A stretch of DNA of 64,000 nt from Candidatus Dormiibacterota bacterium. Its GTDB lineage: Bacteria; Chloroflexota; Dormibacteria; Aeolococcales; Aeolococcaceae. Position 1 is the stretch's first letter. Every line of letters begins with the position of its first letter. Where the stretch lies: contig PMOL01000009.1 of NCBI GenBank assembly GCA_003162415.1, forward strand, positions 168,446 to 232,445. Reading direction: 5' to 3'. Below are positions 1 through 64,000 of the stretch, piece by piece. A program made the translations under genes and the position numbers. The notes below the pieces were generated by a model that saw only the letters and a list, made by a program, of their open reading frames with translations, was not told where the DNA came from and did not search any database.

Positions 1-196
1 GACGGACCCGACGTTAATGCAAGCAGTCTCGCCGCCCGGTGGCGCCTCGGCGCCGGGCGGGACATTCACCGAGGCTGGCCGCAGCCGAGCCTGGTCCCAG
101 GGCGCGGCGACGGTGAGATTAAAACCGGGACTACACTCGTAGATGTCGCATGGAACGCGGCTTCGGACCCGGGTTCGATCCCCGGCGCCTCCACCA
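1..196 (+). ncRNA. ssrA: tmRNA (transfer-messenger RNA), 3' part only; 5' end lies before the window
   Basis: Ends with a tRNA-like T-arm and acceptor, GGACCCGGGTTCGATCCCCGGCGCCTCCACCA, with encoded CCA at 194-196. Preceded by GC-rich hairpin/pseudoknot-like sequence and ACTACACTCGTAGATG, typical of tmRNA 3' regions. Confidence 0.85.
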
Positions 197-341
197 TCAT
201 TCGGTCAGCCATCACCGCGTCGGATACACACGATGTGCCACGTCCGGCTCGCGGCTTCGCCGGTCACGACAAGATCACGACGCTGTGCCGAAGCCCCTTA
301 GACGTCGTGTGGTCAGTGCCGCCATCGCCGAGGATCGGGGC

Positions 342-572
342 GTGAACATCGTTCAGTCGCCCGAGACCATGGCCGCTCCGGTGATGCGCGCCTGGTTCGC
401 CGTTGCCTCTTCTGAAGAGAACCTCGAGCTGATCAGTCGTCATTACGGCGCAGCGCCGTCAGGTCTGCCGCCCACACGACTGCTCGTCGAATGGCGCGAG
501 GCGGGTCACCCCGACCCAACCTTGTGGATCAGAGACCGGGTCCAGGCCATCGTCGAGGACCGCGCCGCTTAG
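342..572 (+). CDS. hypothetical small protein (76 aa, GTG start)
   Basis: In-frame GTG inside ORF 150..572; the upstream part of that ORF overlaps the tmRNA and is not credible. Product VNIVQSPETMAAPVMRAWF... has protein-like composition. Confidence 0.35.
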   Translation: MNIVQSPETMAAPVMRAWFAVASSEENLELISRHYGAAPSGLPPTRLLVEWREAGHPDPTLWIRDRVQAIVEDRAA

Positions 573-738
573 GCGAAAGGCAACACGGCGCGCGGCGCAT
601 CGTGAGCCGCAGGGTCAAGCTCGCCCCTCTGGATCAGTGGAGTCGGCCTCCGCTACATGGCATGCGGCGTCGTGCGCCGGGTCCATCGGTCGGAGTAGGT
701 TCGATCGGACATCGCGCAGCAGGTCGATCACCCGGCCG

Positions 739-1788
739 TCACACGCCGCTGACGGCGGTATCCAGCTCCTGCCACGTCGACCCATGCAGCGCCCACAGGT
801 GCACGGGTTGTGTGGCGTACGGATTGCTCGGCGCCGCCGACCCAAAGATCAGGAGCTGGCCGCTCGTGCCGTCGGTGATTTCTGCGCCCGGCTCGATCGG
901 GAGGCGCGCGACCTTCAACAACTCCCACGCCCGCCCTGTCCAGGACGCGAGTGCCGGCAGGGCAAGCATCGGACCACAGTTGCAGAGCGCCAGCCGCTGG
1001 GTGGCCGGGTCGAGCGCGAGTGACGAACCCGGAAGCGGCTCGGCCGTACCGGCGAGCTGGTCCCAGCGCTGGCCGTCCCACCGCCAGGTCGTATCCAGAG
1101 CGCCAAGCTGCGACTGGGGCGCGTAGCAGCATCCCTCCGCGATCAGCGAGCGGGTGATCGGGTCGAATGCCATCGGAAGGGCGAACGCGCTGGGGGCAAC
1201 CCCGCCGTGAACCTTGAGCACCCAGCGGGTCGCGTTCCAGGTCCAGGTCTGGTCGCCTCCCGGCGCATTGCCGGCCGACGTGACCAGGACCATCTGGTCA
1301 AGAGCCTCGTCCCACGACATTGATGCGCCTTCGCCCGGCGGAGGACCGGCTGCTCCGGCGTCAAGCTCTCGCCAGGTCGCCCCGTCCCATGCCCACGTGT
1401 CGCTGAGCGATCGTCCGCTCGTCACGGGTGCGTGGCGTCCGCCGAAGAGCAGCACCTGTTTCGTCCTCGGGTCGTAGGCGATGGCGGCGTCGATGCGACC
1501 CGGGGGACTCATCGGTGGGCTGGCCAGGCTCCACCGACTCCCTGTCCAGATCCAGGTGTTGGCGTAGTTGTCGATACCGCCGAAGAGGATCACCTGGAAG
1601 GTCGCCGGATCGTCGACGACGCTGAAACCGATGCCCGAGATGGGTCCCTGCGGGATCGGGGTCGGGTCCGCCGACGGGGTTGGCGGGAGCGGCGGAGCGG
1701 GGCCCGGCGGCCGCTGCGCTGACGAGATCGCGAGGCCGGCAGCCGCCGCGGCAGCGATCACGGCCACGAGCACCATCGACGATCTCAT
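739..1788 (-). CDS. secreted Kelch/galactose-oxidase-like beta-propeller protein
   Basis: N-terminal hydrophobic signal MRSSMVLVAVIAAAAAAGLAI; repeated W-x-W-x-G-x-x-W and LLFGG kelch-type motifs. Start trimmed from ORF 739..2052. Confidence 0.75.
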   Translation of the reverse strand: MRSSMVLVAVIAAAAAAGLAISSAQRPPGPAPPLPPTPSADPTPIPQGPISGIGFSVVDDPATFQVILFGGIDNYANTWIWTGSRWSLASPPMSPPGRIDAAIAYDPRTKQVLLFGGRHAPVTSGRSLSDTWAWDGATWRELDAGAAGPPPGEGASMSWDEALDQMVLVTSAGNAPGGDQTWTWNATRWVLKVHGGVAPSAFALPMAFDPITRSLIAEGCCYAPQSQLGALDTTWRWDGQRWDQLAGTAEPLPGSSLALDPATQRLALCNCGPMLALPALASWTGRAWELLKVARLPIEPGAEITDGTSGQLLIFGSAAPSNPYATQPVHLWALHGSTWQELDTAVSGV

Positions 1789-1818
1789 CGTCGCAGTCTG
1801 CGCGGGCACAATCCTCTG

Positions 1819-2976
1819 ATGAGCGCATCCCGTCCCGACATCATCGCGACGACTGGAGTGCAGCCGGAAGCGGCGGTGGAGAGGCTTCCGCTGACGGCCC
1901 TGCTGTCGCAGGCGCTGGTCGCATTCACGATCGAGTTCGACAATGAGGCCGAGCATCGAATGCCACGCCACAGGGTCACCCGCGGCGATTCTGGCGCGCG
2001 GGATGGGCCGTGGCTCGTGTCGATGGTCATGTGGTTCAACTGCATGCGCCACGTCGGCGAGGAGCCGATCACGGTCGGTGAGCTCGAGCGTCGCGCGCGC
2101 ACTCGAACCAACCTACCGGGCATGCGGCGATGGCGCTACATCGATGTCGAACCGGACCCGGACGACGCGCGCGCCAAGCCGCCCTCCGCGGCGCTGCGGG
2201 TGCGAGCGGCCGCCAACGGCCGGATGGCACAAAAGGTCTGGGAGCCGCTGGTTCCGGTCATCGAGGCGCGTTGGGGCGAGCGCTGGGGAGGTGGGCCGAT
2301 CGTCTCGGTGCGCACCGCGCTACGCGCCCTCGTGAGTCAATCCGTTTTCGACCTCCCTGACTGTCTCCCCATCCTGGGCTACGGGCTCTGGTCGGCAGGG
2401 CCATCGCGCGCATCGTTTGCTCCCGCGGACGGCGGAGCGGGTGATGACTCACTTCTGTCGCTCCCCACATTGCTCGCACGCGCGCTCCTCATGATCGCCA
2501 TCGACTTCGAGGCAATGTCCGAGGTGTCACTCGCCAGCTTTGCGGACGTCCTGCGAGTCCTCGACGTGCAACCCATTCCGATTCGCGACCTGCCGCGCCG
2601 GTCGGGCGTCTCGAAAGAGGCGATCAGCATGGCGATGGGCGTCCTGGCCAAGCGCGGACTGGTCGTGATCGACACGAACCCTACAGGTGGTCCCGGCAAG
2701 GTCGCGCGCCTCACCGCGCGGGGCTTGACATCGCAACGCACGCACGCGGGGTTGTTGCGCATCGTCGAGGAGGAGATGGAGTTGCGTGCAGGCGCCGGGG
2801 TGATCGGCGCTCTACGCGACTCGCTGTCGCTATTTGCCGGTGATTCGCGTGGGTCAGGGCTGTTCCCTGCGCTGGAGCCGAACCCGGAGGGATGGCGCGC
2901 ATCGATACGCAAACCCGAGACGTTGCCGCACTTTCCGATGGTGCTGCATCGAGGTGGCTATCCCGACGGCAGTTGA
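1819..2976 (+). CDS. winged-helix (MarR-like) domain protein, 385 aa
   Basis: Long ORF; segment PIRDLPRRSGVSKEAISMAMGVLAKRGLVVIDTNPTGGPGKVARLTARG resembles a MarR-type wHTH. Confidence 0.7.
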   Translation: MSASRPDIIATTGVQPEAAVERLPLTALLSQALVAFTIEFDNEAEHRMPRHRVTRGDSGARDGPWLVSMVMWFNCMRHVGEEPITVGELERRARTRTNLPGMRRWRYIDVEPDPDDARAKPPSAALRVRAAANGRMAQKVWEPLVPVIEARWGERWGGGPIVSVRTALRALVSQSVFDLPDCLPILGYGLWSAGPSRASFAPADGGAGDDSLLSLPTLLARALLMIAIDFEAMSEVSLASFADVLRVLDVQPIPIRDLPRRSGVSKEAISMAMGVLAKRGLVVIDTNPTGGPGKVARLTARGLTSQRTHAGLLRIVEEEMELRAGAGVIGALRDSLSLFAGDSRGSGLFPALEPNPEGWRASIRKPETLPHFPMVLHRGGYPDGS

Positions 2977-3058
2977 TGACCTGGTTCGCTGCCACCTGAT
3001 GCTCGGATAGACTTCGGGCGAACGCAGTTGGGGAGGGACGTCCGACCGGAGGCAGGCA

Positions 3059-3637
3059 ATGAAATACCAAGTTCGCGAGAAGATCTTTCGCCTCGGCGAG
3101 GACAACGACATCCTCAACGAGGCGGGTCAGCCGGTATTGCAGGTCGATGGCAAGGTGTTCAGCCTGCACGGTCTGATGGTCGTCAACGACCTGGCCGGAA
3201 ACGAGGTGGGACAGGTGAGCCGGAAGCTCGTCTCGCTGCTGGCGACCTACGACATCACGCTCACGGGCGGGGTCAGCGCCGAGGTGCACCAGCGGTTCTC
3301 GGGGCCGTTCCATCCCAAGTGGACCATCTCCGTCGCCGGCGGCGCCGACATGGAGATGACCGGAAACTTTGCCGGGCACGATTTCATCCTCACCGAGAAC
3401 GGCCAGACCGTCGCGACCGTGTCCAAGGCGTGGATCAGCCTCGCCGATTCCTACGGTGTCGACATCGCCGACGGACAGAACGATCTCCTCATCCTGTGCA
3501 GCGTCCTGGCGCTCGAGGCCGAGCAGGATCGGAGCGAGGAGCACAGCCGTGGCGCAGGTGGGCTCGGTGTCATCGGAGGGCTCGGCGGACTGGCGGGAGG
3601 GGGTGGACTCGGCGACATCATCAAAGGCCCGCTCTGA
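3059..3637 (+). CDS. LURP-one-related (LOR) family protein with Gly-rich tail
   Basis: MKYQVREKIFRLGEDNDILNEAGQPVLQVDGKVFSL... matches the LOR/Tubby-like pattern; C-terminus GGLGVIGGLGGLAGGGGLGDII. Confidence 0.75.
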   Translation: MKYQVREKIFRLGEDNDILNEAGQPVLQVDGKVFSLHGLMVVNDLAGNEVGQVSRKLVSLLATYDITLTGGVSAEVHQRFSGPFHPKWTISVAGGADMEMTGNFAGHDFILTENGQTVATVSKAWISLADSYGVDIADGQNDLLILCSVLALEAEQDRSEEHSRGAGGLGVIGGLGGLAGGGGLGDIIKGPL

Positions 3638-3681
3638 CCGAACACCTGTTCTCTCTGGGATGCTAAAATGACAGGTCCCAG

Positions 3682-6600
3682 ATGAGCGACATGAGTGCGT
3701 TCCACCCCGCGGTTCGGGCCTGGTTCGAGCGCCGGTTTCCGGAAGGCCCGACCCCTGCCCAGGACGAGGGCTGGCCGCTGATCGCGGGGGGAAGCAACAC
3801 CCTGATCGCCGCACCGACCGGGTCGGGCAAGACGCTCGCGGGGTTCCTCGTCTGCATCGATGCGCTCTACCGCGCGGCCGATCGTGGTGAGGTGGTCGAG
3901 GGCGCCACGCAGGTGGTCTACGTCTCGCCGCTGAAAGCGCTCGCGGTTGACGTGCAGCAGAACCTGGAGACGCCGCTTCGCGAGATTGCCGAGGTCGCGG
4001 CGGACATGGGGATGACCCTGCCCGCGCTCCGCGCCGAAGTGCGGACCGGGGACACGACGCAGTCGATGCGTGCGGCGATGATCAAGCGCCCGCCGAACTT
4101 CCTGGTCACGACCCCGGAGTCCCTCTACCTGCTCGTGACCGCGCAGCGGAGCCGTGCGGCGCTCACCACGGTCACGACCATCATCGTCGACGAGATCCAC
4201 GCGGTCGCGCGCGACAAACGAGGGTCTCACCTGGCAGTGACGCTCGAACGTCTCGAGCGGCTGTGCGCGAAACGGCCGGTGCGCATCGGTCTTTCGGCGA
4301 CGCAGCGACCCATCGAGACCGTCGCGCGATTGCTGGTCGGTGCAGGCCCGTCGCGCAATAATCCGGACGGCAGCCCGCGCTGCGCGGTCGTCGACGTCGG
4401 CCATCGCCGTGCGCTCGATGTCGCCATCGAATTGCCGTCGGGTGAGCTCGAGGCAGTGGCGTCGCGCGAGCAGCTCGGCGAGGTGCTCGATGCCATTGCA
4501 GCGCACGTTCGCGCGCACAAGACCACCCTCGTCTTCGTCAACACGCGGCGCATGGCGGAACGTGTCGCCCATCTGCTTGCGGAACGTCTCGGCGATGACC
4601 TGGTGGCGGCCCACCACGGGAGCCTCTCCAGGGATCGACGCCAGCGTGTCGAATCCCAGCTCCGTGCGGGTGAGTTGCGTGCGCTGGTCGCCACGGCATC
4701 GCTCGAGCTGGGCATCGATATCGGACCGATCGAGATGGTGTGCCAGATCGCATCGCCGCGCAGCATCGCGACCTTCCTGCAGCGCGTCGGCCGGTCGGGG
4801 CACAGCCGTGGTGGCACACCGAAAGGGCGGCTCTATCCGATGACCAGGGACGAGCTCGTCGAGTGCACAGCCCTGCTCGCCGGGGTGCGGAGCGGTGCGC
4901 TCGACGCGGTGCACCCGCCGCACCTGCCACTCGACATCCTCGCGCAGCAGATCGTCGCCGAATGCGCGGCGGACAGCTGGCGCGAGGACGACCTCTTCGA
5001 GCTGATGCGCCGGGCGGCGCCGTTTGCGGAGCTGACGCGCGACGAATTCGACCGCATCGTCGAACTGGTGTCGGACGGGATTCCGACCGGACGAGGGCGG
5101 GTTGCAGCGTACCTGCACCGCGATCAGATCAACGGCGAGATACGGGCGCGACGCGGCGCTCGGCTGGCCGCGCTGACGTCGGGCGGCGCCATCCCGGAGA
5201 CGGGCGACTACCGGGTGCTCGCGGAACCGGACGACACCTTCATCGGCACCGTGAACGAGGACTGGGCGATCGAGTCCTCGGCGGGCGACATCTTCCTGCT
5301 CGGGAGCACGTCCTGGAAGATCCGTCGTGTGGTCGCGGGGACCGTGCGCGTGGTGGATGCGCACGGCGCGCCACCGTCGGTGCCGTTCTGGCTCGGTGAA
5401 GCACCGGCGCGCACCGCGGAACTGTCACGCGAGGTTTCGGACCTCCGCAGTGGGGTTGATGCACTGCTCGCCGAGGGTGGTGCCGACGAGGCGATCACCT
5501 GGGTCGAGCAGCGAGCCGGCGTCGACAATGACGTTGCGTCGATGGTGGTGCGCTACCTGGCTGCGGGCCGAACCGCGCTCGGCGTGGTGCCGACCCTCGA
5601 GCACATCGTCCTGGAGCGCTTCTTCGATGACAGCGGCGGCATGCAGCTGGTGGTGCATGCGCCCTTCGGCGGACGTGTGAACCGTGCGCTCGGTCTGGCG
5701 CTGCGCAAGCGATTCTGCGCGACCTTCGACTTCGAGCTGCAGGCGGCGGCCAGCGATGATTGCGTGCTGCTCTCACTCGGTCCCCAGCACAGCTTCCCGC
5801 TCGAGGACGTTCCCAAGTTCCTCTCGTCGAACACGGTGGAGGAGACGCTCCGCAAGGCGGCGATCTTCGCGCCCATGTGGGCGGTGCGCTGGCGTTGGAA
5901 CCTCAACCGATCGCTCACCGTGCTGCGCTTCAAGGGCGGACGCAAGAACCCGGCGCCCATCCAGCGACTCGAATCCGACGACATCATGGGCGCGATCTTT
6001 CCGCAGCTGGTCGCGTGTCAGAACGAGAACCCGACCGGACCGGTTGAGGCACCCGATCATCCCCTCGTCAATCAGACGATGTACGACTGCCTGCACGAGG
6101 TGATGGACGTCGACTCCCTGCGCGAGCTGGTCCTGCGCATCGAGCGTAAGGAAGTGGAGATCAGCTTCCGTGACACCGTCGAGCCGTCGCCGCTCGCGCA
6201 CGAGATCGTGAACGGCAGGCGGTACACATTCCTCGACGACGCACCGCTCGAGGAACGCCGGAGTCGCGCGATCACGTTGCGACGGGGGCTCCCGGTGGAG
6301 GCGCGCGACCTCGCGGCGCTCGATCCCGATGCGATCGCCCGCGTGCGCGCCGAGGCCACACCCGATTTACGCGATCACGACGAGCTGCATGACCTGCTGG
6401 TCTCGCTGGTGGTGACCCGGGCTGTCCCGGCGTGGACCGCCTGGTTCGATGAGCTTGTCGAACGAGGCCGAGCGCTGTCGGTCACCAAGGACGGCGACGT
6501 CTTCTGGTGCGCCATGGAGCGTGCCGCGGGGATCGAGTCGCTCTGGCCCGGAGCGACGCTGACGCCGCGGCCGGTGGAATTCCCCCGCGGACGGGCCGGC

Positions 6601-7941
6601 GCGTCCCCGGACGGCGACGCGCTCGCCGCATCGATCCTGCGAGGACATCTCGAGGTGAGCGGTCCGATGACGGTCGATGCGATGTCCGATCGCACCGGGC
6701 TGCGTCGATCGGAGGTCGCCATTGGGCTTGCGGCGATCGAGGGTGACGGGTTCGTGATTCGCGGTCACTTCGATCCGGGGATCAGTGATGAGCAGTGGTG
6801 CGCGCGACGGCTGCTCGCCCGGATTCACGGGTACACGCAGCAGCGTTTGCGGCAGGAGATCGAGCCGGTGACTGCGCAGGATTTCGTGCGATTCCTCCTT
6901 CGCTGGCAACGGGTTGCCCCGGGCACGCAGCGGGAAGGGCGCGCCGGAGTCGCGGCGACGATCGCGCAGCTGCAGGGCTTCGAGATTCCCGCCGGCGTCT
7001 GGGAGGAGACGGTGCTGCCGAGCCGCGTGTCCGGCTATCGCAGCGCCTGGCTCGACGAGCTGTGCATGTCGGGTGAGGTCGCCTGGGCGCGCCTGAAGGT
7101 GCGCGACGAATCTGCGACTGCTGCGCCGTCGCGGAGCAGCTCGTCAGCATCACGCGCCACGCCGGTGACACTGGTCATGCGATCCGACCTGCCGTGGCTG
7201 CTGCAGTCGGTGCGCGGCGACGCGCAGCCGCTCGAGCCGGTGTCGGGCGCGACGCTCGATGTCCTCGAGGCCCTGCGCGAGCACGGCGCGCTCTTCACTA
7301 GCGACATCGTCACGCTCGCTCGCAGGCTCCCGAGTGAGGTCGAGAACGCACTCTGGGATGGTGTGGCGCGAGGCCTCCTCACAGCCGACGGTTTCAGCGC
7401 GGTGCGCCGCCTGCTGGTCAGCCGCGGGCTGGGGCGTTCACGGCCGCATCATCGCGGGCTTCGCCATGGAGTGAGTGGCTACTCGTCAGGCGAAGGCCGC
7501 TGGTCGCTCGTGCCCCGAGTGGCATCGGTGGCGGAGCACGATGCGCTTGCCGAGGCGATCGCCGAGCAGTTGCTGGTGCGCTGGGGAGTCGTGTTCCGCG
7601 ACGTCGTCGCCCGCGAGACGATCGCGCTGCCCTGGCGCGACGTGGTGTGGGCGCTGCGTCGCATGGAAGCACGGGGCACCGCGCGCGGCGGACGTTTCGT
7701 CACCGGGTTCGCCGGTGAGCAGTTCGCACTCCCCGAAGCCGTTGATCAACTGCGTGGCGTGCGCCGTCGCGAGCGCTCCTCGGAAGTCGTGCGCGTCTCG
7801 GCCACGGATCCGTTGAATGTCGCGGGCATCCTGCTGCCCGGTCCCCGCATCACCTCGGTGAGGACCAACAGCGTGGTCTTCGAGGATGGGCTGCCGGTTG
7901 CGAACGTGGGTCCCCCCTTCGCTGCCGCACCAGCGCGCTAG
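3682..7941 (+). CDS. lhr: Lhr-family ATP-dependent DEAD/DEAH helicase, 1419 aa
   Basis: Walker A APTGSGKT, DEIH box (VDEIHAV), motif VGRSGH, and the long Lhr C-terminal region. Confidence 0.9.
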   Translation: MSDMSAFHPAVRAWFERRFPEGPTPAQDEGWPLIAGGSNTLIAAPTGSGKTLAGFLVCIDALYRAADRGEVVEGATQVVYVSPLKALAVDVQQNLETPLREIAEVAADMGMTLPALRAEVRTGDTTQSMRAAMIKRPPNFLVTTPESLYLLVTAQRSRAALTTVTTIIVDEIHAVARDKRGSHLAVTLERLERLCAKRPVRIGLSATQRPIETVARLLVGAGPSRNNPDGSPRCAVVDVGHRRALDVAIELPSGELEAVASREQLGEVLDAIAAHVRAHKTTLVFVNTRRMAERVAHLLAERLGDDLVAAHHGSLSRDRRQRVESQLRAGELRALVATASLELGIDIGPIEMVCQIASPRSIATFLQRVGRSGHSRGGTPKGRLYPMTRDELVECTALLAGVRSGALDAVHPPHLPLDILAQQIVAECAADSWREDDLFELMRRAAPFAELTRDEFDRIVELVSDGIPTGRGRVAAYLHRDQINGEIRARRGARLAALTSGGAIPETGDYRVLAEPDDTFIGTVNEDWAIESSAGDIFLLGSTSWKIRRVVAGTVRVVDAHGAPPSVPFWLGEAPARTAELSREVSDLRSGVDALLAEGGADEAITWVEQRAGVDNDVASMVVRYLAAGRTALGVVPTLEHIVLERFFDDSGGMQLVVHAPFGGRVNRALGLALRKRFCATFDFELQAAASDDCVLLSLGPQHSFPLEDVPKFLSSNTVEETLRKAAIFAPMWAVRWRWNLNRSLTVLRFKGGRKNPAPIQRLESDDIMGAIFPQLVACQNENPTGPVEAPDHPLVNQTMYDCLHEVMDVDSLRELVLRIERKEVEISFRDTVEPSPLAHEIVNGRRYTFLDDAPLEERRSRAITLRRGLPVEARDLAALDPDAIARVRAEATPDLRDHDELHDLLVSLVVTRAVPAWTAWFDELVERGRALSVTKDGDVFWCAMERAAGIESLWPGATLTPRPVEFPRGRAGASPDGDALAASILRGHLEVSGPMTVDAMSDRTGLRRSEVAIGLAAIEGDGFVIRGHFDPGISDEQWCARRLLARIHGYTQQRLRQEIEPVTAQDFVRFLLRWQRVAPGTQREGRAGVAATIAQLQGFEIPAGVWEETVLPSRVSGYRSAWLDELCMSGEVAWARLKVRDESATAAPSRSSSSASRATPVTLVMRSDLPWLLQSVRGDAQPLEPVSGATLDVLEALREHGALFTSDIVTLARRLPSEVENALWDGVARGLLTADGFSAVRRLLVSRGLGRSRPHHRGLRHGVSGYSSGEGRWSLVPRVASVAEHDALAEAIAEQLLVRWGVVFRDVVARETIALPWRDVVWALRRMEARGTARGGRFVTGFAGEQFALPEAVDQLRGVRRRERSSEVVRVSATDPLNVAGILLPGPRITSVRTNSVVFEDGLPVANVGPPFAAAPAR

Positions 7942-7992
7942 GTCTCGCAGCGCAGCGGGCTGCGTGCACGGGTCATTACGGTGGAGCCGGCG

Positions 7993-10476
7993 CTAGGTGC
8001 TGGTCGCCGGCACTGGTTCGAAGAACAGCGCACTCGGCGTGGGATCGGCTGCCACATCGGCCAGCGGCCAGAGGATCGTGAACTTGCTGCCGCCCCTCTC
8101 GTCGCTGTGGGCGCTGACGGTTGCGCTGTGAGCGTCGCAGAGGCGCCGCACCAGCGAGAGTCCCATGCCCATGCCGCCGTGCCGTCGCGTCCGGCTGTTG
8201 TCCTCCTGGTAGAAACGGTCGAAGAGGCGAGGGATGGCCTCGGCGCTGATGCCGATGCCGTCATCGACAACCTCGATCCGGCAGAGGCCTGCGCCCTTGA
8301 CGGGGCCGGCGCTCACGCTGACGTGGCCGCCTTTCGGGGTGAACTTCACGGCGTTGTCGATCAGGGCGCGGAGCACCTGACGGAGGCGGAACGGATCGGC
8401 GTTGACAGCGGGTGAGCCGCGAACATCCACGGTGAGCTCGACGGGAAGGCCATCCTTGAAATGGCGCCTCACGTCGTTGGACGCATCACTGATCGCCGCC
8501 GCAACGTCCACGGATGACATGCGCACGTCGATCGTGTCGGAGTTCACCAGAGCGAAGTCGACGACGTTCTCGACCGTCTCGCCAAGCAGCTTCACCGAGA
8601 TGTCGACGTCGCGCACGATCTCGAGCTTGGTGGCGTCATCCCATTTGTCCCACGCAACGTTGAGCAGCTCGATCTGTCCCTGAATGGCGAGCACCGGCGT
8701 CCGCAACTCGTGCTGCGCCGTGTCGAGGAAGTCGCTCTTCAGCTGGTTCAGCTCCTTGAGCGTGCGTACCGCCTCGCGTTCCTGCTCGAGGGTTCGAGTG
8801 TTCTCCACCGCGACTGCCGCGTTGTTGGCGAGCGTGATCAGCGCTCGTTCGTCTCCTTCGGCGACGGGGTGCGTGGATCCCACGACCAGGACGCCGGTGA
8901 GCACCTCCTGGAAGAGCATGGGAACGGCGATCACGGCCCGCCCGCCCCATTCGAGGCGGACTGCGTGCCCGGCGGTCAGTTCGTCGACCGGCATCGCGTC
9001 GGTCATGTCGGGCATCTCCGGACCGCGGCTTCGCAGGCGGAGAAATTCAGAGCCCCGCCGGGTGTAGACGGTCGCACTCGCGGATCCACCTGCGATCGCA
9101 TCTGCGGCGCTGAGCACCGCGTCCTGGAGCTGTTCGATGCCGCCGGTCGTTGTCGTCAACGCTCTCGACACCTCCTGGAGCCGGACGACGGATCCGTCGA
9201 TGTGCTCGATGTAACCGGCGATCTGCTCGCGCATGCGGTTGACACCGGCGGCGAGCCGTCCGAGCTCGTCGCGTGAGGTGACCGGGATGTCCGAGGTGTA
9301 GTCGCCGGCGGCGATGCGCTCGACGCCGCGCTCCAGTCGCGACACCGGGCGGCGCACGAAGCGGTCGACGAAGAGGAGCACGAGCAGGCAGACCACCACC
9401 AGCGCGGTGAAGGCGATCTGCGCGATCGTTCCTTCGTCCTGGGCCGTCCCGGCGGCGAAGATCGACAGCGGTACCTCGACACCGAGATACCCTGCAACGG
9501 CGGTTCCGCCGGGTGCCTCCAGCGGGACGAAGCTCCCGGCCACGGTGCCGACGCCTCCAACCGTGTAGATGGCGTGGGCGGCGACCTCACCGATTGCCGG
9601 ATGCGCGACCTGCTGTGCAATGGCGGACGGTTCCGCCGATGGCGTCGGGGTGTCGGTCGTGCCCGTGAACCGGACCAGGCTCGCGCCCGGGCCAGCGCTG
9701 AGGAACACCGGCGTATAGCCGATGACCGGGCCGTATCGCGCGAACTGCGTCTGGAGCTGCGCGCTGTAGACGACCACCCCGAGGGGAGCGTTCGACCCTC
9801 CCTGGGGGTTGAAGACGGGGACGGCCACGTCGAGCGCGGGCAGGCCGCCCGCGAGCCCCTCGACGCCCTCGACGCCCGACGGGCACTCCGCCCGCAGCGC
9901 CGGGCTCGCCGCGATCGTCGCGTTCGACTGCTGGCACGCAGCGGTGGTCTCTACCTTCAGCGCATCTCGAACCGATGTAAGCGATGCGGTGACGTGGGGG
10001 ATCGCACCCGCCTCGCAGGCGCTGGTCGCCGGATGGATCGTGGCGCCGGCCGATCCGAGGCTGTCGCACTCACTGGTGTACAGAACGGTGCCGGCTGCAT
10101 TCACCACGACCACGCCGAGCCCCGGCAGGTTGACGATTCGCTTGTCGGTGAACTCGGCCGCCACCAGCGCTGCCGGGTTGGTCCCGCTCAGCGCGAGCTG
10201 AAGCGAAGAGAGCGTCGCGACTGCAGTCGCCGCGTACTGCGCCTGCGGCTGGATCACCCGCGAGATGAGCTCGCCTGCGACCCCGGCACGGTTGTCCGCA
10301 TTGGACAGGGCGCCGGCGTTGGTCTGCTGGGAGCGGCTCACCAGCAGGAATCCGCTGACGCCCGCGATCACCAGCGCGGTGAAGACAATCCCGCCGGCCA
10401 GCAGGCGGCCGGCGAGGCTGGTTCGCAGCCCAAACCTGCGGACGAAGAGGCCGCGGGCCGGTCGACGCGCGCGCAT
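7993..10476 (-). CDS. membrane sensor histidine kinase (periplasmic sensor, HAMP, GAF-like, HisKA, HATPase)
   Basis: Two TM segments, HAMP-like RRPVSRLERGVERIAAGDYTSDIPV, H-box TAQHELRTPVLAIQGQIELL, HATPase motifs DNAVKFTPKGG and DDGIGIS. Confidence 0.88.
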   Translation of the reverse strand: MRARRPARGLFVRRFGLRTSLAGRLLAGGIVFTALVIAGVSGFLLVSRSQQTNAGALSNADNRAGVAGELISRVIQPQAQYAATAVATLSSLQLALSGTNPAALVAAEFTDKRIVNLPGLGVVVVNAAGTVLYTSECDSLGSAGATIHPATSACEAGAIPHVTASLTSVRDALKVETTAACQQSNATIAASPALRAECPSGVEGVEGLAGGLPALDVAVPVFNPQGGSNAPLGVVVYSAQLQTQFARYGPVIGYTPVFLSAGPGASLVRFTGTTDTPTPSAEPSAIAQQVAHPAIGEVAAHAIYTVGGVGTVAGSFVPLEAPGGTAVAGYLGVEVPLSIFAAGTAQDEGTIAQIAFTALVVVCLLVLLFVDRFVRRPVSRLERGVERIAAGDYTSDIPVTSRDELGRLAAGVNRMREQIAGYIEHIDGSVVRLQEVSRALTTTTGGIEQLQDAVLSAADAIAGGSASATVYTRRGSEFLRLRSRGPEMPDMTDAMPVDELTAGHAVRLEWGGRAVIAVPMLFQEVLTGVLVVGSTHPVAEGDERALITLANNAAVAVENTRTLEQEREAVRTLKELNQLKSDFLDTAQHELRTPVLAIQGQIELLNVAWDKWDDATKLEIVRDVDISVKLLGETVENVVDFALVNSDTIDVRMSSVDVAAAISDASNDVRRHFKDGLPVELTVDVRGSPAVNADPFRLRQVLRALIDNAVKFTPKGGHVSVSAGPVKGAGLCRIEVVDDGIGISAEAIPRLFDRFYQEDNSRTRRHGGMGMGLSLVRRLCDAHSATVSAHSDERGGSKFTILWPLADVAADPTPSALFFEPVPATST

Positions 10477-10612
10477 GGATCGAGCCTATTGGGGCGGAGA
10501 CGGCGCCGAATGGGTGACCGCTCGCAGTCCGGAAACGGGGCCGTGACGAACGATCTCCGCTGCCCGAGGCATCGGGCGTTCCGCAACGCTCTCGGACCCG
10601 TACGCTTACGGC

Positions 10613-11206
10613 ATGCCCTTTCGCCGCCGGAGGCCAACGAGAATCGTGACGGCCGAGCCGGACCGTACCGGCGTGGGCGCATTCCTGAAGCGCTGGATGA
10701 TCCCGCTCATCGGCGCGCTGACCCCCACCGCGCTGATCGTGGTCAACATCGCGGTCTTCATCGTCAAGAACCTGACCGAGTTCCGCATCACGATCTCCAT
10801 CCTCGCCTTCGTCAGCGGGCTGATGCTCAACTCATGGGCCGGCCTGAACATCTACCGGATGCTCAAGCTGCGCCGGCCGGATCACCCCCTGGTGCACGAG
10901 CGCAACCAGGAGGTCGTGCTCGTCGTCGGCATGGCGGTGATCATCATCGCCGCGTTCCTGACGGCGCTCTTCTGCTACCTCGGGCTTTCGGATTACAACC
11001 ACCTGCCCAACGGGCTCACCTTCTTCACCGGGGTCCTGTCGGCAGCGGTGCCGATCCTCCTGCGGGCCGCGTTTCATCGCGGCGTGCCCAAGGGACGCGG
11101 GGGCAGTGGACAGCAACAGATCAGCACGGTTGCCGGACTGCCTCCCGGCGCCATGCCGTCACCTCCGACCTCGGCCTCCGCTCGCGACACGATCCCGCGG
11201 CGATAG
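10613..11206 (+). CDS. multi-pass membrane protein of unknown function
   Basis: 197-aa ORF with four hydrophobic segments. Confidence 0.65.
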   Translation: MPFRRRRPTRIVTAEPDRTGVGAFLKRWMIPLIGALTPTALIVVNIAVFIVKNLTEFRITISILAFVSGLMLNSWAGLNIYRMLKLRRPDHPLVHERNQEVVLVVGMAVIIIAAFLTALFCYLGLSDYNHLPNGLTFFTGVLSAAVPILLRAAFHRGVPKGRGGSGQQQISTVAGLPPGAMPSPPTSASARDTIPRR

Positions 11207-11249
11207 GGCCGCGCGTGAGCCGCCGCCGCGAGGATCCCGGGGCATAGAA

Positions 11250-11277
11250 AAGGCGGGGCGCTTTCGCGCCCCGCCTT
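11250..11277 (-). terminator. Rho-independent-like terminator for dnaK (possibly bidirectional)
   Basis: Perfect 12-bp stem AAGGCGGGGCGC/GCGCCCCGCCTT with 4-nt loop; the minus-strand reading continues into TTTTC just after the dnaK stop. Confidence 0.8.
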
Positions 11278-11292
11278 CGAACCTCTGAGAGG

Positions 11293-13221
11293 TCAGACCT
11301 CTTTGAATTCGGCGTCGACGACGTCGTCCGCGCCTGCGCCCTCACCCGCGCCGTCGCCGCTTTGGGGAGCGCCGCCGTCGCCGTTGCCGGCGTGCGGCTC
11401 ACCCGCTCCGGGCTGGGCCTGCTGGGTCTGGGCGTACACCGCCTCGCCGATCTTCTGGATCGACGCGGCCAGGTCGTCGTGCGCGCGCTTCATCGCGTCG
11501 GCGTCGTTGCTGGCAATTGCGTCACGAACTGCCTTGACCTTGGCCTCGATGTCGGTGCGCAGCTCGGCTGGCACCTTGTCGCCCGCATCCGCGAGCGCCT
11601 TCTCGGCCTGGTAGGCAAGCTGATCGGCACGGTTGCGGGTCTCCACCGACTCGGCACGCTTGCGGTCCTCATCGGCGTGGACCTCGGCCTCCTTGACCAT
11701 GCGCTCGACCTCGTCCTTCTGGAGCGTTGTCGAACCGGTGATGGTGACCTTGTTCTCCTTGCCGGTCCCGCGGTCCTTGGCGCTGACGTTGAGGATGCCG
11801 TTGGCATCGATGTCGAAGCCGACCTCGATCTGCGGCATACCACGTGGTGCAGGTGGGATGCCATCGAGCGAGAACGTCCCGAGGATGCGGTTGTCCCGCG
11901 CCATCGGGCGCTCGCCCTGGAGCACCACGATCTCGACGGACGGCTGGCTGTCAGACGCTGTCGAGAACACCTGCGTCTTCGCGGTGGGGATTGTCGTATT
12001 GCGCTCGATCAGCTTGGTGTTCACCTCGCCCTCGGTCATGATCCCGAGCGACAGCGGGGTGACGTCGAGGAGGAGCACGTCCTTGACCTCGCCCTTGAGC
12101 ACACCGGCCTGGATGGCCGCGCCGATGGCGACAACCTCGTCCGGGTTGACTCCACGATGCGGTTCCTTCCCGGTGAAGCTCTTGACGAGCTCCTGGATCA
12201 CCGGCATACGCGTCGAGCCACCGACGAGGATCACCTCGTCGAGCTCCTTGGCCGTCAGATTGGCGTCCTTGAGGGCCGCCTCAAACGGAGCGCGGCAACG
12301 CGCGGTGAGGTCTTCGGTGAGCTGCTCGAACTTGCTGCGCGTCAGCGTGATCGCAAGGTGCTTCGGGCCGGAGGCATCCGCGGTGATGAACGGCAGGTTC
12401 ACCTCGGTCTCCTGACGCTGCGAGAGCTCGATCTTTGCCTTCTCGGCAGCCTCGGTGAGGCGCTGCAACGCCTGGCGGTCGCCACGGAGATCGATGCCCT
12501 GGTCCTTCTTGAACTCGTCCGCCAGCCAGTCGACGATCCGGCGGTCGTAGTCGTCGCCGCCGAGGTGGGTGTCACCGTTGGTCGCCTTCACCTCGAAGAC
12601 GCCTTCCCCGACCTCGAGGATCGAGACGTCGAAGGTTCCGCCGCCGAGGTCGAAGACGAGGATCTTCTCGTTCTCTTTCTTGTCGAGTCCGTAGGCGAGC
12701 GCGGCTGCGGTGGGCTCGTTGATGATGCGGACGACGTTCAGCCCGGCAATCTGACCGGCGTTCTTGGTGGCCTGCCGCTGGGCGTCGTTGAAGTACGCGG
12801 GAACCGTGATCACCGCGTCGCTGACCTTCTCGCCGAGATATGCCTCGGCGTCGGTCTTGAGCTTCTGCAGGATCATCGCGGAGATCTGCTCCGGCGTGAA
12901 GTGCTCGCTGTTGATCTCCACCTCGGCGCGGCCGTCCTTGCCGGCCACCACCTTGTAGGGGACCTGCTTCGCCTCGTTGCTGACTTCACTGACCAGGCGG
13001 CCCATGAAGCGTTTGATCGAGTAGACGGTATTTTCGGGGTTGACTGCCGCCTGGCGGCGGGCCAGCTGCCCGACCAGGCGCTCGCCGGTGCGCGTGAACG
13101 CGACCACCGACGGAGTGGTGCGGCCTCCCTCGGCGTTGGCGATGACGGTGGGCTCCCCGCCCTCCATCACTGCGACCACGCTGTTGGTGGTACCGAGGTC
13201 GATACCGACGGTTTTTGCCAT
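11293..13221 (-). CDS. dnaK: molecular chaperone DnaK (Hsp70)
   Basis: [27 protein letters not shown]..., [15 protein letters not shown]-terminal VDAEFKEV; start trimmed to MAKTVG with GGAGG ribosome binding site upstream. Confidence 0.97.
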
Positions 13222-13321
13222 TTTCCTGTCCTCCGGGACTGATAAACACGATGGTGGATTGGGCGTCGCACGAACGCTCATATCGAATACCTCGCGCGGC
13301 CAACATGCTAAACGTAGGGGG

Positions 13322-13699
13322 ATGGACGACTCCCGGCCGATCGAGGAGGAGCTGCGAGAGCTGCGCCTCCGCGCCGACGAGGACTTCCTCGAGCCGGACG
13401 GCGTGCGCGAGGCGGGCAGGCACCAACTCGACCTGCCCGAGCTCGGGCTCCGGGTGAGCGTGACGCGTTCCCGCTACCCGAACCGGCCCGATGGGATCGA
13501 TCAGTACGCGGTCACCATGTCCCGGCCCGAGCTGGACCGGCCGCCGGGAAACCAGGAGGTCGAGATGGTGCTCTCCTCGGCGTTCGGAGCCGCCGCCGGC
13601 ATGGCGGTGGAGCGATCGGGGGGCTCGTCGAGGATCCGGATGTTCCGGGTGCCGGCGTCATTGCCGGGCAACGATCAGTCTGTGTCGGCGACCTCGTAG
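13322..13699 (+). CDS. hypothetical protein (125 aa)
   Basis: ATG within ORF 13040..13699; [27 protein letters not shown]...; the upstream part of the ORF is antisense to dnaK. Confidence 0.55.
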
Positions 13700-14301
13700 C
13701 CGTCGGCGCCGATCAACGGCACGAAGCGGCACGGACCCAGTGACTCGGTCTGCCAGCGCCCGTCGACCAGCCGCAGGCGGGTGAGCTCCTCGCCGCCCGG
13801 GTTCTCGGTGATCGGCACCACCAGCCGGCCACCCTCGACGAGCTGGCGGGCGAGCGCCACCGGCAGCCGCGGTGCCGCCGCGCCGACGGCGATTGCGTCG
13901 AACGGCGCCCGCTCGGGAACTCCGAGGGTGCCGTCGCCCTCGAACACCTCGACGTCGTACTGGAGCCGGCGCAGACGTTCCGCCGCCGTCTGGGCGAGCG
14001 ATCCGACCCGTTCGATGCTCACGACGTGAGCCCCGCACGCGGCCATCACCGCCGCCTGGTACCCGGAACCGGTCCCCACGTCGAGCGCCCGGTCGCCCTC
14101 GTGCAGCTCCAGCGCCTCGACGACGACCGCGACCATCAGCGGCTGGCTGATCGTCTGCCCCGGAGCATCGATCGGCAGCGCTCGGTCGGCGTAGGCGTGG
14201 TCGCGGTCCGCCTCGAGCACGAACTCCTCGCGCGGCACGCCCGCCATGGCGTGGAGCACCGCCGGCGACCGAATACCGTGCTCGATCAGCGACGCCATCA
14301 T
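13675..14301 (-). CDS. pcm: protein-L-isoaspartate O-methyltransferase
   Basis: VPREEFVLEADRDHAYADRALPIDAPGQTISQPLMVA and ALDVGTGSGYQAAVMA motifs; start chosen at MMASL. Confidence 0.85.
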   Translation of the reverse strand: MMASLIEHGIRSPAVLHAMAGVPREEFVLEADRDHAYADRALPIDAPGQTISQPLMVAVVVEALELHEGDRALDVGTGSGYQAAVMAACGAHVVSIERVGSLAQTAAERLRRLQYDVEVFEGDGTLGVPERAPFDAIAVGAAAPRLPVALARQLVEGGRLVVPITENPGGEELTRLRLVDGRWQTESLGPCRFVPLIGADGYEVADTD

Positions 14302-14324
14302 GCGATCACGATCCGACGTAGCGG

Positions 14325-14762
14325 CTAGCCTCGGGGGGTGAGATCCAGGTCCGGCGGTGGACTGTCCGGCAGCTTCCAGACGATCCATTCTTTCTGCCAG
14401 CGGCGATGCAGGTCGTTCGCGGACTCGACGGCCTCGTGATAGAGCCTCTCGAAGGCCACGAGGTCGTGAGCATCGAGCGCGGTCATCAGCGGGTCAAGAT
14501 CGTCGAGGATCCACTCCTCGATATCGGTGGTGTACTTCGGCCGGGTGACCTCGCAGAGGCGAAGGAGCTTGCGCATCTCGCGGAGCTGCCAGCTCGCCAG
14601 CGGCCAGTTGGTGGCCCGCGCCGCGTAGAACGCCTTCCAGAACCGCGCGCCGATCTCGGGCATCAATCGCGCCAGGCCGGGTTGCAGGGCCGTGAGCTGC
14701 TCGAGCTCGAGACGCTCCGGGTTCTTGGGCTGGGCGCTGATCTCGGTCATGTTGAAGTTCAA
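14325..14762 (-). CDS. hypothetical protein (145 aa)
   Basis: Uninterrupted ORF MNFNMTEISAQPKNPERLELEQLTALQPGLARLMPEIGARFWK..., plausible codon use, directly upstream of pcm. Confidence 0.65.
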   Translation of the reverse strand: MNFNMTEISAQPKNPERLELEQLTALQPGLARLMPEIGARFWKAFYAARATNWPLASWQLREMRKLLRLCEVTRPKYTTDIEEWILDDLDPLMTALDAHDLVAFERLYHEAVESANDLHRRWQKEWIVWKLPDSPPPDLDLTPRG

Positions 14763-14818
14763 GTCTACGGACGAGCGCCCATCGGGAACCTGCGGAGCGC
14801 GTCCCGCGTGTCAGTGCC

Positions 14819-16402
14819 ATGACTACCGCAGTCCAACGCGCACGCTGGTCGCGACCGCTCGTGGGTATCGCATCGGTTGCAGTCGTCGGGGCGGGGTTGG
14901 GTGCCTTCTTCGGGATCCGGGCGGTCCAGGGGGCCGGCTCGGCTCCATCCGGCGGGCAGCCGCCCGCTCGCACCGAGGCGGCCATGGCCTATGACCCGGC
15001 CAACGGGTCAGTGGTGCTCTTCGGCGGACAGAGCCGGTTCAGCACGCTCAACGACACGTGGATCTGGAACGGATCGGCGTGGAGCCAAGCGCATCCGAGA
15101 ACGTCACCCCCTCCGCTGACCAACGCCCAGATGACCTATGACCCGGTGAGCCACGATGTGCTCCTGGTCGGAGGTCCGGAGCTCGAGGGGTCGACCGGCA
15201 GCCCGATCGCGTGCTCGGCAGGCTCGGGAACCTCCTCCTCCGGTTCGGGGGGCTCGACCACCACATTCGTCCCGCCCCTCAACGCAATCCCCGCCGACGC
15301 GCCGTTGCCGCCGGGTCCCACGGCGAAAGCCGGCAAGGGCACGGTGGTGACGCCGCCGAGCTGCGCAACGGTCGCGTCGCCGGGTCCCGCCACCTGGTTG
15401 TGGAGCGGCAGCGACTGGTCGAAAGCCTCCGCGACGACGCCATTCATCGTGTTTGGGAGCGCCGCGCTCGCGACCGACCCAGCCTCCGGACGCGTCGTCC
15501 TCCTCCCGCGCGGACCGTTTGCCGTGCCCGCTCTCGGGGCGGCGCAGCCGGCGATCGCCTGCGTTGCGCCAAATCCGGCGGCCCTGCACCCGCAGGTGAA
15601 GTGCCCGTGGCCGATCACTCCCACTCCTGCATGGGCCTGGAACGGGCACCAGTGGAAGGCGATGGCCTCCAACGTCAATACGCAGTCGTTCGAGCTGTTC
15701 AGCTCATCGATCGTCGACGACGCCGTCAGCGGCAAGCTGGCGACCTTCAGCGGCACCGTCGCGCAACCGGTCCCGACGCCGCTCCCCTGCGCGAACTGCC
15801 TGGGCGGCGGCAACGCGCTGCAACCCCTGGCGACCAAGACCGGGAGCGAGGCCCTCTGGACCGGCACCAGCTGGCGGCAGGTCATCACCTACGATGGCGG
15901 TCCGGCGATGCCGGGTGCTGTATTTGTGGGGGACCCGGCAACCCACAGCGACGTTGCGCTCTCGGGCAACGGGCAGACCTGGATCTGGACCGGCGTCTGG
16001 ACCCGCGCCCACCCGGGCACCACCCCTCCGGTCGTGAGCGGAGCGGCCGCCGTCTTTGACGCCGCGACGGGTCAGGTGGTGGCTTTCGGAGGCGCCGGCA
16101 CCTCCTCCCGGGAGGCCGGCCTCTACGACCAGACGTGGACGTGGGACGGCTCGAACTGGACTCAGCGCGGTGGCAGCGCGGGGCTGAGCGTGGTCATCCC
16201 GGTGCCGTCGCCGATGAGCATTCCCCCCTGCCTGCACATCAACCCCGCGCCCGAGCCGGTGCAGACGGCGGCGGCTCAACCGGCAGCGGCTCAACCGGCC
16301 GCGGTCTGCCCGGGCACGAGCACCGGGTCCATCGGCGGCGGTTCAGGGAGCACCGGAGGCGTGACCGGGGTCGCCACCGGGAGCGGGGCCGTCGCACCCT
16401 GA
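14819..16402 (+). CDS. secreted or membrane-anchored Kelch-like beta-propeller protein with low-complexity C-terminus
   Basis: N-terminal TM, MAYDPANGSVVLFGGQSRFSTLNDTWIWNGSAW kelch pattern; tail AAQPAAAQPAAVCPGTSTGSIGGGSGSTGG. Confidence 0.75.
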   Translation: MTTAVQRARWSRPLVGIASVAVVGAGLGAFFGIRAVQGAGSAPSGGQPPARTEAAMAYDPANGSVVLFGGQSRFSTLNDTWIWNGSAWSQAHPRTSPPPLTNAQMTYDPVSHDVLLVGGPELEGSTGSPIACSAGSGTSSSGSGGSTTTFVPPLNAIPADAPLPPGPTAKAGKGTVVTPPSCATVASPGPATWLWSGSDWSKASATTPFIVFGSAALATDPASGRVVLLPRGPFAVPALGAAQPAIACVAPNPAALHPQVKCPWPITPTPAWAWNGHQWKAMASNVNTQSFELFSSSIVDDAVSGKLATFSGTVAQPVPTPLPCANCLGGGNALQPLATKTGSEALWTGTSWRQVITYDGGPAMPGAVFVGDPATHSDVALSGNGQTWIWTGVWTRAHPGTTPPVVSGAAAVFDAATGQVVAFGGAGTSSREAGLYDQTWTWDGSNWTQRGGSAGLSVVIPVPSPMSIPPCLHINPAPEPVQTAAAQPAAAQPAAVCPGTSTGSIGGGSGSTGGVTGVATGSGAVAP

Positions 16403-16421
16403 GCCGCCACAATGGCTGGCC

Positions 16422-16898
16422 ATGGCAGATCTCGACGACGTTCGCATCGAAACGCTCGAAGATCACCAGGACGCCGATGTTCGAGCGATGCTCGTCGACC
16501 TCGCACTCGCTGAGCAGCAGCACTACGACCATCCCGAGGAGAGGCCGGAGCAGCTGAGCGCGCGCCTCACGACGGCTCCTCGATTCTCCGGTGAGAACCA
16601 CATCCTGGTGGCCCGCGCGTCGGGCGGGGAGGCGATCGGGCTCTGCTGGGTCGTGCTGTTCGACCCCGGAACGGGTCTCGAGGCGGAGGTTGCGGAGCTG
16701 TACGTCCGACCCGGCGAACGCGGCCAGGGCATCGCCCGAAGCCTCATGGCCGACGCCATGCATTTGATCCGCAGCCGCAACGTGACCTTCGCATGTGTCT
16801 GGACTCGAGGTGACAACCAGGCTGCCCTGGGCGCATACATCTCAGCGGGATTCACGCCGACCGAGCAGACGGTGCTCACCTGGCTCCCGCTCGAATAA
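16422..16898 (+). CDS. GNAT family N-acetyltransferase
   Basis: EVAELYVRPGERGQGIARSLMADAMHLIRSRNVTFACVWTRGDNQAALGAYISAGF is a GNAT acetyl-CoA binding pattern. Confidence 0.85.
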   Translation: MADLDDVRIETLEDHQDADVRAMLVDLALAEQQHYDHPEERPEQLSARLTTAPRFSGENHILVARASGGEAIGLCWVVLFDPGTGLEAEVAELYVRPGERGQGIARSLMADAMHLIRSRNVTFACVWTRGDNQAALGAYISAGFTPTEQTVLTWLPLE

Positions 16899-16926
16899 GT
16901 CGAGCGGCCGGGATAATAGCCGCTCC

Positions 16927-17229
16927 ATGACACTTTCCCGCGCCGAGGTCGATCACGTCGCAACCCTCGCCCGTCTCGGCCTGAGCGACGCGGAGAAGGA
17001 CCGCCTGCTCGGTGAGCTGGAGGCGATCCTCGACCACATCGAACGGTTGCAGCGGGTCGACACGTCGACGCTGGCGGAGACCGCGCAGGTGGGCGACCTC
17101 GTCAATGTCCTGCGTGCCGACGTCCCGGAGGCGCCGATCGGCGCGGCCGCGGCGCTGCGCAACGCTCCCGCGACTGACGGCAGCTACTTCGTGGTTGGAG
17201 CGATCCAGGGCACGGAACTTGACGCCTAG
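16927..17229 (+). CDS. gatC: Asp/Glu-tRNA amidotransferase subunit C
   Basis: MTLSRAEVDHVATLARLGLSDAEKDRLLGELEAILDHIERL; start trimmed from ORF 16795..17229; adjacent to gatA and gatB. Confidence 0.92.
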   Translation: MTLSRAEVDHVATLARLGLSDAEKDRLLGELEAILDHIERLQRVDTSTLAETAQVGDLVNVLRADVPEAPIGAAAALRNAPATDGSYFVVGAIQGTELDA

Positions 17230-18678
17230 AACCATCACCGAGCTCGCGGCGGCGCTTCGCGACGGCAGCACGACACCACGCACGCTCCTCGACGCCGCGC
17301 TCGCGCACGTCGATCGGACTGAGCAGGATCTGAACGCCTACCTGGCGGTCACGCGCGAGCTTGGCTACATGCAGGCCGATGCCGCGTCGCACATGCTCGA
17401 GGAGCATCCCGACACGGCATCACCACTCTGCGGCATCCCGATGGCGCTCAAGGACGTGCTGTGCGTCGACGGCATCGACACCACCGCGGGATCGAAGATC
17501 CTGCGCGGCTTCAAGCCCCCGTACACGTCCACGGCCGTGCAGCGGTTGTTCGACGCCGGCGCGGTGTGCGTCGGCAAGACCAACTGCGACGAGTTCGCCA
17601 TGGGGTCGTCGACCGAGAACTCTGCGTACGGACCGGTTGGCAACCCATGGGACATCGAGCGTGTGCCGGGCGGGAGCAGCGGTGGAAGCGCGGCGACGGT
17701 GGCCGCGGGATCGGTGCCGTACTCCCTCGGCAGCGACACCGGTGGTTCGATCCGTCAGCCCGCAGCACTGACCGGAGTGGTCGGTTTCAAGCCGACCTAT
17801 GGACGTATCTCCCGTTATGGGCTCATCGCTTTCGCGTCGTCGCTCGACCAGATCGGCCCGTTCACGCGCACCGTCGAGGACTGCGCGCTGGTCTACACGA
17901 CGATCGCCGGCCATGATCCGCGTGACAGCACCTCGGATCCTCGCGCGGTCGACGATCCGCTCGCATCACTGCACGCCGGGGTCGCGGGAATGCGTCTCGG
18001 AATCCCGCGTGAATATCTCGGCGAGGGCACCGAGCCCGGCGTCCGCGACGCCGTGCAGGCCGCCTTCCGAGTCCTCGAGGCGCAGGGGGCGACCCTGCAG
18101 GAGGTGTCGCTGCCCAGTACCGACGTTGCGCTCAGCGTGTACTACATCATCGCTCCCGCGGAGTGCTCGTCCAACCTCGCGCGCTACGACGGCGTGCGTT
18201 TCGGCAGCCGTGTCGAGCGGCCGTCACTCACCGACACGTACCTGCAGACGCGGGGCGTGGGCTTCGGCAACGAGGTGAAGCGTCGCGTGATGCTCGGCAC
18301 CTACGCGCTCTCGAGTGGCTATTACGACGCGTACTACCGACAGGCGCAGAAGGTCCGCACGCTGGTGAGCCAGGAATTCGAGGCCGTGTTCAAGGAGGTA
18401 GACGCAATCGTCTGCCCCACCTCACCGAGCGTCGCCTTCCCGATGGGATCCCGCGATGATCCACTGTCGATGTACATGTGCGATGTGGTGACGCTGCCGG
18501 CAAACCTGGCGGGCATTCCCGGCATCTCGGTGCCCTGTGGTTTCGTCGACGGGCTCCCGGTCGGGCTGCAGGTGATCGCTCCGCGGTTCGAGGATGCGCG
18601 CGTCATGAGGGTGGCGCACGCCTACGAGCAGGCGACCGACTTCCACGCGCAGCTCTCGCCATACGCGAGCGCGGCCGC

Positions 18679-18682
<4 letters not shown>
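17219..18682 (+). CDS. gatA: Asp/Glu-tRNA amidotransferase subunit A (TTG start overlapping gatC)
   Basis: Amidase signature [51 protein letters not shown]. Confidence 0.93.
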
Positions 18683-20160
<1,478 letters not shown>

Positions 20161-20165
20161 CCCCG

Positions 20166-21443
20166 GTGCGTCTCGGACGCATGGTCCATGGTGGACTGTG
20201 CCTTGCCCATGACGAGCAGGGCGCGACGATGCTCGTCGAGGGCGGCATCCCGGGTGAAGACGTGGAGATCTCAGTCCGGTACCGGAAGGGGTCGACGTCC
20301 TTTGCCGAGGTCGTGCGGGTTGTCGAACCGTCGCCGCACCGGGTCACACCACCGTGCCCGTACGTGCCGAAGTGCGGCGGCTGCCAGCTCCAGCACGTTG
20401 CCTATTCGCACCAGGTCGAGCTCAAGCGCGACATCGTGCTCGACGCGCTCCACCGGCAGCACATCGAGCATCCCGCGCCACGCATGTACGCGGTCGATGA
20501 TCCCTGGCGGTATCGCATTCGCGGTGAGTTCCACGTCATCGCCGGCACTGAATCCACGCCGCCGGCGCTCGGCTTCAACCGAGCACGCAGCTGGCGGCCG
20601 ATCGCGGTCGACGACTGCCTGATCCACCACCCGCGCATCACCACCGCGCTGCCCGCGCTGCGCAAGCTCCTCAATTCCAGTGCGACCAACGCGCTCGGCA
20701 CGCTCCACCTGACGGTCGGCGAGGAGGGTCAGGAGCTGCTCATCCACGCCAAGCCCACGAAGGGGTTGGCGAGTGGCGCGCTGGATGGCGGCCTCGATCT
20801 TCCCGAGGGCGGACGGGTCAGCACGACGTCGACGACACTTCGCTGGCGGGGGATGACCTTTCGGGTCACTCCGGACGCGTTTATCCAGGTCAACTGGGCG
20901 CAGATGGATGTCCTGTATCAGTGCGTCATCGACGCGCTTGGCGGTCATGCGGGGCTGCGGGTGGTTGACGCCTACGCCGGGATCGGTGTGCTGGCCAGCT
21001 ATCTTGCCGTAGACGCGCGCGAGGTGGTGTGCATCGAGAGCAACCGCGGCGCTGCGCAGCTGGGCGTCCTCAACGCGCGCGTCAACGACGTCGCCGAGCG
21101 CATGCATTTCGTGCTGTCGCCGGTGGAGGATGCGTTGCCTCGCGTCGGCGCCGCGGAGATGGCGGATGTCGTGATCCTCGATCCGCCCCGTGCAGGCTGC
21201 TCGGGCCGCGTCACCGGGTGGCTCGCGCTCGCAGGCCCGGAGCGGGTCGTCTACGTGTCATGCGATCCCGCGACACTCGCCCGCGACCTGCACACCCTGG
21301 TCGCGTCGGGGCCGTATCGCGTGGACTTACTCGACATCGTCGACATGTTTCCGCAGACGTATCACGTCGAGACCGTTGTGCAGCTCACCCGCACCCAAGC
21401 GGCCTCCGATGCCGAGGCGCCGGAGCCCTCCGGTACCCGCTGA
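20166..21443 (+). CDS. RlmD/TrmA-family RNA (uracil-5-)-methyltransferase
   Basis: CxxxxxCGGCQLQH cluster motif, VVDAYAGIGVLASYLA, ILDPPRAGC, VYVSCDPATLARDL. Confidence 0.9.
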   Translation: MRLGRMVHGGLCLAHDEQGATMLVEGGIPGEDVEISVRYRKGSTSFAEVVRVVEPSPHRVTPPCPYVPKCGGCQLQHVAYSHQVELKRDIVLDALHRQHIEHPAPRMYAVDDPWRYRIRGEFHVIAGTESTPPALGFNRARSWRPIAVDDCLIHHPRITTALPALRKLLNSSATNALGTLHLTVGEEGQELLIHAKPTKGLASGALDGGLDLPEGGRVSTTSTTLRWRGMTFRVTPDAFIQVNWAQMDVLYQCVIDALGGHAGLRVVDAYAGIGVLASYLAVDAREVVCIESNRGAAQLGVLNARVNDVAERMHFVLSPVEDALPRVGAAEMADVVILDPPRAGCSGRVTGWLALAGPERVVYVSCDPATLARDLHTLVASGPYRVDLLDIVDMFPQTYHVETVVQLTRTQAASDAEAPEPSGTR

Positions 21444-21531
21444 GGGGTACTCTCAATACCTGCGGCGGCGGGTCGCTGCGGAGTGGTAGCGTACGTCTGT
21501 TCGTTGTCATCGATCGCACCCAGGAGGCACT

Positions 21532-24500
21532 GTGCAGCAGCCGTCCGCGACCGGCGACAAGATCGAGTCGGGGGGCTTTGCCCACCTGCATACGCACAGT
21601 GAGTTCTCGCTGCTCGACGGAGCCTCACGCGTCAAGGAGCTCGTCGACACCGCGAAGGCGATGGGGCAGACCGCGATCGCAGTTACCGATCACGGCGTGC
21701 TCTACGGAGCGGTCGATTTCTACGCCACCGCGCGTGCGGCAAAGATCAACCCCGTGCTCGGCTGCGAGATGTACATGGCACCGCGCTCGCGCCACGATCG
21801 CGAGGGCAGGACCGACCGCGATCCCAACCACCTCATCCTGCTCGCGCGCAACGACGCCGGCTATCGCAACCTCATCAAGCTGGTCAGCACCTCGCATCTC
21901 GAGGGCTATTACTACAAGCCGCGCATCGATCGCCAGCTGCTCGCGGAGCACGCCGAGGGTCTGATCTGCCTGTCCGCGTGTCTCGGTGGCGAGCTGCCGC
22001 AGGCGATCCTTCGCGGCGACATGGCCGCAGCCGAGACGGTGGCTCGCGACCATGCCGAGATCTTTGGTGCGGACGGATACTTCCTCGAGCTCCAGGACCA
22101 CGGCATCCCCGAGGAGGACACGGTGCGCGCCGGTCTGGTGGAGATCGCGCGTCGAACCGGCCTGCCGCTCGTGGCCACCAACGACTCGCACTACATCAAG
22201 CCCGAGGACGCCGAGGCGCACGACATCCTGCTCTGCCTGCAGACCGGGGCGCGTCGCGAGGAGGAGAAGCGATTCCGCTTCTCGGGTCCCGAGTACTACC
22301 TCGCGAGCACGCAGCAGATGCGCGATCGATTCGCCGCCTACGGCGAGGCCGTGACCAACACCATGGCGATCGCGAATCGGTGCCACGTCGAGATTCCGCT
22401 GGGGCAGAACCTGCTGCCGACGTACTCGCCGATCCCCGAGGGCCTTGACGCCGACACGTACCTCCGCGAGCTCTGCGAGGCAGGGGTGCAGGATCGCTAC
22501 GCGGACGCGGTCACCGAGGAGGTGCGCGAGCGTCTGCACATGGAGCTCGACGTCATCCGGGAGACGGGATTCTCGGCATACTTTTTGATCGTCTGGGACC
22601 TGATCCGGGCGGCTCGATGCGACGGGGTTCGCGTCGGCCCAGGCCGCGGCAGCGCCGCGGGCTCGCTGGTGAGTTACGTCCTCCACATCACCGACATCGA
22701 GCCACTGCGCTACGGGCTCATCTTCGAGCGATTCCTCAACCGCGAGCGCGTGCAGATGCCCGACATCGACATCGACTTCGACGACAGGGGACGCGACCGC
22801 GTGCTCGCCTACGTGCAGGAGAAGTACGGACGCGATCGGGTCGCGCAGATCATCACCTTCGGGACCATGGCTGCGCGAGCGGCGATCCGCGACGTCGGGC
22901 GGGTGCTCAATGTGCCCCTCCCGGATGTCGACCGCCTGGCGAAGCTCGTGCCGCAGGTGGTGAACATCACGCTCGATCGAGCGCTGAGCGAGAGCCGCGA
23001 GTTGAAAGAGCTCTACGAGCACGAGGACTGGGCGAGGCACATCATCGACAACGCCCGGCGGCTGGAGGGGATCTGCCGCAACGCGTCGACGCACGCCGCA
23101 GCCGTCGTGATCGGATCCGAACCGCTTGCCAATATCGTGCCGTTGCAGCGCTCGACCGCCGGTGACGGCACCGCGGTGACCCAGTACGACATGAATGGCG
23201 TCTCGCAGATCGGCCTGCTGAAGATCGATCTCCTCGGACTGTCCAACCTCACGGTCATCGACGAGGCCGCCCAGATGGTTCGCACCTCGCGCGGCATCGA
23301 TCTCGACATCGACCAGATCCCGCTCGACGATGCCAAGACGTACGAACTCCTCGGCAAGGCCGACACCCACGGCATCTTCCAGCTCGAGGCGACATTCGCC
23401 AAGCGAATCCTCATCGACATGCAGCCCAAGTGCCTCGAGGATATGGGAGTCGCGGTGGCGCTCAACCGACCGGGGCCGATCGAGGGCGGGGCCACTGCAA
23501 CGTGGATGCGGCGCAAGCGCGGCGAGGAGCCGGTGACGTACATGCTCCCCGAGCTCGAGCCGATCCTCAAGGAAACGTACGGGGCGATCCTCTACCAGGA
23601 CCAGGTGATGAAGATTGCCTCAGCGGTCGCCGGGTTCACCCTCGGTGAAGCCGACATCCTGCGCGCCGCGATGGGCAAGAAGGACAAGGTGAAGATGTCC
23701 AAGCAGCGCGAGCAGTTCCTGAGCGGTGCGGCCGCGCGCGGCGTCGCAGCGGACACGGCGTTGCAACTGTTCGAGCTCATCGCGCTCTTCGCTGGGTACG
23801 GATTCAACGGCGCTCACAGCATCTCGTACGGACTGATCGCGTATCAGACCGCGTACCTCAAGGCGAACTACCCGCGCGAGTACATGTGCGCGCTCCTCAA
23901 CAGCAGGGCGGACAACTTCGACAAGCTGAAGCAGTCGATCCTCGACGCGCACGCGCGCAACCTCGTCGTTCGCCCGCCGGACGTCAACCGCAGCGCATCA
24001 GCGTTCAGCCTTGGCGATGAGGCCCAGGGCGAGATCCTCTACGGACTGCGCCACATCAAGAACGTGGGCGAGCGCGTCGCGGCCGAGATCGTTGCTGAAC
24101 GCGACGCCGCCGGTCCGTTCGTCTCGCTCTTCGACCTCTGCCTGCGCGTGGCGAGCCGCGACCTCAACCGTCGGGTCGTGGAGGCGCTCATCCGGAGCGG
24201 GGCGTGCGATTCCCTCGGCGAGCGCGGCGCCATGCTGGCGGTGCTCGACCGTGTCATCGACCGCGCGGCATCGATCCGCCGGGAACGGGAGTCGGGGCAG
24301 ACGTCGTTGTTCGGCGACACGATCGTGTTGATCGAGCCCGTGTCGCAGGCTGCGGACGACCTGGAAGGCCGCGACGTCAGCGGTCCCTTTGCGATAGCCG
24401 CCGACGAGCGGCTCAGCTGGGAGCGCGAGTTTCTCGGCATGTACCTGAGCGACCACCCGCTGCGCAGAATTGCCGGCGAGCTGCAGCAGCGTGTCGACAC

Positions 24501-25146
24501 CACCATCAACGAGCTCGGCGCGCATCTGGACGGGCTCATCGTCCAGGTGGGCGGTGCGATCCGCGACATGCGCACCTTCGTGCCGCGCCGGAGCACGACC
24601 GGCCAGCGGATGGCCGCCCTGCAGATCGAGGACCTGACCGGCAGCGTCGAGGTCGTGGTGTTCGCCCGCGTGTTCGAGGAGTGTGTGTCAGCGTTGCGGC
24701 CGGACGCGGTGATCGTGGTGCGTGGCAAGGTCGAAGCCGGCCGAACGACCGGCGGTGCAACGTCAACCCCCGGTGCGGAGGAGGAAGATCGCGTCGACCT
24801 CGAACCGCCGCAGATCCTTGCCGAAGCCGTTTACGCGTATGACGATCCGCGTCTGGCCACGTGGCGTAAGGACAGCACCGTGCACATCAGCGTCAACGCT
24901 TCGCAGATCGGCGTTCTCGGGGCACTCCGGCACGCGCTCGAGGAGCACCAGGGCGATTGCGCGGTGATCCTCCACGTCGACTCGGGGACCAGCGTCGACG
25001 AGATCGCGCTCGCCGTCGACTTCGCGGTCGAGCCCTGTCCTGCGCTGGAGAGAGCGGTGGAGCTTCTGGTGGGGGACGACGCGTATCGCATCGAGATGCG
25101 CCGGGTCCGCGCGCCGGAACGGGAGCGAGCCGCCGCTCGGCGCTGA
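21532..25146 (+). CDS. dnaE: DNA polymerase III subunit alpha
   Basis: PHP domain FAHLHTHSEFSLLDGASRVKELV; GPGRGSAAGSLVSYVL; PDIDIDFDDRGRDRVLAYVQEKYGRD. Confidence 0.97.
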   Translation: MQQPSATGDKIESGGFAHLHTHSEFSLLDGASRVKELVDTAKAMGQTAIAVTDHGVLYGAVDFYATARAAKINPVLGCEMYMAPRSRHDREGRTDRDPNHLILLARNDAGYRNLIKLVSTSHLEGYYYKPRIDRQLLAEHAEGLICLSACLGGELPQAILRGDMAAAETVARDHAEIFGADGYFLELQDHGIPEEDTVRAGLVEIARRTGLPLVATNDSHYIKPEDAEAHDILLCLQTGARREEEKRFRFSGPEYYLASTQQMRDRFAAYGEAVTNTMAIANRCHVEIPLGQNLLPTYSPIPEGLDADTYLRELCEAGVQDRYADAVTEEVRERLHMELDVIRETGFSAYFLIVWDLIRAARCDGVRVGPGRGSAAGSLVSYVLHITDIEPLRYGLIFERFLNRERVQMPDIDIDFDDRGRDRVLAYVQEKYGRDRVAQIITFGTMAARAAIRDVGRVLNVPLPDVDRLAKLVPQVVNITLDRALSESRELKELYEHEDWARHIIDNARRLEGICRNASTHAAAVVIGSEPLANIVPLQRSTAGDGTAVTQYDMNGVSQIGLLKIDLLGLSNLTVIDEAAQMVRTSRGIDLDIDQIPLDDAKTYELLGKADTHGIFQLEATFAKRILIDMQPKCLEDMGVAVALNRPGPIEGGATATWMRRKRGEEPVTYMLPELEPILKETYGAILYQDQVMKIASAVAGFTLGEADILRAAMGKKDKVKMSKQREQFLSGAAARGVAADTALQLFELIALFAGYGFNGAHSISYGLIAYQTAYLKANYPREYMCALLNSRADNFDKLKQSILDAHARNLVVRPPDVNRSASAFSLGDEAQGEILYGLRHIKNVGERVAAEIVAERDAAGPFVSLFDLCLRVASRDLNRRVVEALIRSGACDSLGERGAMLAVLDRVIDRAASIRRERESGQTSLFGDTIVLIEPVSQAADDLEGRDVSGPFAIAADERLSWEREFLGMYLSDHPLRRIAGELQQRVDTTINELGAHLDGLIVQVGGAIRDMRTFVPRRSTTGQRMAALQIEDLTGSVEVVVFARVFEECVSALRPDAVIVVRGKVEAGRTTGGATSTPGAEEEDRVDLEPPQILAEAVYAYDDPRLATWRKDSTVHISVNASQIGVLGALRHALEEHQGDCAVILHVDSGTSVDEIALAVDFAVEPCPALERAVELLVGDDAYRIEMRRVRAPERERAAARR

Positions 25147-25163
25147 CGCAGGGCCGCTCGGCC

Positions 25164-25724
25164 CTAGGGGTAGATCCGCCCGAAAACGAACGTGATCGCG
25201 ATGATGACCACGATGTACATGACCAGCGCCGCGATCGCCGGCACGTCCACCGCGGCGGTGGCTCCGCGGCGGTGCAGGCCCGCGAACGGAGCGACGAGCG
25301 GATTGGTCACGGACCGGATCATCTGCACCATCGGGTGCCACGGGTCGGCGTGGAACACGCCGAGCAGCACGCGGATGAAGACAAGGATCGCGATCGCAAT
25401 GGCGATATCGATCACGAGCTGTTCGATAAGGCTGAAGATCGCGAAGGCAGGATCCGGAGTGACGCCGCTGACCAGCAATTCCAGGATCTGAGCGACGAAC
25501 TGAATGACAACGATCGCGAGGATCGGCGAGAAGTCAATGCCGCTGAAGCTCGGGAGGATGCGCCGGAAGGGCGCGAGGATCGGATCGACGATGATCCGAA
25601 GCCAGCGCACCACGGGATGCCACGGACTGAGCCCGATCCAGGACACGGCGATCCGCGCAATGATCAGCACGGTCAACGCTCCCGCGATGAAGCCGATGAC
25701 GTTGACCAGGGGGGATTGAGTCAC
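25164..25724 (-). CDS. YggT family membrane protein (two YggT repeats)
   Basis: Hydrophobic ORF with two SWIGLSPWHPVVRWLRIIVDPILAPFRRILP-like units. Confidence 0.85.
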   Translation of the reverse strand: MTQSPLVNVIGFIAGALTVLIIARIAVSWIGLSPWHPVVRWLRIIVDPILAPFRRILPSFSGIDFSPILAIVVIQFVAQILELLVSGVTPDPAFAIFSLIEQLVIDIAIAIAILVFIRVLLGVFHADPWHPMVQMIRSVTNPLVAPFAGLHRRGATAAVDVPAIAALVMYIVVIIAITFVFGRIYP

Positions 25725-26626
25725 CGAGCTGCGGCCGGTTCCTGAGCAGTCGCGGGTTCAGCAGGAAAGCGCTTCTCGAACCGCGAGTTGGTGCGCCGCC
25801 ACAGCAGGTAGAGGAGGGGAACGGCGATCACCAGCGTCGCGATCGACGTCCACTGCGCCTCGCGCAGCCCAAGCGGTCCAGGCGGTTCGCTCTTGCGGAA
25901 CTCGAAGAGGATCAACTGGCTGATCGCGTAGAGCGCGACGTACGTGATCGCAAGCACACCCGGACGCACATTCCGGCGAAACAGCAGCCACAGGATGAGT
26001 CCAATGCCGATGGTCCCGAGCGCCTCGTACACGGCCGCGGGCTGATACGCGATGCACTGCGCGGAGGTGCAGAGGCTGAACCCGGTCTGGAGGATCGCGT
26101 GTGGATTCGAGTATGCCGTTGCCCAGGGAAGGTTGCTCGGCGCACCCAGGATGTCGCCATTGATGACGTTGCCGATGCGTCCGATGGGCTGACCGACCAC
26201 GGCGAAGACCACACCGCCGTCGAGCGCGATCCACGGGTTGTATCCGTAGCGCCACGCACAGATGGCGAGGGTGATGAAGCCGGCGATGATGGCGCCGAAG
26301 AAGGCCATCCCACCCTGCCAGAACGCGATGATGTTGACGGGGTGGAGGATGTAGTTCTGCCACAGGTCGAGCTGCTGGACGACGTAATACAGGCGGCCAC
26401 CGAGCAGCCCGAAGACAATCGTCCAGACACAGATCTTCTCGGCGATCGCTTTGGGGAGGCCACGCCGCTTCGCGTAGGGGAGCACGCCGAACTGATACGC
26501 CGCAAGGAATGCCACCGCATACATGACCCCATACCAGTGAATCGGCAGGGGCCCCAGATTCAGGACCGGGTCGACGTTGATGGTGATGAAGCCGACAGGG
26601 CCGGGGCTAGCGGGCACGGCTCTCAT
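25721..26626 (-). CDS. lgt: prolipoprotein diacylglyceryl transferase
   Basis: LGPLPIHWYGVMYAVAFLAAY, GGMAFFGAIIAG, GQPIGRIGNVINGDILGAPSNLPWA (Lgt signature). Confidence 0.93.
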   Translation of the reverse strand: MRAVPASPGPVGFITINVDPVLNLGPLPIHWYGVMYAVAFLAAYQFGVLPYAKRRGLPKAIAEKICVWTIVFGLLGGRLYYVVQQLDLWQNYILHPVNIIAFWQGGMAFFGAIIAGFITLAICAWRYGYNPWIALDGGVVFAVVGQPIGRIGNVINGDILGAPSNLPWATAYSNPHAILQTGFSLCTSAQCIAYQPAAVYEALGTIGIGLILWLLFRRNVRPGVLAITYVALYAISQLILFEFRKSEPPGPLGLREAQWTSIATLVIAVPLLYLLWRRTNSRFEKRFPAEPATAQEPAAAR

Positions 26627-27239
26627 GATGCGGAGTTCCGGCGGCCGCATGCACCTCGAGGACGCGATAGCCGCCCTTCGATCTGACCCGTTCGACGCGA
26701 TGACCAAGACCCGTCAGCCATGCAGCCAGCGAATCGGCACCGAGATGACGCTGGACCACGAGGGTCGCCACGGCGTCCGGTTCCAGGCGTCCGATCCAGG
26801 TGAGGAGCAGCTCGTGGAGACCCTCTTTGCCGAGCCGGACCGGTGGATTCGAGTAGACGGCGGCGAACCTGATGCCGCCAGGGATCGCATCCGGTTCGGC
26901 GGGGACGACATTGAGTGCGCCCGCGTGCTCGGCGTTGCGCGCGCAGAGGTCGAGGGCCCGGCGGTTGACATCAACCGCCCACACACGGGCGTCCGGATTC
27001 CGTAGGGCGACGGTGATGGCGATCGCGCCATATCCGCAGCCGACGTCGATCACCTCACCCGCGGGAACCGGGGGCAGGCTGCGGAGCAGCAGGTCGGTGC
27101 CGAAGTCGAGGTGGCCGTGCGCAAACACACCGCGGTCGGTGTCGAGCTCGAAGCTCAGGTCCGGGAGCGTGACCCGGATCGTCCTCGGGCGCGAGGCGAC
27201 GGTCGGATCCGGCGTGAAGTAGTGATCCTGGCTCACCAT
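26607..27239 (-). CDS. RsmC-like class I SAM-dependent methyltransferase
   Basis: FSHGHLDFGTDLLL-like segment, VIDVGCGYGAIAITVAL, catalytic SNPPVRLGKE motif. Confidence 0.82.
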   Translation of the reverse strand: MVSQDHYFTPDPTVASRPRTIRVTLPDLSFELDTDRGVFAHGHLDFGTDLLLRSLPPVPAGEVIDVGCGYGAIAITVALRNPDARVWAVDVNRRALDLCARNAEHAGALNVVPAEPDAIPGGIRFAAVYSNPPVRLGKEGLHELLLTWIGRLEPDAVATLVVQRHLGADSLAAWLTGLGHRVERVRSKGGYRVLEVHAAAGTPHHESRAR

Positions 27240-27261
27240 CGCAGGGTAGTAGGCTGCGGCG

Positions 27262-28434
27262 GTGAGGACGTATGACGTGGCCGTTGTCGGCCTCGGCGCA
27301 GCCGGTGCGGCGACCCTCTACCAGCTGGCGCGGCGCGGGATCAGCGCGGTGGGCATCGATCGATTCTCCCCGCCGCACATCTACGGCTCGACGCACGGGG
27401 ATACACGCATCACCCGTGAGGCGATCGGCGAGGGCGAGGCATACACGCCGCTGGTCCAGCGGTCGCACGCAATCTGGCGCGAGCTCGAGGCCGAAACGGG
27501 TCAACAGCTGCTCACGCAATGCGGCGGACTGATCCTCGAGTCGGCCGGCGGGGGAGCTGCCGGGCACCATCGTCACGAGTTCCTGGCCAGTACCATCGCC
27601 TGCGCGAACCGATACGGGATCAAGCACGAGCTCCTCTCCGCCGCGGACGTGGCCGGCCGGTTCCCGCAGTTCGGCTTGGACGGTAATGAATCCGCCTACT
27701 ACGAACCCACCGCCGGCTTCGTCCGTCCGGAGCGCTGCGTCGAGGCGCAGCTGACGGTCGCGGGTCGCCTCGGCGCAGAGATTCGCCGTGACGAGCGGGT
27801 CCTCGCCGTCGAGTCGTCCGCGACCGGCGTGCGACTGCGGACCGACCGCGGCGTCGTCGAAGCGGGCAGGGTCGTGCTCGCGGTGGGAGCGTGGGTTCGC
27901 GACTTCGTCGCGGCGGAGCAGGTGCAGCTGTTCAACGTCTACAGGCAGGTGCTCCAGTGGTACGAGCTGAAGCCGAATGCGGTCGATCACACGCCGGGCG
28001 CCATGCCAGTCTTCATCTGGGGATTGAGCGACGGCAACGCGTTCTACGGTTTCCCGGCGATCGATGGCACCCGCGAGATCAAGGTCGCCAACGAGCAACT
28101 CGACACCGCAACCGGCGCGGACGAAGCGTCGCTCGAGGTTGATCCCGATGAGCCGCGTCAGCTGTATGACTCACTGATCGGCAAGCGACTCCCGGGGCTT
28201 TCGCCGCACTGCCTGCGTGCGGTGCGCTGCCTCTACACGGTCACGCCGGACGCCAACTTCGTCATCGACGACCACCCGGATCTCCCTGGCGTGCTGCTGG
28301 TCTCGCCCTGCTCGGGGCACGGGTTCAAGCACTCGGCCGGCCTCGGCGAGGCGATCGCCCAGCGCATCACCGCGGGCGAGAGCGACGCGGATCTCTCGCC
28401 GTTCCGGCTCGATCGATTCGGAGCCGCCGTCTAG
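27262..28434 (+). CDS. FAD-dependent sarcosine / N-methyl-amino-acid oxidase (SolA/MTOX-like)
   Basis: YDVAVVGLGAAGAATLYQLARRG, GSTHGDTRITREAIGEGEAYTPLVQRSHAIWRELE, PCSGHGFKHSAGLGEAIA. Confidence 0.9.
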   Translation: MRTYDVAVVGLGAAGAATLYQLARRGISAVGIDRFSPPHIYGSTHGDTRITREAIGEGEAYTPLVQRSHAIWRELEAETGQQLLTQCGGLILESAGGGAAGHHRHEFLASTIACANRYGIKHELLSAADVAGRFPQFGLDGNESAYYEPTAGFVRPERCVEAQLTVAGRLGAEIRRDERVLAVESSATGVRLRTDRGVVEAGRVVLAVGAWVRDFVAAEQVQLFNVYRQVLQWYELKPNAVDHTPGAMPVFIWGLSDGNAFYGFPAIDGTREIKVANEQLDTATGADEASLEVDPDEPRQLYDSLIGKRLPGLSPHCLRAVRCLYTVTPDANFVIDDHPDLPGVLLVSPCSGHGFKHSAGLGEAIAQRITAGESDADLSPFRLDRFGAAV

Positions 28435-28751
28435 AGCTTCCGCGCTTTGACCGCGGTCCCGTAGGCGCAGATCTCGGTCCAGGTCCCGCCCATCTCCGAT
28501 GTGTCGAATCGCATCGCGACGATGGCGTCGCCGCCCTTGGCCGTGGCCTCGCCACACATGCGCGCGATGACCTCCTGGCGGCTCTGCGCGAGGTTCTGAG
28601 TCATGCCCTTCAACTCGCCACCCATGAGCGATTTCAGGCCGGCGCCGAACTGGGAGCCGATGTTCCGGGAACGGACCGTGAGCCCGAAGACCTCACCGAG
28701 AACCTCGGTGATCTCATAACCGGGCAGGTCATTGGCGGTGCTGATAAGCAT
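28431..28751 (-). CDS. YbjQ / UPF0145 family heavy-metal-binding domain protein
   Basis: MLISTANDLPGYEITEVLGEVFGLTVRSRNIG...GDAIVAMRFDTS. Confidence 0.88.
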   Translation of the reverse strand: MLISTANDLPGYEITEVLGEVFGLTVRSRNIGSQFGAGLKSLMGGELKGMTQNLAQSRQEVIARMCGEATAKGGDAIVAMRFDTSEMGGTWTEICAYGTAVKARKL

Positions 28752-28859
28752 GGGCGTGCCTCCTGGTGAACCCTGCATGGGTCGGCTTGTCTGGCGACCT
28801 CTCTTCGTGATACCCAGGACTCCGCCGTCCCAGGCAGTGCGGCGCCCTTGCGCCGACGG

Positions 28860-29510
28860 TCAAGCCTGCATTCGGGCCAGGGATTCACGCTCCGACTGTG
28901 CTCGCGCGGAGAACCAGGCGAGCGCCGCCGGCAGCACGAACGGCACCATCAGCAGGCGCAGCCAGTCCCAGAGCGTATTGCCGCGGAAGCCGGTCCAACC
29001 CCAGTCCAGGGCGTACCCACCCAGGACCACCACCACGAAGACGGCCAGCCCCGCCAAACCGACCGCGCGCCACCGACCCTCGAAGCGCTTGTTGGTCGCG
29101 AACCACAGTGGCAGTGAGGCGACGACCACGGGCAGCGCGAGCAACTCGAGCCAGTCCCAAAGTGTGTTGCCCTTGAAGCCGGTCCACCCCCAGTCGAGGG
29201 CATAGCCACCCACGACCAGGACGACGAACGCGAGGCCGACGATGCCGAAGACCACGTGCCACTCCATCATCCAGCGCTGCCGCGTCCGATACCAGATCGG
29301 TAGCGTCGCGAGCACCACCGGGAGCACGATCACGTGCAGGAGATCCCACAGTTGATCGCTCGGCTTCACGCCGGTCCACGACCAGTGGAACTCGTAGCCG
29401 CCGAGGAGCGCGATGGTCAGTGCCACCACGCCGCCCGGGAGCACCCACTTGATCAGCGGAGACAGCGGCTCCGGGCGAGGCGCCGCGGTCCGGGCTCGAA
29501 CGAGATCCAT
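28860..29510 (-). CDS. membrane protein made of three GG(Y)..W.WTGF..xxLWDWL..L..P repeats
   Basis: 216-aa ORF with threefold internal repeat: GGYEFHWSWTGVKPSDQLWDLL / GGYALDWGWTGFKGNTLWDWL / GGYALDWGWTGFRGNTLWDWL. Confidence 0.75.
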   Translation of the reverse strand: MDLVRARTAAPRPEPLSPLIKWVLPGGVVALTIALLGGYEFHWSWTGVKPSDQLWDLLHVIVLPVVLATLPIWYRTRQRWMMEWHVVFGIVGLAFVVLVVGGYALDWGWTGFKGNTLWDWLELLALPVVVASLPLWFATNKRFEGRWRAVGLAGLAVFVVVVLGGYALDWGWTGFRGNTLWDWLRLLMVPFVLPAALAWFSARAQSERESLARMQA

Positions 29511-29582
29511 GCCGGCAATGATGCCGCGCTGACCGGCGGATGCGGCGACAGCGACGAGGAGTTCGCCGTCGCCTCACCCTGC

Positions 29583-29942
29583 TCAGCGTATGGAGCAGGA
29601 AAGGTTGGCGGACACCAGTGAGCCAGTGGTGACCATCACCACCTGGCTTGAGCAGGGGACATCTGCACCAGAGGCCTCGGCTAGCAGATATCGCCCGGGG
29701 GGCAGGTCAATGCGCACGGTGACGCCTTCATCGCCGGTCACAACCCGACGGCTCTCGGAGAATCCAGTTGAGGTAGCGGTGAGGGTCACTGGGATGTGTG
29801 GCTGAGTGACTATCCCCGGCGGCCCGCCCACCAAGCTCACGTCAGCAACGACGCCCGATTGCTGCACAGGTGGCGAGCCGCAGCCGTGGGCGAGCAGAGC
29901 GAGTAAAGGTATGCCCATCGAAACCAGCCGAGACTTGCGCAT
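29583..29942 (-). CDS. putative lipoprotein
   Basis: 119-aa ORF with signal and lipobox LLALLAHGC; beta-rich remainder. Confidence 0.65.
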   Translation of the reverse strand: MRKSRLVSMGIPLLALLAHGCGSPPVQQSGVVADVSLVGGPPGIVTQPHIPVTLTATSTGFSESRRVVTGDEGVTVRIDLPPGRYLLAEASGADVPCSSQVVMVTTGSLVSANLSCSIR

Positions 29943-30004
29943 GTGGTCTCCGAGCGTACCAGCCGCTCAGTGCCAGCACGTGCGAGGGACAGCACGAGCC
30001 GTAA

Positions 30005-30031
30005 CGTGCCGGGAGAGGGAGTCGAACCCTC
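30005..30031. repeat. attL core (27-bp copy of tRNA-Leu 3' end)
   Basis: Identical to 40940-40966; not followed by the rest of a tRNA. Confidence 0.9.
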
Positions 30032-30110
30032 GCCGGGGGAAGCGGAAACCCCGGTCCTGAATTGCCAGGGGTGGTCAGAACGCGTCAAGTGTAGCCATGG
30101 GTTGACCCCT

Positions 30111-30132
30111 GAAATGGACACGAAATGGACAG
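30111..30132 (+). repeat. candidate integrase arm-type site, left arm (two 11-bp units)
   Basis: GAAATGGACAC-GAAATGGACAG, 22 bp, identical to 40883-40904; starts 79 bp inside attL. Confidence 0.65.
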
Positions 30133-30254
30133 ACTTTGGAGAAGGCGGCTTGCAGAAGGCACTTGTTCTCGCCTAAGATGGGCTGGAATCGGGAGAGGGC
30201 TGGGGGTTTCAGGTAGTGGGTTCGAGCAGATTCAAAGGTGGAAACAGATCAGAG

Positions 30255-31460
30255 ATGTTCACAGCACTCCCTCGAATCAGTCAGGTGTCGCGTATTCGGG
30301 CGGTCGCTGTGCTTGTGGGACTTGTCCTCGCAGCCGCCCTTACTCCGATGACTGCAGTCAGAGCCAGTTCCTCGGTTTTGACAGCCGCAACTCCTAGGCA
30401 TTTGCTCGCTAAGTTGAGTGGGGCATCCGCTGGCGACCAATTTGGTGATGCCATTGCCGTGTCAAGTACAACCGCGGTGATCGGCGCCGACGGTGCAGGA
30501 TCGAATGCCGGCGCGGCTTACATCTACACCAGGACCTCGCTCGGATGGAACACGACCCCGACCGCCGTGCTTCACGGGGTCACGGCGGGTGACGAGTTCG
30601 GGGTATCCGTAGCTATTTCGGGAGCGACGGTGGCAATCGGTGCACAAGGTCGCAATTCCGGTACTGGGGCCGTATATCTCTACACAGAGACAGCCAGCGG
30701 ATGGGAAACAACTCCGACCGCTGTATTCAATGGACCTCACGCGCAGGAGCAATTCGGCAGTGCGGTTGCGCTGTCGAAGGGCGGCCTTCTCGTCGGAACG
30801 GGGAACTACGCAGCCTACCTATTTGCAGAAACGTCTAACGGTTGGAACAAGGCTCCGACTGCGGTGTTTTACCCCGTCGGGTGCAGCTTCGAAGGCTTCG
30901 GGAACGCGGTCGCGCTGGAGGGCAAGTACGCGGTGGTCGGAGCCCCGTCCACTGGCACGTGTTCAGAGGCTTACATCTACACGAAGGCGAGTGCGGGCTG
31001 GAATACGGCCCCGACCGTAATTCTCGCTGATAAGTCGACATATTCTGTATTTGGCGCCTTTCTTGCTATGAGCGGCACAACCCTCGTCGTGGGCGCCGTA
31101 TTTCAGAACAACAACAACGGTGCTGCGTTTGTGTTTACGAGAGGCGCTGCGGGATGGGCGACAACGCCGGCACTTGCTGTCCACGGAGACAAAGGGTCCG
31201 AGTTGGGGAAGTCGGTCACCATATTGGGAGGCCGCGTTGGGGTCGGCGCCATCAATAATTTATACGGAAACGGCGTGGGCGCGGCCTACGAGTTTGTCAA
31301 GTCTCAGTCCGGCTGGGACAGCAAGCCGGCGCTCGTTCTGCATAGCTTCGTGGCAGGAGATGACTTCGGGTATTCGATGGCGTTATCAACGGGCACAGTA
31401 TTCGTAGGTGCCCCCGCGTTCAACCCTCTTTCAGGCGCCGTTTACATATTCAGCAGTTGA
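30255..31460 (+). CDS. secreted FG-GAP repeat (integrin-alpha-like) seven-bladed beta-propeller protein
   Basis: Signal-like N-terminus followed by seven repeats of the type AGDQFGDAIAVSSTTAVIGADGAGSNAGAAYIYTRTSLGWNTTPTAV. Confidence 0.82.
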   Translation: MFTALPRISQVSRIRAVAVLVGLVLAAALTPMTAVRASSSVLTAATPRHLLAKLSGASAGDQFGDAIAVSSTTAVIGADGAGSNAGAAYIYTRTSLGWNTTPTAVLHGVTAGDEFGVSVAISGATVAIGAQGRNSGTGAVYLYTETASGWETTPTAVFNGPHAQEQFGSAVALSKGGLLVGTGNYAAYLFAETSNGWNKAPTAVFYPVGCSFEGFGNAVALEGKYAVVGAPSTGTCSEAYIYTKASAGWNTAPTVILADKSTYSVFGAFLAMSGTTLVVGAVFQNNNNGAAFVFTRGAAGWATTPALAVHGDKGSELGKSVTILGGRVGVGAINNLYGNGVGAAYEFVKSQSGWDSKPALVLHSFVAGDDFGYSMALSTGTVFVGAPAFNPLSGAVYIFSS

Positions 31461-31619
31461 CGGCCACGGCAACCGCTAGTGGCCGACGAGCGGAGTGCTC
31501 GCTCGCGGCATCGCGACGGCACCTCGCGGTAGCCTTCGCTGACAGCTCTGTATCCGATGACTGCGGATGGGAGCTAGGGTCACACTCCCAGAGGACCAGC
31601 TCAGGTATCGACCGAGGCG

Positions 31620-32261
31620 CTACGCTGCGCGCAGAACGGCCCTGATGGTTGAGGTGTACCACTGGCTGCCGCCATGGGCCGTTGGGATGGCCTTGGCGTT
31701 GAAGTAGGCAGCGATTGCTTGGAGCGTTTTACCCTGCGCACGCTGGCGCTTGATCGTTTTCACGACCGAAGCCGGCAGAACACGGGGCCTACCGCAATGA
31801 ATGCCCTTCTTCTTGGCTACTGTCATGGCCGCGACTGTCCTCTGGCCGATGAGTCGGCGTTCAAGCTGGGCAAAGGTGACAGCCATGTTCGCCATTGCTT
31901 CACCCATCGGTGTAGACAGGTCCAAGTCTAGATCGAGCACGCAAACATTGAATCGCTTGGATTGTGCGCGTTGGAGCAGCGATCCGAAGTCCACGACACT
32001 ACGGCTGATGCGATCGAGCTTCGCGGCGACTACGCCCTGGGCATCCCCTGATTCGCAGGCCGCTACAGCGTGGTCATATCCCGGCCGCTTCCTGGTCGTT
32101 GCGGCGGACGCGATATCTTGAAAGACCTGTAGCAGGGTCCACCCGCGACGGATGCACTCACTCTCGATGGCAGCGGTCTGAGCCTCCAAGCTATGCCCGC
32201 TCGACCCCTGCTCGTCGGTTGACACCCGAACGTACCCGACAACTCGATCGCCCTGGTGCAC
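31620..32261 (-). CDS. small serine recombinase / resolvase family protein
   Basis: VVGYVRVSTDEQGSSGHSLEAQ, KLDRISRSVVDF, AQLERRLIGQRTVAAM, C-terminal HTH GRPRVLPASVVKTIKRQRAQGKTLQAIAAYFN. Confidence 0.9.
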   Translation of the reverse strand: MHQGDRVVGYVRVSTDEQGSSGHSLEAQTAAIESECIRRGWTLLQVFQDIASAATTRKRPGYDHAVAACESGDAQGVVAAKLDRISRSVVDFGSLLQRAQSKRFNVCVLDLDLDLSTPMGEAMANMAVTFAQLERRLIGQRTVAAMTVAKKKGIHCGRPRVLPASVVKTIKRQRAQGKTLQAIAAYFNAKAIPTAHGGSQWYTSTIRAVLRAA

Positions 32262-32482
32262 GCGGCGAGGGTAACATAAAGGGAACCCTTAGTGTTATCG
32301 TATTCGACTCTCGCGCAAGCAAGGCAGCAACTTTCAGTCGCAACAAATACACATAGTCGATAAAATCACTCGGCTACGTGAAGCCGAACACCGTGACTTA
32401 CGTTCGGACCCTAGTCATCCGGGTGTGTGCAACTGCCTTCGCACGCGGCGTGGGCAGCCTCGAACGCACACTGGGAGTTGGC

Positions 32483-33502
32483 ATGGCAGGGAATAAGGCA
32501 ACCGGCCCGTCGGAATCTTCAAACGATCCGAACTACTATTGGGCCTGGGTCAAAAAGTCCTTCGGGCTGGTCGCCGCCGATGCGACCAGCCACGGCCGGT
32601 TGCTCTTCGCGGCGTTGTTAGCAGCAATCGTCGGACCTGCCTTGGTTCGATTCGGCCTATCCTTCAGCAGTCAGCCGTCGGCTGTACTTGCAAAGATCCA
32701 GGCGCAGATCTCCGCCGACCTAGGCGCGAACCTGTTGGTCACCGGGATTGTGCTCGCCTTCGCCGTGGTGCTTTTGGTCTTAGGCGGACTATTTCGCGCT
32801 CCTAGCTACCTCAACCATGAGCAGTCGTTGACGGTAGAACACCTGCGTGCGGAGATTGTTCTTCAGACCGATGCCCATGATGAACTTCACCGGAAGGTCA
32901 GGGAGTTGGAGGACAAACTCTCGCGAAAGCCGCTGGACCCGAAGCATGAGGACGATCTGCGCAGCATCATCGATAAGCTTCTCATCCACCCGGCAAATCT
33001 CGATGCGAGAGAAGGGCTGCTCGTCCTCGATCTGGAAGCCCATCAGCCAAAACGAGAAGTGTGGAGCCTCCGGAAGGAACTATTGGACATGAGCGCCAGA
33101 TCACAACAAGCCTACAAAGCCTTTGACGACCAACTCGTCGGCGAACTAGATCGGCTTGATTTTGGACCATATCGGCGGTGGGTGGAGCAAATAGCGGCAA
33201 CGCGAAGGACGCTACCGAAGCAAGCTCCACCACCGTGGGCGTGGAATTGTGTGACCAGTGGCGGCTCGACTGATCTGCGGCTCGATAACTGGCCTGTCGC
33301 CCGAGTAACAACCGTGGAGGAGGCCCTAGCCGCGTACAACAAAGTGATCGAGCTGTGGAATGCAGTGCCCGATTGGGAAACGTACAAAGCCCTCTGGCAT
33401 TCGGATCCTCAATACTCGCAGGTGAAACAATCCCTCGCCGACGAGATCGCTGACCTAAAATTGACAAACTTTGCCGGTACGGGACCGTGCGAGCATTGCT
33501 AG
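32483..33502 (+). CDS. membrane protein of unknown function: two TM segments then a long cytoplasmic, partly coiled-coil region
   Basis: ORF 32378..33502, likely start MAGNKATGPSESSND; TM segments LLFAALLAAIVGPALVRFGL and LLVTGIVLAFAVVLLVLGGLF; then charged LRAEIVLQTDAHDELHRKVRELEDKLSR. Confidence 0.7.
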   Translation: MAGNKATGPSESSNDPNYYWAWVKKSFGLVAADATSHGRLLFAALLAAIVGPALVRFGLSFSSQPSAVLAKIQAQISADLGANLLVTGIVLAFAVVLLVLGGLFRAPSYLNHEQSLTVEHLRAEIVLQTDAHDELHRKVRELEDKLSRKPLDPKHEDDLRSIIDKLLIHPANLDAREGLLVLDLEAHQPKREVWSLRKELLDMSARSQQAYKAFDDQLVGELDRLDFGPYRRWVEQIAATRRTLPKQAPPPWAWNCVTSGGSTDLRLDNWPVARVTTVEEALAAYNKVIELWNAVPDWETYKALWHSDPQYSQVKQSLADEIADLKLTNFAGTGPCEHC

Positions 33503-33675
33503 CCAACGCTGTTCGGTAGGGCAGGTCGGCAAGCCGGACCGCGGGACTTCACAAGTAAGGGTGATGATCTCTTCGATCTTGCCGACCTAATCGCTGATGT
33601 CAGCCGCATTCGCAGGGGTTATGGCACATGGCTTGACGAGGCTCAGGTCTACAGGAATGACGACAGAGAGGTCGC

Positions 33676-34083
33676 ATGGCAGACAAACAGCCGGCACCGG
33701 AGCATCAGATCACGGTTGACAACGAAGGCGGCCTCCACTTCGACGGGTCAGCTGAGGAGCTGCATTCCTACGTAGACACGCTCAACCAGAGCGTTGCCTC
33801 GATGTACGCTCGCTGGGAGAAGTACCTGAATGCCCAAGAACTCAGCCGTGTCGGTGAGATTCGCGAATGGTGGCACGAGGACAGTGCAGAACGTGAAGAA
33901 CTCACTGCAGAGGGCTGGCCACCTAATGGCTCGTTTCCAGAGCCTGGTACTAGAGCGTTCGAGTACATGAGAGAGATTGCGCAGTTCCATCGGGTCGCCG
34001 AGGACCGGATGATCGCAGAGGCAGAAAACCGGGAAGAAGAAGGGGCGGAAGCAGGAACGAATCCTCTCACTTCTGCTCAGTAG
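33676..34083 (+). CDS. hypothetical acidic protein (135 aa)
   Basis: ORF MADKQPAPEHQITVDNEGGLHFDGSAEELHSYVDTLNQSVASMYARWEKYL...; plausible RBS upstream. Confidence 0.65.
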   Translation: MADKQPAPEHQITVDNEGGLHFDGSAEELHSYVDTLNQSVASMYARWEKYLNAQELSRVGEIREWWHEDSAEREELTAEGWPPNGSFPEPGTRAFEYMREIAQFHRVAEDRMIAEAENREEEGAEAGTNPLTSAQ

Positions 34084-35613
34084 ATCGTCCTATGAAGCTC
34101 CGACATCTTTGCCTTCTCCTTGTCCTCCCCACATTTACTATTTGCGAGGCAAATCTGGTAAGAAAGTGACATTCCGTATTCGACTTTTTGAATGGGTCGA
34201 TCTTTTTGGTATCGACTGAGGAGTGTCTCCGGATATTCTTGGGGCTGGGTAGGACGGCCAGTATTCGGCTGAAAACTGCGACTGACCCTCATTACCTCCC
34301 GTATCGGAAAATGGAATACGAATAATTGCGGCACTGATGTTGGCTCGACGAAAACGACGGGGAAGCATCGTAACTGCGTAGACGAGGTGTTAGAGAAGAA
34401 CGATATTTTCTGCTACTCTTAAGATATTCGACGGCCACTGCACTTCTTGAGACTTGCGCGGTTCGGCCATCCCATCATCAATTGTTTGAAAACATTAGGA
34501 GTAATTCCAAGGGTTAGATAGTTTCTACCGGCTGGGGAGACAGAATAAGCATGAGAGAGCTAAATCTGCGACCGTCATTGGCAACACCCGGCTGCATGGC
34601 ATCCGTCCCTTCAGAGTAATGTCCTGAGAAAGTACCAGTTCCGAACGGGGGAAACCTTATTAGGAAGGGGGAACCGTATCTAAAATACGGTTGAGACTTG
34701 CCCCGGTTTCATTGCCCGTCCCTCATCAACCCTACTCCCTATCGTTCGCTTCGCTCACTCAGTCGTCAGTAAGCACGTTCTGTGTCGTTCGCTTCGCTCA
34801 CGACTTGCAGATTGATTGATGGGTATTGATTGAGGGGTAAAATCTAGCGTCGATTTATCACTATACCTTTGCGTTGTCCTGAATATGGCCTGGCCTTTAC
34901 TGGTAGCGAAGCAAAAGGCGTTCCGGAAAGTGAGCAAGGTGAAGGGCATTGGTACGCCTGTTTTGTAATTTACGTCCCCCGGAAATGCATATTGCCGTTT
35001 GGCTGCCGGCGAATTTCCAGACCGATATCCACCCGTGCCCTCGATGAGCGCAGCCCTGCGGAAATAATGCCGCCAAGCGTTCGGTCCATCGGGGTGATGC
35101 GCACCCTGGTAATAGGGCGGGTGGCGGAACAAGAAACGGTCATCGTGCCCAAGGGCTCGGGAATCGCGGAAGCGCGAAGGTCATGCAGCCCGGCCCCATG
35201 GAGCCGCTGCTCGATGGCCAGCCGGTAACCTTCGCTCGAAGGGATAGGGAGAGCCCGAGTGGGTCTACCCCCGAGGCGCATATTGTGACCTCGAAGCTGT
35301 CCCTCCGGGGTCTCTTTTCTCGTCTGTCTTTACGTTTCGAATACGCCGGCGATGATGTGCTCACCTTTGTCAATGGAAGGAAGCAAGTCGGTCGATGACT
35401 ACTCCCGAGCCGTCCCCCTAGCCAAGGGGCTGCAGTTTCGCCACGAACTATGCGGCAACTTTGTGGAGCGCACATCGACTTGGGTGCAGAAGAGCCTCGA
35501 TCTTGCTGGATTTCGGTCTCCGCTCCAAGGAAAGCCAATTCGCGCGAGGCGACTTCACTATCGGCTTACCCTCCAGCCAGCCATCGCGCCAAGCAACCAG
35601 CAAAGTGCGCGCC

Positions 35614-37605
35614 CTATCCCGTGGTGATTCGCCCGATGACGGCGCCGGCAGCTGTGAACCACATGGCCCCGTCTGGGCCGGCGGCGATCCCGAGCGTGTG
35701 CCCTTCCATCCCGATGTTCGTCACAGCCCCGCCGGTGGTGATTCTTGTGATCGTGGTGCGGCCTCCGTTGGTAACCCACAACGCCCCATCGGCCCCGGCC
35801 GCGATGTCTGTCGGGATAGGGCCGATCGCGGGGCCGCTGTACAGCGTCACGCTCCCATTCATGGTGATCCGTCCGATCGCGTCGTCAAGACTACCGGTGA
35901 ACCACATCGCCCCGTCTGGGCCGGCTGCGATCCCGTTCGTTCCACTGATGCCGCCGAGGCCGGTGCTGTAACTCGTCACCTTCCCTGCGGTGGTGATCCG
36001 CCCGATTAGCCCGCCGAACTGATCGCCGCCAGTGAACCACATGGCCCCGTCTGGGCCGGCGGCGATCCCCAGCGGGGCGCTAATGCCGGGACCGCTGTAA
36101 TTGGTGACCACCCCGGTGGTGCTGATCCGTCCGATGGAGTTGTTGTTAGTGAACCACAACGCCCCGTCGGGTCCGGCCGCGATGTACTGGGGGTCGATAA
36201 TGCCCGAGCCCGTGTAATTCGTCACTGTCCCCGCAGTGGTGATTCGGCCAATCGAGTTGTTACCGCTATTGGCGAACCACAGAGCGCCATCAGGTCCAGC
36301 GACGATCCCGAGTGGGGAGCTAATGCCGGGACCGGTGTAACTAGTGCTTACCCCCGAGGTTGTGATCCGTCCAATCGAGTTATCGGCCAGGTTGGTAAAC
36401 CACAACGCCCCATCAGGCCCGGCCGCGATCTCGTAAGCGTATTCGATCCCGTTGGTGAAGTAGTTTGTCACCACCCCGGAGGTCGTGATCCGTCCGATTG
36501 AGTTGGAATTGGTAAACCACAACGCGCCATCAGGCCCAGCCACGATCCCGCGCGGGTAGGAAAGGCCGGAAGCGGTGTAATTGGTGACCACCCCGGAGGT
36601 CGTGATCCGTCCTGTCGAGTTGTTGCCATTGTTAGTGAACCACAGGCGTCCATCAGGCCCTGCGGCGATCCCCGTCGGGGAGCTAATGCCTGGACCGGTG
36701 TAATTGGTGACCACCCCACCGGTGGTGATCCGTCCGATGGAGTTATTGCCATCGTTGGTGAACCACAAGGCTGCCCCATTGGGCCCAGCCACGATCCCGA
36801 GTGGGGAGCTAATGCCGGGACCGGTATAATTGGTGACCACCCCAGCAGTGGTGATCCGTCCGATGGAGTTGTTGCCACTGTTAGTGAACCACAAGCCTCC
36901 GTTGGGCCCAGCCACGATTCCGAGCGGGGAGCTAATGCCGGGACCGGTGTAATTGGTGACCACCCCGGAGGTCGTGATGCGCCCAATCGAGTTGTTGGCA
37001 TCGTTGGTAAACCACAAGGCACCGTCCGGTCCGGCGGCGATGTACTGTGGGGCGCTAATGCCGGGACCGGTGTACATCGTCACCTTCCCAGTGGTGGTGA
37101 TCCGTCCGATTGAACCTGAGGTATAGGGGTTGGTGAACCACAAGGCCCCGTCGGACCCGACAGCGATTCCGCGCGGGAAGTTGATGCCGTGGCCGCCGTA
37201 GATCGTGACCACCCCGGCGGTGGTGACCCGTCCGATGGAGTTCTCGCCATCGTTAGTGAACCACAAGGCTCCATCGGGCCCAGCCACGATATCTCCCGGG
37301 TCATTCACGCCGTGGTAGAGCGTCACCACGTGATGGAAGCCCGTGCCAGATGCACTGCCGACTGTTGCTCCGAGGGTTAGGGCGGGCACTCCAATCAGCA
37401 CCGCAGCCAAGACAGCCAGATGTCGGGTCAGCAAGCGGTGACGTACTACTCGTTCAGAACGTCCACGCTCCTGATGTCCCGCCTTGAGCGGTGAAGCTCC
37501 GCCGCGACCCGTTGGTCGAAGATGAGGCTGCGGTTCCGAATGCGAGCCGCCGATGACGCTCAAAGCCACCGATGCGGCACCACCAGCTGCGAGTGCACAC
37601 CTCAT
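35614..37605 (-). CDS. virginiamycin B lyase (Vgb)-like beta-propeller protein with 14 blade repeats
   Basis: Fourteen ~41-aa repeats of the type GIVAGPDGALWFTNDGNNSIGRITTAGVVTNYTGPGISSPL; start at MRCALAAGG with RBS-like GGGGGA upstream. Confidence 0.85.
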   Translation of the reverse strand: MRCALAAGGAASVALSVIGGSHSEPQPHLRPTGRGGASPLKAGHQERGRSERVVRHRLLTRHLAVLAAVLIGVPALTLGATVGSASGTGFHHVVTLYHGVNDPGDIVAGPDGALWFTNDGENSIGRVTTAGVVTIYGGHGINFPRGIAVGSDGALWFTNPYTSGSIGRITTTGKVTMYTGPGISAPQYIAAGPDGALWFTNDANNSIGRITTSGVVTNYTGPGISSPLGIVAGPNGGLWFTNSGNNSIGRITTAGVVTNYTGPGISSPLGIVAGPNGAALWFTNDGNNSIGRITTGGVVTNYTGPGISSPTGIAAGPDGRLWFTNNGNNSTGRITTSGVVTNYTASGLSYPRGIVAGPDGALWFTNSNSIGRITTSGVVTNYFTNGIEYAYEIAAGPDGALWFTNLADNSIGRITTSGVSTSYTGPGISSPLGIVAGPDGALWFANSGNNSIGRITTAGTVTNYTGSGIIDPQYIAAGPDGALWFTNNNSIGRISTTGVVTNYSGPGISAPLGIAAGPDGAMWFTGGDQFGGLIGRITTAGKVTSYSTGLGGISGTNGIAAGPDGAMWFTGSLDDAIGRITMNGSVTLYSGPAIGPIPTDIAAGADGALWVTNGGRTTITRITTGGAVTNIGMEGHTLGIAAGPDGAMWFTAAGAVIGRITTG

Positions 37606-37620
37606 GGCTATCCCCCTGTC
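37547..37620. repeat. leader repeat copy 1 (5' end of the Vgb-like gene)
   Basis: 69 of 74 positions identical by hand alignment to 38907-38980; includes RBS region, start codon and signal-peptide codons. Confidence 0.85.
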
Positions 37621-37750
37621 TCTCAAAACAGCCCTGATTTTGGCAGGAAGGGCAGACTGACCAGTGCTGCCAGTCAGGAGACGCCGGAGTAGTTGGCGCT
37701 GCCGTAAGACTAGATCTGAAGCTGCTCGCATACCCAGAGCCCTACGGGCG

Positions 37751-38965
37751 TCAAGGCACATAGCCGTGGAGTGAGACGCCGTAATTTGCGTTCTCGGTAC
37801 ACACGTACACGCGTCCGTCAACTGGGATCACGGCACCGACAAACGCAGCAGCGGAAGATGGCGGCGAGAGGGTTCCGAGCAGGGCACCGGTGCTGCTGTT
37901 GAGCATGACGAGCTTATTCAGCGCATTTTCGTTGGCGATGCCGAGTACCGTGTAATCGTCGTCATCAACATAGACGACGCCGTTAGCGATCGTGGGCGCG
38001 TCACCTTGGTACTCCGGGTCATCCCAGACCAAGCTGCCATTGGTGGCATTGAACGCTGCCACGCCATTCGTTGCTCCCGCTCCGGCCGCAAATACGAGCC
38101 CTCCGGCAACCGCGGGAGCGCTGACGTCTCCGGTCAGGGCAGTCTCATGCCACACGATGCTGCCCGTTGCCGCGGAAAGTCCGTAAACACCACATCCGGT
38201 CACATACAGCATTGAGCCGGAGACCGCGACCGCCGAGGCTCCGCATGTGTCGATGGCCTGCGACCAGATGACCGCCCCCGTGGCCGCATTGACCTTGTAG
38301 ATGACGGCCTCGGTGTTGTTGGAGCCGGAGGCGAAGACGGCGCTCCCGTCAGAAGTGAGGGAGGGTGAATCGACGGAATCGGAGTAAGGCCCCTGATCGT
38401 CTGGAAGCCCGATCGACCAGCGGACCGCCCCCGTCGCAGCATTGATTGCGGCTAGATCGCTCTCATCATCTTCCGCGTATACCGTGCCGTCTCCTGCCGA
38501 GGGTGGCTCTATGCCGAGGCTGACCCCCGAGAACAGGCACATGACCTTCTTGCCACCGGTGCTGATCGCGGCAACACCTGGATCGTCCAGCTCCACCCAG
38601 ACGCGACCCTGTGCGAATGCCGGATCCGACGTGTCCTCGCCGCAGATGCCGGTTCTCCACTCGACCGCGCCGGTTGCACCGTCGATCGCTGCAACGTCAT
38701 AGTTGTCCGAGAGATAGACGACGCCGCCGGCCACGATGGGGTCGGCATATACCCCATTGACGCGAGTGCTGAAGGCGCTGACCAAATGACCCACGTTTGC
38801 TCGGGTCAGGACGGTCTCTGATGGGTTGTATCCAGAGTGTTGAGCGTTGAAGCCCCACTGTGTCCAGTTGGCCGGTGATGTCGTTGCGGCGCTGGCAGGA
38901 TGGGATCCGCCGATGACGCTCATAGCCACCGATGCGGCAACACCAGCTGCGAGTAGAAACCTCAT
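37751..38965 (-). CDS. secreted PQQ-binding-like beta-propeller repeat protein
   Basis: Signal peptide MRFLLAAGVAASVAMSVIGGSHPASA; repeats such as GGVVYLSDNYDVAAIDGATGAVEWRTGI and GGLVFAAGAGATNGVAAFNATNGSLVWDD. Confidence 0.85.
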   Translation of the reverse strand: MRFLLAAGVAASVAMSVIGGSHPASAATTSPANWTQWGFNAQHSGYNPSETVLTRANVGHLVSAFSTRVNGVYADPIVAGGVVYLSDNYDVAAIDGATGAVEWRTGICGEDTSDPAFAQGRVWVELDDPGVAAISTGGKKVMCLFSGVSLGIEPPSAGDGTVYAEDDESDLAAINAATGAVRWSIGLPDDQGPYSDSVDSPSLTSDGSAVFASGSNNTEAVIYKVNAATGAVIWSQAIDTCGASAVAVSGSMLYVTGCGVYGLSAATGSIVWHETALTGDVSAPAVAGGLVFAAGAGATNGVAAFNATNGSLVWDDPEYQGDAPTIANGVVYVDDDDYTVLGIANENALNKLVMLNSSTGALLGTLSPPSSAAAFVGAVIPVDGRVYVCTENANYGVSLHGYVP

Positions 38966-38980
38966 GGCTATCCCCCTGTC
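38907..38980. repeat. leader repeat copy 2 (5' end of the PQQ-like gene)
   Basis: Partner of 37547-37620. Confidence 0.85.
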
Positions 38981-39565
38981 TCCTGAAAACAGTTTCGATC
39001 TTAACAGGTTGATCGGTGGCTCGTCAGCCGTGGCCGGATATTTGTGGTGGAGCCAAGGAGACGCCGTCCTCCCAGTTGCGAAGGGTTCCTCTAGCGGTGA
39101 CCGCTTGGGCAGACAGTCGATGCCCATCATCGATGGGCTTTGCATCCGGCAATGGCCAGCCTCGTCGGGCACGAAGGCGACGTCACGGGAACGTACTCGA
39201 GACGATCGTTGTGCCAGGAGTAGTCTTAACGCTCACGTCCACATTGGCTCGGACGACTGCGCTTTCAGGTCAAGAAACAACTGTAAATAGCAGAACTCAT
39301 TGCAACAAATAAGATCATTTGGCGCTGGTGATCCGGCCTCGAGAGTACGCTCGTCCAGCGGGAATGTTCGGGTCAAAGTCGAGCTTTTCCCGGGTTACAA
39401 TCATTGACATGAGAGAGCATCGGGCCGTACACGTCAGCACTCGTGATTTCGCAATGGCGAAGCATCAACAGCGAGGTGAAGCAGCGCCACGCACGGCTCG
39501 ATCACGTTACGAGATTAGGGTGGCAGCAACGCTGGCAAGGAGGGGCCCGGGATCAGCCCGAGAGC

Positions 39566-39799
39566 GTGACGGTGGCTGAGGCGTTGTTGTTGACCAAGCA
39601 GCAAGCCGCTGATGCTCTTGCAATCAGCGTTCGGACGCTAGACCGGTGCAGGAACGAGGGCGAGTTACCGGCCGTTTACCTGGGGCCGCGTACAGTTCGA
39701 TTCCGGCCAGAGGACGTGGTGGCCTTCAGGGATGCCAAAGTGAATACGCAGCCGGTGCTGCAGTGGCCCTTGATGACGGTACCGCGCGGCAGGCGCTAG
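39566..39799 (+). CDS. excisionase-like helix-turn-helix protein
   Basis: VAEALLLTKQQAADALAISVRTLDRCRNEGELPAVYLGPRTVRFRPEDVVAF (MerR-like excisionase fold), directly upstream of the integrase gene. Confidence 0.8.
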   Translation: MTVAEALLLTKQQAADALAISVRTLDRCRNEGELPAVYLGPRTVRFRPEDVVAFRDAKVNTQPVLQWPLMTVPRGRR

Positions 39800-39813
39800 G
39801 CTTGCCCACGACG

Positions 39814-40992
39814 ATGACTAAGCCGTATTCACGTCGCGGCACGGGTAGCTACCGTAAGCGAGGCAAAAGCCATCAGGTGCGGATAGTCATCGATGGCGAG
39901 ACCCGGTGTTTTAGCGCCGCAACGAAGACGGAAGCGCAGGCAAAGGCTAACGCATTTCTAGCGCAGCCGCAGAGCAGCGTCAAATCACCAACCGTCGGCG
40001 AATGGCTGGCCGAGTGGCTTACGCGGAAGAAAGCGCGACGCGCACCTCAAACGGTGCGGCCATATGAATCGCATGCCAGGGTTCACATTGTTCCCCTCCT
40101 TGGGAAGGTACGTCTCGATGCACTCACGCCTGAGCACATCTACAAATTGCACGAAGCTTCCGGCGGTATGGCGCTCAAAGTGCACATGACGTTGGCGACG
40201 GCTCTGAATGAGGCCAGGCGATACGGTCACCGCGTGTCCAACGCAATCTCCATCGTGGATAGACCCGACAGATCGCCCAGCAGAGCCGTCGCGCTGAGTG
40301 CCGATGAGGTCAACCGGCTGGTTGAGGCTGCAAAGGGTGATCCGCTGGAAGCTTTGTATGTGTTGGCCGTCACCCTGGGGATTCGGCAGGGCGAACTCTT
40401 CGCGCTGCATTGGCAAGACATCAACTTTCAGTCGCGACAAATATACATAACCGGTAACGTCACGCGGCAACATGACGGAAGCCGGGTCATCAACAAGCCG
40501 AAGACCCCGGCTAGCGTCCGGACCCTGGTGATGCCCCAAGTCTGTGCGGATGCCCTGGCACGAACGCCGCAGACCAACGAATTGGTATTCCCGGGACCTG
40601 ACGGGAAGCCGTGGGTTGCATCCAGCTTCTACAAACGCTGGCAGGCGATGAGGATGCTTGCCGGCCTCAGGCCCATCCGATTCCATGACCTGCGTCACAC
40701 AGCGGACACCCTCGCGCTTGACGGCGGGGCTTCTGTTCTGACCGTGATGAAGACCATGGGCCATACGTCGCGTTCGATGACACTTGACCGCTACGGCCAC
40801 CTGAGCGATGACGCTTCCGAAGACCTAGCGGACGAGATCGATGCGCGATTCGGGCCGCGGATTCGGGTGCTTCCCGGTCGCCGAAATGGACACGAAATGG
40901 ACAGCGAGAAGAAAAACCTAGGGATTGCAACGGATTCCGCGTGCCGGGAGAGGGAGTCGAACCCTCACGAGGTTGTCCTCGGCGGTTTTTGA
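39814..40992 (+). CDS. int: site-specific tyrosine integrase
   Basis: Catalytic residues recognisable: GIRQGELFALHW (R), FHDLRHTADTLAL (HxxR), GHTSRSMTLDRYGHL (H...Y). C-terminus and stop codon lie inside the tRNA-Leu gene. Confidence 0.93.
   Translation: MTKPYSRRGTGSYRKRGKSHQVRIVIDGETRCFSAATKTEAQAKANAFLAQPQSSVKSPTVGEWLAEWLTRKKARRAPQTVRPYESHARVHIVPLLGKVRLDALTPEHIYKLHEASGGMALKVHMTLATALNEARRYGHRVSNAISIVDRPDRSPSRAVALSADEVNRLVEAAKGDPLEALYVLAVTLGIRQGELFALHWQDINFQSRQIYITGNVTRQHDGSRVINKPKTPASVRTLVMPQVCADALARTPQTNELVFPGPDGKPWVASSFYKRWQAMRMLAGLRPIRFHDLRHTADTLALDGGASVLTVMKTMGHTSRSMTLDRYGHLSDDASEDLADEIDARFGPRIRVLPGRRNGHEMDSEKKNLGIATDSACRERESNPHEVVLGGF
40883..40904 (+). repeat. candidate integrase arm-type site, right arm (two 11-bp units)
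   Basis: GAAATGGACACGAAATGGACAG, identical to 30111-30132; lies within the int coding sequence, 35 bp from the attR core. Confidence 0.65.
40940..40966. repeat. attR core (27 bp, 3' end of the tRNA-Leu gene)
   Basis: Identical to 30005-30031. Confidence 0.9.
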
Positions 40993-41024
40993 GACCGCTG
41001 CGTCTACCATTCCGCCACCCCGGC
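40942..41024 (-). tRNA. tRNA-Leu (anticodon CAA)
   Basis: Minus strand GCCGGGGTGGCGGAATGGTAGACGCAGCGGTCTCAAAAACCGC...GAGGGTTCGACTCCCTCTCCCGGCA; 7-bp acceptor, anticodon stem GCGGT/ACCGC with loop CTCAAAA, long variable arm, T-arm. CCA not encoded. Confidence 0.96.
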
Positions 41025-41089
41025 AGGGTGGACAGCGTACCGGCTCCCGCCGGGAACCGGAGCGCGTGCTGGCGCGTACCCTCAAATGC

Positions 41090-41665
41090 ATGGACGACGA
41101 GGCGCTCCTCGAGCGGGCACGCCGCGGCGACCGCGATGCCTTTGCAGCAATTGTCACTCGCCACCAGGATGAGCTCTACACCATGGCACTCAGGATTCTC
41201 GGGACACCGGCCGATGCGGCCGACGTCGTTCAGGAGACGTTCCTTCGCGCCTACGTCAGGATCCCGGTGCTTCGCGGCCAGACGATCCGGGCCTGGCTCT
41301 TTCGCGTCGCCATCAACTGCAGTCACGACGTCCAGCGCCGCAGCATCCGCCGGCCGGCAGATCCGCTCGAAGATGCGGAGGGCAATATCGTCGAGCTCCC
41401 GGATCCCGATCTCGGGCCAGAGGCGACCGCCCTGGCGCGCGAGCGCGTGGCCGCGGTACGTGAGGCCCTGCTCACGCTCCATCCCGACTTCCGCGCGGTC
41501 GTCGTCCTCCGGGACGTCAACGAGCTGAGCTACGAGGAGATGTCCGCAGCCCTCCGCGTCCCGATCGGAACCGTCAAATCCCGGCTCAACCGGGCTCGCT
41601 CGATGCTCGCCAAAGCCCTGCGCGGCACCGCCGCGGCCCCCGGGTTCGCCGAGGAGAACGCGTGA
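41090..41665 (+). CDS. ECF-type RNA polymerase sigma factor
   Basis: Sigma70 region 2 (ADAADVVQETFLRAYVRI) and region 4 (LSYEEMSAALRVPIGTVKSRLNRARSMLAKAL). Confidence 0.92.
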   Translation: MDDEALLERARRGDRDAFAAIVTRHQDELYTMALRILGTPADAADVVQETFLRAYVRIPVLRGQTIRAWLFRVAINCSHDVQRRSIRRPADPLEDAEGNIVELPDPDLGPEATALARERVAAVREALLTLHPDFRAVVVLRDVNELSYEEMSAALRVPIGTVKSRLNRARSMLAKALRGTAAAPGFAEENA

Positions 41666-42615
41666 GCCCGCGCCGCCACCTGGACGATCTGTTCTCCGCG
41701 GCGTACGAGGACGAGCTCTCGCCGATCGAGGAGGCGCGCTTCCACGCGCACGTGCAGTCGTGCGCGCCCTGCGCTGCGGCGTATGCGGAGTTCCGGGCTT
41801 CCGTCGAGGCTCTCCGCGAGCTGCCGAAGGCGCGGATGCCCCATGTCGTGCACCTTCCCTCGACATCTCCGGTCGCCGAACGTCCGCCCCGGCCGCGCAT
41901 CGGTCTGGGTTGGTTCAACCTCGGGGTTCTGCGCCGCTTCCCCGCGACCGCCATTGCCGGCGCCTTCGTCGTCGTCCTGGCGGCCACGGCCCTGTTGCAT
42001 GGCGGCGCAACCCCGACCAGCACCCCGACCACCGGCTCGAGCAGCGCAGCTCATGCGCCAAGCGCCACCTCCGCGCCATTTGGCGCGGCAGGAGGTCCCC
42101 TTTCCACCGCATCCTGTACCGGCTCGATCGTCAGCATCGCCGGGGCGTCGCCCCCGCCCAGCTTCAGCCAGGAGGACCTGGCCACCGACCCGGCGCAGCC
42201 GGCGATTCAACTGGTCCTCGCGGCGCCGACGCTCCAGGTCACCTCGGGCAAGCCGGCCCTGGTGTATGCGCAGCTTTCGGTGCCGGTCACATCGCTGTCC
42301 AATCCGGGGACGGGATCCGCTCCAGTCACGTCCCGGACGGTGCTGCCGTGCGTGTCGGTCGCGGTCGCGAGGTCCAGCAACCGGCTGGACGTGCTCCCCG
42401 CTGTTGAGACCCCGGGGGCGGAGGGCCTGGGAGTGATCGACGGGTCGTACGGATACGTCGTATCGCCCCGCACATCGGGCCCCTTGCTCACCTTCAAGGT
42501 GCCGGCCGGGCTCGTCCCGGGTACCGAATTGCTCGTGGTTGCGAGTATCCCGGCCGGCTACACCGGCTTGAACAGCCCGCCGCTGACCGCGGAGTTGACT
42601 CTCACCACCCGCTGA
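41662..42615 (+). CDS. anti-sigma factor with putative zinc-binding HxxxCxxC motif and TM segment
   Basis: RFHAHVQSCAPCAAAYAEF; TM ATAIAGAFVVVLAATALL; GTGA overlap with the sigma gene. Confidence 0.82.
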   Translation: MSPRRHLDDLFSAAYEDELSPIEEARFHAHVQSCAPCAAAYAEFRASVEALRELPKARMPHVVHLPSTSPVAERPPRPRIGLGWFNLGVLRRFPATAIAGAFVVVLAATALLHGGATPTSTPTTGSSSAAHAPSATSAPFGAAGGPLSTASCTGSIVSIAGASPPPSFSQEDLATDPAQPAIQLVLAAPTLQVTSGKPALVYAQLSVPVTSLSNPGTGSAPVTSRTVLPCVSVAVARSSNRLDVLPAVETPGAEGLGVIDGSYGYVVSPRTSGPLLTFKVPAGLVPGTELLVVASIPAGYTGLNSPPLTAELTLTTR

Positions 42616-42658
42616 CTCCCCGGCCGCGCCGACCCCTCCTTTACTAGACTGGAAGGCA

Positions 42659-44233
42659 ATGCACCGCCGCCTGGCGTGCCTGGCTGTGGCGCTGCTGGTC
42701 TCCGGCTGCAGCTTCACCGGGTTCGGCACACCCCCAAACTACGGCTACCTCGTGATCACTGCGGGTGGCGTTGGCCTTCGCTCCGGCGCCGCCGACGTCC
42801 CGCCGAATCTCGATCTGCGGCTGCATGCCACCGGCGCGCCGCTCCAGGCATCGGATGTGACGGCGACCCTGGACGGGAACTCACTGACCCTCGCGGCCCA
42901 GCACCAGGACCTCCTGGCAACAGTGCAGCCGCTGCTGCCGCTCTCGTCGCCCCACCGCCTCTCGGTGGCCGTAGCGGGTATGAGCACCCAGAACATCACA
43001 TTCACGGTCGTTTCCCCCACCGCCGCGATGCTCGCGGCCCACATCGATCCGACGAGCGGGCTGGTGGTCGACGCGGTCTTCGACGACGCACCGTCGCAGC
43101 CGGCGGTCGCCGCTGCGCTTCCCGGCGCCACCGTGACCTGGACCGACGGTGACCACGCACGGATCACCTGGAAGGGCAGGGCACCCGCATCGATCACGCT
43201 CCCCCCGTCGATCACCACCGCCGGTGACGCTCATCTCGATCCGGGGATCACCCTCTCGTTGGTGGGTATCGCTCGGCACACCGTCCGCCGGGTGACCGTC
43301 CCCGGCCCACCCGTCGTCACCGGCATCCCCGTGGACGCATTTGTCATCAACACCTCGGCGTCGAACACGTCGCTTGCATTCCACCTCGGAAAGGTCGCCG
43401 AGGTCACCCCGACCGGCTGGCAGGCGCAGGCGGACGGTTCGATCCTCGGGACGCCGGATCAATCCGCGGTGGGTCGCGCCGGAGCGGCAACCCTCCCGAT
43501 CTGGCCGTCGCTCGCCAATGACTCAACCAACCCCTCGGCCACGGACCAGCTGCTCAACAGCCCGACCGCGGTCAACAGGCTGATCAACGAGATGGTCGCC
43601 GCGATCCGATACGACGGCTACCGCGGCATCAACGTGGACTTCGAGGGGATGCTCGCCGCGGACAAATCGCCGTTCACGGCGTTCGTCCAGCAGCTGGCAA
43701 CCGCGGTGCACGCCCGTGGCGCGAAGCTGATCGTCGACGTCGTCCCGCACGACTTCGCCGGGGTGAACGCGTACTCCGCCGCGTATGACATCTCCGCAAT
43801 CGGCAAGGTCGCCGACTACGTGGATCTCATGGCCTATGACCAGCACGGTGACGGAGGGACGCCGGGCCCGGTGGCGGGCCTGGACTGGGACAACTCGATC
43901 CTGCAGGCGACCCTGCCAGACCTCAACCCGGCCCACGTGCTCCTCGGCGTGCCGCTCTACGGCCGCGCCTGGGGAAGCAGCTTTGGCGGCGCGGCGGCGT
44001 ATTCGAACGTTCTCTACAACGCGCTGAGCGTGCCGGGCGCGCAGGTCGACTACGACTTCGGCGCCCAGACCCCGTTCATCGTCTCGCCGAACGGCTCGCT
44101 GATCACCTACTTCGACGATGCCGACAGCCTGGCGCGGAAGGTCGCGCTGGTGCACAAGTACGGGCTGGCCGGGATCGCCGCCTGGCGGCTCGGCTTCGAG
44201 GACCAGGGGTTCTGGTCGCTGTTCCGCGCCTGA
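42659..44233 (+). CDS. GH18-family (YaaH-like) glycoside hydrolase lipoprotein
   Basis: Lipobox LLVSGCS; YRGINVDFEGM catalytic region; YVDLMAYDQHGDGGTPGPVAGLDWDN; LLGVPLYGRAW. Confidence 0.88.
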   Translation: MHRRLACLAVALLVSGCSFTGFGTPPNYGYLVITAGGVGLRSGAADVPPNLDLRLHATGAPLQASDVTATLDGNSLTLAAQHQDLLATVQPLLPLSSPHRLSVAVAGMSTQNITFTVVSPTAAMLAAHIDPTSGLVVDAVFDDAPSQPAVAAALPGATVTWTDGDHARITWKGRAPASITLPPSITTAGDAHLDPGITLSLVGIARHTVRRVTVPGPPVVTGIPVDAFVINTSASNTSLAFHLGKVAEVTPTGWQAQADGSILGTPDQSAVGRAGAATLPIWPSLANDSTNPSATDQLLNSPTAVNRLINEMVAAIRYDGYRGINVDFEGMLAADKSPFTAFVQQLATAVHARGAKLIVDVVPHDFAGVNAYSAAYDISAIGKVADYVDLMAYDQHGDGGTPGPVAGLDWDNSILQATLPDLNPAHVLLGVPLYGRAWGSSFGGAAAYSNVLYNALSVPGAQVDYDFGAQTPFIVSPNGSLITYFDDADSLARKVALVHKYGLAGIAAWRLGFEDQGFWSLFRA

Positions 44234-44240
44234 CGCGAGC

Positions 44241-44771
44241 CTAGCTCTCTGAGGCGCCGGTCCCGAGGTCGGGGAGGTTGAGAGTGTTCACCCAGTCGCG
44301 AATCTTGGCGAGCCGCTCCTCGCTTTCGGGGTCGGTCTCGGTGAGCTCGCCGTCCTTGTCCGCCTCGGGGAGGACCCCGGCCTTGTCGAGCACCTCGTCG
44401 GCGACGAAGATGCCGGCTCCGACCCTCACCGCCACGGCGATGGCGTCCGACGGGCGGGAGTCGATCTCCAGGCGGCGACCGTCCACCTGGGCGAGGATCC
44501 GCGCGTAGAAGACCTCATTGCTGAGCGATGTCACCACGATCCGTTCCACGGTCACCTCGACCGCGCTCAGCAGGTTGGCGAGCAGGTCGTGCGTGATCGG
44601 TCGCTCGGGGGTGATCCCGGTGATCTTGAGCGCGATCGCGTTGGCTTCGTTGATGCCGATCCAGATGGGAAGGTAGCGATCGGCCGTCTTCTCTTTGAGG
44701 ATGACGACGTGCTGGCCGGTTGGCATGTGCACCCTGATGCTGTCAACGGTCATTTCCACCAGGTCGGCCAT
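44241..44771 (-). CDS. bifunctional nuclease family (DUF151) protein
   Basis: LPIWIGINEANAIALKITGITPERPITHDLLANLL; VDGRRLEIDSRPSDAIAVAVRVGAGIFVADEVL. Confidence 0.9.
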   Translation of the reverse strand: MADLVEMTVDSIRVHMPTGQHVVILKEKTADRYLPIWIGINEANAIALKITGITPERPITHDLLANLLSAVEVTVERIVVTSLSNEVFYARILAQVDGRRLEIDSRPSDAIAVAVRVGAGIFVADEVLDKAGVLPEADKDGELTETDPESEERLAKIRDWVNTLNLPDLGTGASES

Positions 44772-44838
44772 GCCTCGATCATAACCCCGGGAGTGCGCCC
44801 GCGAGGACATCCATCCCTCGCCGCTACCATGGATCGCT

Positions 44839-47589
44839 GTGGCTCGCGAGACTTTGTTGCTGGTGGATGGGCACAACCTCGTGTACCGGGCGTTCCACGC
44901 GATGCCCGCGCTGAGCAACAGCCGGGGCGAGATGACCAACGCCGCCTACGGCTTCACGTCGATGCTTTTCAAGGCGCTCAACGACACGACGCCGACATAT
45001 GCCATCGCGGCATTCGACCCCCCGGGACCAACATTTCGGCACGAGAAGTTCCCGGAATACAAAGCGCAACGGCAGCGTGCCCCTGACGAGCTGCGTGCCC
45101 AGTTCCCGTGGGCGCGCGAGGTCGTGGAGGCGCTCGGCATCCCTATCGTGGAGATCCCAACGTTCGAGGCCGACGACGTCATCGGCACGCTGGCGCAGAA
45201 GGCCGAGGCTGCGGGACTCGATGTCATCATCCTCACCGGGGACCTCGATGTGCTGCAGCTCGTCACCGAGCACATCCGCGTCTTCGCCAGCCGCCGCGGA
45301 CTCAGCGACACGATCATCTACGACGTCGACAAGGTTCGCGAACGCTACGGGTTCGAGCCGCCACTGGTTGTCGATTTCAAGGCGCTGCAAGGCGATCCAA
45401 GCGACAACATCCCCGGCGTCCCTGGCATTGGCGAGAAGACCGCGATGTCACTGGTGCAGCAGTACGGGCCGCTCGAGAACGTCCTCGCAGCCGTGCCGAC
45501 CATGCCGCCCGGGCGCGTGCAGCGCGCGCTGGAAAGCCATGTGGAGCAGGCGCGGTTGAGCAAGTGGACGGCGACCATCAAGGTCGACATCGACATCGAC
45601 CTGCCACTCGAGGGCGCACGCCTCTTCAACTACGACGAAGCGGCGGTGCGCGAGCTGTTCGACCGCCTGGAGTTTCGCAGTCTGCTCCCGCGGCTGCCCG
45701 GACGCGCCGTGAACGACGGTTCGGCGCCGGCCGCGGCGCCGGCAAGTGAACCAGCGCCGTTGCCCGGCGACCTGCAATCGCCGGCGACGGACGTCGAGAT
45801 TGTCATCGATGCGCATCAGGCAACTGACGCGACGCAGCGCATTCGCGCAGCCGGCGCGATGGCCGTCCGCACCGTCGTTGACGGCAGCCCGAGAACCGGC
45901 GACATGATCGGTGTCGCCTTCGCTCCCAAAGGGGAGGACATCGCCTACTACATGCCCGTGTGGCATGCGGGGCTGGAGCGCAACGCGGATCCGGCGGCGA
46001 TCGTCGCACTGGAGGAGGTGCTTGCGGACAGCACGATTCCGAAACGAGGCTACGACCTCAAGCGAGAGCTGCTCGCGTGGCGACGGCGCGGTATCGCGAT
46101 ACAGGGTCTGGAGTTCGATGCGATGCTCGCCGCCTATCTCACCAACTCGCGCCTCAAGGTTCCGACACTGCCGGTGCTGGCGCACGACCTTGCGTTGCTG
46201 AGCGTCGAGGCCGAGGAGACATTGCTCGGCAGCGGTCGCGGCAAGCGCGGGATCGCCGATGTTCCGGTGGAGGAGGCGGCCGCGTACTACGGCGTGTGGG
46301 TCGGCCTGCTCGATCCGGTCGGCGAGAAGTTGATTCGCGACATGGAGCGGGCCAACGCCACCCGGCTCCACGACACCATGGAGCTGCCCCTGGTCCCCAT
46401 CCTCGCCGCCATGGAGGTGGAGGGAGTCGCCGTCGATTGCGATCTGCTCGGGGCGATCAGCGCCGAGATGTACAAGCGCATCACCGAAATCGAGAACGAG
46501 GTGCAGGAGGTCGCCGGGTACACGTTCAACCCCGGCAGCACTCAGCAGCTGGGGCGATTCCTCTACGACGACCTCGGTCTCGCCAGCGGGCGCAAGACCA
46601 AGACCGGGCGGAGCACCGACGCCGACACGCTCGAGGCCCTCCTCGGGGAGCATCCCGTGGTCGAGCAGATACTCGAGTGGCGCCAGCTCACCAAGCTGAA
46701 GAGCACGTATGTCGATGCTCTGCCGTTGCTGTGCACCGCGGACTCGCGGGTGCACACGTCCTTCAACCAGGCGGTGGCGACCACTGGCCGGCTGTCGTCG
46801 TCCGATCCGAACCTGCAGAACATCCCGGTGCGCACCCAATGGGGGCAGCGAATCCGCCGCGCGTTCCATGCTGACAAGGGCCAGCGCCTGGTGAGCGCGG
46901 ACTACTCGCAGGTCGAGCTGCGCGTACTCGCCCACGTGACCGGTGAGACGGAGCTGATCGAGGCCTTCCAGCGCGGTGAGGACATCCACCGGCGCACCGC
47001 CGCTGAGGTGTATGCAGTCGAACCCGAGGCGGTGACCCCGGACATGCGCCGCATCGCCAAGGTGGTCAACTTCGGTGTGGTGTATGGGCTGAGCGACTTC
47101 GGGCTCGCTCGCGACACGGGCATGAGCCGCGAGGACGCGCATTCGTTCATCGATGCGTACTTCCGCAATTTCCCCGCTGTCACCGTGTACCTCGAAGGGG
47201 TGCGCAACCATGCCCGGGAATACGGCTGGGTTGAGACCTTCATCGGCCGGCGTCGCTACATCGCGGACATCCGCGCGGCCAACCGTCAGCTGCGCTTCGC
47301 CGCCGAGCGCATGGCCGTGAACATGCCGATCCAGGGTGGTGCGGCCGACATCATGAAGCAGGCAATGATCCTGGTCGACGAGGCACTGCGCGAGCGGGGG
47401 CTGCGCAGCCGCATCCTCCTCCAGGTGCACGACGAGCTCCTGCTCGAGGCGCCGGCGGAGGAGGTCGACGACCTCGTGATGCTCCTCCGGGATCGCATGG
47501 GGGCGGCCGAGGCACTCAAGGTGCCCCTCGATGTTGACGTCAAGGTCGGCGACAACTGGGGGGACATGACGCCCATCGCGAGGAACTGA
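44839..47589 (+). CDS. polA: DNA polymerase I
   Basis: 5'-3' exonuclease N-terminus (LLLVDGHNLVYRAFHA), polymerase motifs RLSSSDPNLQNIPVRT, SADYSQVELRVLAHV, LLQVHDELLLEAP. Confidence 0.97.
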   Translation: MARETLLLVDGHNLVYRAFHAMPALSNSRGEMTNAAYGFTSMLFKALNDTTPTYAIAAFDPPGPTFRHEKFPEYKAQRQRAPDELRAQFPWAREVVEALGIPIVEIPTFEADDVIGTLAQKAEAAGLDVIILTGDLDVLQLVTEHIRVFASRRGLSDTIIYDVDKVRERYGFEPPLVVDFKALQGDPSDNIPGVPGIGEKTAMSLVQQYGPLENVLAAVPTMPPGRVQRALESHVEQARLSKWTATIKVDIDIDLPLEGARLFNYDEAAVRELFDRLEFRSLLPRLPGRAVNDGSAPAAAPASEPAPLPGDLQSPATDVEIVIDAHQATDATQRIRAAGAMAVRTVVDGSPRTGDMIGVAFAPKGEDIAYYMPVWHAGLERNADPAAIVALEEVLADSTIPKRGYDLKRELLAWRRRGIAIQGLEFDAMLAAYLTNSRLKVPTLPVLAHDLALLSVEAEETLLGSGRGKRGIADVPVEEAAAYYGVWVGLLDPVGEKLIRDMERANATRLHDTMELPLVPILAAMEVEGVAVDCDLLGAISAEMYKRITEIENEVQEVAGYTFNPGSTQQLGRFLYDDLGLASGRKTKTGRSTDADTLEALLGEHPVVEQILEWRQLTKLKSTYVDALPLLCTADSRVHTSFNQAVATTGRLSSSDPNLQNIPVRTQWGQRIRRAFHADKGQRLVSADYSQVELRVLAHVTGETELIEAFQRGEDIHRRTAAEVYAVEPEAVTPDMRRIAKVVNFGVVYGLSDFGLARDTGMSREDAHSFIDAYFRNFPAVTVYLEGVRNHAREYGWVETFIGRRRYIADIRAANRQLRFAAERMAVNMPIQGGAADIMKQAMILVDEALRERGLRSRILLQVHDELLLEAPAEEVDDLVMLLRDRMGAAEALKVPLDVDVKVGDNWGDMTPIARN

Positions 47590-47591
47590 GG

Positions 47592-48416
47592 GTGCCGGAA
47601 CTCCCCGAGGTGGAGACGGTTGCCCGCGACCTTCGTACTGCGGTCACGGGACGGCGCATCGAGCACGTGACCGTCGACCGGCCCGATATCGTTCGTGTCC
47701 CGGATGGCAGGATGCTGCCGGCGCTGCTCACGGGACAGCGCTTCGAGAACGTGGATCGCCGCGGCAAGTACCTGTTGCTGGAGCTCGATTCCGGCGACGA
47801 GCTGATGGTGCATCTCGGCATGACCGGGCATTTGCTGGTCTGCGATGCCGATGCCCCGGTCGCGAAGCACACCCACATCCGCGCCTCGCTCGACGACGGG
47901 AACGAGCTCCGTTTCGACGATGCGCGTCGCTTCGGCCGGGTGGCCTACGGTTCGCGTGATGCGCTGACCTCTGCGCGTGTACTCCCCAAGCTCGGCGTCG
48001 AACCCCTTTCCGACGCGTTCTCGCAGGAGCGGCTCGACGCGGTGCTGCGGAAGACGACCAGGACGGTGAAGGCCGCGCTGCTCGACCAAAAGGGCGTGGC
48101 GGGACTCGGCAACATCTACATCGATGAGGCGTGTTTCCTCGCGGGCGTCCGGCCCACCCGGCGGTGCCATCGCCTCACCCGCCGCGATCGAGCGGCCCTC
48201 CTCGATGCCATCCCACGGGTGCTCACGGCAGCCGTCGCCAACCGGGGCACCAGCGTCGATGACTATCGCGATGTCTGGAATGCGCGCGGGAGCAACCAGG
48301 AGCGCCTCCAGGTGTATGGGCGCGGCGGGCTGCCCTGCTTCGTGTGTGGCACGATCCTGCGCCGCACCGTCACCGCCGGCCGCACCACCGTGTACTGCCC
48401 GCACTGCCAGCGATGA
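47592..48416 (+). CDS. mutM: formamidopyrimidine-DNA glycosylase
   Basis: MPELPEVETVARDLR N-terminus; C-terminal zinc finger CFVCGTILRRTVTAGRTTVYCPHCQR. Confidence 0.96.
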   Translation: MPELPEVETVARDLRTAVTGRRIEHVTVDRPDIVRVPDGRMLPALLTGQRFENVDRRGKYLLLELDSGDELMVHLGMTGHLLVCDADAPVAKHTHIRASLDDGNELRFDDARRFGRVAYGSRDALTSARVLPKLGVEPLSDAFSQERLDAVLRKTTRTVKAALLDQKGVAGLGNIYIDEACFLAGVRPTRRCHRLTRRDRAALLDAIPRVLTAAVANRGTSVDDYRDVWNARGSNQERLQVYGRGGLPCFVCGTILRRTVTAGRTTVYCPHCQR

Positions 48417-49456
48417 CCCGGGTCACCATCGCGAGCTACGACGACGATCCGCCGCTCGGTGGTCAGGGGGTCGTCGTGCACGGCATCCGAGCGGCATTGG
48501 AGCGCCGCGGTGTGCGCGTGCACACCATCTCGGGCCGCGGGGAGCACGCGATCGCCTTCGGGCGGCGGACCGGCCGGGCGCCGCTCGATTTCTCCCTGCA
48601 GCTCAATCGATATCCGCAGATCCTGCTGCGCGCCGCGCCGGACGTGATCCATGCGCAGGGCGGGCCCGGCGGGGTCCTGTTGTGGAAGCAACTGGGTCCG
48701 CCGCTCGTGTACACGGCGCATCACACGTACCGGCAGGCGCACCCGCGCGGCTCCGTGAAGCGATTGCTCAACGGCGTCGAGGCGCGCTCGTACCGTGGTG
48801 CGGCGATGGTGCTGCCGGTCTCGCGATCGACCGCCAACGCGCTGCTCGAGATGGGGATCCCGGCATCGCGCATCGAGGTGCTCTCCAACGGAGTCGATAC
48901 GGTCGACCTACCTGGCGTCGATCACGAGGACGGACGCGTGCTCTTCGTCAGCCGCATGGAGCGGGAGAAGGGTGCACTCGACGCGGTCACGGTGCTGCAG
49001 GCGCTGACGGCCGCGGATCCGCGGGTGCACGGTGTACTCGTGGGGGGCGGCAGTCTCGAGCCAGAAGTCCGCCGGGCCGCCCAGTCGAGTGGCGGGCGAA
49101 TCGAGTACCTGGGTGCGCTCGATCGCGACGCCTTGAATCACGAGTACGCCCGCGCCGCGGTGGTGCTGATGCCGTCGCGGTTCGAAGGGTTGGGCATGGT
49201 CGCCCTCGAAGCACAGGCGGCGGGAACGCCGGTCGTGGGCTTCGATGTCGACGGTCTGCGCGACGCGGTCGGCGTTGGTGGGGTTCTGGTGCCGGCCGGT
49301 GATATGGCCGCGCTCAGCGCCGCAACGACGCGGCTTTTGGACGATCCCGAGCTGCGAGCCGAGGCAGGCGCGCGGGGACGCGAGATTGTCCTCGCCGAGC
49401 ATTCCTGGGACGCGATTGGCAATCGCCTCGAGGAGATCTACGCGGCGGTGCGCTGA
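48413..49456 (+). CDS. glycosyltransferase family 4 protein
   Basis: LGGQGVVVHGIRAALERRG; ARAAVVLMPSRFEGLGMVALEAQAAGTPVVGFDVDGLRD; ATGA overlap with mutM. Confidence 0.88.
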   Translation: MTRVTIASYDDDPPLGGQGVVVHGIRAALERRGVRVHTISGRGEHAIAFGRRTGRAPLDFSLQLNRYPQILLRAAPDVIHAQGGPGGVLLWKQLGPPLVYTAHHTYRQAHPRGSVKRLLNGVEARSYRGAAMVLPVSRSTANALLEMGIPASRIEVLSNGVDTVDLPGVDHEDGRVLFVSRMEREKGALDAVTVLQALTAADPRVHGVLVGGGSLEPEVRRAAQSSGGRIEYLGALDRDALNHEYARAAVVLMPSRFEGLGMVALEAQAAGTPVVGFDVDGLRDAVGVGGVLVPAGDMAALSAATTRLLDDPELRAEAGARGREIVLAEHSWDAIGNRLEEIYAAVR

Positions 49457-49498
49457 GGTCGAATTCGGCGAGAGTGGGACAGCGACTAGACTCGAAGC

Positions 49499-51532
<2,034 letters not shown>

Positions 51533-51693
51533 GGCTTCGGTCCTCGACGCATGGCCCGAGAGCGGGCCATGGCGCATTCGTGAGGACGGGGCAACGCGTG
51601 CTCGCAGTAACGAGGGCCTCCGGGGCAGCCCCGCGCGTGACGTGGCCGAGGGCCTTGACCCAGCGTACATCTGTTCGGTAGGATTCGTCGCCC

Positions 51694-53061
51694 ATGGCCA
51701 CCGAGTTGCAGCGCGCCGTCCACCGCCTCCACTACGTCTGCGCCGAGTGCGGGGCAGAGGCACCGAAGTGGCAGGGACGCTGCCCGGCGTGTGCCGCATG
51801 GAACAGCCTCAGCGAGGACGTCATGCGGCTGACCGGCCGCAAGCCCGGACCAGCAATCGCCGCCGCGACCACGACGCCGATGGAAGCGGTGATGGCCGCA
51901 CCGTCTCATGTCCTCCCCACGGGCTCGTTTGAAGTTGACCGCGTCCTGGGAGGGGGGATCGTTCCCGGCAGCGTCGTGCTGCTCGGTGGTGACCCTGGCA
52001 TTGGGAAGTCCACCATCGCGCTGCAGATGTCGCACAGCTGCGGCAACGTGGTGTCACCGGCGCTCTACTGCACTGGTGAGGAGTCGCTTGAGCAGCTTGC
52101 CCTGCGTGCTCGGCGGCTTTGCTGCACCGGTGCCAGGGTTCGCCTGCTCGTCGAATCGGACGTCGACACCGTGATCGCCACGATCGAGGCGGAGCGCCCG
52201 TCCCTCGTGATCGTCGATTCCGTTCAGACACTCCGCGATGCCGGGACGCCCGGACCGCCCGGAAGCGTCTCGCAGGTCCGCGCCGCGGTCGTCCGCATGA
52301 GCGAGGTCGCCAAGGCGACCGGCGTTCCGGTGCTCCTGGTCGGGCACGTCACCAAGGAAGGGGCGATTGCCGGTCCGCGCACCCTCGAGCACATGGTCGA
52401 CGTCGTCCTGTACCTCGAGGGCGAGCGCCTCGGTGAGCATCGGATGCTCCGCGGCATCAAGAACCGCTTCGGCGCGACCGGCGAAGTCGGCCTGCTCACC
52501 ATGGAGCGCGACGGGATGCGCGATCTCGCAGCCCCGAGCCGCGGCATGCTCGACGCGGCATCCCTCGGGGCCTCGGGCAGCGTGTTGACGATCACGTGCG
52601 ACGGGCTCCGGCCGATGGCGGTCGAGGTGCAGGCGCTCGCGGTCGCCTCGCCGTTCGAGTTCTCGAGGCGAACCGCTTCGGGCTTCGAGCTCAACCGCCT
52701 CCACCTCATGCTCGCGGTGCTCGCCAAGCGCGCCGGGATCTCCGTTTCCAAGCTGGACGTCTTCGTCAACGTGGCGGGCGGCCTCCGCCTCGCGGATCCT
52801 GGGACCGACCTCGCGGTGGCGCTCGCGATCGCCGGCACAGCGAGCAACCGGGCGGTGTCGCGCCACTGCGCGGTCATCGGAGAGCTGGGCCTCGGCGGCG
52901 AGGTGCGCAGGGTGACCCGGACCGAGGTGCGTCTCGCCGAGGCGGCGGCCGTCGGCATGGAGGCGGTGATCCTGCCCCACAGCTATCACGGCGCAGTTCC
53001 CGACGGTCTTCGCTGTCATCGAGTCTCCACCTTGATACAGGCGGTTGCACTGCTCGGGTGA
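51694..53061 (+). CDS. radA: DNA repair protein RadA (Sms)
   Basis: CxxC zinc motif YVCAECGAEAPKWQGRCPACAAW, Walker A GGDPGIGKST, KNRFGATGEVG, Lon-like C-terminus. Confidence 0.95.
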   Translation: MATELQRAVHRLHYVCAECGAEAPKWQGRCPACAAWNSLSEDVMRLTGRKPGPAIAAATTTPMEAVMAAPSHVLPTGSFEVDRVLGGGIVPGSVVLLGGDPGIGKSTIALQMSHSCGNVVSPALYCTGEESLEQLALRARRLCCTGARVRLLVESDVDTVIATIEAERPSLVIVDSVQTLRDAGTPGPPGSVSQVRAAVVRMSEVAKATGVPVLLVGHVTKEGAIAGPRTLEHMVDVVLYLEGERLGEHRMLRGIKNRFGATGEVGLLTMERDGMRDLAAPSRGMLDAASLGASGSVLTITCDGLRPMAVEVQALAVASPFEFSRRTASGFELNRLHLMLAVLAKRAGISVSKLDVFVNVAGGLRLADPGTDLAVALAIAGTASNRAVSRHCAVIGELGLGGEVRRVTRTEVRLAEAAAVGMEAVILPHSYHGAVPDGLRCHRVSTLIQAVALLG

Positions 53062-53114
53062 CCGTCGTGTCGCGCCGTCCTTCGGCGCGGAGATCGTGTG
53101 GTTCAATCGCTGAG

Positions 53115-54269
53115 ATGCACACGCATGCCGCCCGGACGATCCAGCGGGCGCGAAATGTCTCGCGAATCATCGGCGCCAGCGTCGGTTTCGTGTTCGGGGT
53201 GCTCTACGGCGTGTTCATCCTGTCCGGCACCCCCGGCGTGCTCAACAGCAGCACGACCGCGGCTGGAGCGGCACTCCTCGCCGCGGGTGCTGCGGGAGCC
53301 GCGTCACTTGCCCTCGCCGCCCCGCTGCTCAGCGTCGAACCCTACCTCTGGCTCGAGCGAACCCTCGACGAGGCCCCGGCAGGTCAGATCATCGGCGCCC
53401 TCATCGGCCTGATCGCCGCCCTGCTGATCTCGACGATGGTCGCCGTCCTCCTCAACCCGCTGCCCTTCGGGCTCGGGGTGATCCTGTCCCTCGGTCTTGC
53501 GACGGCGCTCGTCTACGTCGGCGTGCGGACCGGCAGTCACCGCCGCGATGCGCTCGGCGTCGTCTTCGGCCGTTCCGCTCCGGTGGACATCGACCAGGGA
53601 GGTCCCGGCCCGATCGACGGCCAGCCGGTCCTGGTCGACACGAGTGTCCTCATCGACGGTCGTATCGTCGACGTCGTGGCCGCCGGCTTCGTCCCCGGAC
53701 GGCTGCTGATCCCCGGCTTCGTGCTCGAGGAACTTCAGCGGGTCGCCGATTCCGCGGATCCGTTCCGCCGCCAGAAAGGGCGCCGCGGGCTCGGTGTCGT
53801 CGATGCGCTCCAGAAGGCGGATGACGTGGTCTGTGAGCTGGTCGACCTCGACTTCCCGGGCACGCCCGACGTCGACGCCCGCCTCGTCAAGCTCGCCCGG
53901 GCCCGGGGCGCTTCGCTAATGACCCAGGATTACAACCTCAACCGCCTCGCCCAGATCGAGGGGGTTCGCGTGCTCAACCTGAACGACCTCGCCAACGCGG
54001 TCAAGCCGATCGTCGGCGCGGGCGAGAGCATTGCCATCACGATCGTCAAAGAGGGCAAGGAGCCCCACCAGGGCGTCGGGTACTTCGAAGACGGCACCAT
54101 GGTGGTTGTGGAGAACGGACGCAGCCACGTTGATGAGACGGTCACGGTGACCGTGACCACGGTGCTTCAGACCACTGCCGGCCGGATGATCTTCGCGACC
54201 CTCGCCGACGACGATTCCGGCAAGCCTCGGGTGTTGCGGCCGGTTCGCGCCAAGGTCGCGCAGCGCTGA
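53115..54269 (+). CDS. PIN/TRAM domain membrane protein (YacL-like)
   Basis: N-terminal TM helices, PIN domain VLVDTSVLIDGRIVDVVAAGF, TRAM VVVENGRSHVDETVTVTVTTVLQTTAGRMIFA. Confidence 0.9.
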   Translation: MHTHAARTIQRARNVSRIIGASVGFVFGVLYGVFILSGTPGVLNSSTTAAGAALLAAGAAGAASLALAAPLLSVEPYLWLERTLDEAPAGQIIGALIGLIAALLISTMVAVLLNPLPFGLGVILSLGLATALVYVGVRTGSHRRDALGVVFGRSAPVDIDQGGPGPIDGQPVLVDTSVLIDGRIVDVVAAGFVPGRLLIPGFVLEELQRVADSADPFRRQKGRRGLGVVDALQKADDVVCELVDLDFPGTPDVDARLVKLARARGASLMTQDYNLNRLAQIEGVRVLNLNDLANAVKPIVGAGESIAITIVKEGKEPHQGVGYFEDGTMVVVENGRSHVDETVTVTVTTVLQTTAGRMIFATLADDDSGKPRVLRPVRAKVAQR

Positions 54270-54937
54270 GCAGCGCCCTCATCGTCCCCGCCTTCGGACT
54301 CGGCGTGAGGGCGGGAGAGGACAAGCTCTGGGTATCCGTCTCGGGGCGGCCGGTTCTTGCCATCACCCTGGAGTCGATCGCCGCGGCGAGCTGCTTCGAC
54401 CTCATCGCCATCGCTGCCCCGGCCGGTCGCTGGGAGGCGATCCGGGCCATCGCGGCCGAGGGTCGGCTGCCCAGCGTCGTGCTTCTCGAAGGTGGTGAGC
54501 GGCGCCAGGACACCGTCGCCGCGGCGATCGACCGCTGCGCTGGTCACGACTGGATCACCGTCCATGACGCTGCCCGACCGCTCACGCCGCCCGAGGTCTT
54601 CCGGGCGGTGCTCGACACAGCGCAGGCTGATGGAGCCGCCATCGCCGGCGTACCCTGCGTGGACACTGTGAAGCAGGTGCAGCACGGCCAGGTCGCGGCC
54701 ACCCTCGACCGCTCCTCGATCATCGCGGCGCAGACGCCCCAATCCTTCAGCGCCGGCATCCTGCGCCGGGCGCATCTCAACGCAGCGACCCAGGGGATCA
54801 GCGCCGGCGACGACGCGGCGCTCGTCGAGGCGATCGGCGTCCCGGTCACGGTGGTTCCCGGCGATCCACGCAACTTCAAAATCACATTCCCGCAGGACCT
54901 CGTCCTGCTTCGCTGCTTACTCGAGGAGGTCCGATGA
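54266..54937 (+). CDS. ispD: 2-C-methyl-D-erythritol 4-phosphate cytidylyltransferase; start uncertain (CTG 54266, or GTG 54305 which would lose part of the signature)
   Basis: SSALIVPAFGLGVRAGEDKLW nucleotide-binding region, DWITVHDAARPLTPPEVF, QTPQSF; followed by ispF with ATGA overlap. Confidence 0.82.
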   Translation: MSSALIVPAFGLGVRAGEDKLWVSVSGRPVLAITLESIAAASCFDLIAIAAPAGRWEAIRAIAAEGRLPSVVLLEGGERRQDTVAAAIDRCAGHDWITVHDAARPLTPPEVFRAVLDTAQADGAAIAGVPCVDTVKQVQHGQVAATLDRSSIIAAQTPQSFSAGILRRAHLNAATQGISAGDDAALVEAIGVPVTVVPGDPRNFKITFPQDLVLLRCLLEEVR

Positions 54938-55413
54938 CCCCGCGAATCGGCCACGGCATCGACGCGCACCGCTTCATCCCGGGGCGGCCGCTGATGCTCG
55001 GTGGCGTCCTGATTCCTTACGGCCGCGGCCTGCTTGGCCACTCCGACGGCGACGCTGTGGTGCACGCGCTCGTCGACGCCATCCTCGGCGCCTCCGGGCT
55101 CGGCGACATGGGCAAGCACTTTCCGTCCGGCGACCCGCGCTGGAAGGACACCTCGGGCTGCGAGTTCCTGAAGATCGTCGCCGAAAAGCTCCACGAGGAG
55201 GGCTGGGTGATCGCGAGTGCCCACGTCATCGCAATCGCCGAGGAGCCGCGGCTGGCCGCGCATCTCGGGCCGATGTCCGAGGCGATGTCGAAGGCGCTGG
55301 ATCTCGAGCCCGGGACGATCGCGGTCGGCGCGACCACCACCGACGGCATGGGCTTCTCGGGCAGGAGCGAGGGGATCGCCGCGTCGGCGACGGTGCTGCT
55401 GGAACGGCGGTGA
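54934..55413 (+). CDS. ispF: 2-C-methyl-D-erythritol 2,4-cyclodiphosphate synthase
   Basis: RIGHGIDAHRF, LMLGGVLIPYGRGLLGHSDGDAVVHALVDAILGA, TTTDGMGFSGRSEGIAASA. Confidence 0.96.
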   Translation: MTPRIGHGIDAHRFIPGRPLMLGGVLIPYGRGLLGHSDGDAVVHALVDAILGASGLGDMGKHFPSGDPRWKDTSGCEFLKIVAEKLHEEGWVIASAHVIAIAEEPRLAAHLGPMSEAMSKALDLEPGTIAVGATTTDGMGFSGRSEGIAASATVLLERR

Positions 55414-56849
55414 CGCTGCAGCTGCACGACACGATGAGCCGTGAGCTCGTCGTCGTGGAGCCGATCGAACCAGGCCACGTCCGCATGTACACGTGCGGCC
55501 CCACGGTCTGGAACCGGGTACACATCGGGAATTTCCGCACCTTCATCTTCGAGGACGTCCTGCGCCGCTGGCTCGAGCGGAGGTTCAGGGTGGTGACGCA
55601 CGTGATGAACCTCACCGATGTCGACGACCGGATCATCAAGAACGCGGTTGAGCACGGGCATTCGCTCGATGAGGAGACGGCGCCGTGGATCGCCGCGTTC
55701 GAAGACGACCGCGTCACGCTGGGGATCCGGCGGGCGGATCACTACCCGCGCGCGACCGAGTACATCGAGCAGATGGTCGACCTGATCGAACGCCTCGAGC
55801 AAGCCGGAGCGGCATACCAGACCGATGGCAGCTACTACTTCCACATCGCTGCGTTCCCGGAGTACGGCAAGCTCAGCGGCGCGCGCGCGGAAGGCCTCGT
55901 GTCCGGCGCCAGCGGGCGGATCGACGCCGACGATTACACCAAGGAGGATGTCCGCGACTTCGCGCTCTGGAAGGCCGTCGGACCCGACGAGATCGGCTGG
56001 GACACGCGTATCGGCAGGGGTCACCCGGGCTGGCACATCGAGTGCTCGGCGATGAGCATGACGCTGCTCGGCGAGAGCTTCGACATCCATTGCGGCGGCG
56101 TCGACAACATCTTTCCGCACCACGAGAACGAGATCGCCCAGTCCGAAGCCGCAACCGGCAAGCGGTTCGTGCGCATCTGGTGCCACAGCCAGCACCTGCG
56201 TGTCAGCGGCGAGAAGATGGCCAAGCGCGTCGGCAACTTCGCCACCGTGCCCGACGTCCTCGAGGAGGGGGCGAGCCCCGCGGCGCTCCGCTATCTGCTC
56301 GCGGCGCGGACTCACTATCGCAAGCCGCTCGATTATTCCGACGACCTGCTTGCCGACAGCACCATCGCGGTGCAGCGACTGGTCGACTTTCAGACCCGCG
56401 TCGACGGACTCCACACCGCCGAGGAAGACGGCAACCCGCGCGACGAAGCCGTCCTCGCGTCGGTGCGCGGGATGCGCATCGGGTTCGACGAAGCGATGGA
56501 CGACGACCTCAACCTCCCCGAGGCGATGGGCATCGTGTTCTCGGGGCTGCGTGACGTCAACCGCGTGCTCGACAGTGGAGCAGTCAGCGCGGAGACCCAG
56601 CGCACGCTGCAGCATCTCCTCACCGACATCGACGACGTGCTCGGCGTGCTCGCCCTGGTCGCCCGCGATCGTCAGGCTGCTCCCGATGCGGAGGAGCAGC
56701 GGTGGCTCGACGAACGCGCCGCCGCACGCGTGGCTCGCGACTTCGCGCAGTCCGACCATCTCCGCGTGCAGCTCGCCGGTCGCGGGATCGAGGTCGAGGA
56801 CACGCCTCAGGGGCAGCGCTGGAAGCGGACCTCGCCGCACCGCGGCTGA
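55410..56849 (+). CDS. cysS: cysteinyl-tRNA synthetase
   Basis: MYTCGPTVWNRVHIGNFRTFIFEDVLRRWL, GWHIECSAMS, DIHCGGVDNIFPHHENEIAQSEA, KMAKRVGN. Confidence 0.96.
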   Translation: MTLQLHDTMSRELVVVEPIEPGHVRMYTCGPTVWNRVHIGNFRTFIFEDVLRRWLERRFRVVTHVMNLTDVDDRIIKNAVEHGHSLDEETAPWIAAFEDDRVTLGIRRADHYPRATEYIEQMVDLIERLEQAGAAYQTDGSYYFHIAAFPEYGKLSGARAEGLVSGASGRIDADDYTKEDVRDFALWKAVGPDEIGWDTRIGRGHPGWHIECSAMSMTLLGESFDIHCGGVDNIFPHHENEIAQSEAATGKRFVRIWCHSQHLRVSGEKMAKRVGNFATVPDVLEEGASPAALRYLLAARTHYRKPLDYSDDLLADSTIAVQRLVDFQTRVDGLHTAEEDGNPRDEAVLASVRGMRIGFDEAMDDDLNLPEAMGIVFSGLRDVNRVLDSGAVSAETQRTLQHLLTDIDDVLGVLALVARDRQAAPDAEEQRWLDERAAARVARDFAQSDHLRVQLAGRGIEVEDTPQGQRWKRTSPHRG

Positions 56850-56853
56850 CGCG

Positions 56854-57588
56854 GTGGACATCCTCTACGGGCGCAACCCCGTGCTCGAGGCCCTGCGAGC
56901 GGGACGCCCCGCACGCAAGATCGTCATCGCCGCGGCCATCCGCCCGGAGGCGCGGCTCACCGAGATCCTCGAACACGCGGAAGCGCGGGAGATCCTTGTG
57001 GAGGAGGTGTCCCGCCAGCGCCTCGACGACATCGCCCACACCGAGCATCACCAGGGCGTCGCCGGATATTTCCACGCGCGCGCCGCTCTCGACCTGTACG
57101 ACCTGCTCGACCAGTCACGCCCGCCGGCGCTGCTCGTGGTCCTCGACGGCATCCAGGATCCGCAGAACGTCGGCGCCATCGCGCGCAGCGCGGAGGCATG
57201 CGGCGCCGATGGCATCGTGGTGCCGCGCCACCATGCGGCGCCGCTGACCGCCGCGGCGGTCAAGGCATCGGCCGGAGCCACCGAGCACCTGCCGATGGTC
57301 ACCGTGCCCAACCTCGCGCAGGCGCTCGAGGTGATCGGCGCGGCCGGGATGTGGCGGGTCGGCCTCGACGCCGATGCGCGGGATCGGTACGACACGGTCG
57401 ATCTCTCGGGGCCCACAGCGATCGTTGTCGGAGCTGAGGGAGCCGGCATGCGCCGCCTCACCCGCGAGCACTGCGACGTGCTCGTGTCGATACCCATGAT
57501 GGGCCACGTCGAGTCGCTCAACGCCGGAGCGGCGGCCGCGGTCCTGCTCTTCGAGGCGCAACGGCAGCGCGGCTTCGCTCCGCGCTGA
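56854..57588 (+). CDS. rlmB: 23S rRNA (guanosine-2'-O)-methyltransferase RlmB / TrmH-like SpoU family
   Basis: YGRNPVLEALRAGRPARKI, LDGIQDPQNVGAIARSAEACGADGIV, GAEGAGMRRL, IPMMGHVESLNAGAAAAVLLFEAQRQR. Confidence 0.93.
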   Translation: MDILYGRNPVLEALRAGRPARKIVIAAAIRPEARLTEILEHAEAREILVEEVSRQRLDDIAHTEHHQGVAGYFHARAALDLYDLLDQSRPPALLVVLDGIQDPQNVGAIARSAEACGADGIVVPRHHAAPLTAAAVKASAGATEHLPMVTVPNLAQALEVIGAAGMWRVGLDADARDRYDTVDLSGPTAIVVGAEGAGMRRLTREHCDVLVSIPMMGHVESLNAGAAAAVLLFEAQRQRGFAPR

Positions 57589-57604
57589 GACGAGCCGTCA
57601 CTCC

Positions 57605-58138
57605 ATGCAAGCGCTGATCGTCGACGGCTACAACATCATTCACGCATGGCCGTCGCTGTATGCGACGCTTCGCGACCGCGGTCTCGAGGACGCACGTCGC
57701 CAGCTGGTGAATGCGCTTGGGGAGTATGCGGCGCAGACCGGTGTCGCAGTGACCGTCGTCTTCGATGCGCACGCTCGTCCGGGCGCCATCCCGTCGACGG
57801 AGAAGCTCGACGGGGTCACGGTGATCTTCGGTTCCAAACGGTCGACCGCGGACCATGTCATCGAACGCGCTGCGTACAAGGCTTCACAGCGCGGCGAGGG
57901 CGCCGATGTCGTGGTCGCGACCGACGACCGTCTCGAACGCGACGTCGTCGGTGCGATGGGTGTCGCGACCATGGGGGCACGAGCTCTCGAGGCAGAGGTC
58001 GCCCGGGTCGCGGGCACCGTCAATGTCGAGACCCGCCGGATGCGAGACGACAGCAAACGCAGCAGCCGGCTCGAGGACGGCCTCGACCCCGAGATCCGGC
58101 GCCGGCTCGAACGCCTACGGCGCGGCGAGGATCGCTAG
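57605..58138 (+). CDS. NYN domain protein, YacP/Rae1-like
   Basis: ALIVDGYNIIHAWPSLYATLRDRGLEDARRQLVNALGEYAAQTGVAVTVVFDAHARPG. Confidence 0.88.
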   Translation: MQALIVDGYNIIHAWPSLYATLRDRGLEDARRQLVNALGEYAAQTGVAVTVVFDAHARPGAIPSTEKLDGVTVIFGSKRSTADHVIERAAYKASQRGEGADVVVATDDRLERDVVGAMGVATMGARALEAEVARVAGTVNVETRRMRDDSKRSSRLEDGLDPEIRRRLERLRRGEDR

Positions 58139-58150
58139 GCTAGCCGGACC

Positions 58151-59539
58151 ATGCTGGACTCGCCATCGCTGCGGGCCGGCAGCGTGCGCTACGCGGGAGC
58201 GACCGCGAGCGCGGTTGGCATTCAGGCACCGACCGCGGGTGTCACCTTTCTTCCGGCGCTCATGGCGGCGATCGTCGGTGAGGCCGGCCCGCTCGCCTTT
58301 CTGCTGGCGCTGCTCGCGATGCTCCTCGTGTCGTATGCGTTCATCGTGCTGGCCGCCGATTTCGCGTCAGCCGGATCGGTGTTCGCCTTCAACGGCAGAG
58401 CGCTCGGCTACGGGTACGGGTTCATCTCCGCATGGATGCTGCTCGGCGTGTACATCGCGTACTCGTCGTCGATCTACGCGAGCAACGCGAATTTCCTGGA
58501 GAGCCTGGCGATGTCGGCGCACGTGGCGATCGCATGGCCGGGTTTCGCTCTCATCTTCTGGGCACTCGCACTCGTGCTTGCATATCGCCGGATCTGGCTG
58601 TCCACCATGCTCATCTTCGGTCTCGAGGGCGTCGCGATCGTGCTCGTACTGGTCGTCGCCGTCGCGGTGCTGCTCAACGGAGGATCGGGCGCTCACGCCG
58701 TGTCGGCCGCGCCCTTCACGCTCAACGGACTGCCGATCGCGACCCTCGGTCTCGGAGTCATCTTCGCCTTCACGGGATTCTCCGGCTTCGAGGTGTCGGC
58801 GACGCTCGGCGAGGAGACATCGCGACCGCGGCGCGTAATCCCGGTGTCGATGATCGCCGCGCTGCTAGTCTCCGGCGGCATCTACGTGGTCATGTCGTGG
58901 GTGGAGACCATCGCGTACCCGAGCGCCGCAGCACTTGCGAGTCAGTCGGTGCCGCTGGTCGACATCGCCGGCCGGTACGTGAGCCCGGCGATGGGCACGA
59001 TCATCAACATCGCTGCGTTGATCAGCGGCATCGGCGCGCAGCTCGCCACCGTCAATGGCGCGAACCGTCTGCTCTATGCACTGGCGCGCGACGGTTTCGG
59101 GCCGCGCTGGTTGTCGGCGGTGAACCGGCGCGAGCGGTCGCCGGTGGGCGCGCTCGCGGTTGTCGGTGTTGTGAGCCTCTTCGCGGTCGTGCCGTTCATG
59201 CTCAACGGGACGACGCCCATCGATGCGTTCTTCTACCTGGCCACGTATGGCGCCGACCTGATCATCATCGCGTACCTCCTCACCTCGATCGCGGCCCTGG
59301 CCTGGTCGATACGGCGGGGGCAGGCGGGCGCGGTGCGTGTCGCCGGGTTGCTGGCGGCGATCGTGGTCATGGCGTACATCATCAAGGGCACGGTGTCTCC
59401 GATGCCCGCGCCACCCTTCGATCTCTGCATCTACGCTGCGGGGATCACCATCACGGTGGGCATGACGCTGCTGCTGATTCCTCGACTTCGCGCGAACCTG
59501 TCTCGGTCGACGCTCTTCGCCGCTGCTCCCGCAGACTGA
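58151..59539 (+). CDS. APC superfamily amino acid permease
   Basis: Multi-pass hydrophobic ORF; FTGFSGFEVSATLGEETSRPRRVIPVSMI typical of APC permeases. Confidence 0.88.
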   Translation: MLDSPSLRAGSVRYAGATASAVGIQAPTAGVTFLPALMAAIVGEAGPLAFLLALLAMLLVSYAFIVLAADFASAGSVFAFNGRALGYGYGFISAWMLLGVYIAYSSSIYASNANFLESLAMSAHVAIAWPGFALIFWALALVLAYRRIWLSTMLIFGLEGVAIVLVLVVAVAVLLNGGSGAHAVSAAPFTLNGLPIATLGLGVIFAFTGFSGFEVSATLGEETSRPRRVIPVSMIAALLVSGGIYVVMSWVETIAYPSAAALASQSVPLVDIAGRYVSPAMGTIINIAALISGIGAQLATVNGANRLLYALARDGFGPRWLSAVNRRERSPVGALAVVGVVSLFAVVPFMLNGTTPIDAFFYLATYGADLIIIAYLLTSIAALAWSIRRGQAGAVRVAGLLAAIVVMAYIIKGTVSPMPAPPFDLCIYAAGITITVGMTLLLIPRLRANLSRSTLFAAAPAD

Positions 59540-59547
59540 TCCTGACG

Positions 59548-61128
59548 ATGCCAGGCGCACCGACGATTCTCATGCCGCTCAGCGAGCAACTCGCGGCTGT
59601 CGCCGTCGCGTATCGCGATCAGGAGTGCCTTGTCCTGCCCGACGCGACGCTCAGCTTCGGTGAGGTCGATCGGCTCGCGAACGCGACTGCCAACGCACTG
59701 CTCGAGCATGGGATACGCGAGGGGAGCGTGGTCATGACGCTCTGCCACAACAGCGCGGCGCTTGTGGCCACGTGGTTCGCGTGCATGAAGATCGGAGCAG
59801 TCTTCGCGCCGCTCAACGCATCCCTGAGCGGCGACCCACTCGAGCACGTGGTCTTCCGTGCGGGCGGCCAAGTGCTCGTCTGCGACGGGACGCTCGCGGG
59901 TCTCGCGCGGACCGCGCTGCGCGCCATCCCGAATCCACCGCTCACCTTCGTCACCGGCACTCGGGTGCCATCCGGGTTCGCGAGCTTCGACCAGGCCGTC
60001 GACGCCGCGAGTACCAAGCCTCCGCCACCACCCGCGCTCGACCCCGCCGCGCCGGCCCGGCTGATGTTCACCTCGGGGACGACCGGCGAGTCCAAGGGCG
60101 TCGTCTGGAGCCGCAACGCCGAGACGCTGCACGCGGTCTGCTACGGCGACGAGCTGGTGCGCATCGATCGCGGCGAGACCGTCTACACGTGCCTCCCGCT
60201 GTTCCACGTCACCGCCCAGGGCACGCTGCTCGGAACCATGCTGGGCGGTGGACGCACCGTGGTCGACCGGCGTTTCGAGCCCCTGCGCTTCTGGGCGCGG
60301 AACCGATCGGTGGGCGCGGTCTTCTTTCCTTACGTGGGAACCATCATCAGCACGCTCATGTCCCGCGCTCCGCGGCGCAATGACGCGGACAACCCGGTCA
60401 TGCGGGCGATGGGGAGCGCGACGCCGGCCGGCCTGTGGGAGGCATTCGAGCGCCGTTTCGGCGTGACCCTCGAGGACGTCTGGGGTCAAACCGAGACCGC
60501 GTCGTGCTGGACCCACGCAGGCCCTGGCGGCCCCGTGCCCGGAACCGTCGGCCTCCCATGCGAACGCTTCGAGGCCCGGATCCTGGGCGCAAGCGGCGTG
60601 GAGGCGGCAACCGGACAGCCCGGCGAATTGTGCATCCGGCCCTTCGAGCCGCATGTCATCTTCGAGGGGTACGCTGAGACCGGCATCAGTGCATCGGACG
60701 TGACCGGCGACGGCTGGTACCGGACCGGCGACCTGCTGTCGCGGCGTGAGGACGGTGTCCTCAGCTTCCACGGCCGCCTTCGCGAGGCAATCCGGCGGCG
60801 TGGCGAGACGATCGCTCCGGCGGAGATCGAGGCGGTCGCGCTCCAGCATCCGGCGGTTCGCGAAGCCGCTGCCATCGGCGTGCCTGCCGATGACGGTGTC
60901 GAGGATGAGATCCTGCTCTGTGTGGTCCTCGTCGAACCCTCGTCATCGACGCCGGCAGACGTGCACGCCCATCTCTCCGGCAGGCTGCCGAGATTCATGG
61001 TCCCGCGCTTCATCCGGATCGAGGACGAGCTTCCGAAGACTGCGACAACCCGCGTCCGCCGGGCCGCGTTGCGCGAAGCCGGTCGAACCGGTGCCTGGGA
61101 CTCGAGGGCGCGGCGCCACCATGGCTGA
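59548..61128 (+). CDS. AMP-dependent acyl-CoA synthetase / ligase
   Basis: RLMFTSGTTGESKGVVWS, VWGQTETASCW, GWYRTGDLLSRREDGVLSFHGRLREAIRRRGETIAPAEIE. Confidence 0.92.
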   Translation: MPGAPTILMPLSEQLAAVAVAYRDQECLVLPDATLSFGEVDRLANATANALLEHGIREGSVVMTLCHNSAALVATWFACMKIGAVFAPLNASLSGDPLEHVVFRAGGQVLVCDGTLAGLARTALRAIPNPPLTFVTGTRVPSGFASFDQAVDAASTKPPPPPALDPAAPARLMFTSGTTGESKGVVWSRNAETLHAVCYGDELVRIDRGETVYTCLPLFHVTAQGTLLGTMLGGGRTVVDRRFEPLRFWARNRSVGAVFFPYVGTIISTLMSRAPRRNDADNPVMRAMGSATPAGLWEAFERRFGVTLEDVWGQTETASCWTHAGPGGPVPGTVGLPCERFEARILGASGVEAATGQPGELCIRPFEPHVIFEGYAETGISASDVTGDGWYRTGDLLSRREDGVLSFHGRLREAIRRRGETIAPAEIEAVALQHPAVREAAAIGVPADDGVEDEILLCVVLVEPSSSTPADVHAHLSGRLPRFMVPRFIRIEDELPKTATTRVRRAALREAGRTGAWDSRARRHHG

Positions 61129-62377
61129 GTCGAGCTCACGCCGCGTCGTGGTCACCGGCATGGGCAGCGTCTCGCCGGTCGGCAACAGCGTGCCCGAGAG
61201 TTGGGAGGCACTCAGGGCTGGTCGGAGTGGTACCGCCCCGATCACGCACTTCGATGCGTCGCGCCTCCCCGTCCGGATCGCCGGCGAGGTCAAGGGATTC
61301 GACGCGGCCGCGATCTTCGGCAACAAGGAGGCGCGCCGGAGCACGCCCCACGTGCAGTTCGCCATGGCGGCAGCGCGCGAAGCCGTGCAGCACTCCGGTC
61401 TCGACATCGCCGCCGCCTCGACCGACGTCGGCGTCCTGATCGCCTCGGGGATCGGCGGCCTCGAAGTGATCGAGAACACCACCCGCATCCTCGATGCCGA
61501 GGGCCCACGCCGGGTGTCGCCGTTCGCAGCGGCGATGGCGCTCGTCGACATGGCGCCGGGCATGGTCTCGATCGACCTCGGCGCTCGAGGGCCGAACATG
61601 GCCGTGGTCAGCGCCTGTGCCTCGGGGGCGGACGCGATCGGCCAGGCCGCCAATTGGATCCGCCAGGGCGATGCCGTGGCCGTGCTCGCGGGCGGTACTG
61701 AGGCCGGGATCACGTCGACCGGCATAGCCATGTTCGCTGCCGCGCGCGCTCTCTCGACGCGGAATGACGATGCCGCGCATGCGTCACGGCCGTTCGAGCG
61801 CGACCGCGATGGCTTCGTGGCGGCCGAGGGATCGGCGGTACTGATCCTCGAGGACCGCGAGCACGCGCTCGCACGCGGCGCGACCATCTACGCGGAGCTG
61901 CTCGGCTACGCGGCCGCCGCGGATGCGTATCACATCACCGCGCCGGAGCCCAGCGGCGATGGCGCGGTCCGCTGCGTGCGTCGCGCGCTCGAGCGCGCCG
62001 GCAAGCGTCCCGAGGACATCAAGTACATCAACGCCCACGGCACCGGGACGCCGCTCAATGACCTCGCCGAGACCCGTGCGCTCAAGCAGGTGTTCGGCGA
62101 ATTCGCATACAAGGTGCCGATCTCGTCGACCAAGTCGATGACCGGGCACATGCTCGGTGCCGCCGGGGCGTTCGAGGCCATGGTCACCATCCTCGCGATG
62201 CGCGACGGGTTCCTTCCGCCGACCGTGAACCTCGACAACCCCGACCCGGAGTGCGATCTCGATTACGTGCCTAACACCGGCCGCGCGGTGGGTGCGCGAA
62301 TAGCCATGACCACGTCGTTCGGTTTCGGAGGCCACAACGCGTGCCTGGTGTTCGCGGGAGGACCGGACCCGGCGTGA
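61121..62377 (+). CDS. beta-ketoacyl-ACP synthase II (FabF-like)
   Basis: RVVVTGMGSVSPVGNSVPESWEAL; catalytic VSACASGADAIGQA; HGTGTPLNDLAET; GHMLGAAGAFE; SFGFGGHNACLVF. Confidence 0.92.
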   Translation: MAESSSRRVVVTGMGSVSPVGNSVPESWEALRAGRSGTAPITHFDASRLPVRIAGEVKGFDAAAIFGNKEARRSTPHVQFAMAAAREAVQHSGLDIAAASTDVGVLIASGIGGLEVIENTTRILDAEGPRRVSPFAAAMALVDMAPGMVSIDLGARGPNMAVVSACASGADAIGQAANWIRQGDAVAVLAGGTEAGITSTGIAMFAAARALSTRNDDAAHASRPFERDRDGFVAAEGSAVLILEDREHALARGATIYAELLGYAAAADAYHITAPEPSGDGAVRCVRRALERAGKRPEDIKYINAHGTGTPLNDLAETRALKQVFGEFAYKVPISSTKSMTGHMLGAAGAFEAMVTILAMRDGFLPPTVNLDNPDPECDLDYVPNTGRAVGARIAMTTSFGFGGHNACLVFAGGPDPA

Positions 62378-63807
62378 CCGGCGCCTTCGACCTTGCCGTC
62401 ATCGGCGGAGGGACGGCGGGGCTGGTCGCGGCGCAGGCCGCGGCGCAGAAGCGACGGCGCGTGCTCCTGGTCAGCGACGGGCCGCTGGGAGGGGAGTGCA
62501 CGTGGAACGGCTGCGTGCCGTCGAAGGCGCTCATCGAGGCGGCATCGGTGCGGCACACCGCGGCGAACGCCGATCGCTTCGGGATCCGCGTCGGTGACGT
62601 GAGCGTCGATTTCGCTGCAGTCATGGACCACGTGCACGGCGTCATCAACGACATCGCGCGGTACGAGGACGAGTCGCATCTCGAGGCCGCCGGCGTCGTC
62701 GTGCGCCGCGGGCGCGCCGCTTTCGTTGATGCGCATACCCTCGCGGTCGGCGACGATCGTTTCAGCGCAGAGCACTTCGTGGTGTGCACGGGAAGCAGGC
62801 CGGCTATCCCGGCGATCGACGGCCTGGACGGGGTGCCGTACCTCACCAACGAGACCATCTTCGAGCTGCGCGAGCAGCCGCGCCGTTTGCTCGTCCTCGG
62901 TGCCGGCGCAGTCGGACTCGAGCTCGCGCAGGCGTTCGCCCGCCTGGGGACTGATGTGGAGGTCATCGACGTCGAGGAGGTGTTTCTTCCACGCGAGGAC
63001 CCGGAGATTGCGACCGTCATGCGCGACATCCTCGAGTCCGAGGGCCTTCGCTTGCACCTCGGCGTGCAGCCGGTACGCATCACACGCGCAGACGGTGGCG
63101 TCGAGCTGACGGTTCGCGACGGCGCGGACGAGCGCCTGCTCGCCGGTGATCAGATCCTCGTTGCCACCGGACGCAGGGCGAATACCGAGGGCCTCGGTCT
63201 CGAAACGGTCGGTGTGCGGGTGGGGGAGCGCGGCATCGTGGTGGATGCGCATCTGCGCACATCGGTGCGCGGCATCTTCGCGGCAGGCGACGTGACCGGG
63301 ACGCTGCCCTTCACCCACGTCGCCGCATACCAGGGGCGGTTGGCCGCGAACAATGCGTTCGAGCGTCAGCAGGCGGCGTCGTATCGGGTGATCCCGTGGG
63401 TGATCTTCACCGACCCGGAGATCGCCCATGTCGGTCTCACCGAACCCGAGGCGCGGCGAGTGCATGGCGACGGCGTGCGCATGGTGACGCTCCCGTTCAC
63501 GGCCGTCGATCGTGCTGTGATCGCCCGCCGGACCAGGGGCCTGATCAAGGTCGTCACCGGTGGCAGGCCCGTAATCGGTCACGCGGGCGGCGGGACCATC
63601 CTCGGCGCCCATATCGCGGGACCGGGCGCCGGTGAGTTGATGCACGAGTTCGTGGTCGGGATGCAGGTGCACGCGTTCAGCGGACGGCTGGCCCAGGCTG
63701 TGCACGCCTACCCGTCGATGTCCGTCGGGGTGCAGCAGGCCGTGGGCCGGCTGTTCGAGGGCGGGCGCGCCGCCGCCGTCGAGCTGCGCGAGGACCTGAT
63801 GTCCTGA
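62374..63807 (+). CDS. FAD-dependent pyridine nucleotide-disulfide oxidoreductase (dihydrolipoamide dehydrogenase / mercuric reductase-like)
   Basis: LAVIGGGTAGLVAAQAAAQ, redox-active GGECTWNGCVPSKAL, RLLVLGAGAVGLELAQAFARLG, GIFAAGDVTG. Confidence 0.92.
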   Translation: MTGAFDLAVIGGGTAGLVAAQAAAQKRRRVLLVSDGPLGGECTWNGCVPSKALIEAASVRHTAANADRFGIRVGDVSVDFAAVMDHVHGVINDIARYEDESHLEAAGVVVRRGRAAFVDAHTLAVGDDRFSAEHFVVCTGSRPAIPAIDGLDGVPYLTNETIFELREQPRRLLVLGAGAVGLELAQAFARLGTDVEVIDVEEVFLPREDPEIATVMRDILESEGLRLHLGVQPVRITRADGGVELTVRDGADERLLAGDQILVATGRRANTEGLGLETVGVRVGERGIVVDAHLRTSVRGIFAAGDVTGTLPFTHVAAYQGRLAANNAFERQQAASYRVIPWVIFTDPEIAHVGLTEPEARRVHGDGVRMVTLPFTAVDRAVIARRTRGLIKVVTGGRPVIGHAGGGTILGAHIAGPGAGELMHEFVVGMQVHAFSGRLAQAVHAYPSMSVGVQQAVGRLFEGGRAAAVELREDLMS

Positions 63808-63810
63808 GGC

Positions 63811-64000
63811 TCAGTCCGCGGCGGCGACCACCCGATCGAGCGCCGCCTTGATGATCCCGTAGCACTCGCACGAGACCGACTCGAGGCCCTCCCGGTCCAC
63901 GATGGTCACCCGGCCCCGGTGGTAGCGGATCAGCCCCGCGGACTGAAGGAGCCCCGCCGAGAGCGTGACCGTTGCCCGGCGGGATCCGAGCATCTGGCCG
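63811..64000 (-). CDS. Crp/Fnr-family transcriptional regulator, C-terminal end only; 5' part beyond the window
   Basis: MLGSRRATVTLSAGLLQSAGLIRYHRGRVTIVDREGLESVSCECYGIIKAALDRV is the Crp-type HTH C-terminus; frame open to the window edge. Confidence 0.8.
   Translation of the reverse strand, partial: GQMLGSRRATVTLSAGLLQSAGLIRYHRGRVTIVDREGLESVSCECYGIIKAALDRVVAAAD

Follow-up and report, generated by a model that had tools for sequence, protein, structure and literature searches.

The integrase gene and its genomic island

The window analysed here, i.e. the whole stretch of 64,000 nucleotides, belongs, judging from the named relatives, to a Dormibacterota genome. It contains a genomic island of 10.9 kb that is bounded by two copies of a 27-bp core (CGTGCCGGGAGAGGGAGTCGAACCCTC), a sequence that is found exactly twice in the whole window and of which no copies are expected by chance (Table 1). 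The island encodes a full-length tyrosine integrase (Int), in which the catalytic domain (PF00589) has the R, the HxxR and the Y all present, and in which the match to Phage_int_SAM_3 represents the N-terminal, SAM-like part. The HTH gene just upstream of int has a match to the excise family (TIGR01764, 1.6e-6) that falls just under the cutoff. The island carries beta-propeller genes as cargo, and a serine resolvase gene. The beta-propeller genes at 35614-37821 and 37751-39172 are adjacent; in the former, the DNA itself contains long internal repeats, and the two genes share a stretch of about 150 bp with 80% identity.

Table 1. Features of the island and of its target gene, in window coordinates
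Feature	Position	Strand	Evidence or remark
attL core, 27 bp, 3' end of tRNA-Leu	30005..30031	.	exact repeat of 40940-40966
Left end of the element, adjoining the core; in the circle, with int in front of it, it would give RRGKRKPRS	30032..30060	+	G002 homologue: HRRKRKPRS
P' arm GAAATGGACACGAAATGGACA, putative arm-type Int sites	30111..30131	+	identical to 40883-40903
Serine resolvase-like gene in the element	31620..32261	-	Pfam Resolvase 1.5e-35
Excisionase-like HTH gene just upstream of int	39443..39799	+	HTH_17 1.8e-8; TIGR01764 excise 1.6e-6
Tyrosine integrase gene (int), ATG start likely, R..HxxR..Y intact, last codons within the tRNA gene	39814..40992	+	Phage_integrase 4.3e-23, Phage_int_SAM_3 3.3e-10
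Putative P arm inside int, encodes NGHEMD	40883..40903	+	identical to 30111-30131
attR core inside int, encodes CRERESNP	40940..40966	.	exact repeat of 30005-30031
tRNA-Leu(CAA), integration target, intact	40941..41024	-	ARAGORN
Int tail HEVVLGGF encoded by the host, with its stop TGA; antisense to tRNA-Leu	40967..40992	+	int frame continuing past the attR core

A structure model of Int is poor overall (mean pLDDT 62.8), with the lowest values, 25-35, beginning at residue 331 and including the tail after the last helix, and it contains no long element after helix 334-346. The model gives a faint hint that the C-terminal tail of Int may be flexible or disordered.

An attachment site within int and two predicted C-termini

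The 21-bp double repeat GAAATGGACACGAAATGGACA, for which 100 shuffles yielded no match, is present once in int and once beyond attL. As one copy lies on either side of the core, the two resemble arm-type sites, one on each arm of attP, and since matching arm repeats flank the core, the P side of attP would lie inside the int coding sequence. What these comparisons show, and what is new here, is the location of a predicted attP, P arm included, within the 3' end of int.

The int frame stays open across the attR core and on into the target gene, as the original prediction had claimed correctly to the base, and the integrated form of Int ends in CRERESNP-HEVVLGGF (tail ACRERESNPHEVVLGGF; longer C-terminal stretch CRERESNPHEVVLGGF). 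That its stop codon is the reverse complement of U33-C34-A35 at the anticodon had likewise been proposed, and is borne out by the tRNA-Leu(CAA) found on the minus strand. In the case of the circular form, the core had been predicted to stay in frame when joined to position 30032 and onward; the join, which we reproduced in silico, gives CRERESNPRRGKRKPRS, i.e. a protein ending in CRERESNP-RRGKRKPRS with its TGA at 30058-30060. The predicted richness of this tail in basic residues (K or R at six of the nine positions) was confirmed as well, and its net charge of +6 is reached by length-matched random genomic tails at a frequency of 0.0035. With the core inside the reading frame and the frame open on the attR as well as the attP side (the latter in silico for the window and as continuous DNA in relatives), Int has two predicted C-termini, and integration and excision exchange its last eight to nine amino acids, the circle side of the window element having been joined in silico. 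The integrated tail is set by the host tRNA: it is identical at tRNA-Leu genes without this integrase, and it varies by target (HEVVLGGF or YALTSTAP).

Relatives of the integrase

Integrases that are 44-53% identical to the one in the window were found in its own genome and in five relatives, and they point into tRNA-Leu wherever the target is visible. They form a monophyletic Dormibacterota clade (support 100/100), in most members of which int enters the core in one shared frame. No stop interrupts this CRERESNP frame across the core in the window integrase, C3, G005C13, G005C32, G009, C14 and G005:C39, and also in the int fragments of G002, G003 and G004; C14 and G005:C39 are fragmentary too. 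Within the same clade, G029 and G031 reach the core in a different frame, and the int of G013 stops 67 bp before the tRNA, i.e. ahead of the core. Of the other integrases surveyed that have an antisense tRNA downstream, nearly all end 11-230 bp short of it, the single overlapping case among these outgroup integrases being L141 (tRNA-Met). Two further read-through candidates, L165 and L195, were rejected as their stops lie inside the matched stretch. A scan of viral contigs recovered distant relatives only (25-29% identity).

No attL was found in the upstream sequence searched for the C3 and G005C13 elements; C3, when compared with sister genomes, seems to be a truncated island that measures less than 2 kb. 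The contig that carries G009 does not extend far enough to include attL. A precise empty site was not obtained for the window element, conservation with the sister genomes stopping about 430 bp left of attL. Short elements that lack a complete integrase occupy the same tRNA-Leu(CAA) in G002 (L077:76-2310) and G004 (L073:about 1273-2918). Both att ends and the arm repeats are retained in these likely non-autonomous derivatives, which keep the 3' end of int because attP overlaps it. Partial copies of tRNA-Leu(CAA), whose similarity starts at the 3' end and is lost beyond the anticodon, were observed at L027:6821 (G000:C22), L028:5584-5666 (G000:C7, where ARAGORN calls a tRNA), L074:10251 and L077:2257, as if another type of integrase crossed over at the anticodon loop of this gene.

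Circular-form tails and natural junctions

In two of the relatives, C14 and G005:C39, int, core and P' follow one another in uninterrupted DNA (junctions at L024:19460 and L145:18968), and the frame stays open into a basic tail. A block of 486 bp that comprises the 3' half of int, the core and the P' arm is 90% shared between L024:19112-19597 and L145:18620-19105, and is flanked by otherwise unrelated surroundings in the two genomes. Read in this frame, the P' sequences encode, after SNP, the tails RRGKRKPRS (window), HRRKRKPRS (G002 attL), PRLPQNDRKKRRLNSRERPGSAT (C14), PKLPQNDRKNSRPNSRERPGSAT (a second C14 copy with a degenerate core), PKLAQNDRKKRRLNSRERPGSAT (G005:C39) and TTCSKPKRKSGRPSTKKRP (G013 attL); L009 (G005:C32), which is joined to non-tRNA DNA without P' arms, was excluded from this count. 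All six tails are basic (net +4 to +8, in three lineages), so that the check set by the original prediction, namely a basic circular tail in related elements, was passed, though by what is probably one ancestral P'. The observed charge is attained by random tails of comparable length from the genome at frequencies of 0.02 for G013 and 0.18 for C14, next to the value given above for the window, and by base shuffles at 0.003 (window), 0.003 (G013) and 0.10 (C14).

Since all six P' regions align with one another, they probably share one ancestor, and because there is a single homologous P' region the six tails are not independent of each other; their charge could reflect inherited DNA composition. 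In G013, the P arm is of the type GGGTAC and the P' arm at attL of the type AATGGAC, and because of this mismatch the attL may belong to another element. The G013 element spans 18 kb (positions 1302 and 19354 of the reverse complement of L021), and its unmatched arm repeats suggest a mosaic or a tandem arrangement.

Selection near the core

Pairs of close relatives show strong purifying selection on the catalytic codons (replacement to silent changes of 1:14, 2:25 and 6:19). The 26 codons before the core contain few changes of either kind, and there it is the silent ones that are depleted (pooled Fisher p=2e-5). Between C3 and G005C13, third positions differ at 88/345 sites upstream and at 0/25 in this linker (p=0.0009); the depletion is weaker for C3/G005C32 (p=0.018), a pair that is not independent of the former, and the same test was not significant for C14/G005C39 (p=0.24). 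First and second positions are not depleted in the linker, where amino-acid changes are not reduced, and this shortage of silent changes therefore points to a constraint on the attP DNA rather than on the protein. The close relatives of the window integrase in G002, G003 and G004 are fragments and provide no usable contrast for selection. In the P' tail, the changes (three silent and two replacement for C14/G005C39; two silent and three replacement for window/G002) do not depart from neutral.

Discussion

The overlap, the two open frames, the arm repeats and the natural int-core-P' junctions in relatives can be read from the DNA, and from these we infer that an excised circle forms and that both proteins are made. 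An attP composed of a P arm, a core identical to the tRNA and a P' arm would then overlap the 3' end of int, and recombination in the T-arm region of tRNA-Leu would exchange the last int codons: in the circle, int would end in the basic tail encoded by P', and in the integrated state its tail would be read antisense from the tRNA, up to a stop at the anticodon.

The exchange of tails is probably in the main a by-product of attP, with at most a modest effect on Int. Selection would hold the attP DNA, and the C-terminal extension past the last conserved helix would exist because attP is located there. We favour this reading because identical arm repeats flank an exact core, with the P arm inside int; because attP-type junctions occur naturally; because the tRNA-Leu clade is monophyletic while most outgroup integrases stop before the tRNA; because silent sites are depleted in the linker and the frame is absent from G029/G031 and G013; and because model confidence is lowest in the tail that follows the last helix. 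Two observations count against it. The six basic P' tails exceed what it predicts in the case of the window and G013 (shuffle P=0.003 each), and the silent-site signal is strong in one pair only, C3/G005C13.

The original prediction went further and raised the possibility of a protein-level state switch, while allowing that the exchange could be neutral. Its structural part stands, in that the tail swap is real and basic tails recur in relatives; the switch itself is disfavoured and, on the present comparisons, we consider it unlikely. Under such a switch, the basic circular tail would strengthen DNA binding or another step and thereby favour integration; once integrated, Int would carry the neutral tail encoded by the tRNA, would be weaker or of different specificity, and would thereby keep the integrated state stable until expression of the excisionase-like gene. 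The basic charge of all six tails, which random tails reach with P values of 0.0035, 0.02 and 0.18, would fit such a role, as would the precedent of phage Mx8, in which integration alters the 3' end of int and, according to a review (PMC6070905), its specificity. Nevertheless, tails derived from one ancestral P' region are not independent tests, their changes fit neutral expectation in both usable pairs, the frame is absent in two sub-lineages, it is silent-site and not amino-acid conservation that precedes the core, the host tRNA dictates the integrated tail, and the phage-form tail of Mx8 is near neutral rather than basic. A wider version, in which the whole tRNA-Leu integrase clade would use P' both as a DNA site and as the code for a circle-only basic tail, strikes us as quite unlikely; if true, the integrase would detect through its own C-terminus whether it is integrated.

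Very improbable is a switch in stability modelled on the integration-dependent immunity of mycobacteriophages, in which one tail would be a degradation signal that ties the level of Int to its integration state: the hydrophobic end of the integrated tail (VVLGGF) might suit such a signal, but neither tail resembles an ssrA tag by eye and the integrated tails differ between targets. That the extension is not translated as annotated or that int has decayed, so that neither tail exists in cells, is hardly credible, for although several relatives are fragments, the window gene is complete, encodes every catalytic residue and has an excisionase-like gene upstream, and related full-length integrases are under purifying selection.

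An integration-dependent swap of the C-terminus of Int is an already known arrangement. In Myxococcus phage Mx8, attP with its tRNA-like core lies within int, and integration provides a new 3' end that, according to the review, changes specificity without inactivating the integrase (PMC6070905); the authors of Islander list Mx8 and SSV among the cases in which the integrase extends across attP (PMC4383910). In the Mx8 record that we checked, the tRNA-like core in int is followed by about 112 residues (net +2), and uoi, a small excisionase gene, lies directly upstream of int, in the position of the HTH gene of the window. The two integrases have a weak overall homology (25% identity, E=2e-7). 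The element in the window is best read as a new example of the Mx8-like arrangement, with a possible state switch, although it differs from Mx8 in having 9 instead of 112 residues after the core, a basic instead of a near-neutral circular tail, another target tRNA and repeats on the P and P' arms, and in being a Dormibacterota genomic island and not a phage. In mycobacteriophage BPs and relatives, integration also changes the C-terminus of the gene that contains attP, but there this gene encodes the repressor and its tail is a degradation tag (PMC4557955), whereas attP overlaps int only, and no repressor gene, in the window. The archaeal, suicidal integrases of the SSV type share the att site inside the integrase gene (PMC8371274), yet integration splits that gene and parts the catalytic portion from the rest, whereas here the catalytic domain stays whole, with all catalytic residues on one side of the core.

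The Mx8-like overlap of int and attP is hereby extended to genomic islands of the Dormibacterota. The relatives with natural attP junctions allow regulation and by-product to be tested against each other directly, and the depletion of silent changes near the core offers a simple way to separate a constraint on the attP DNA from a constraint on the protein in such overlaps.
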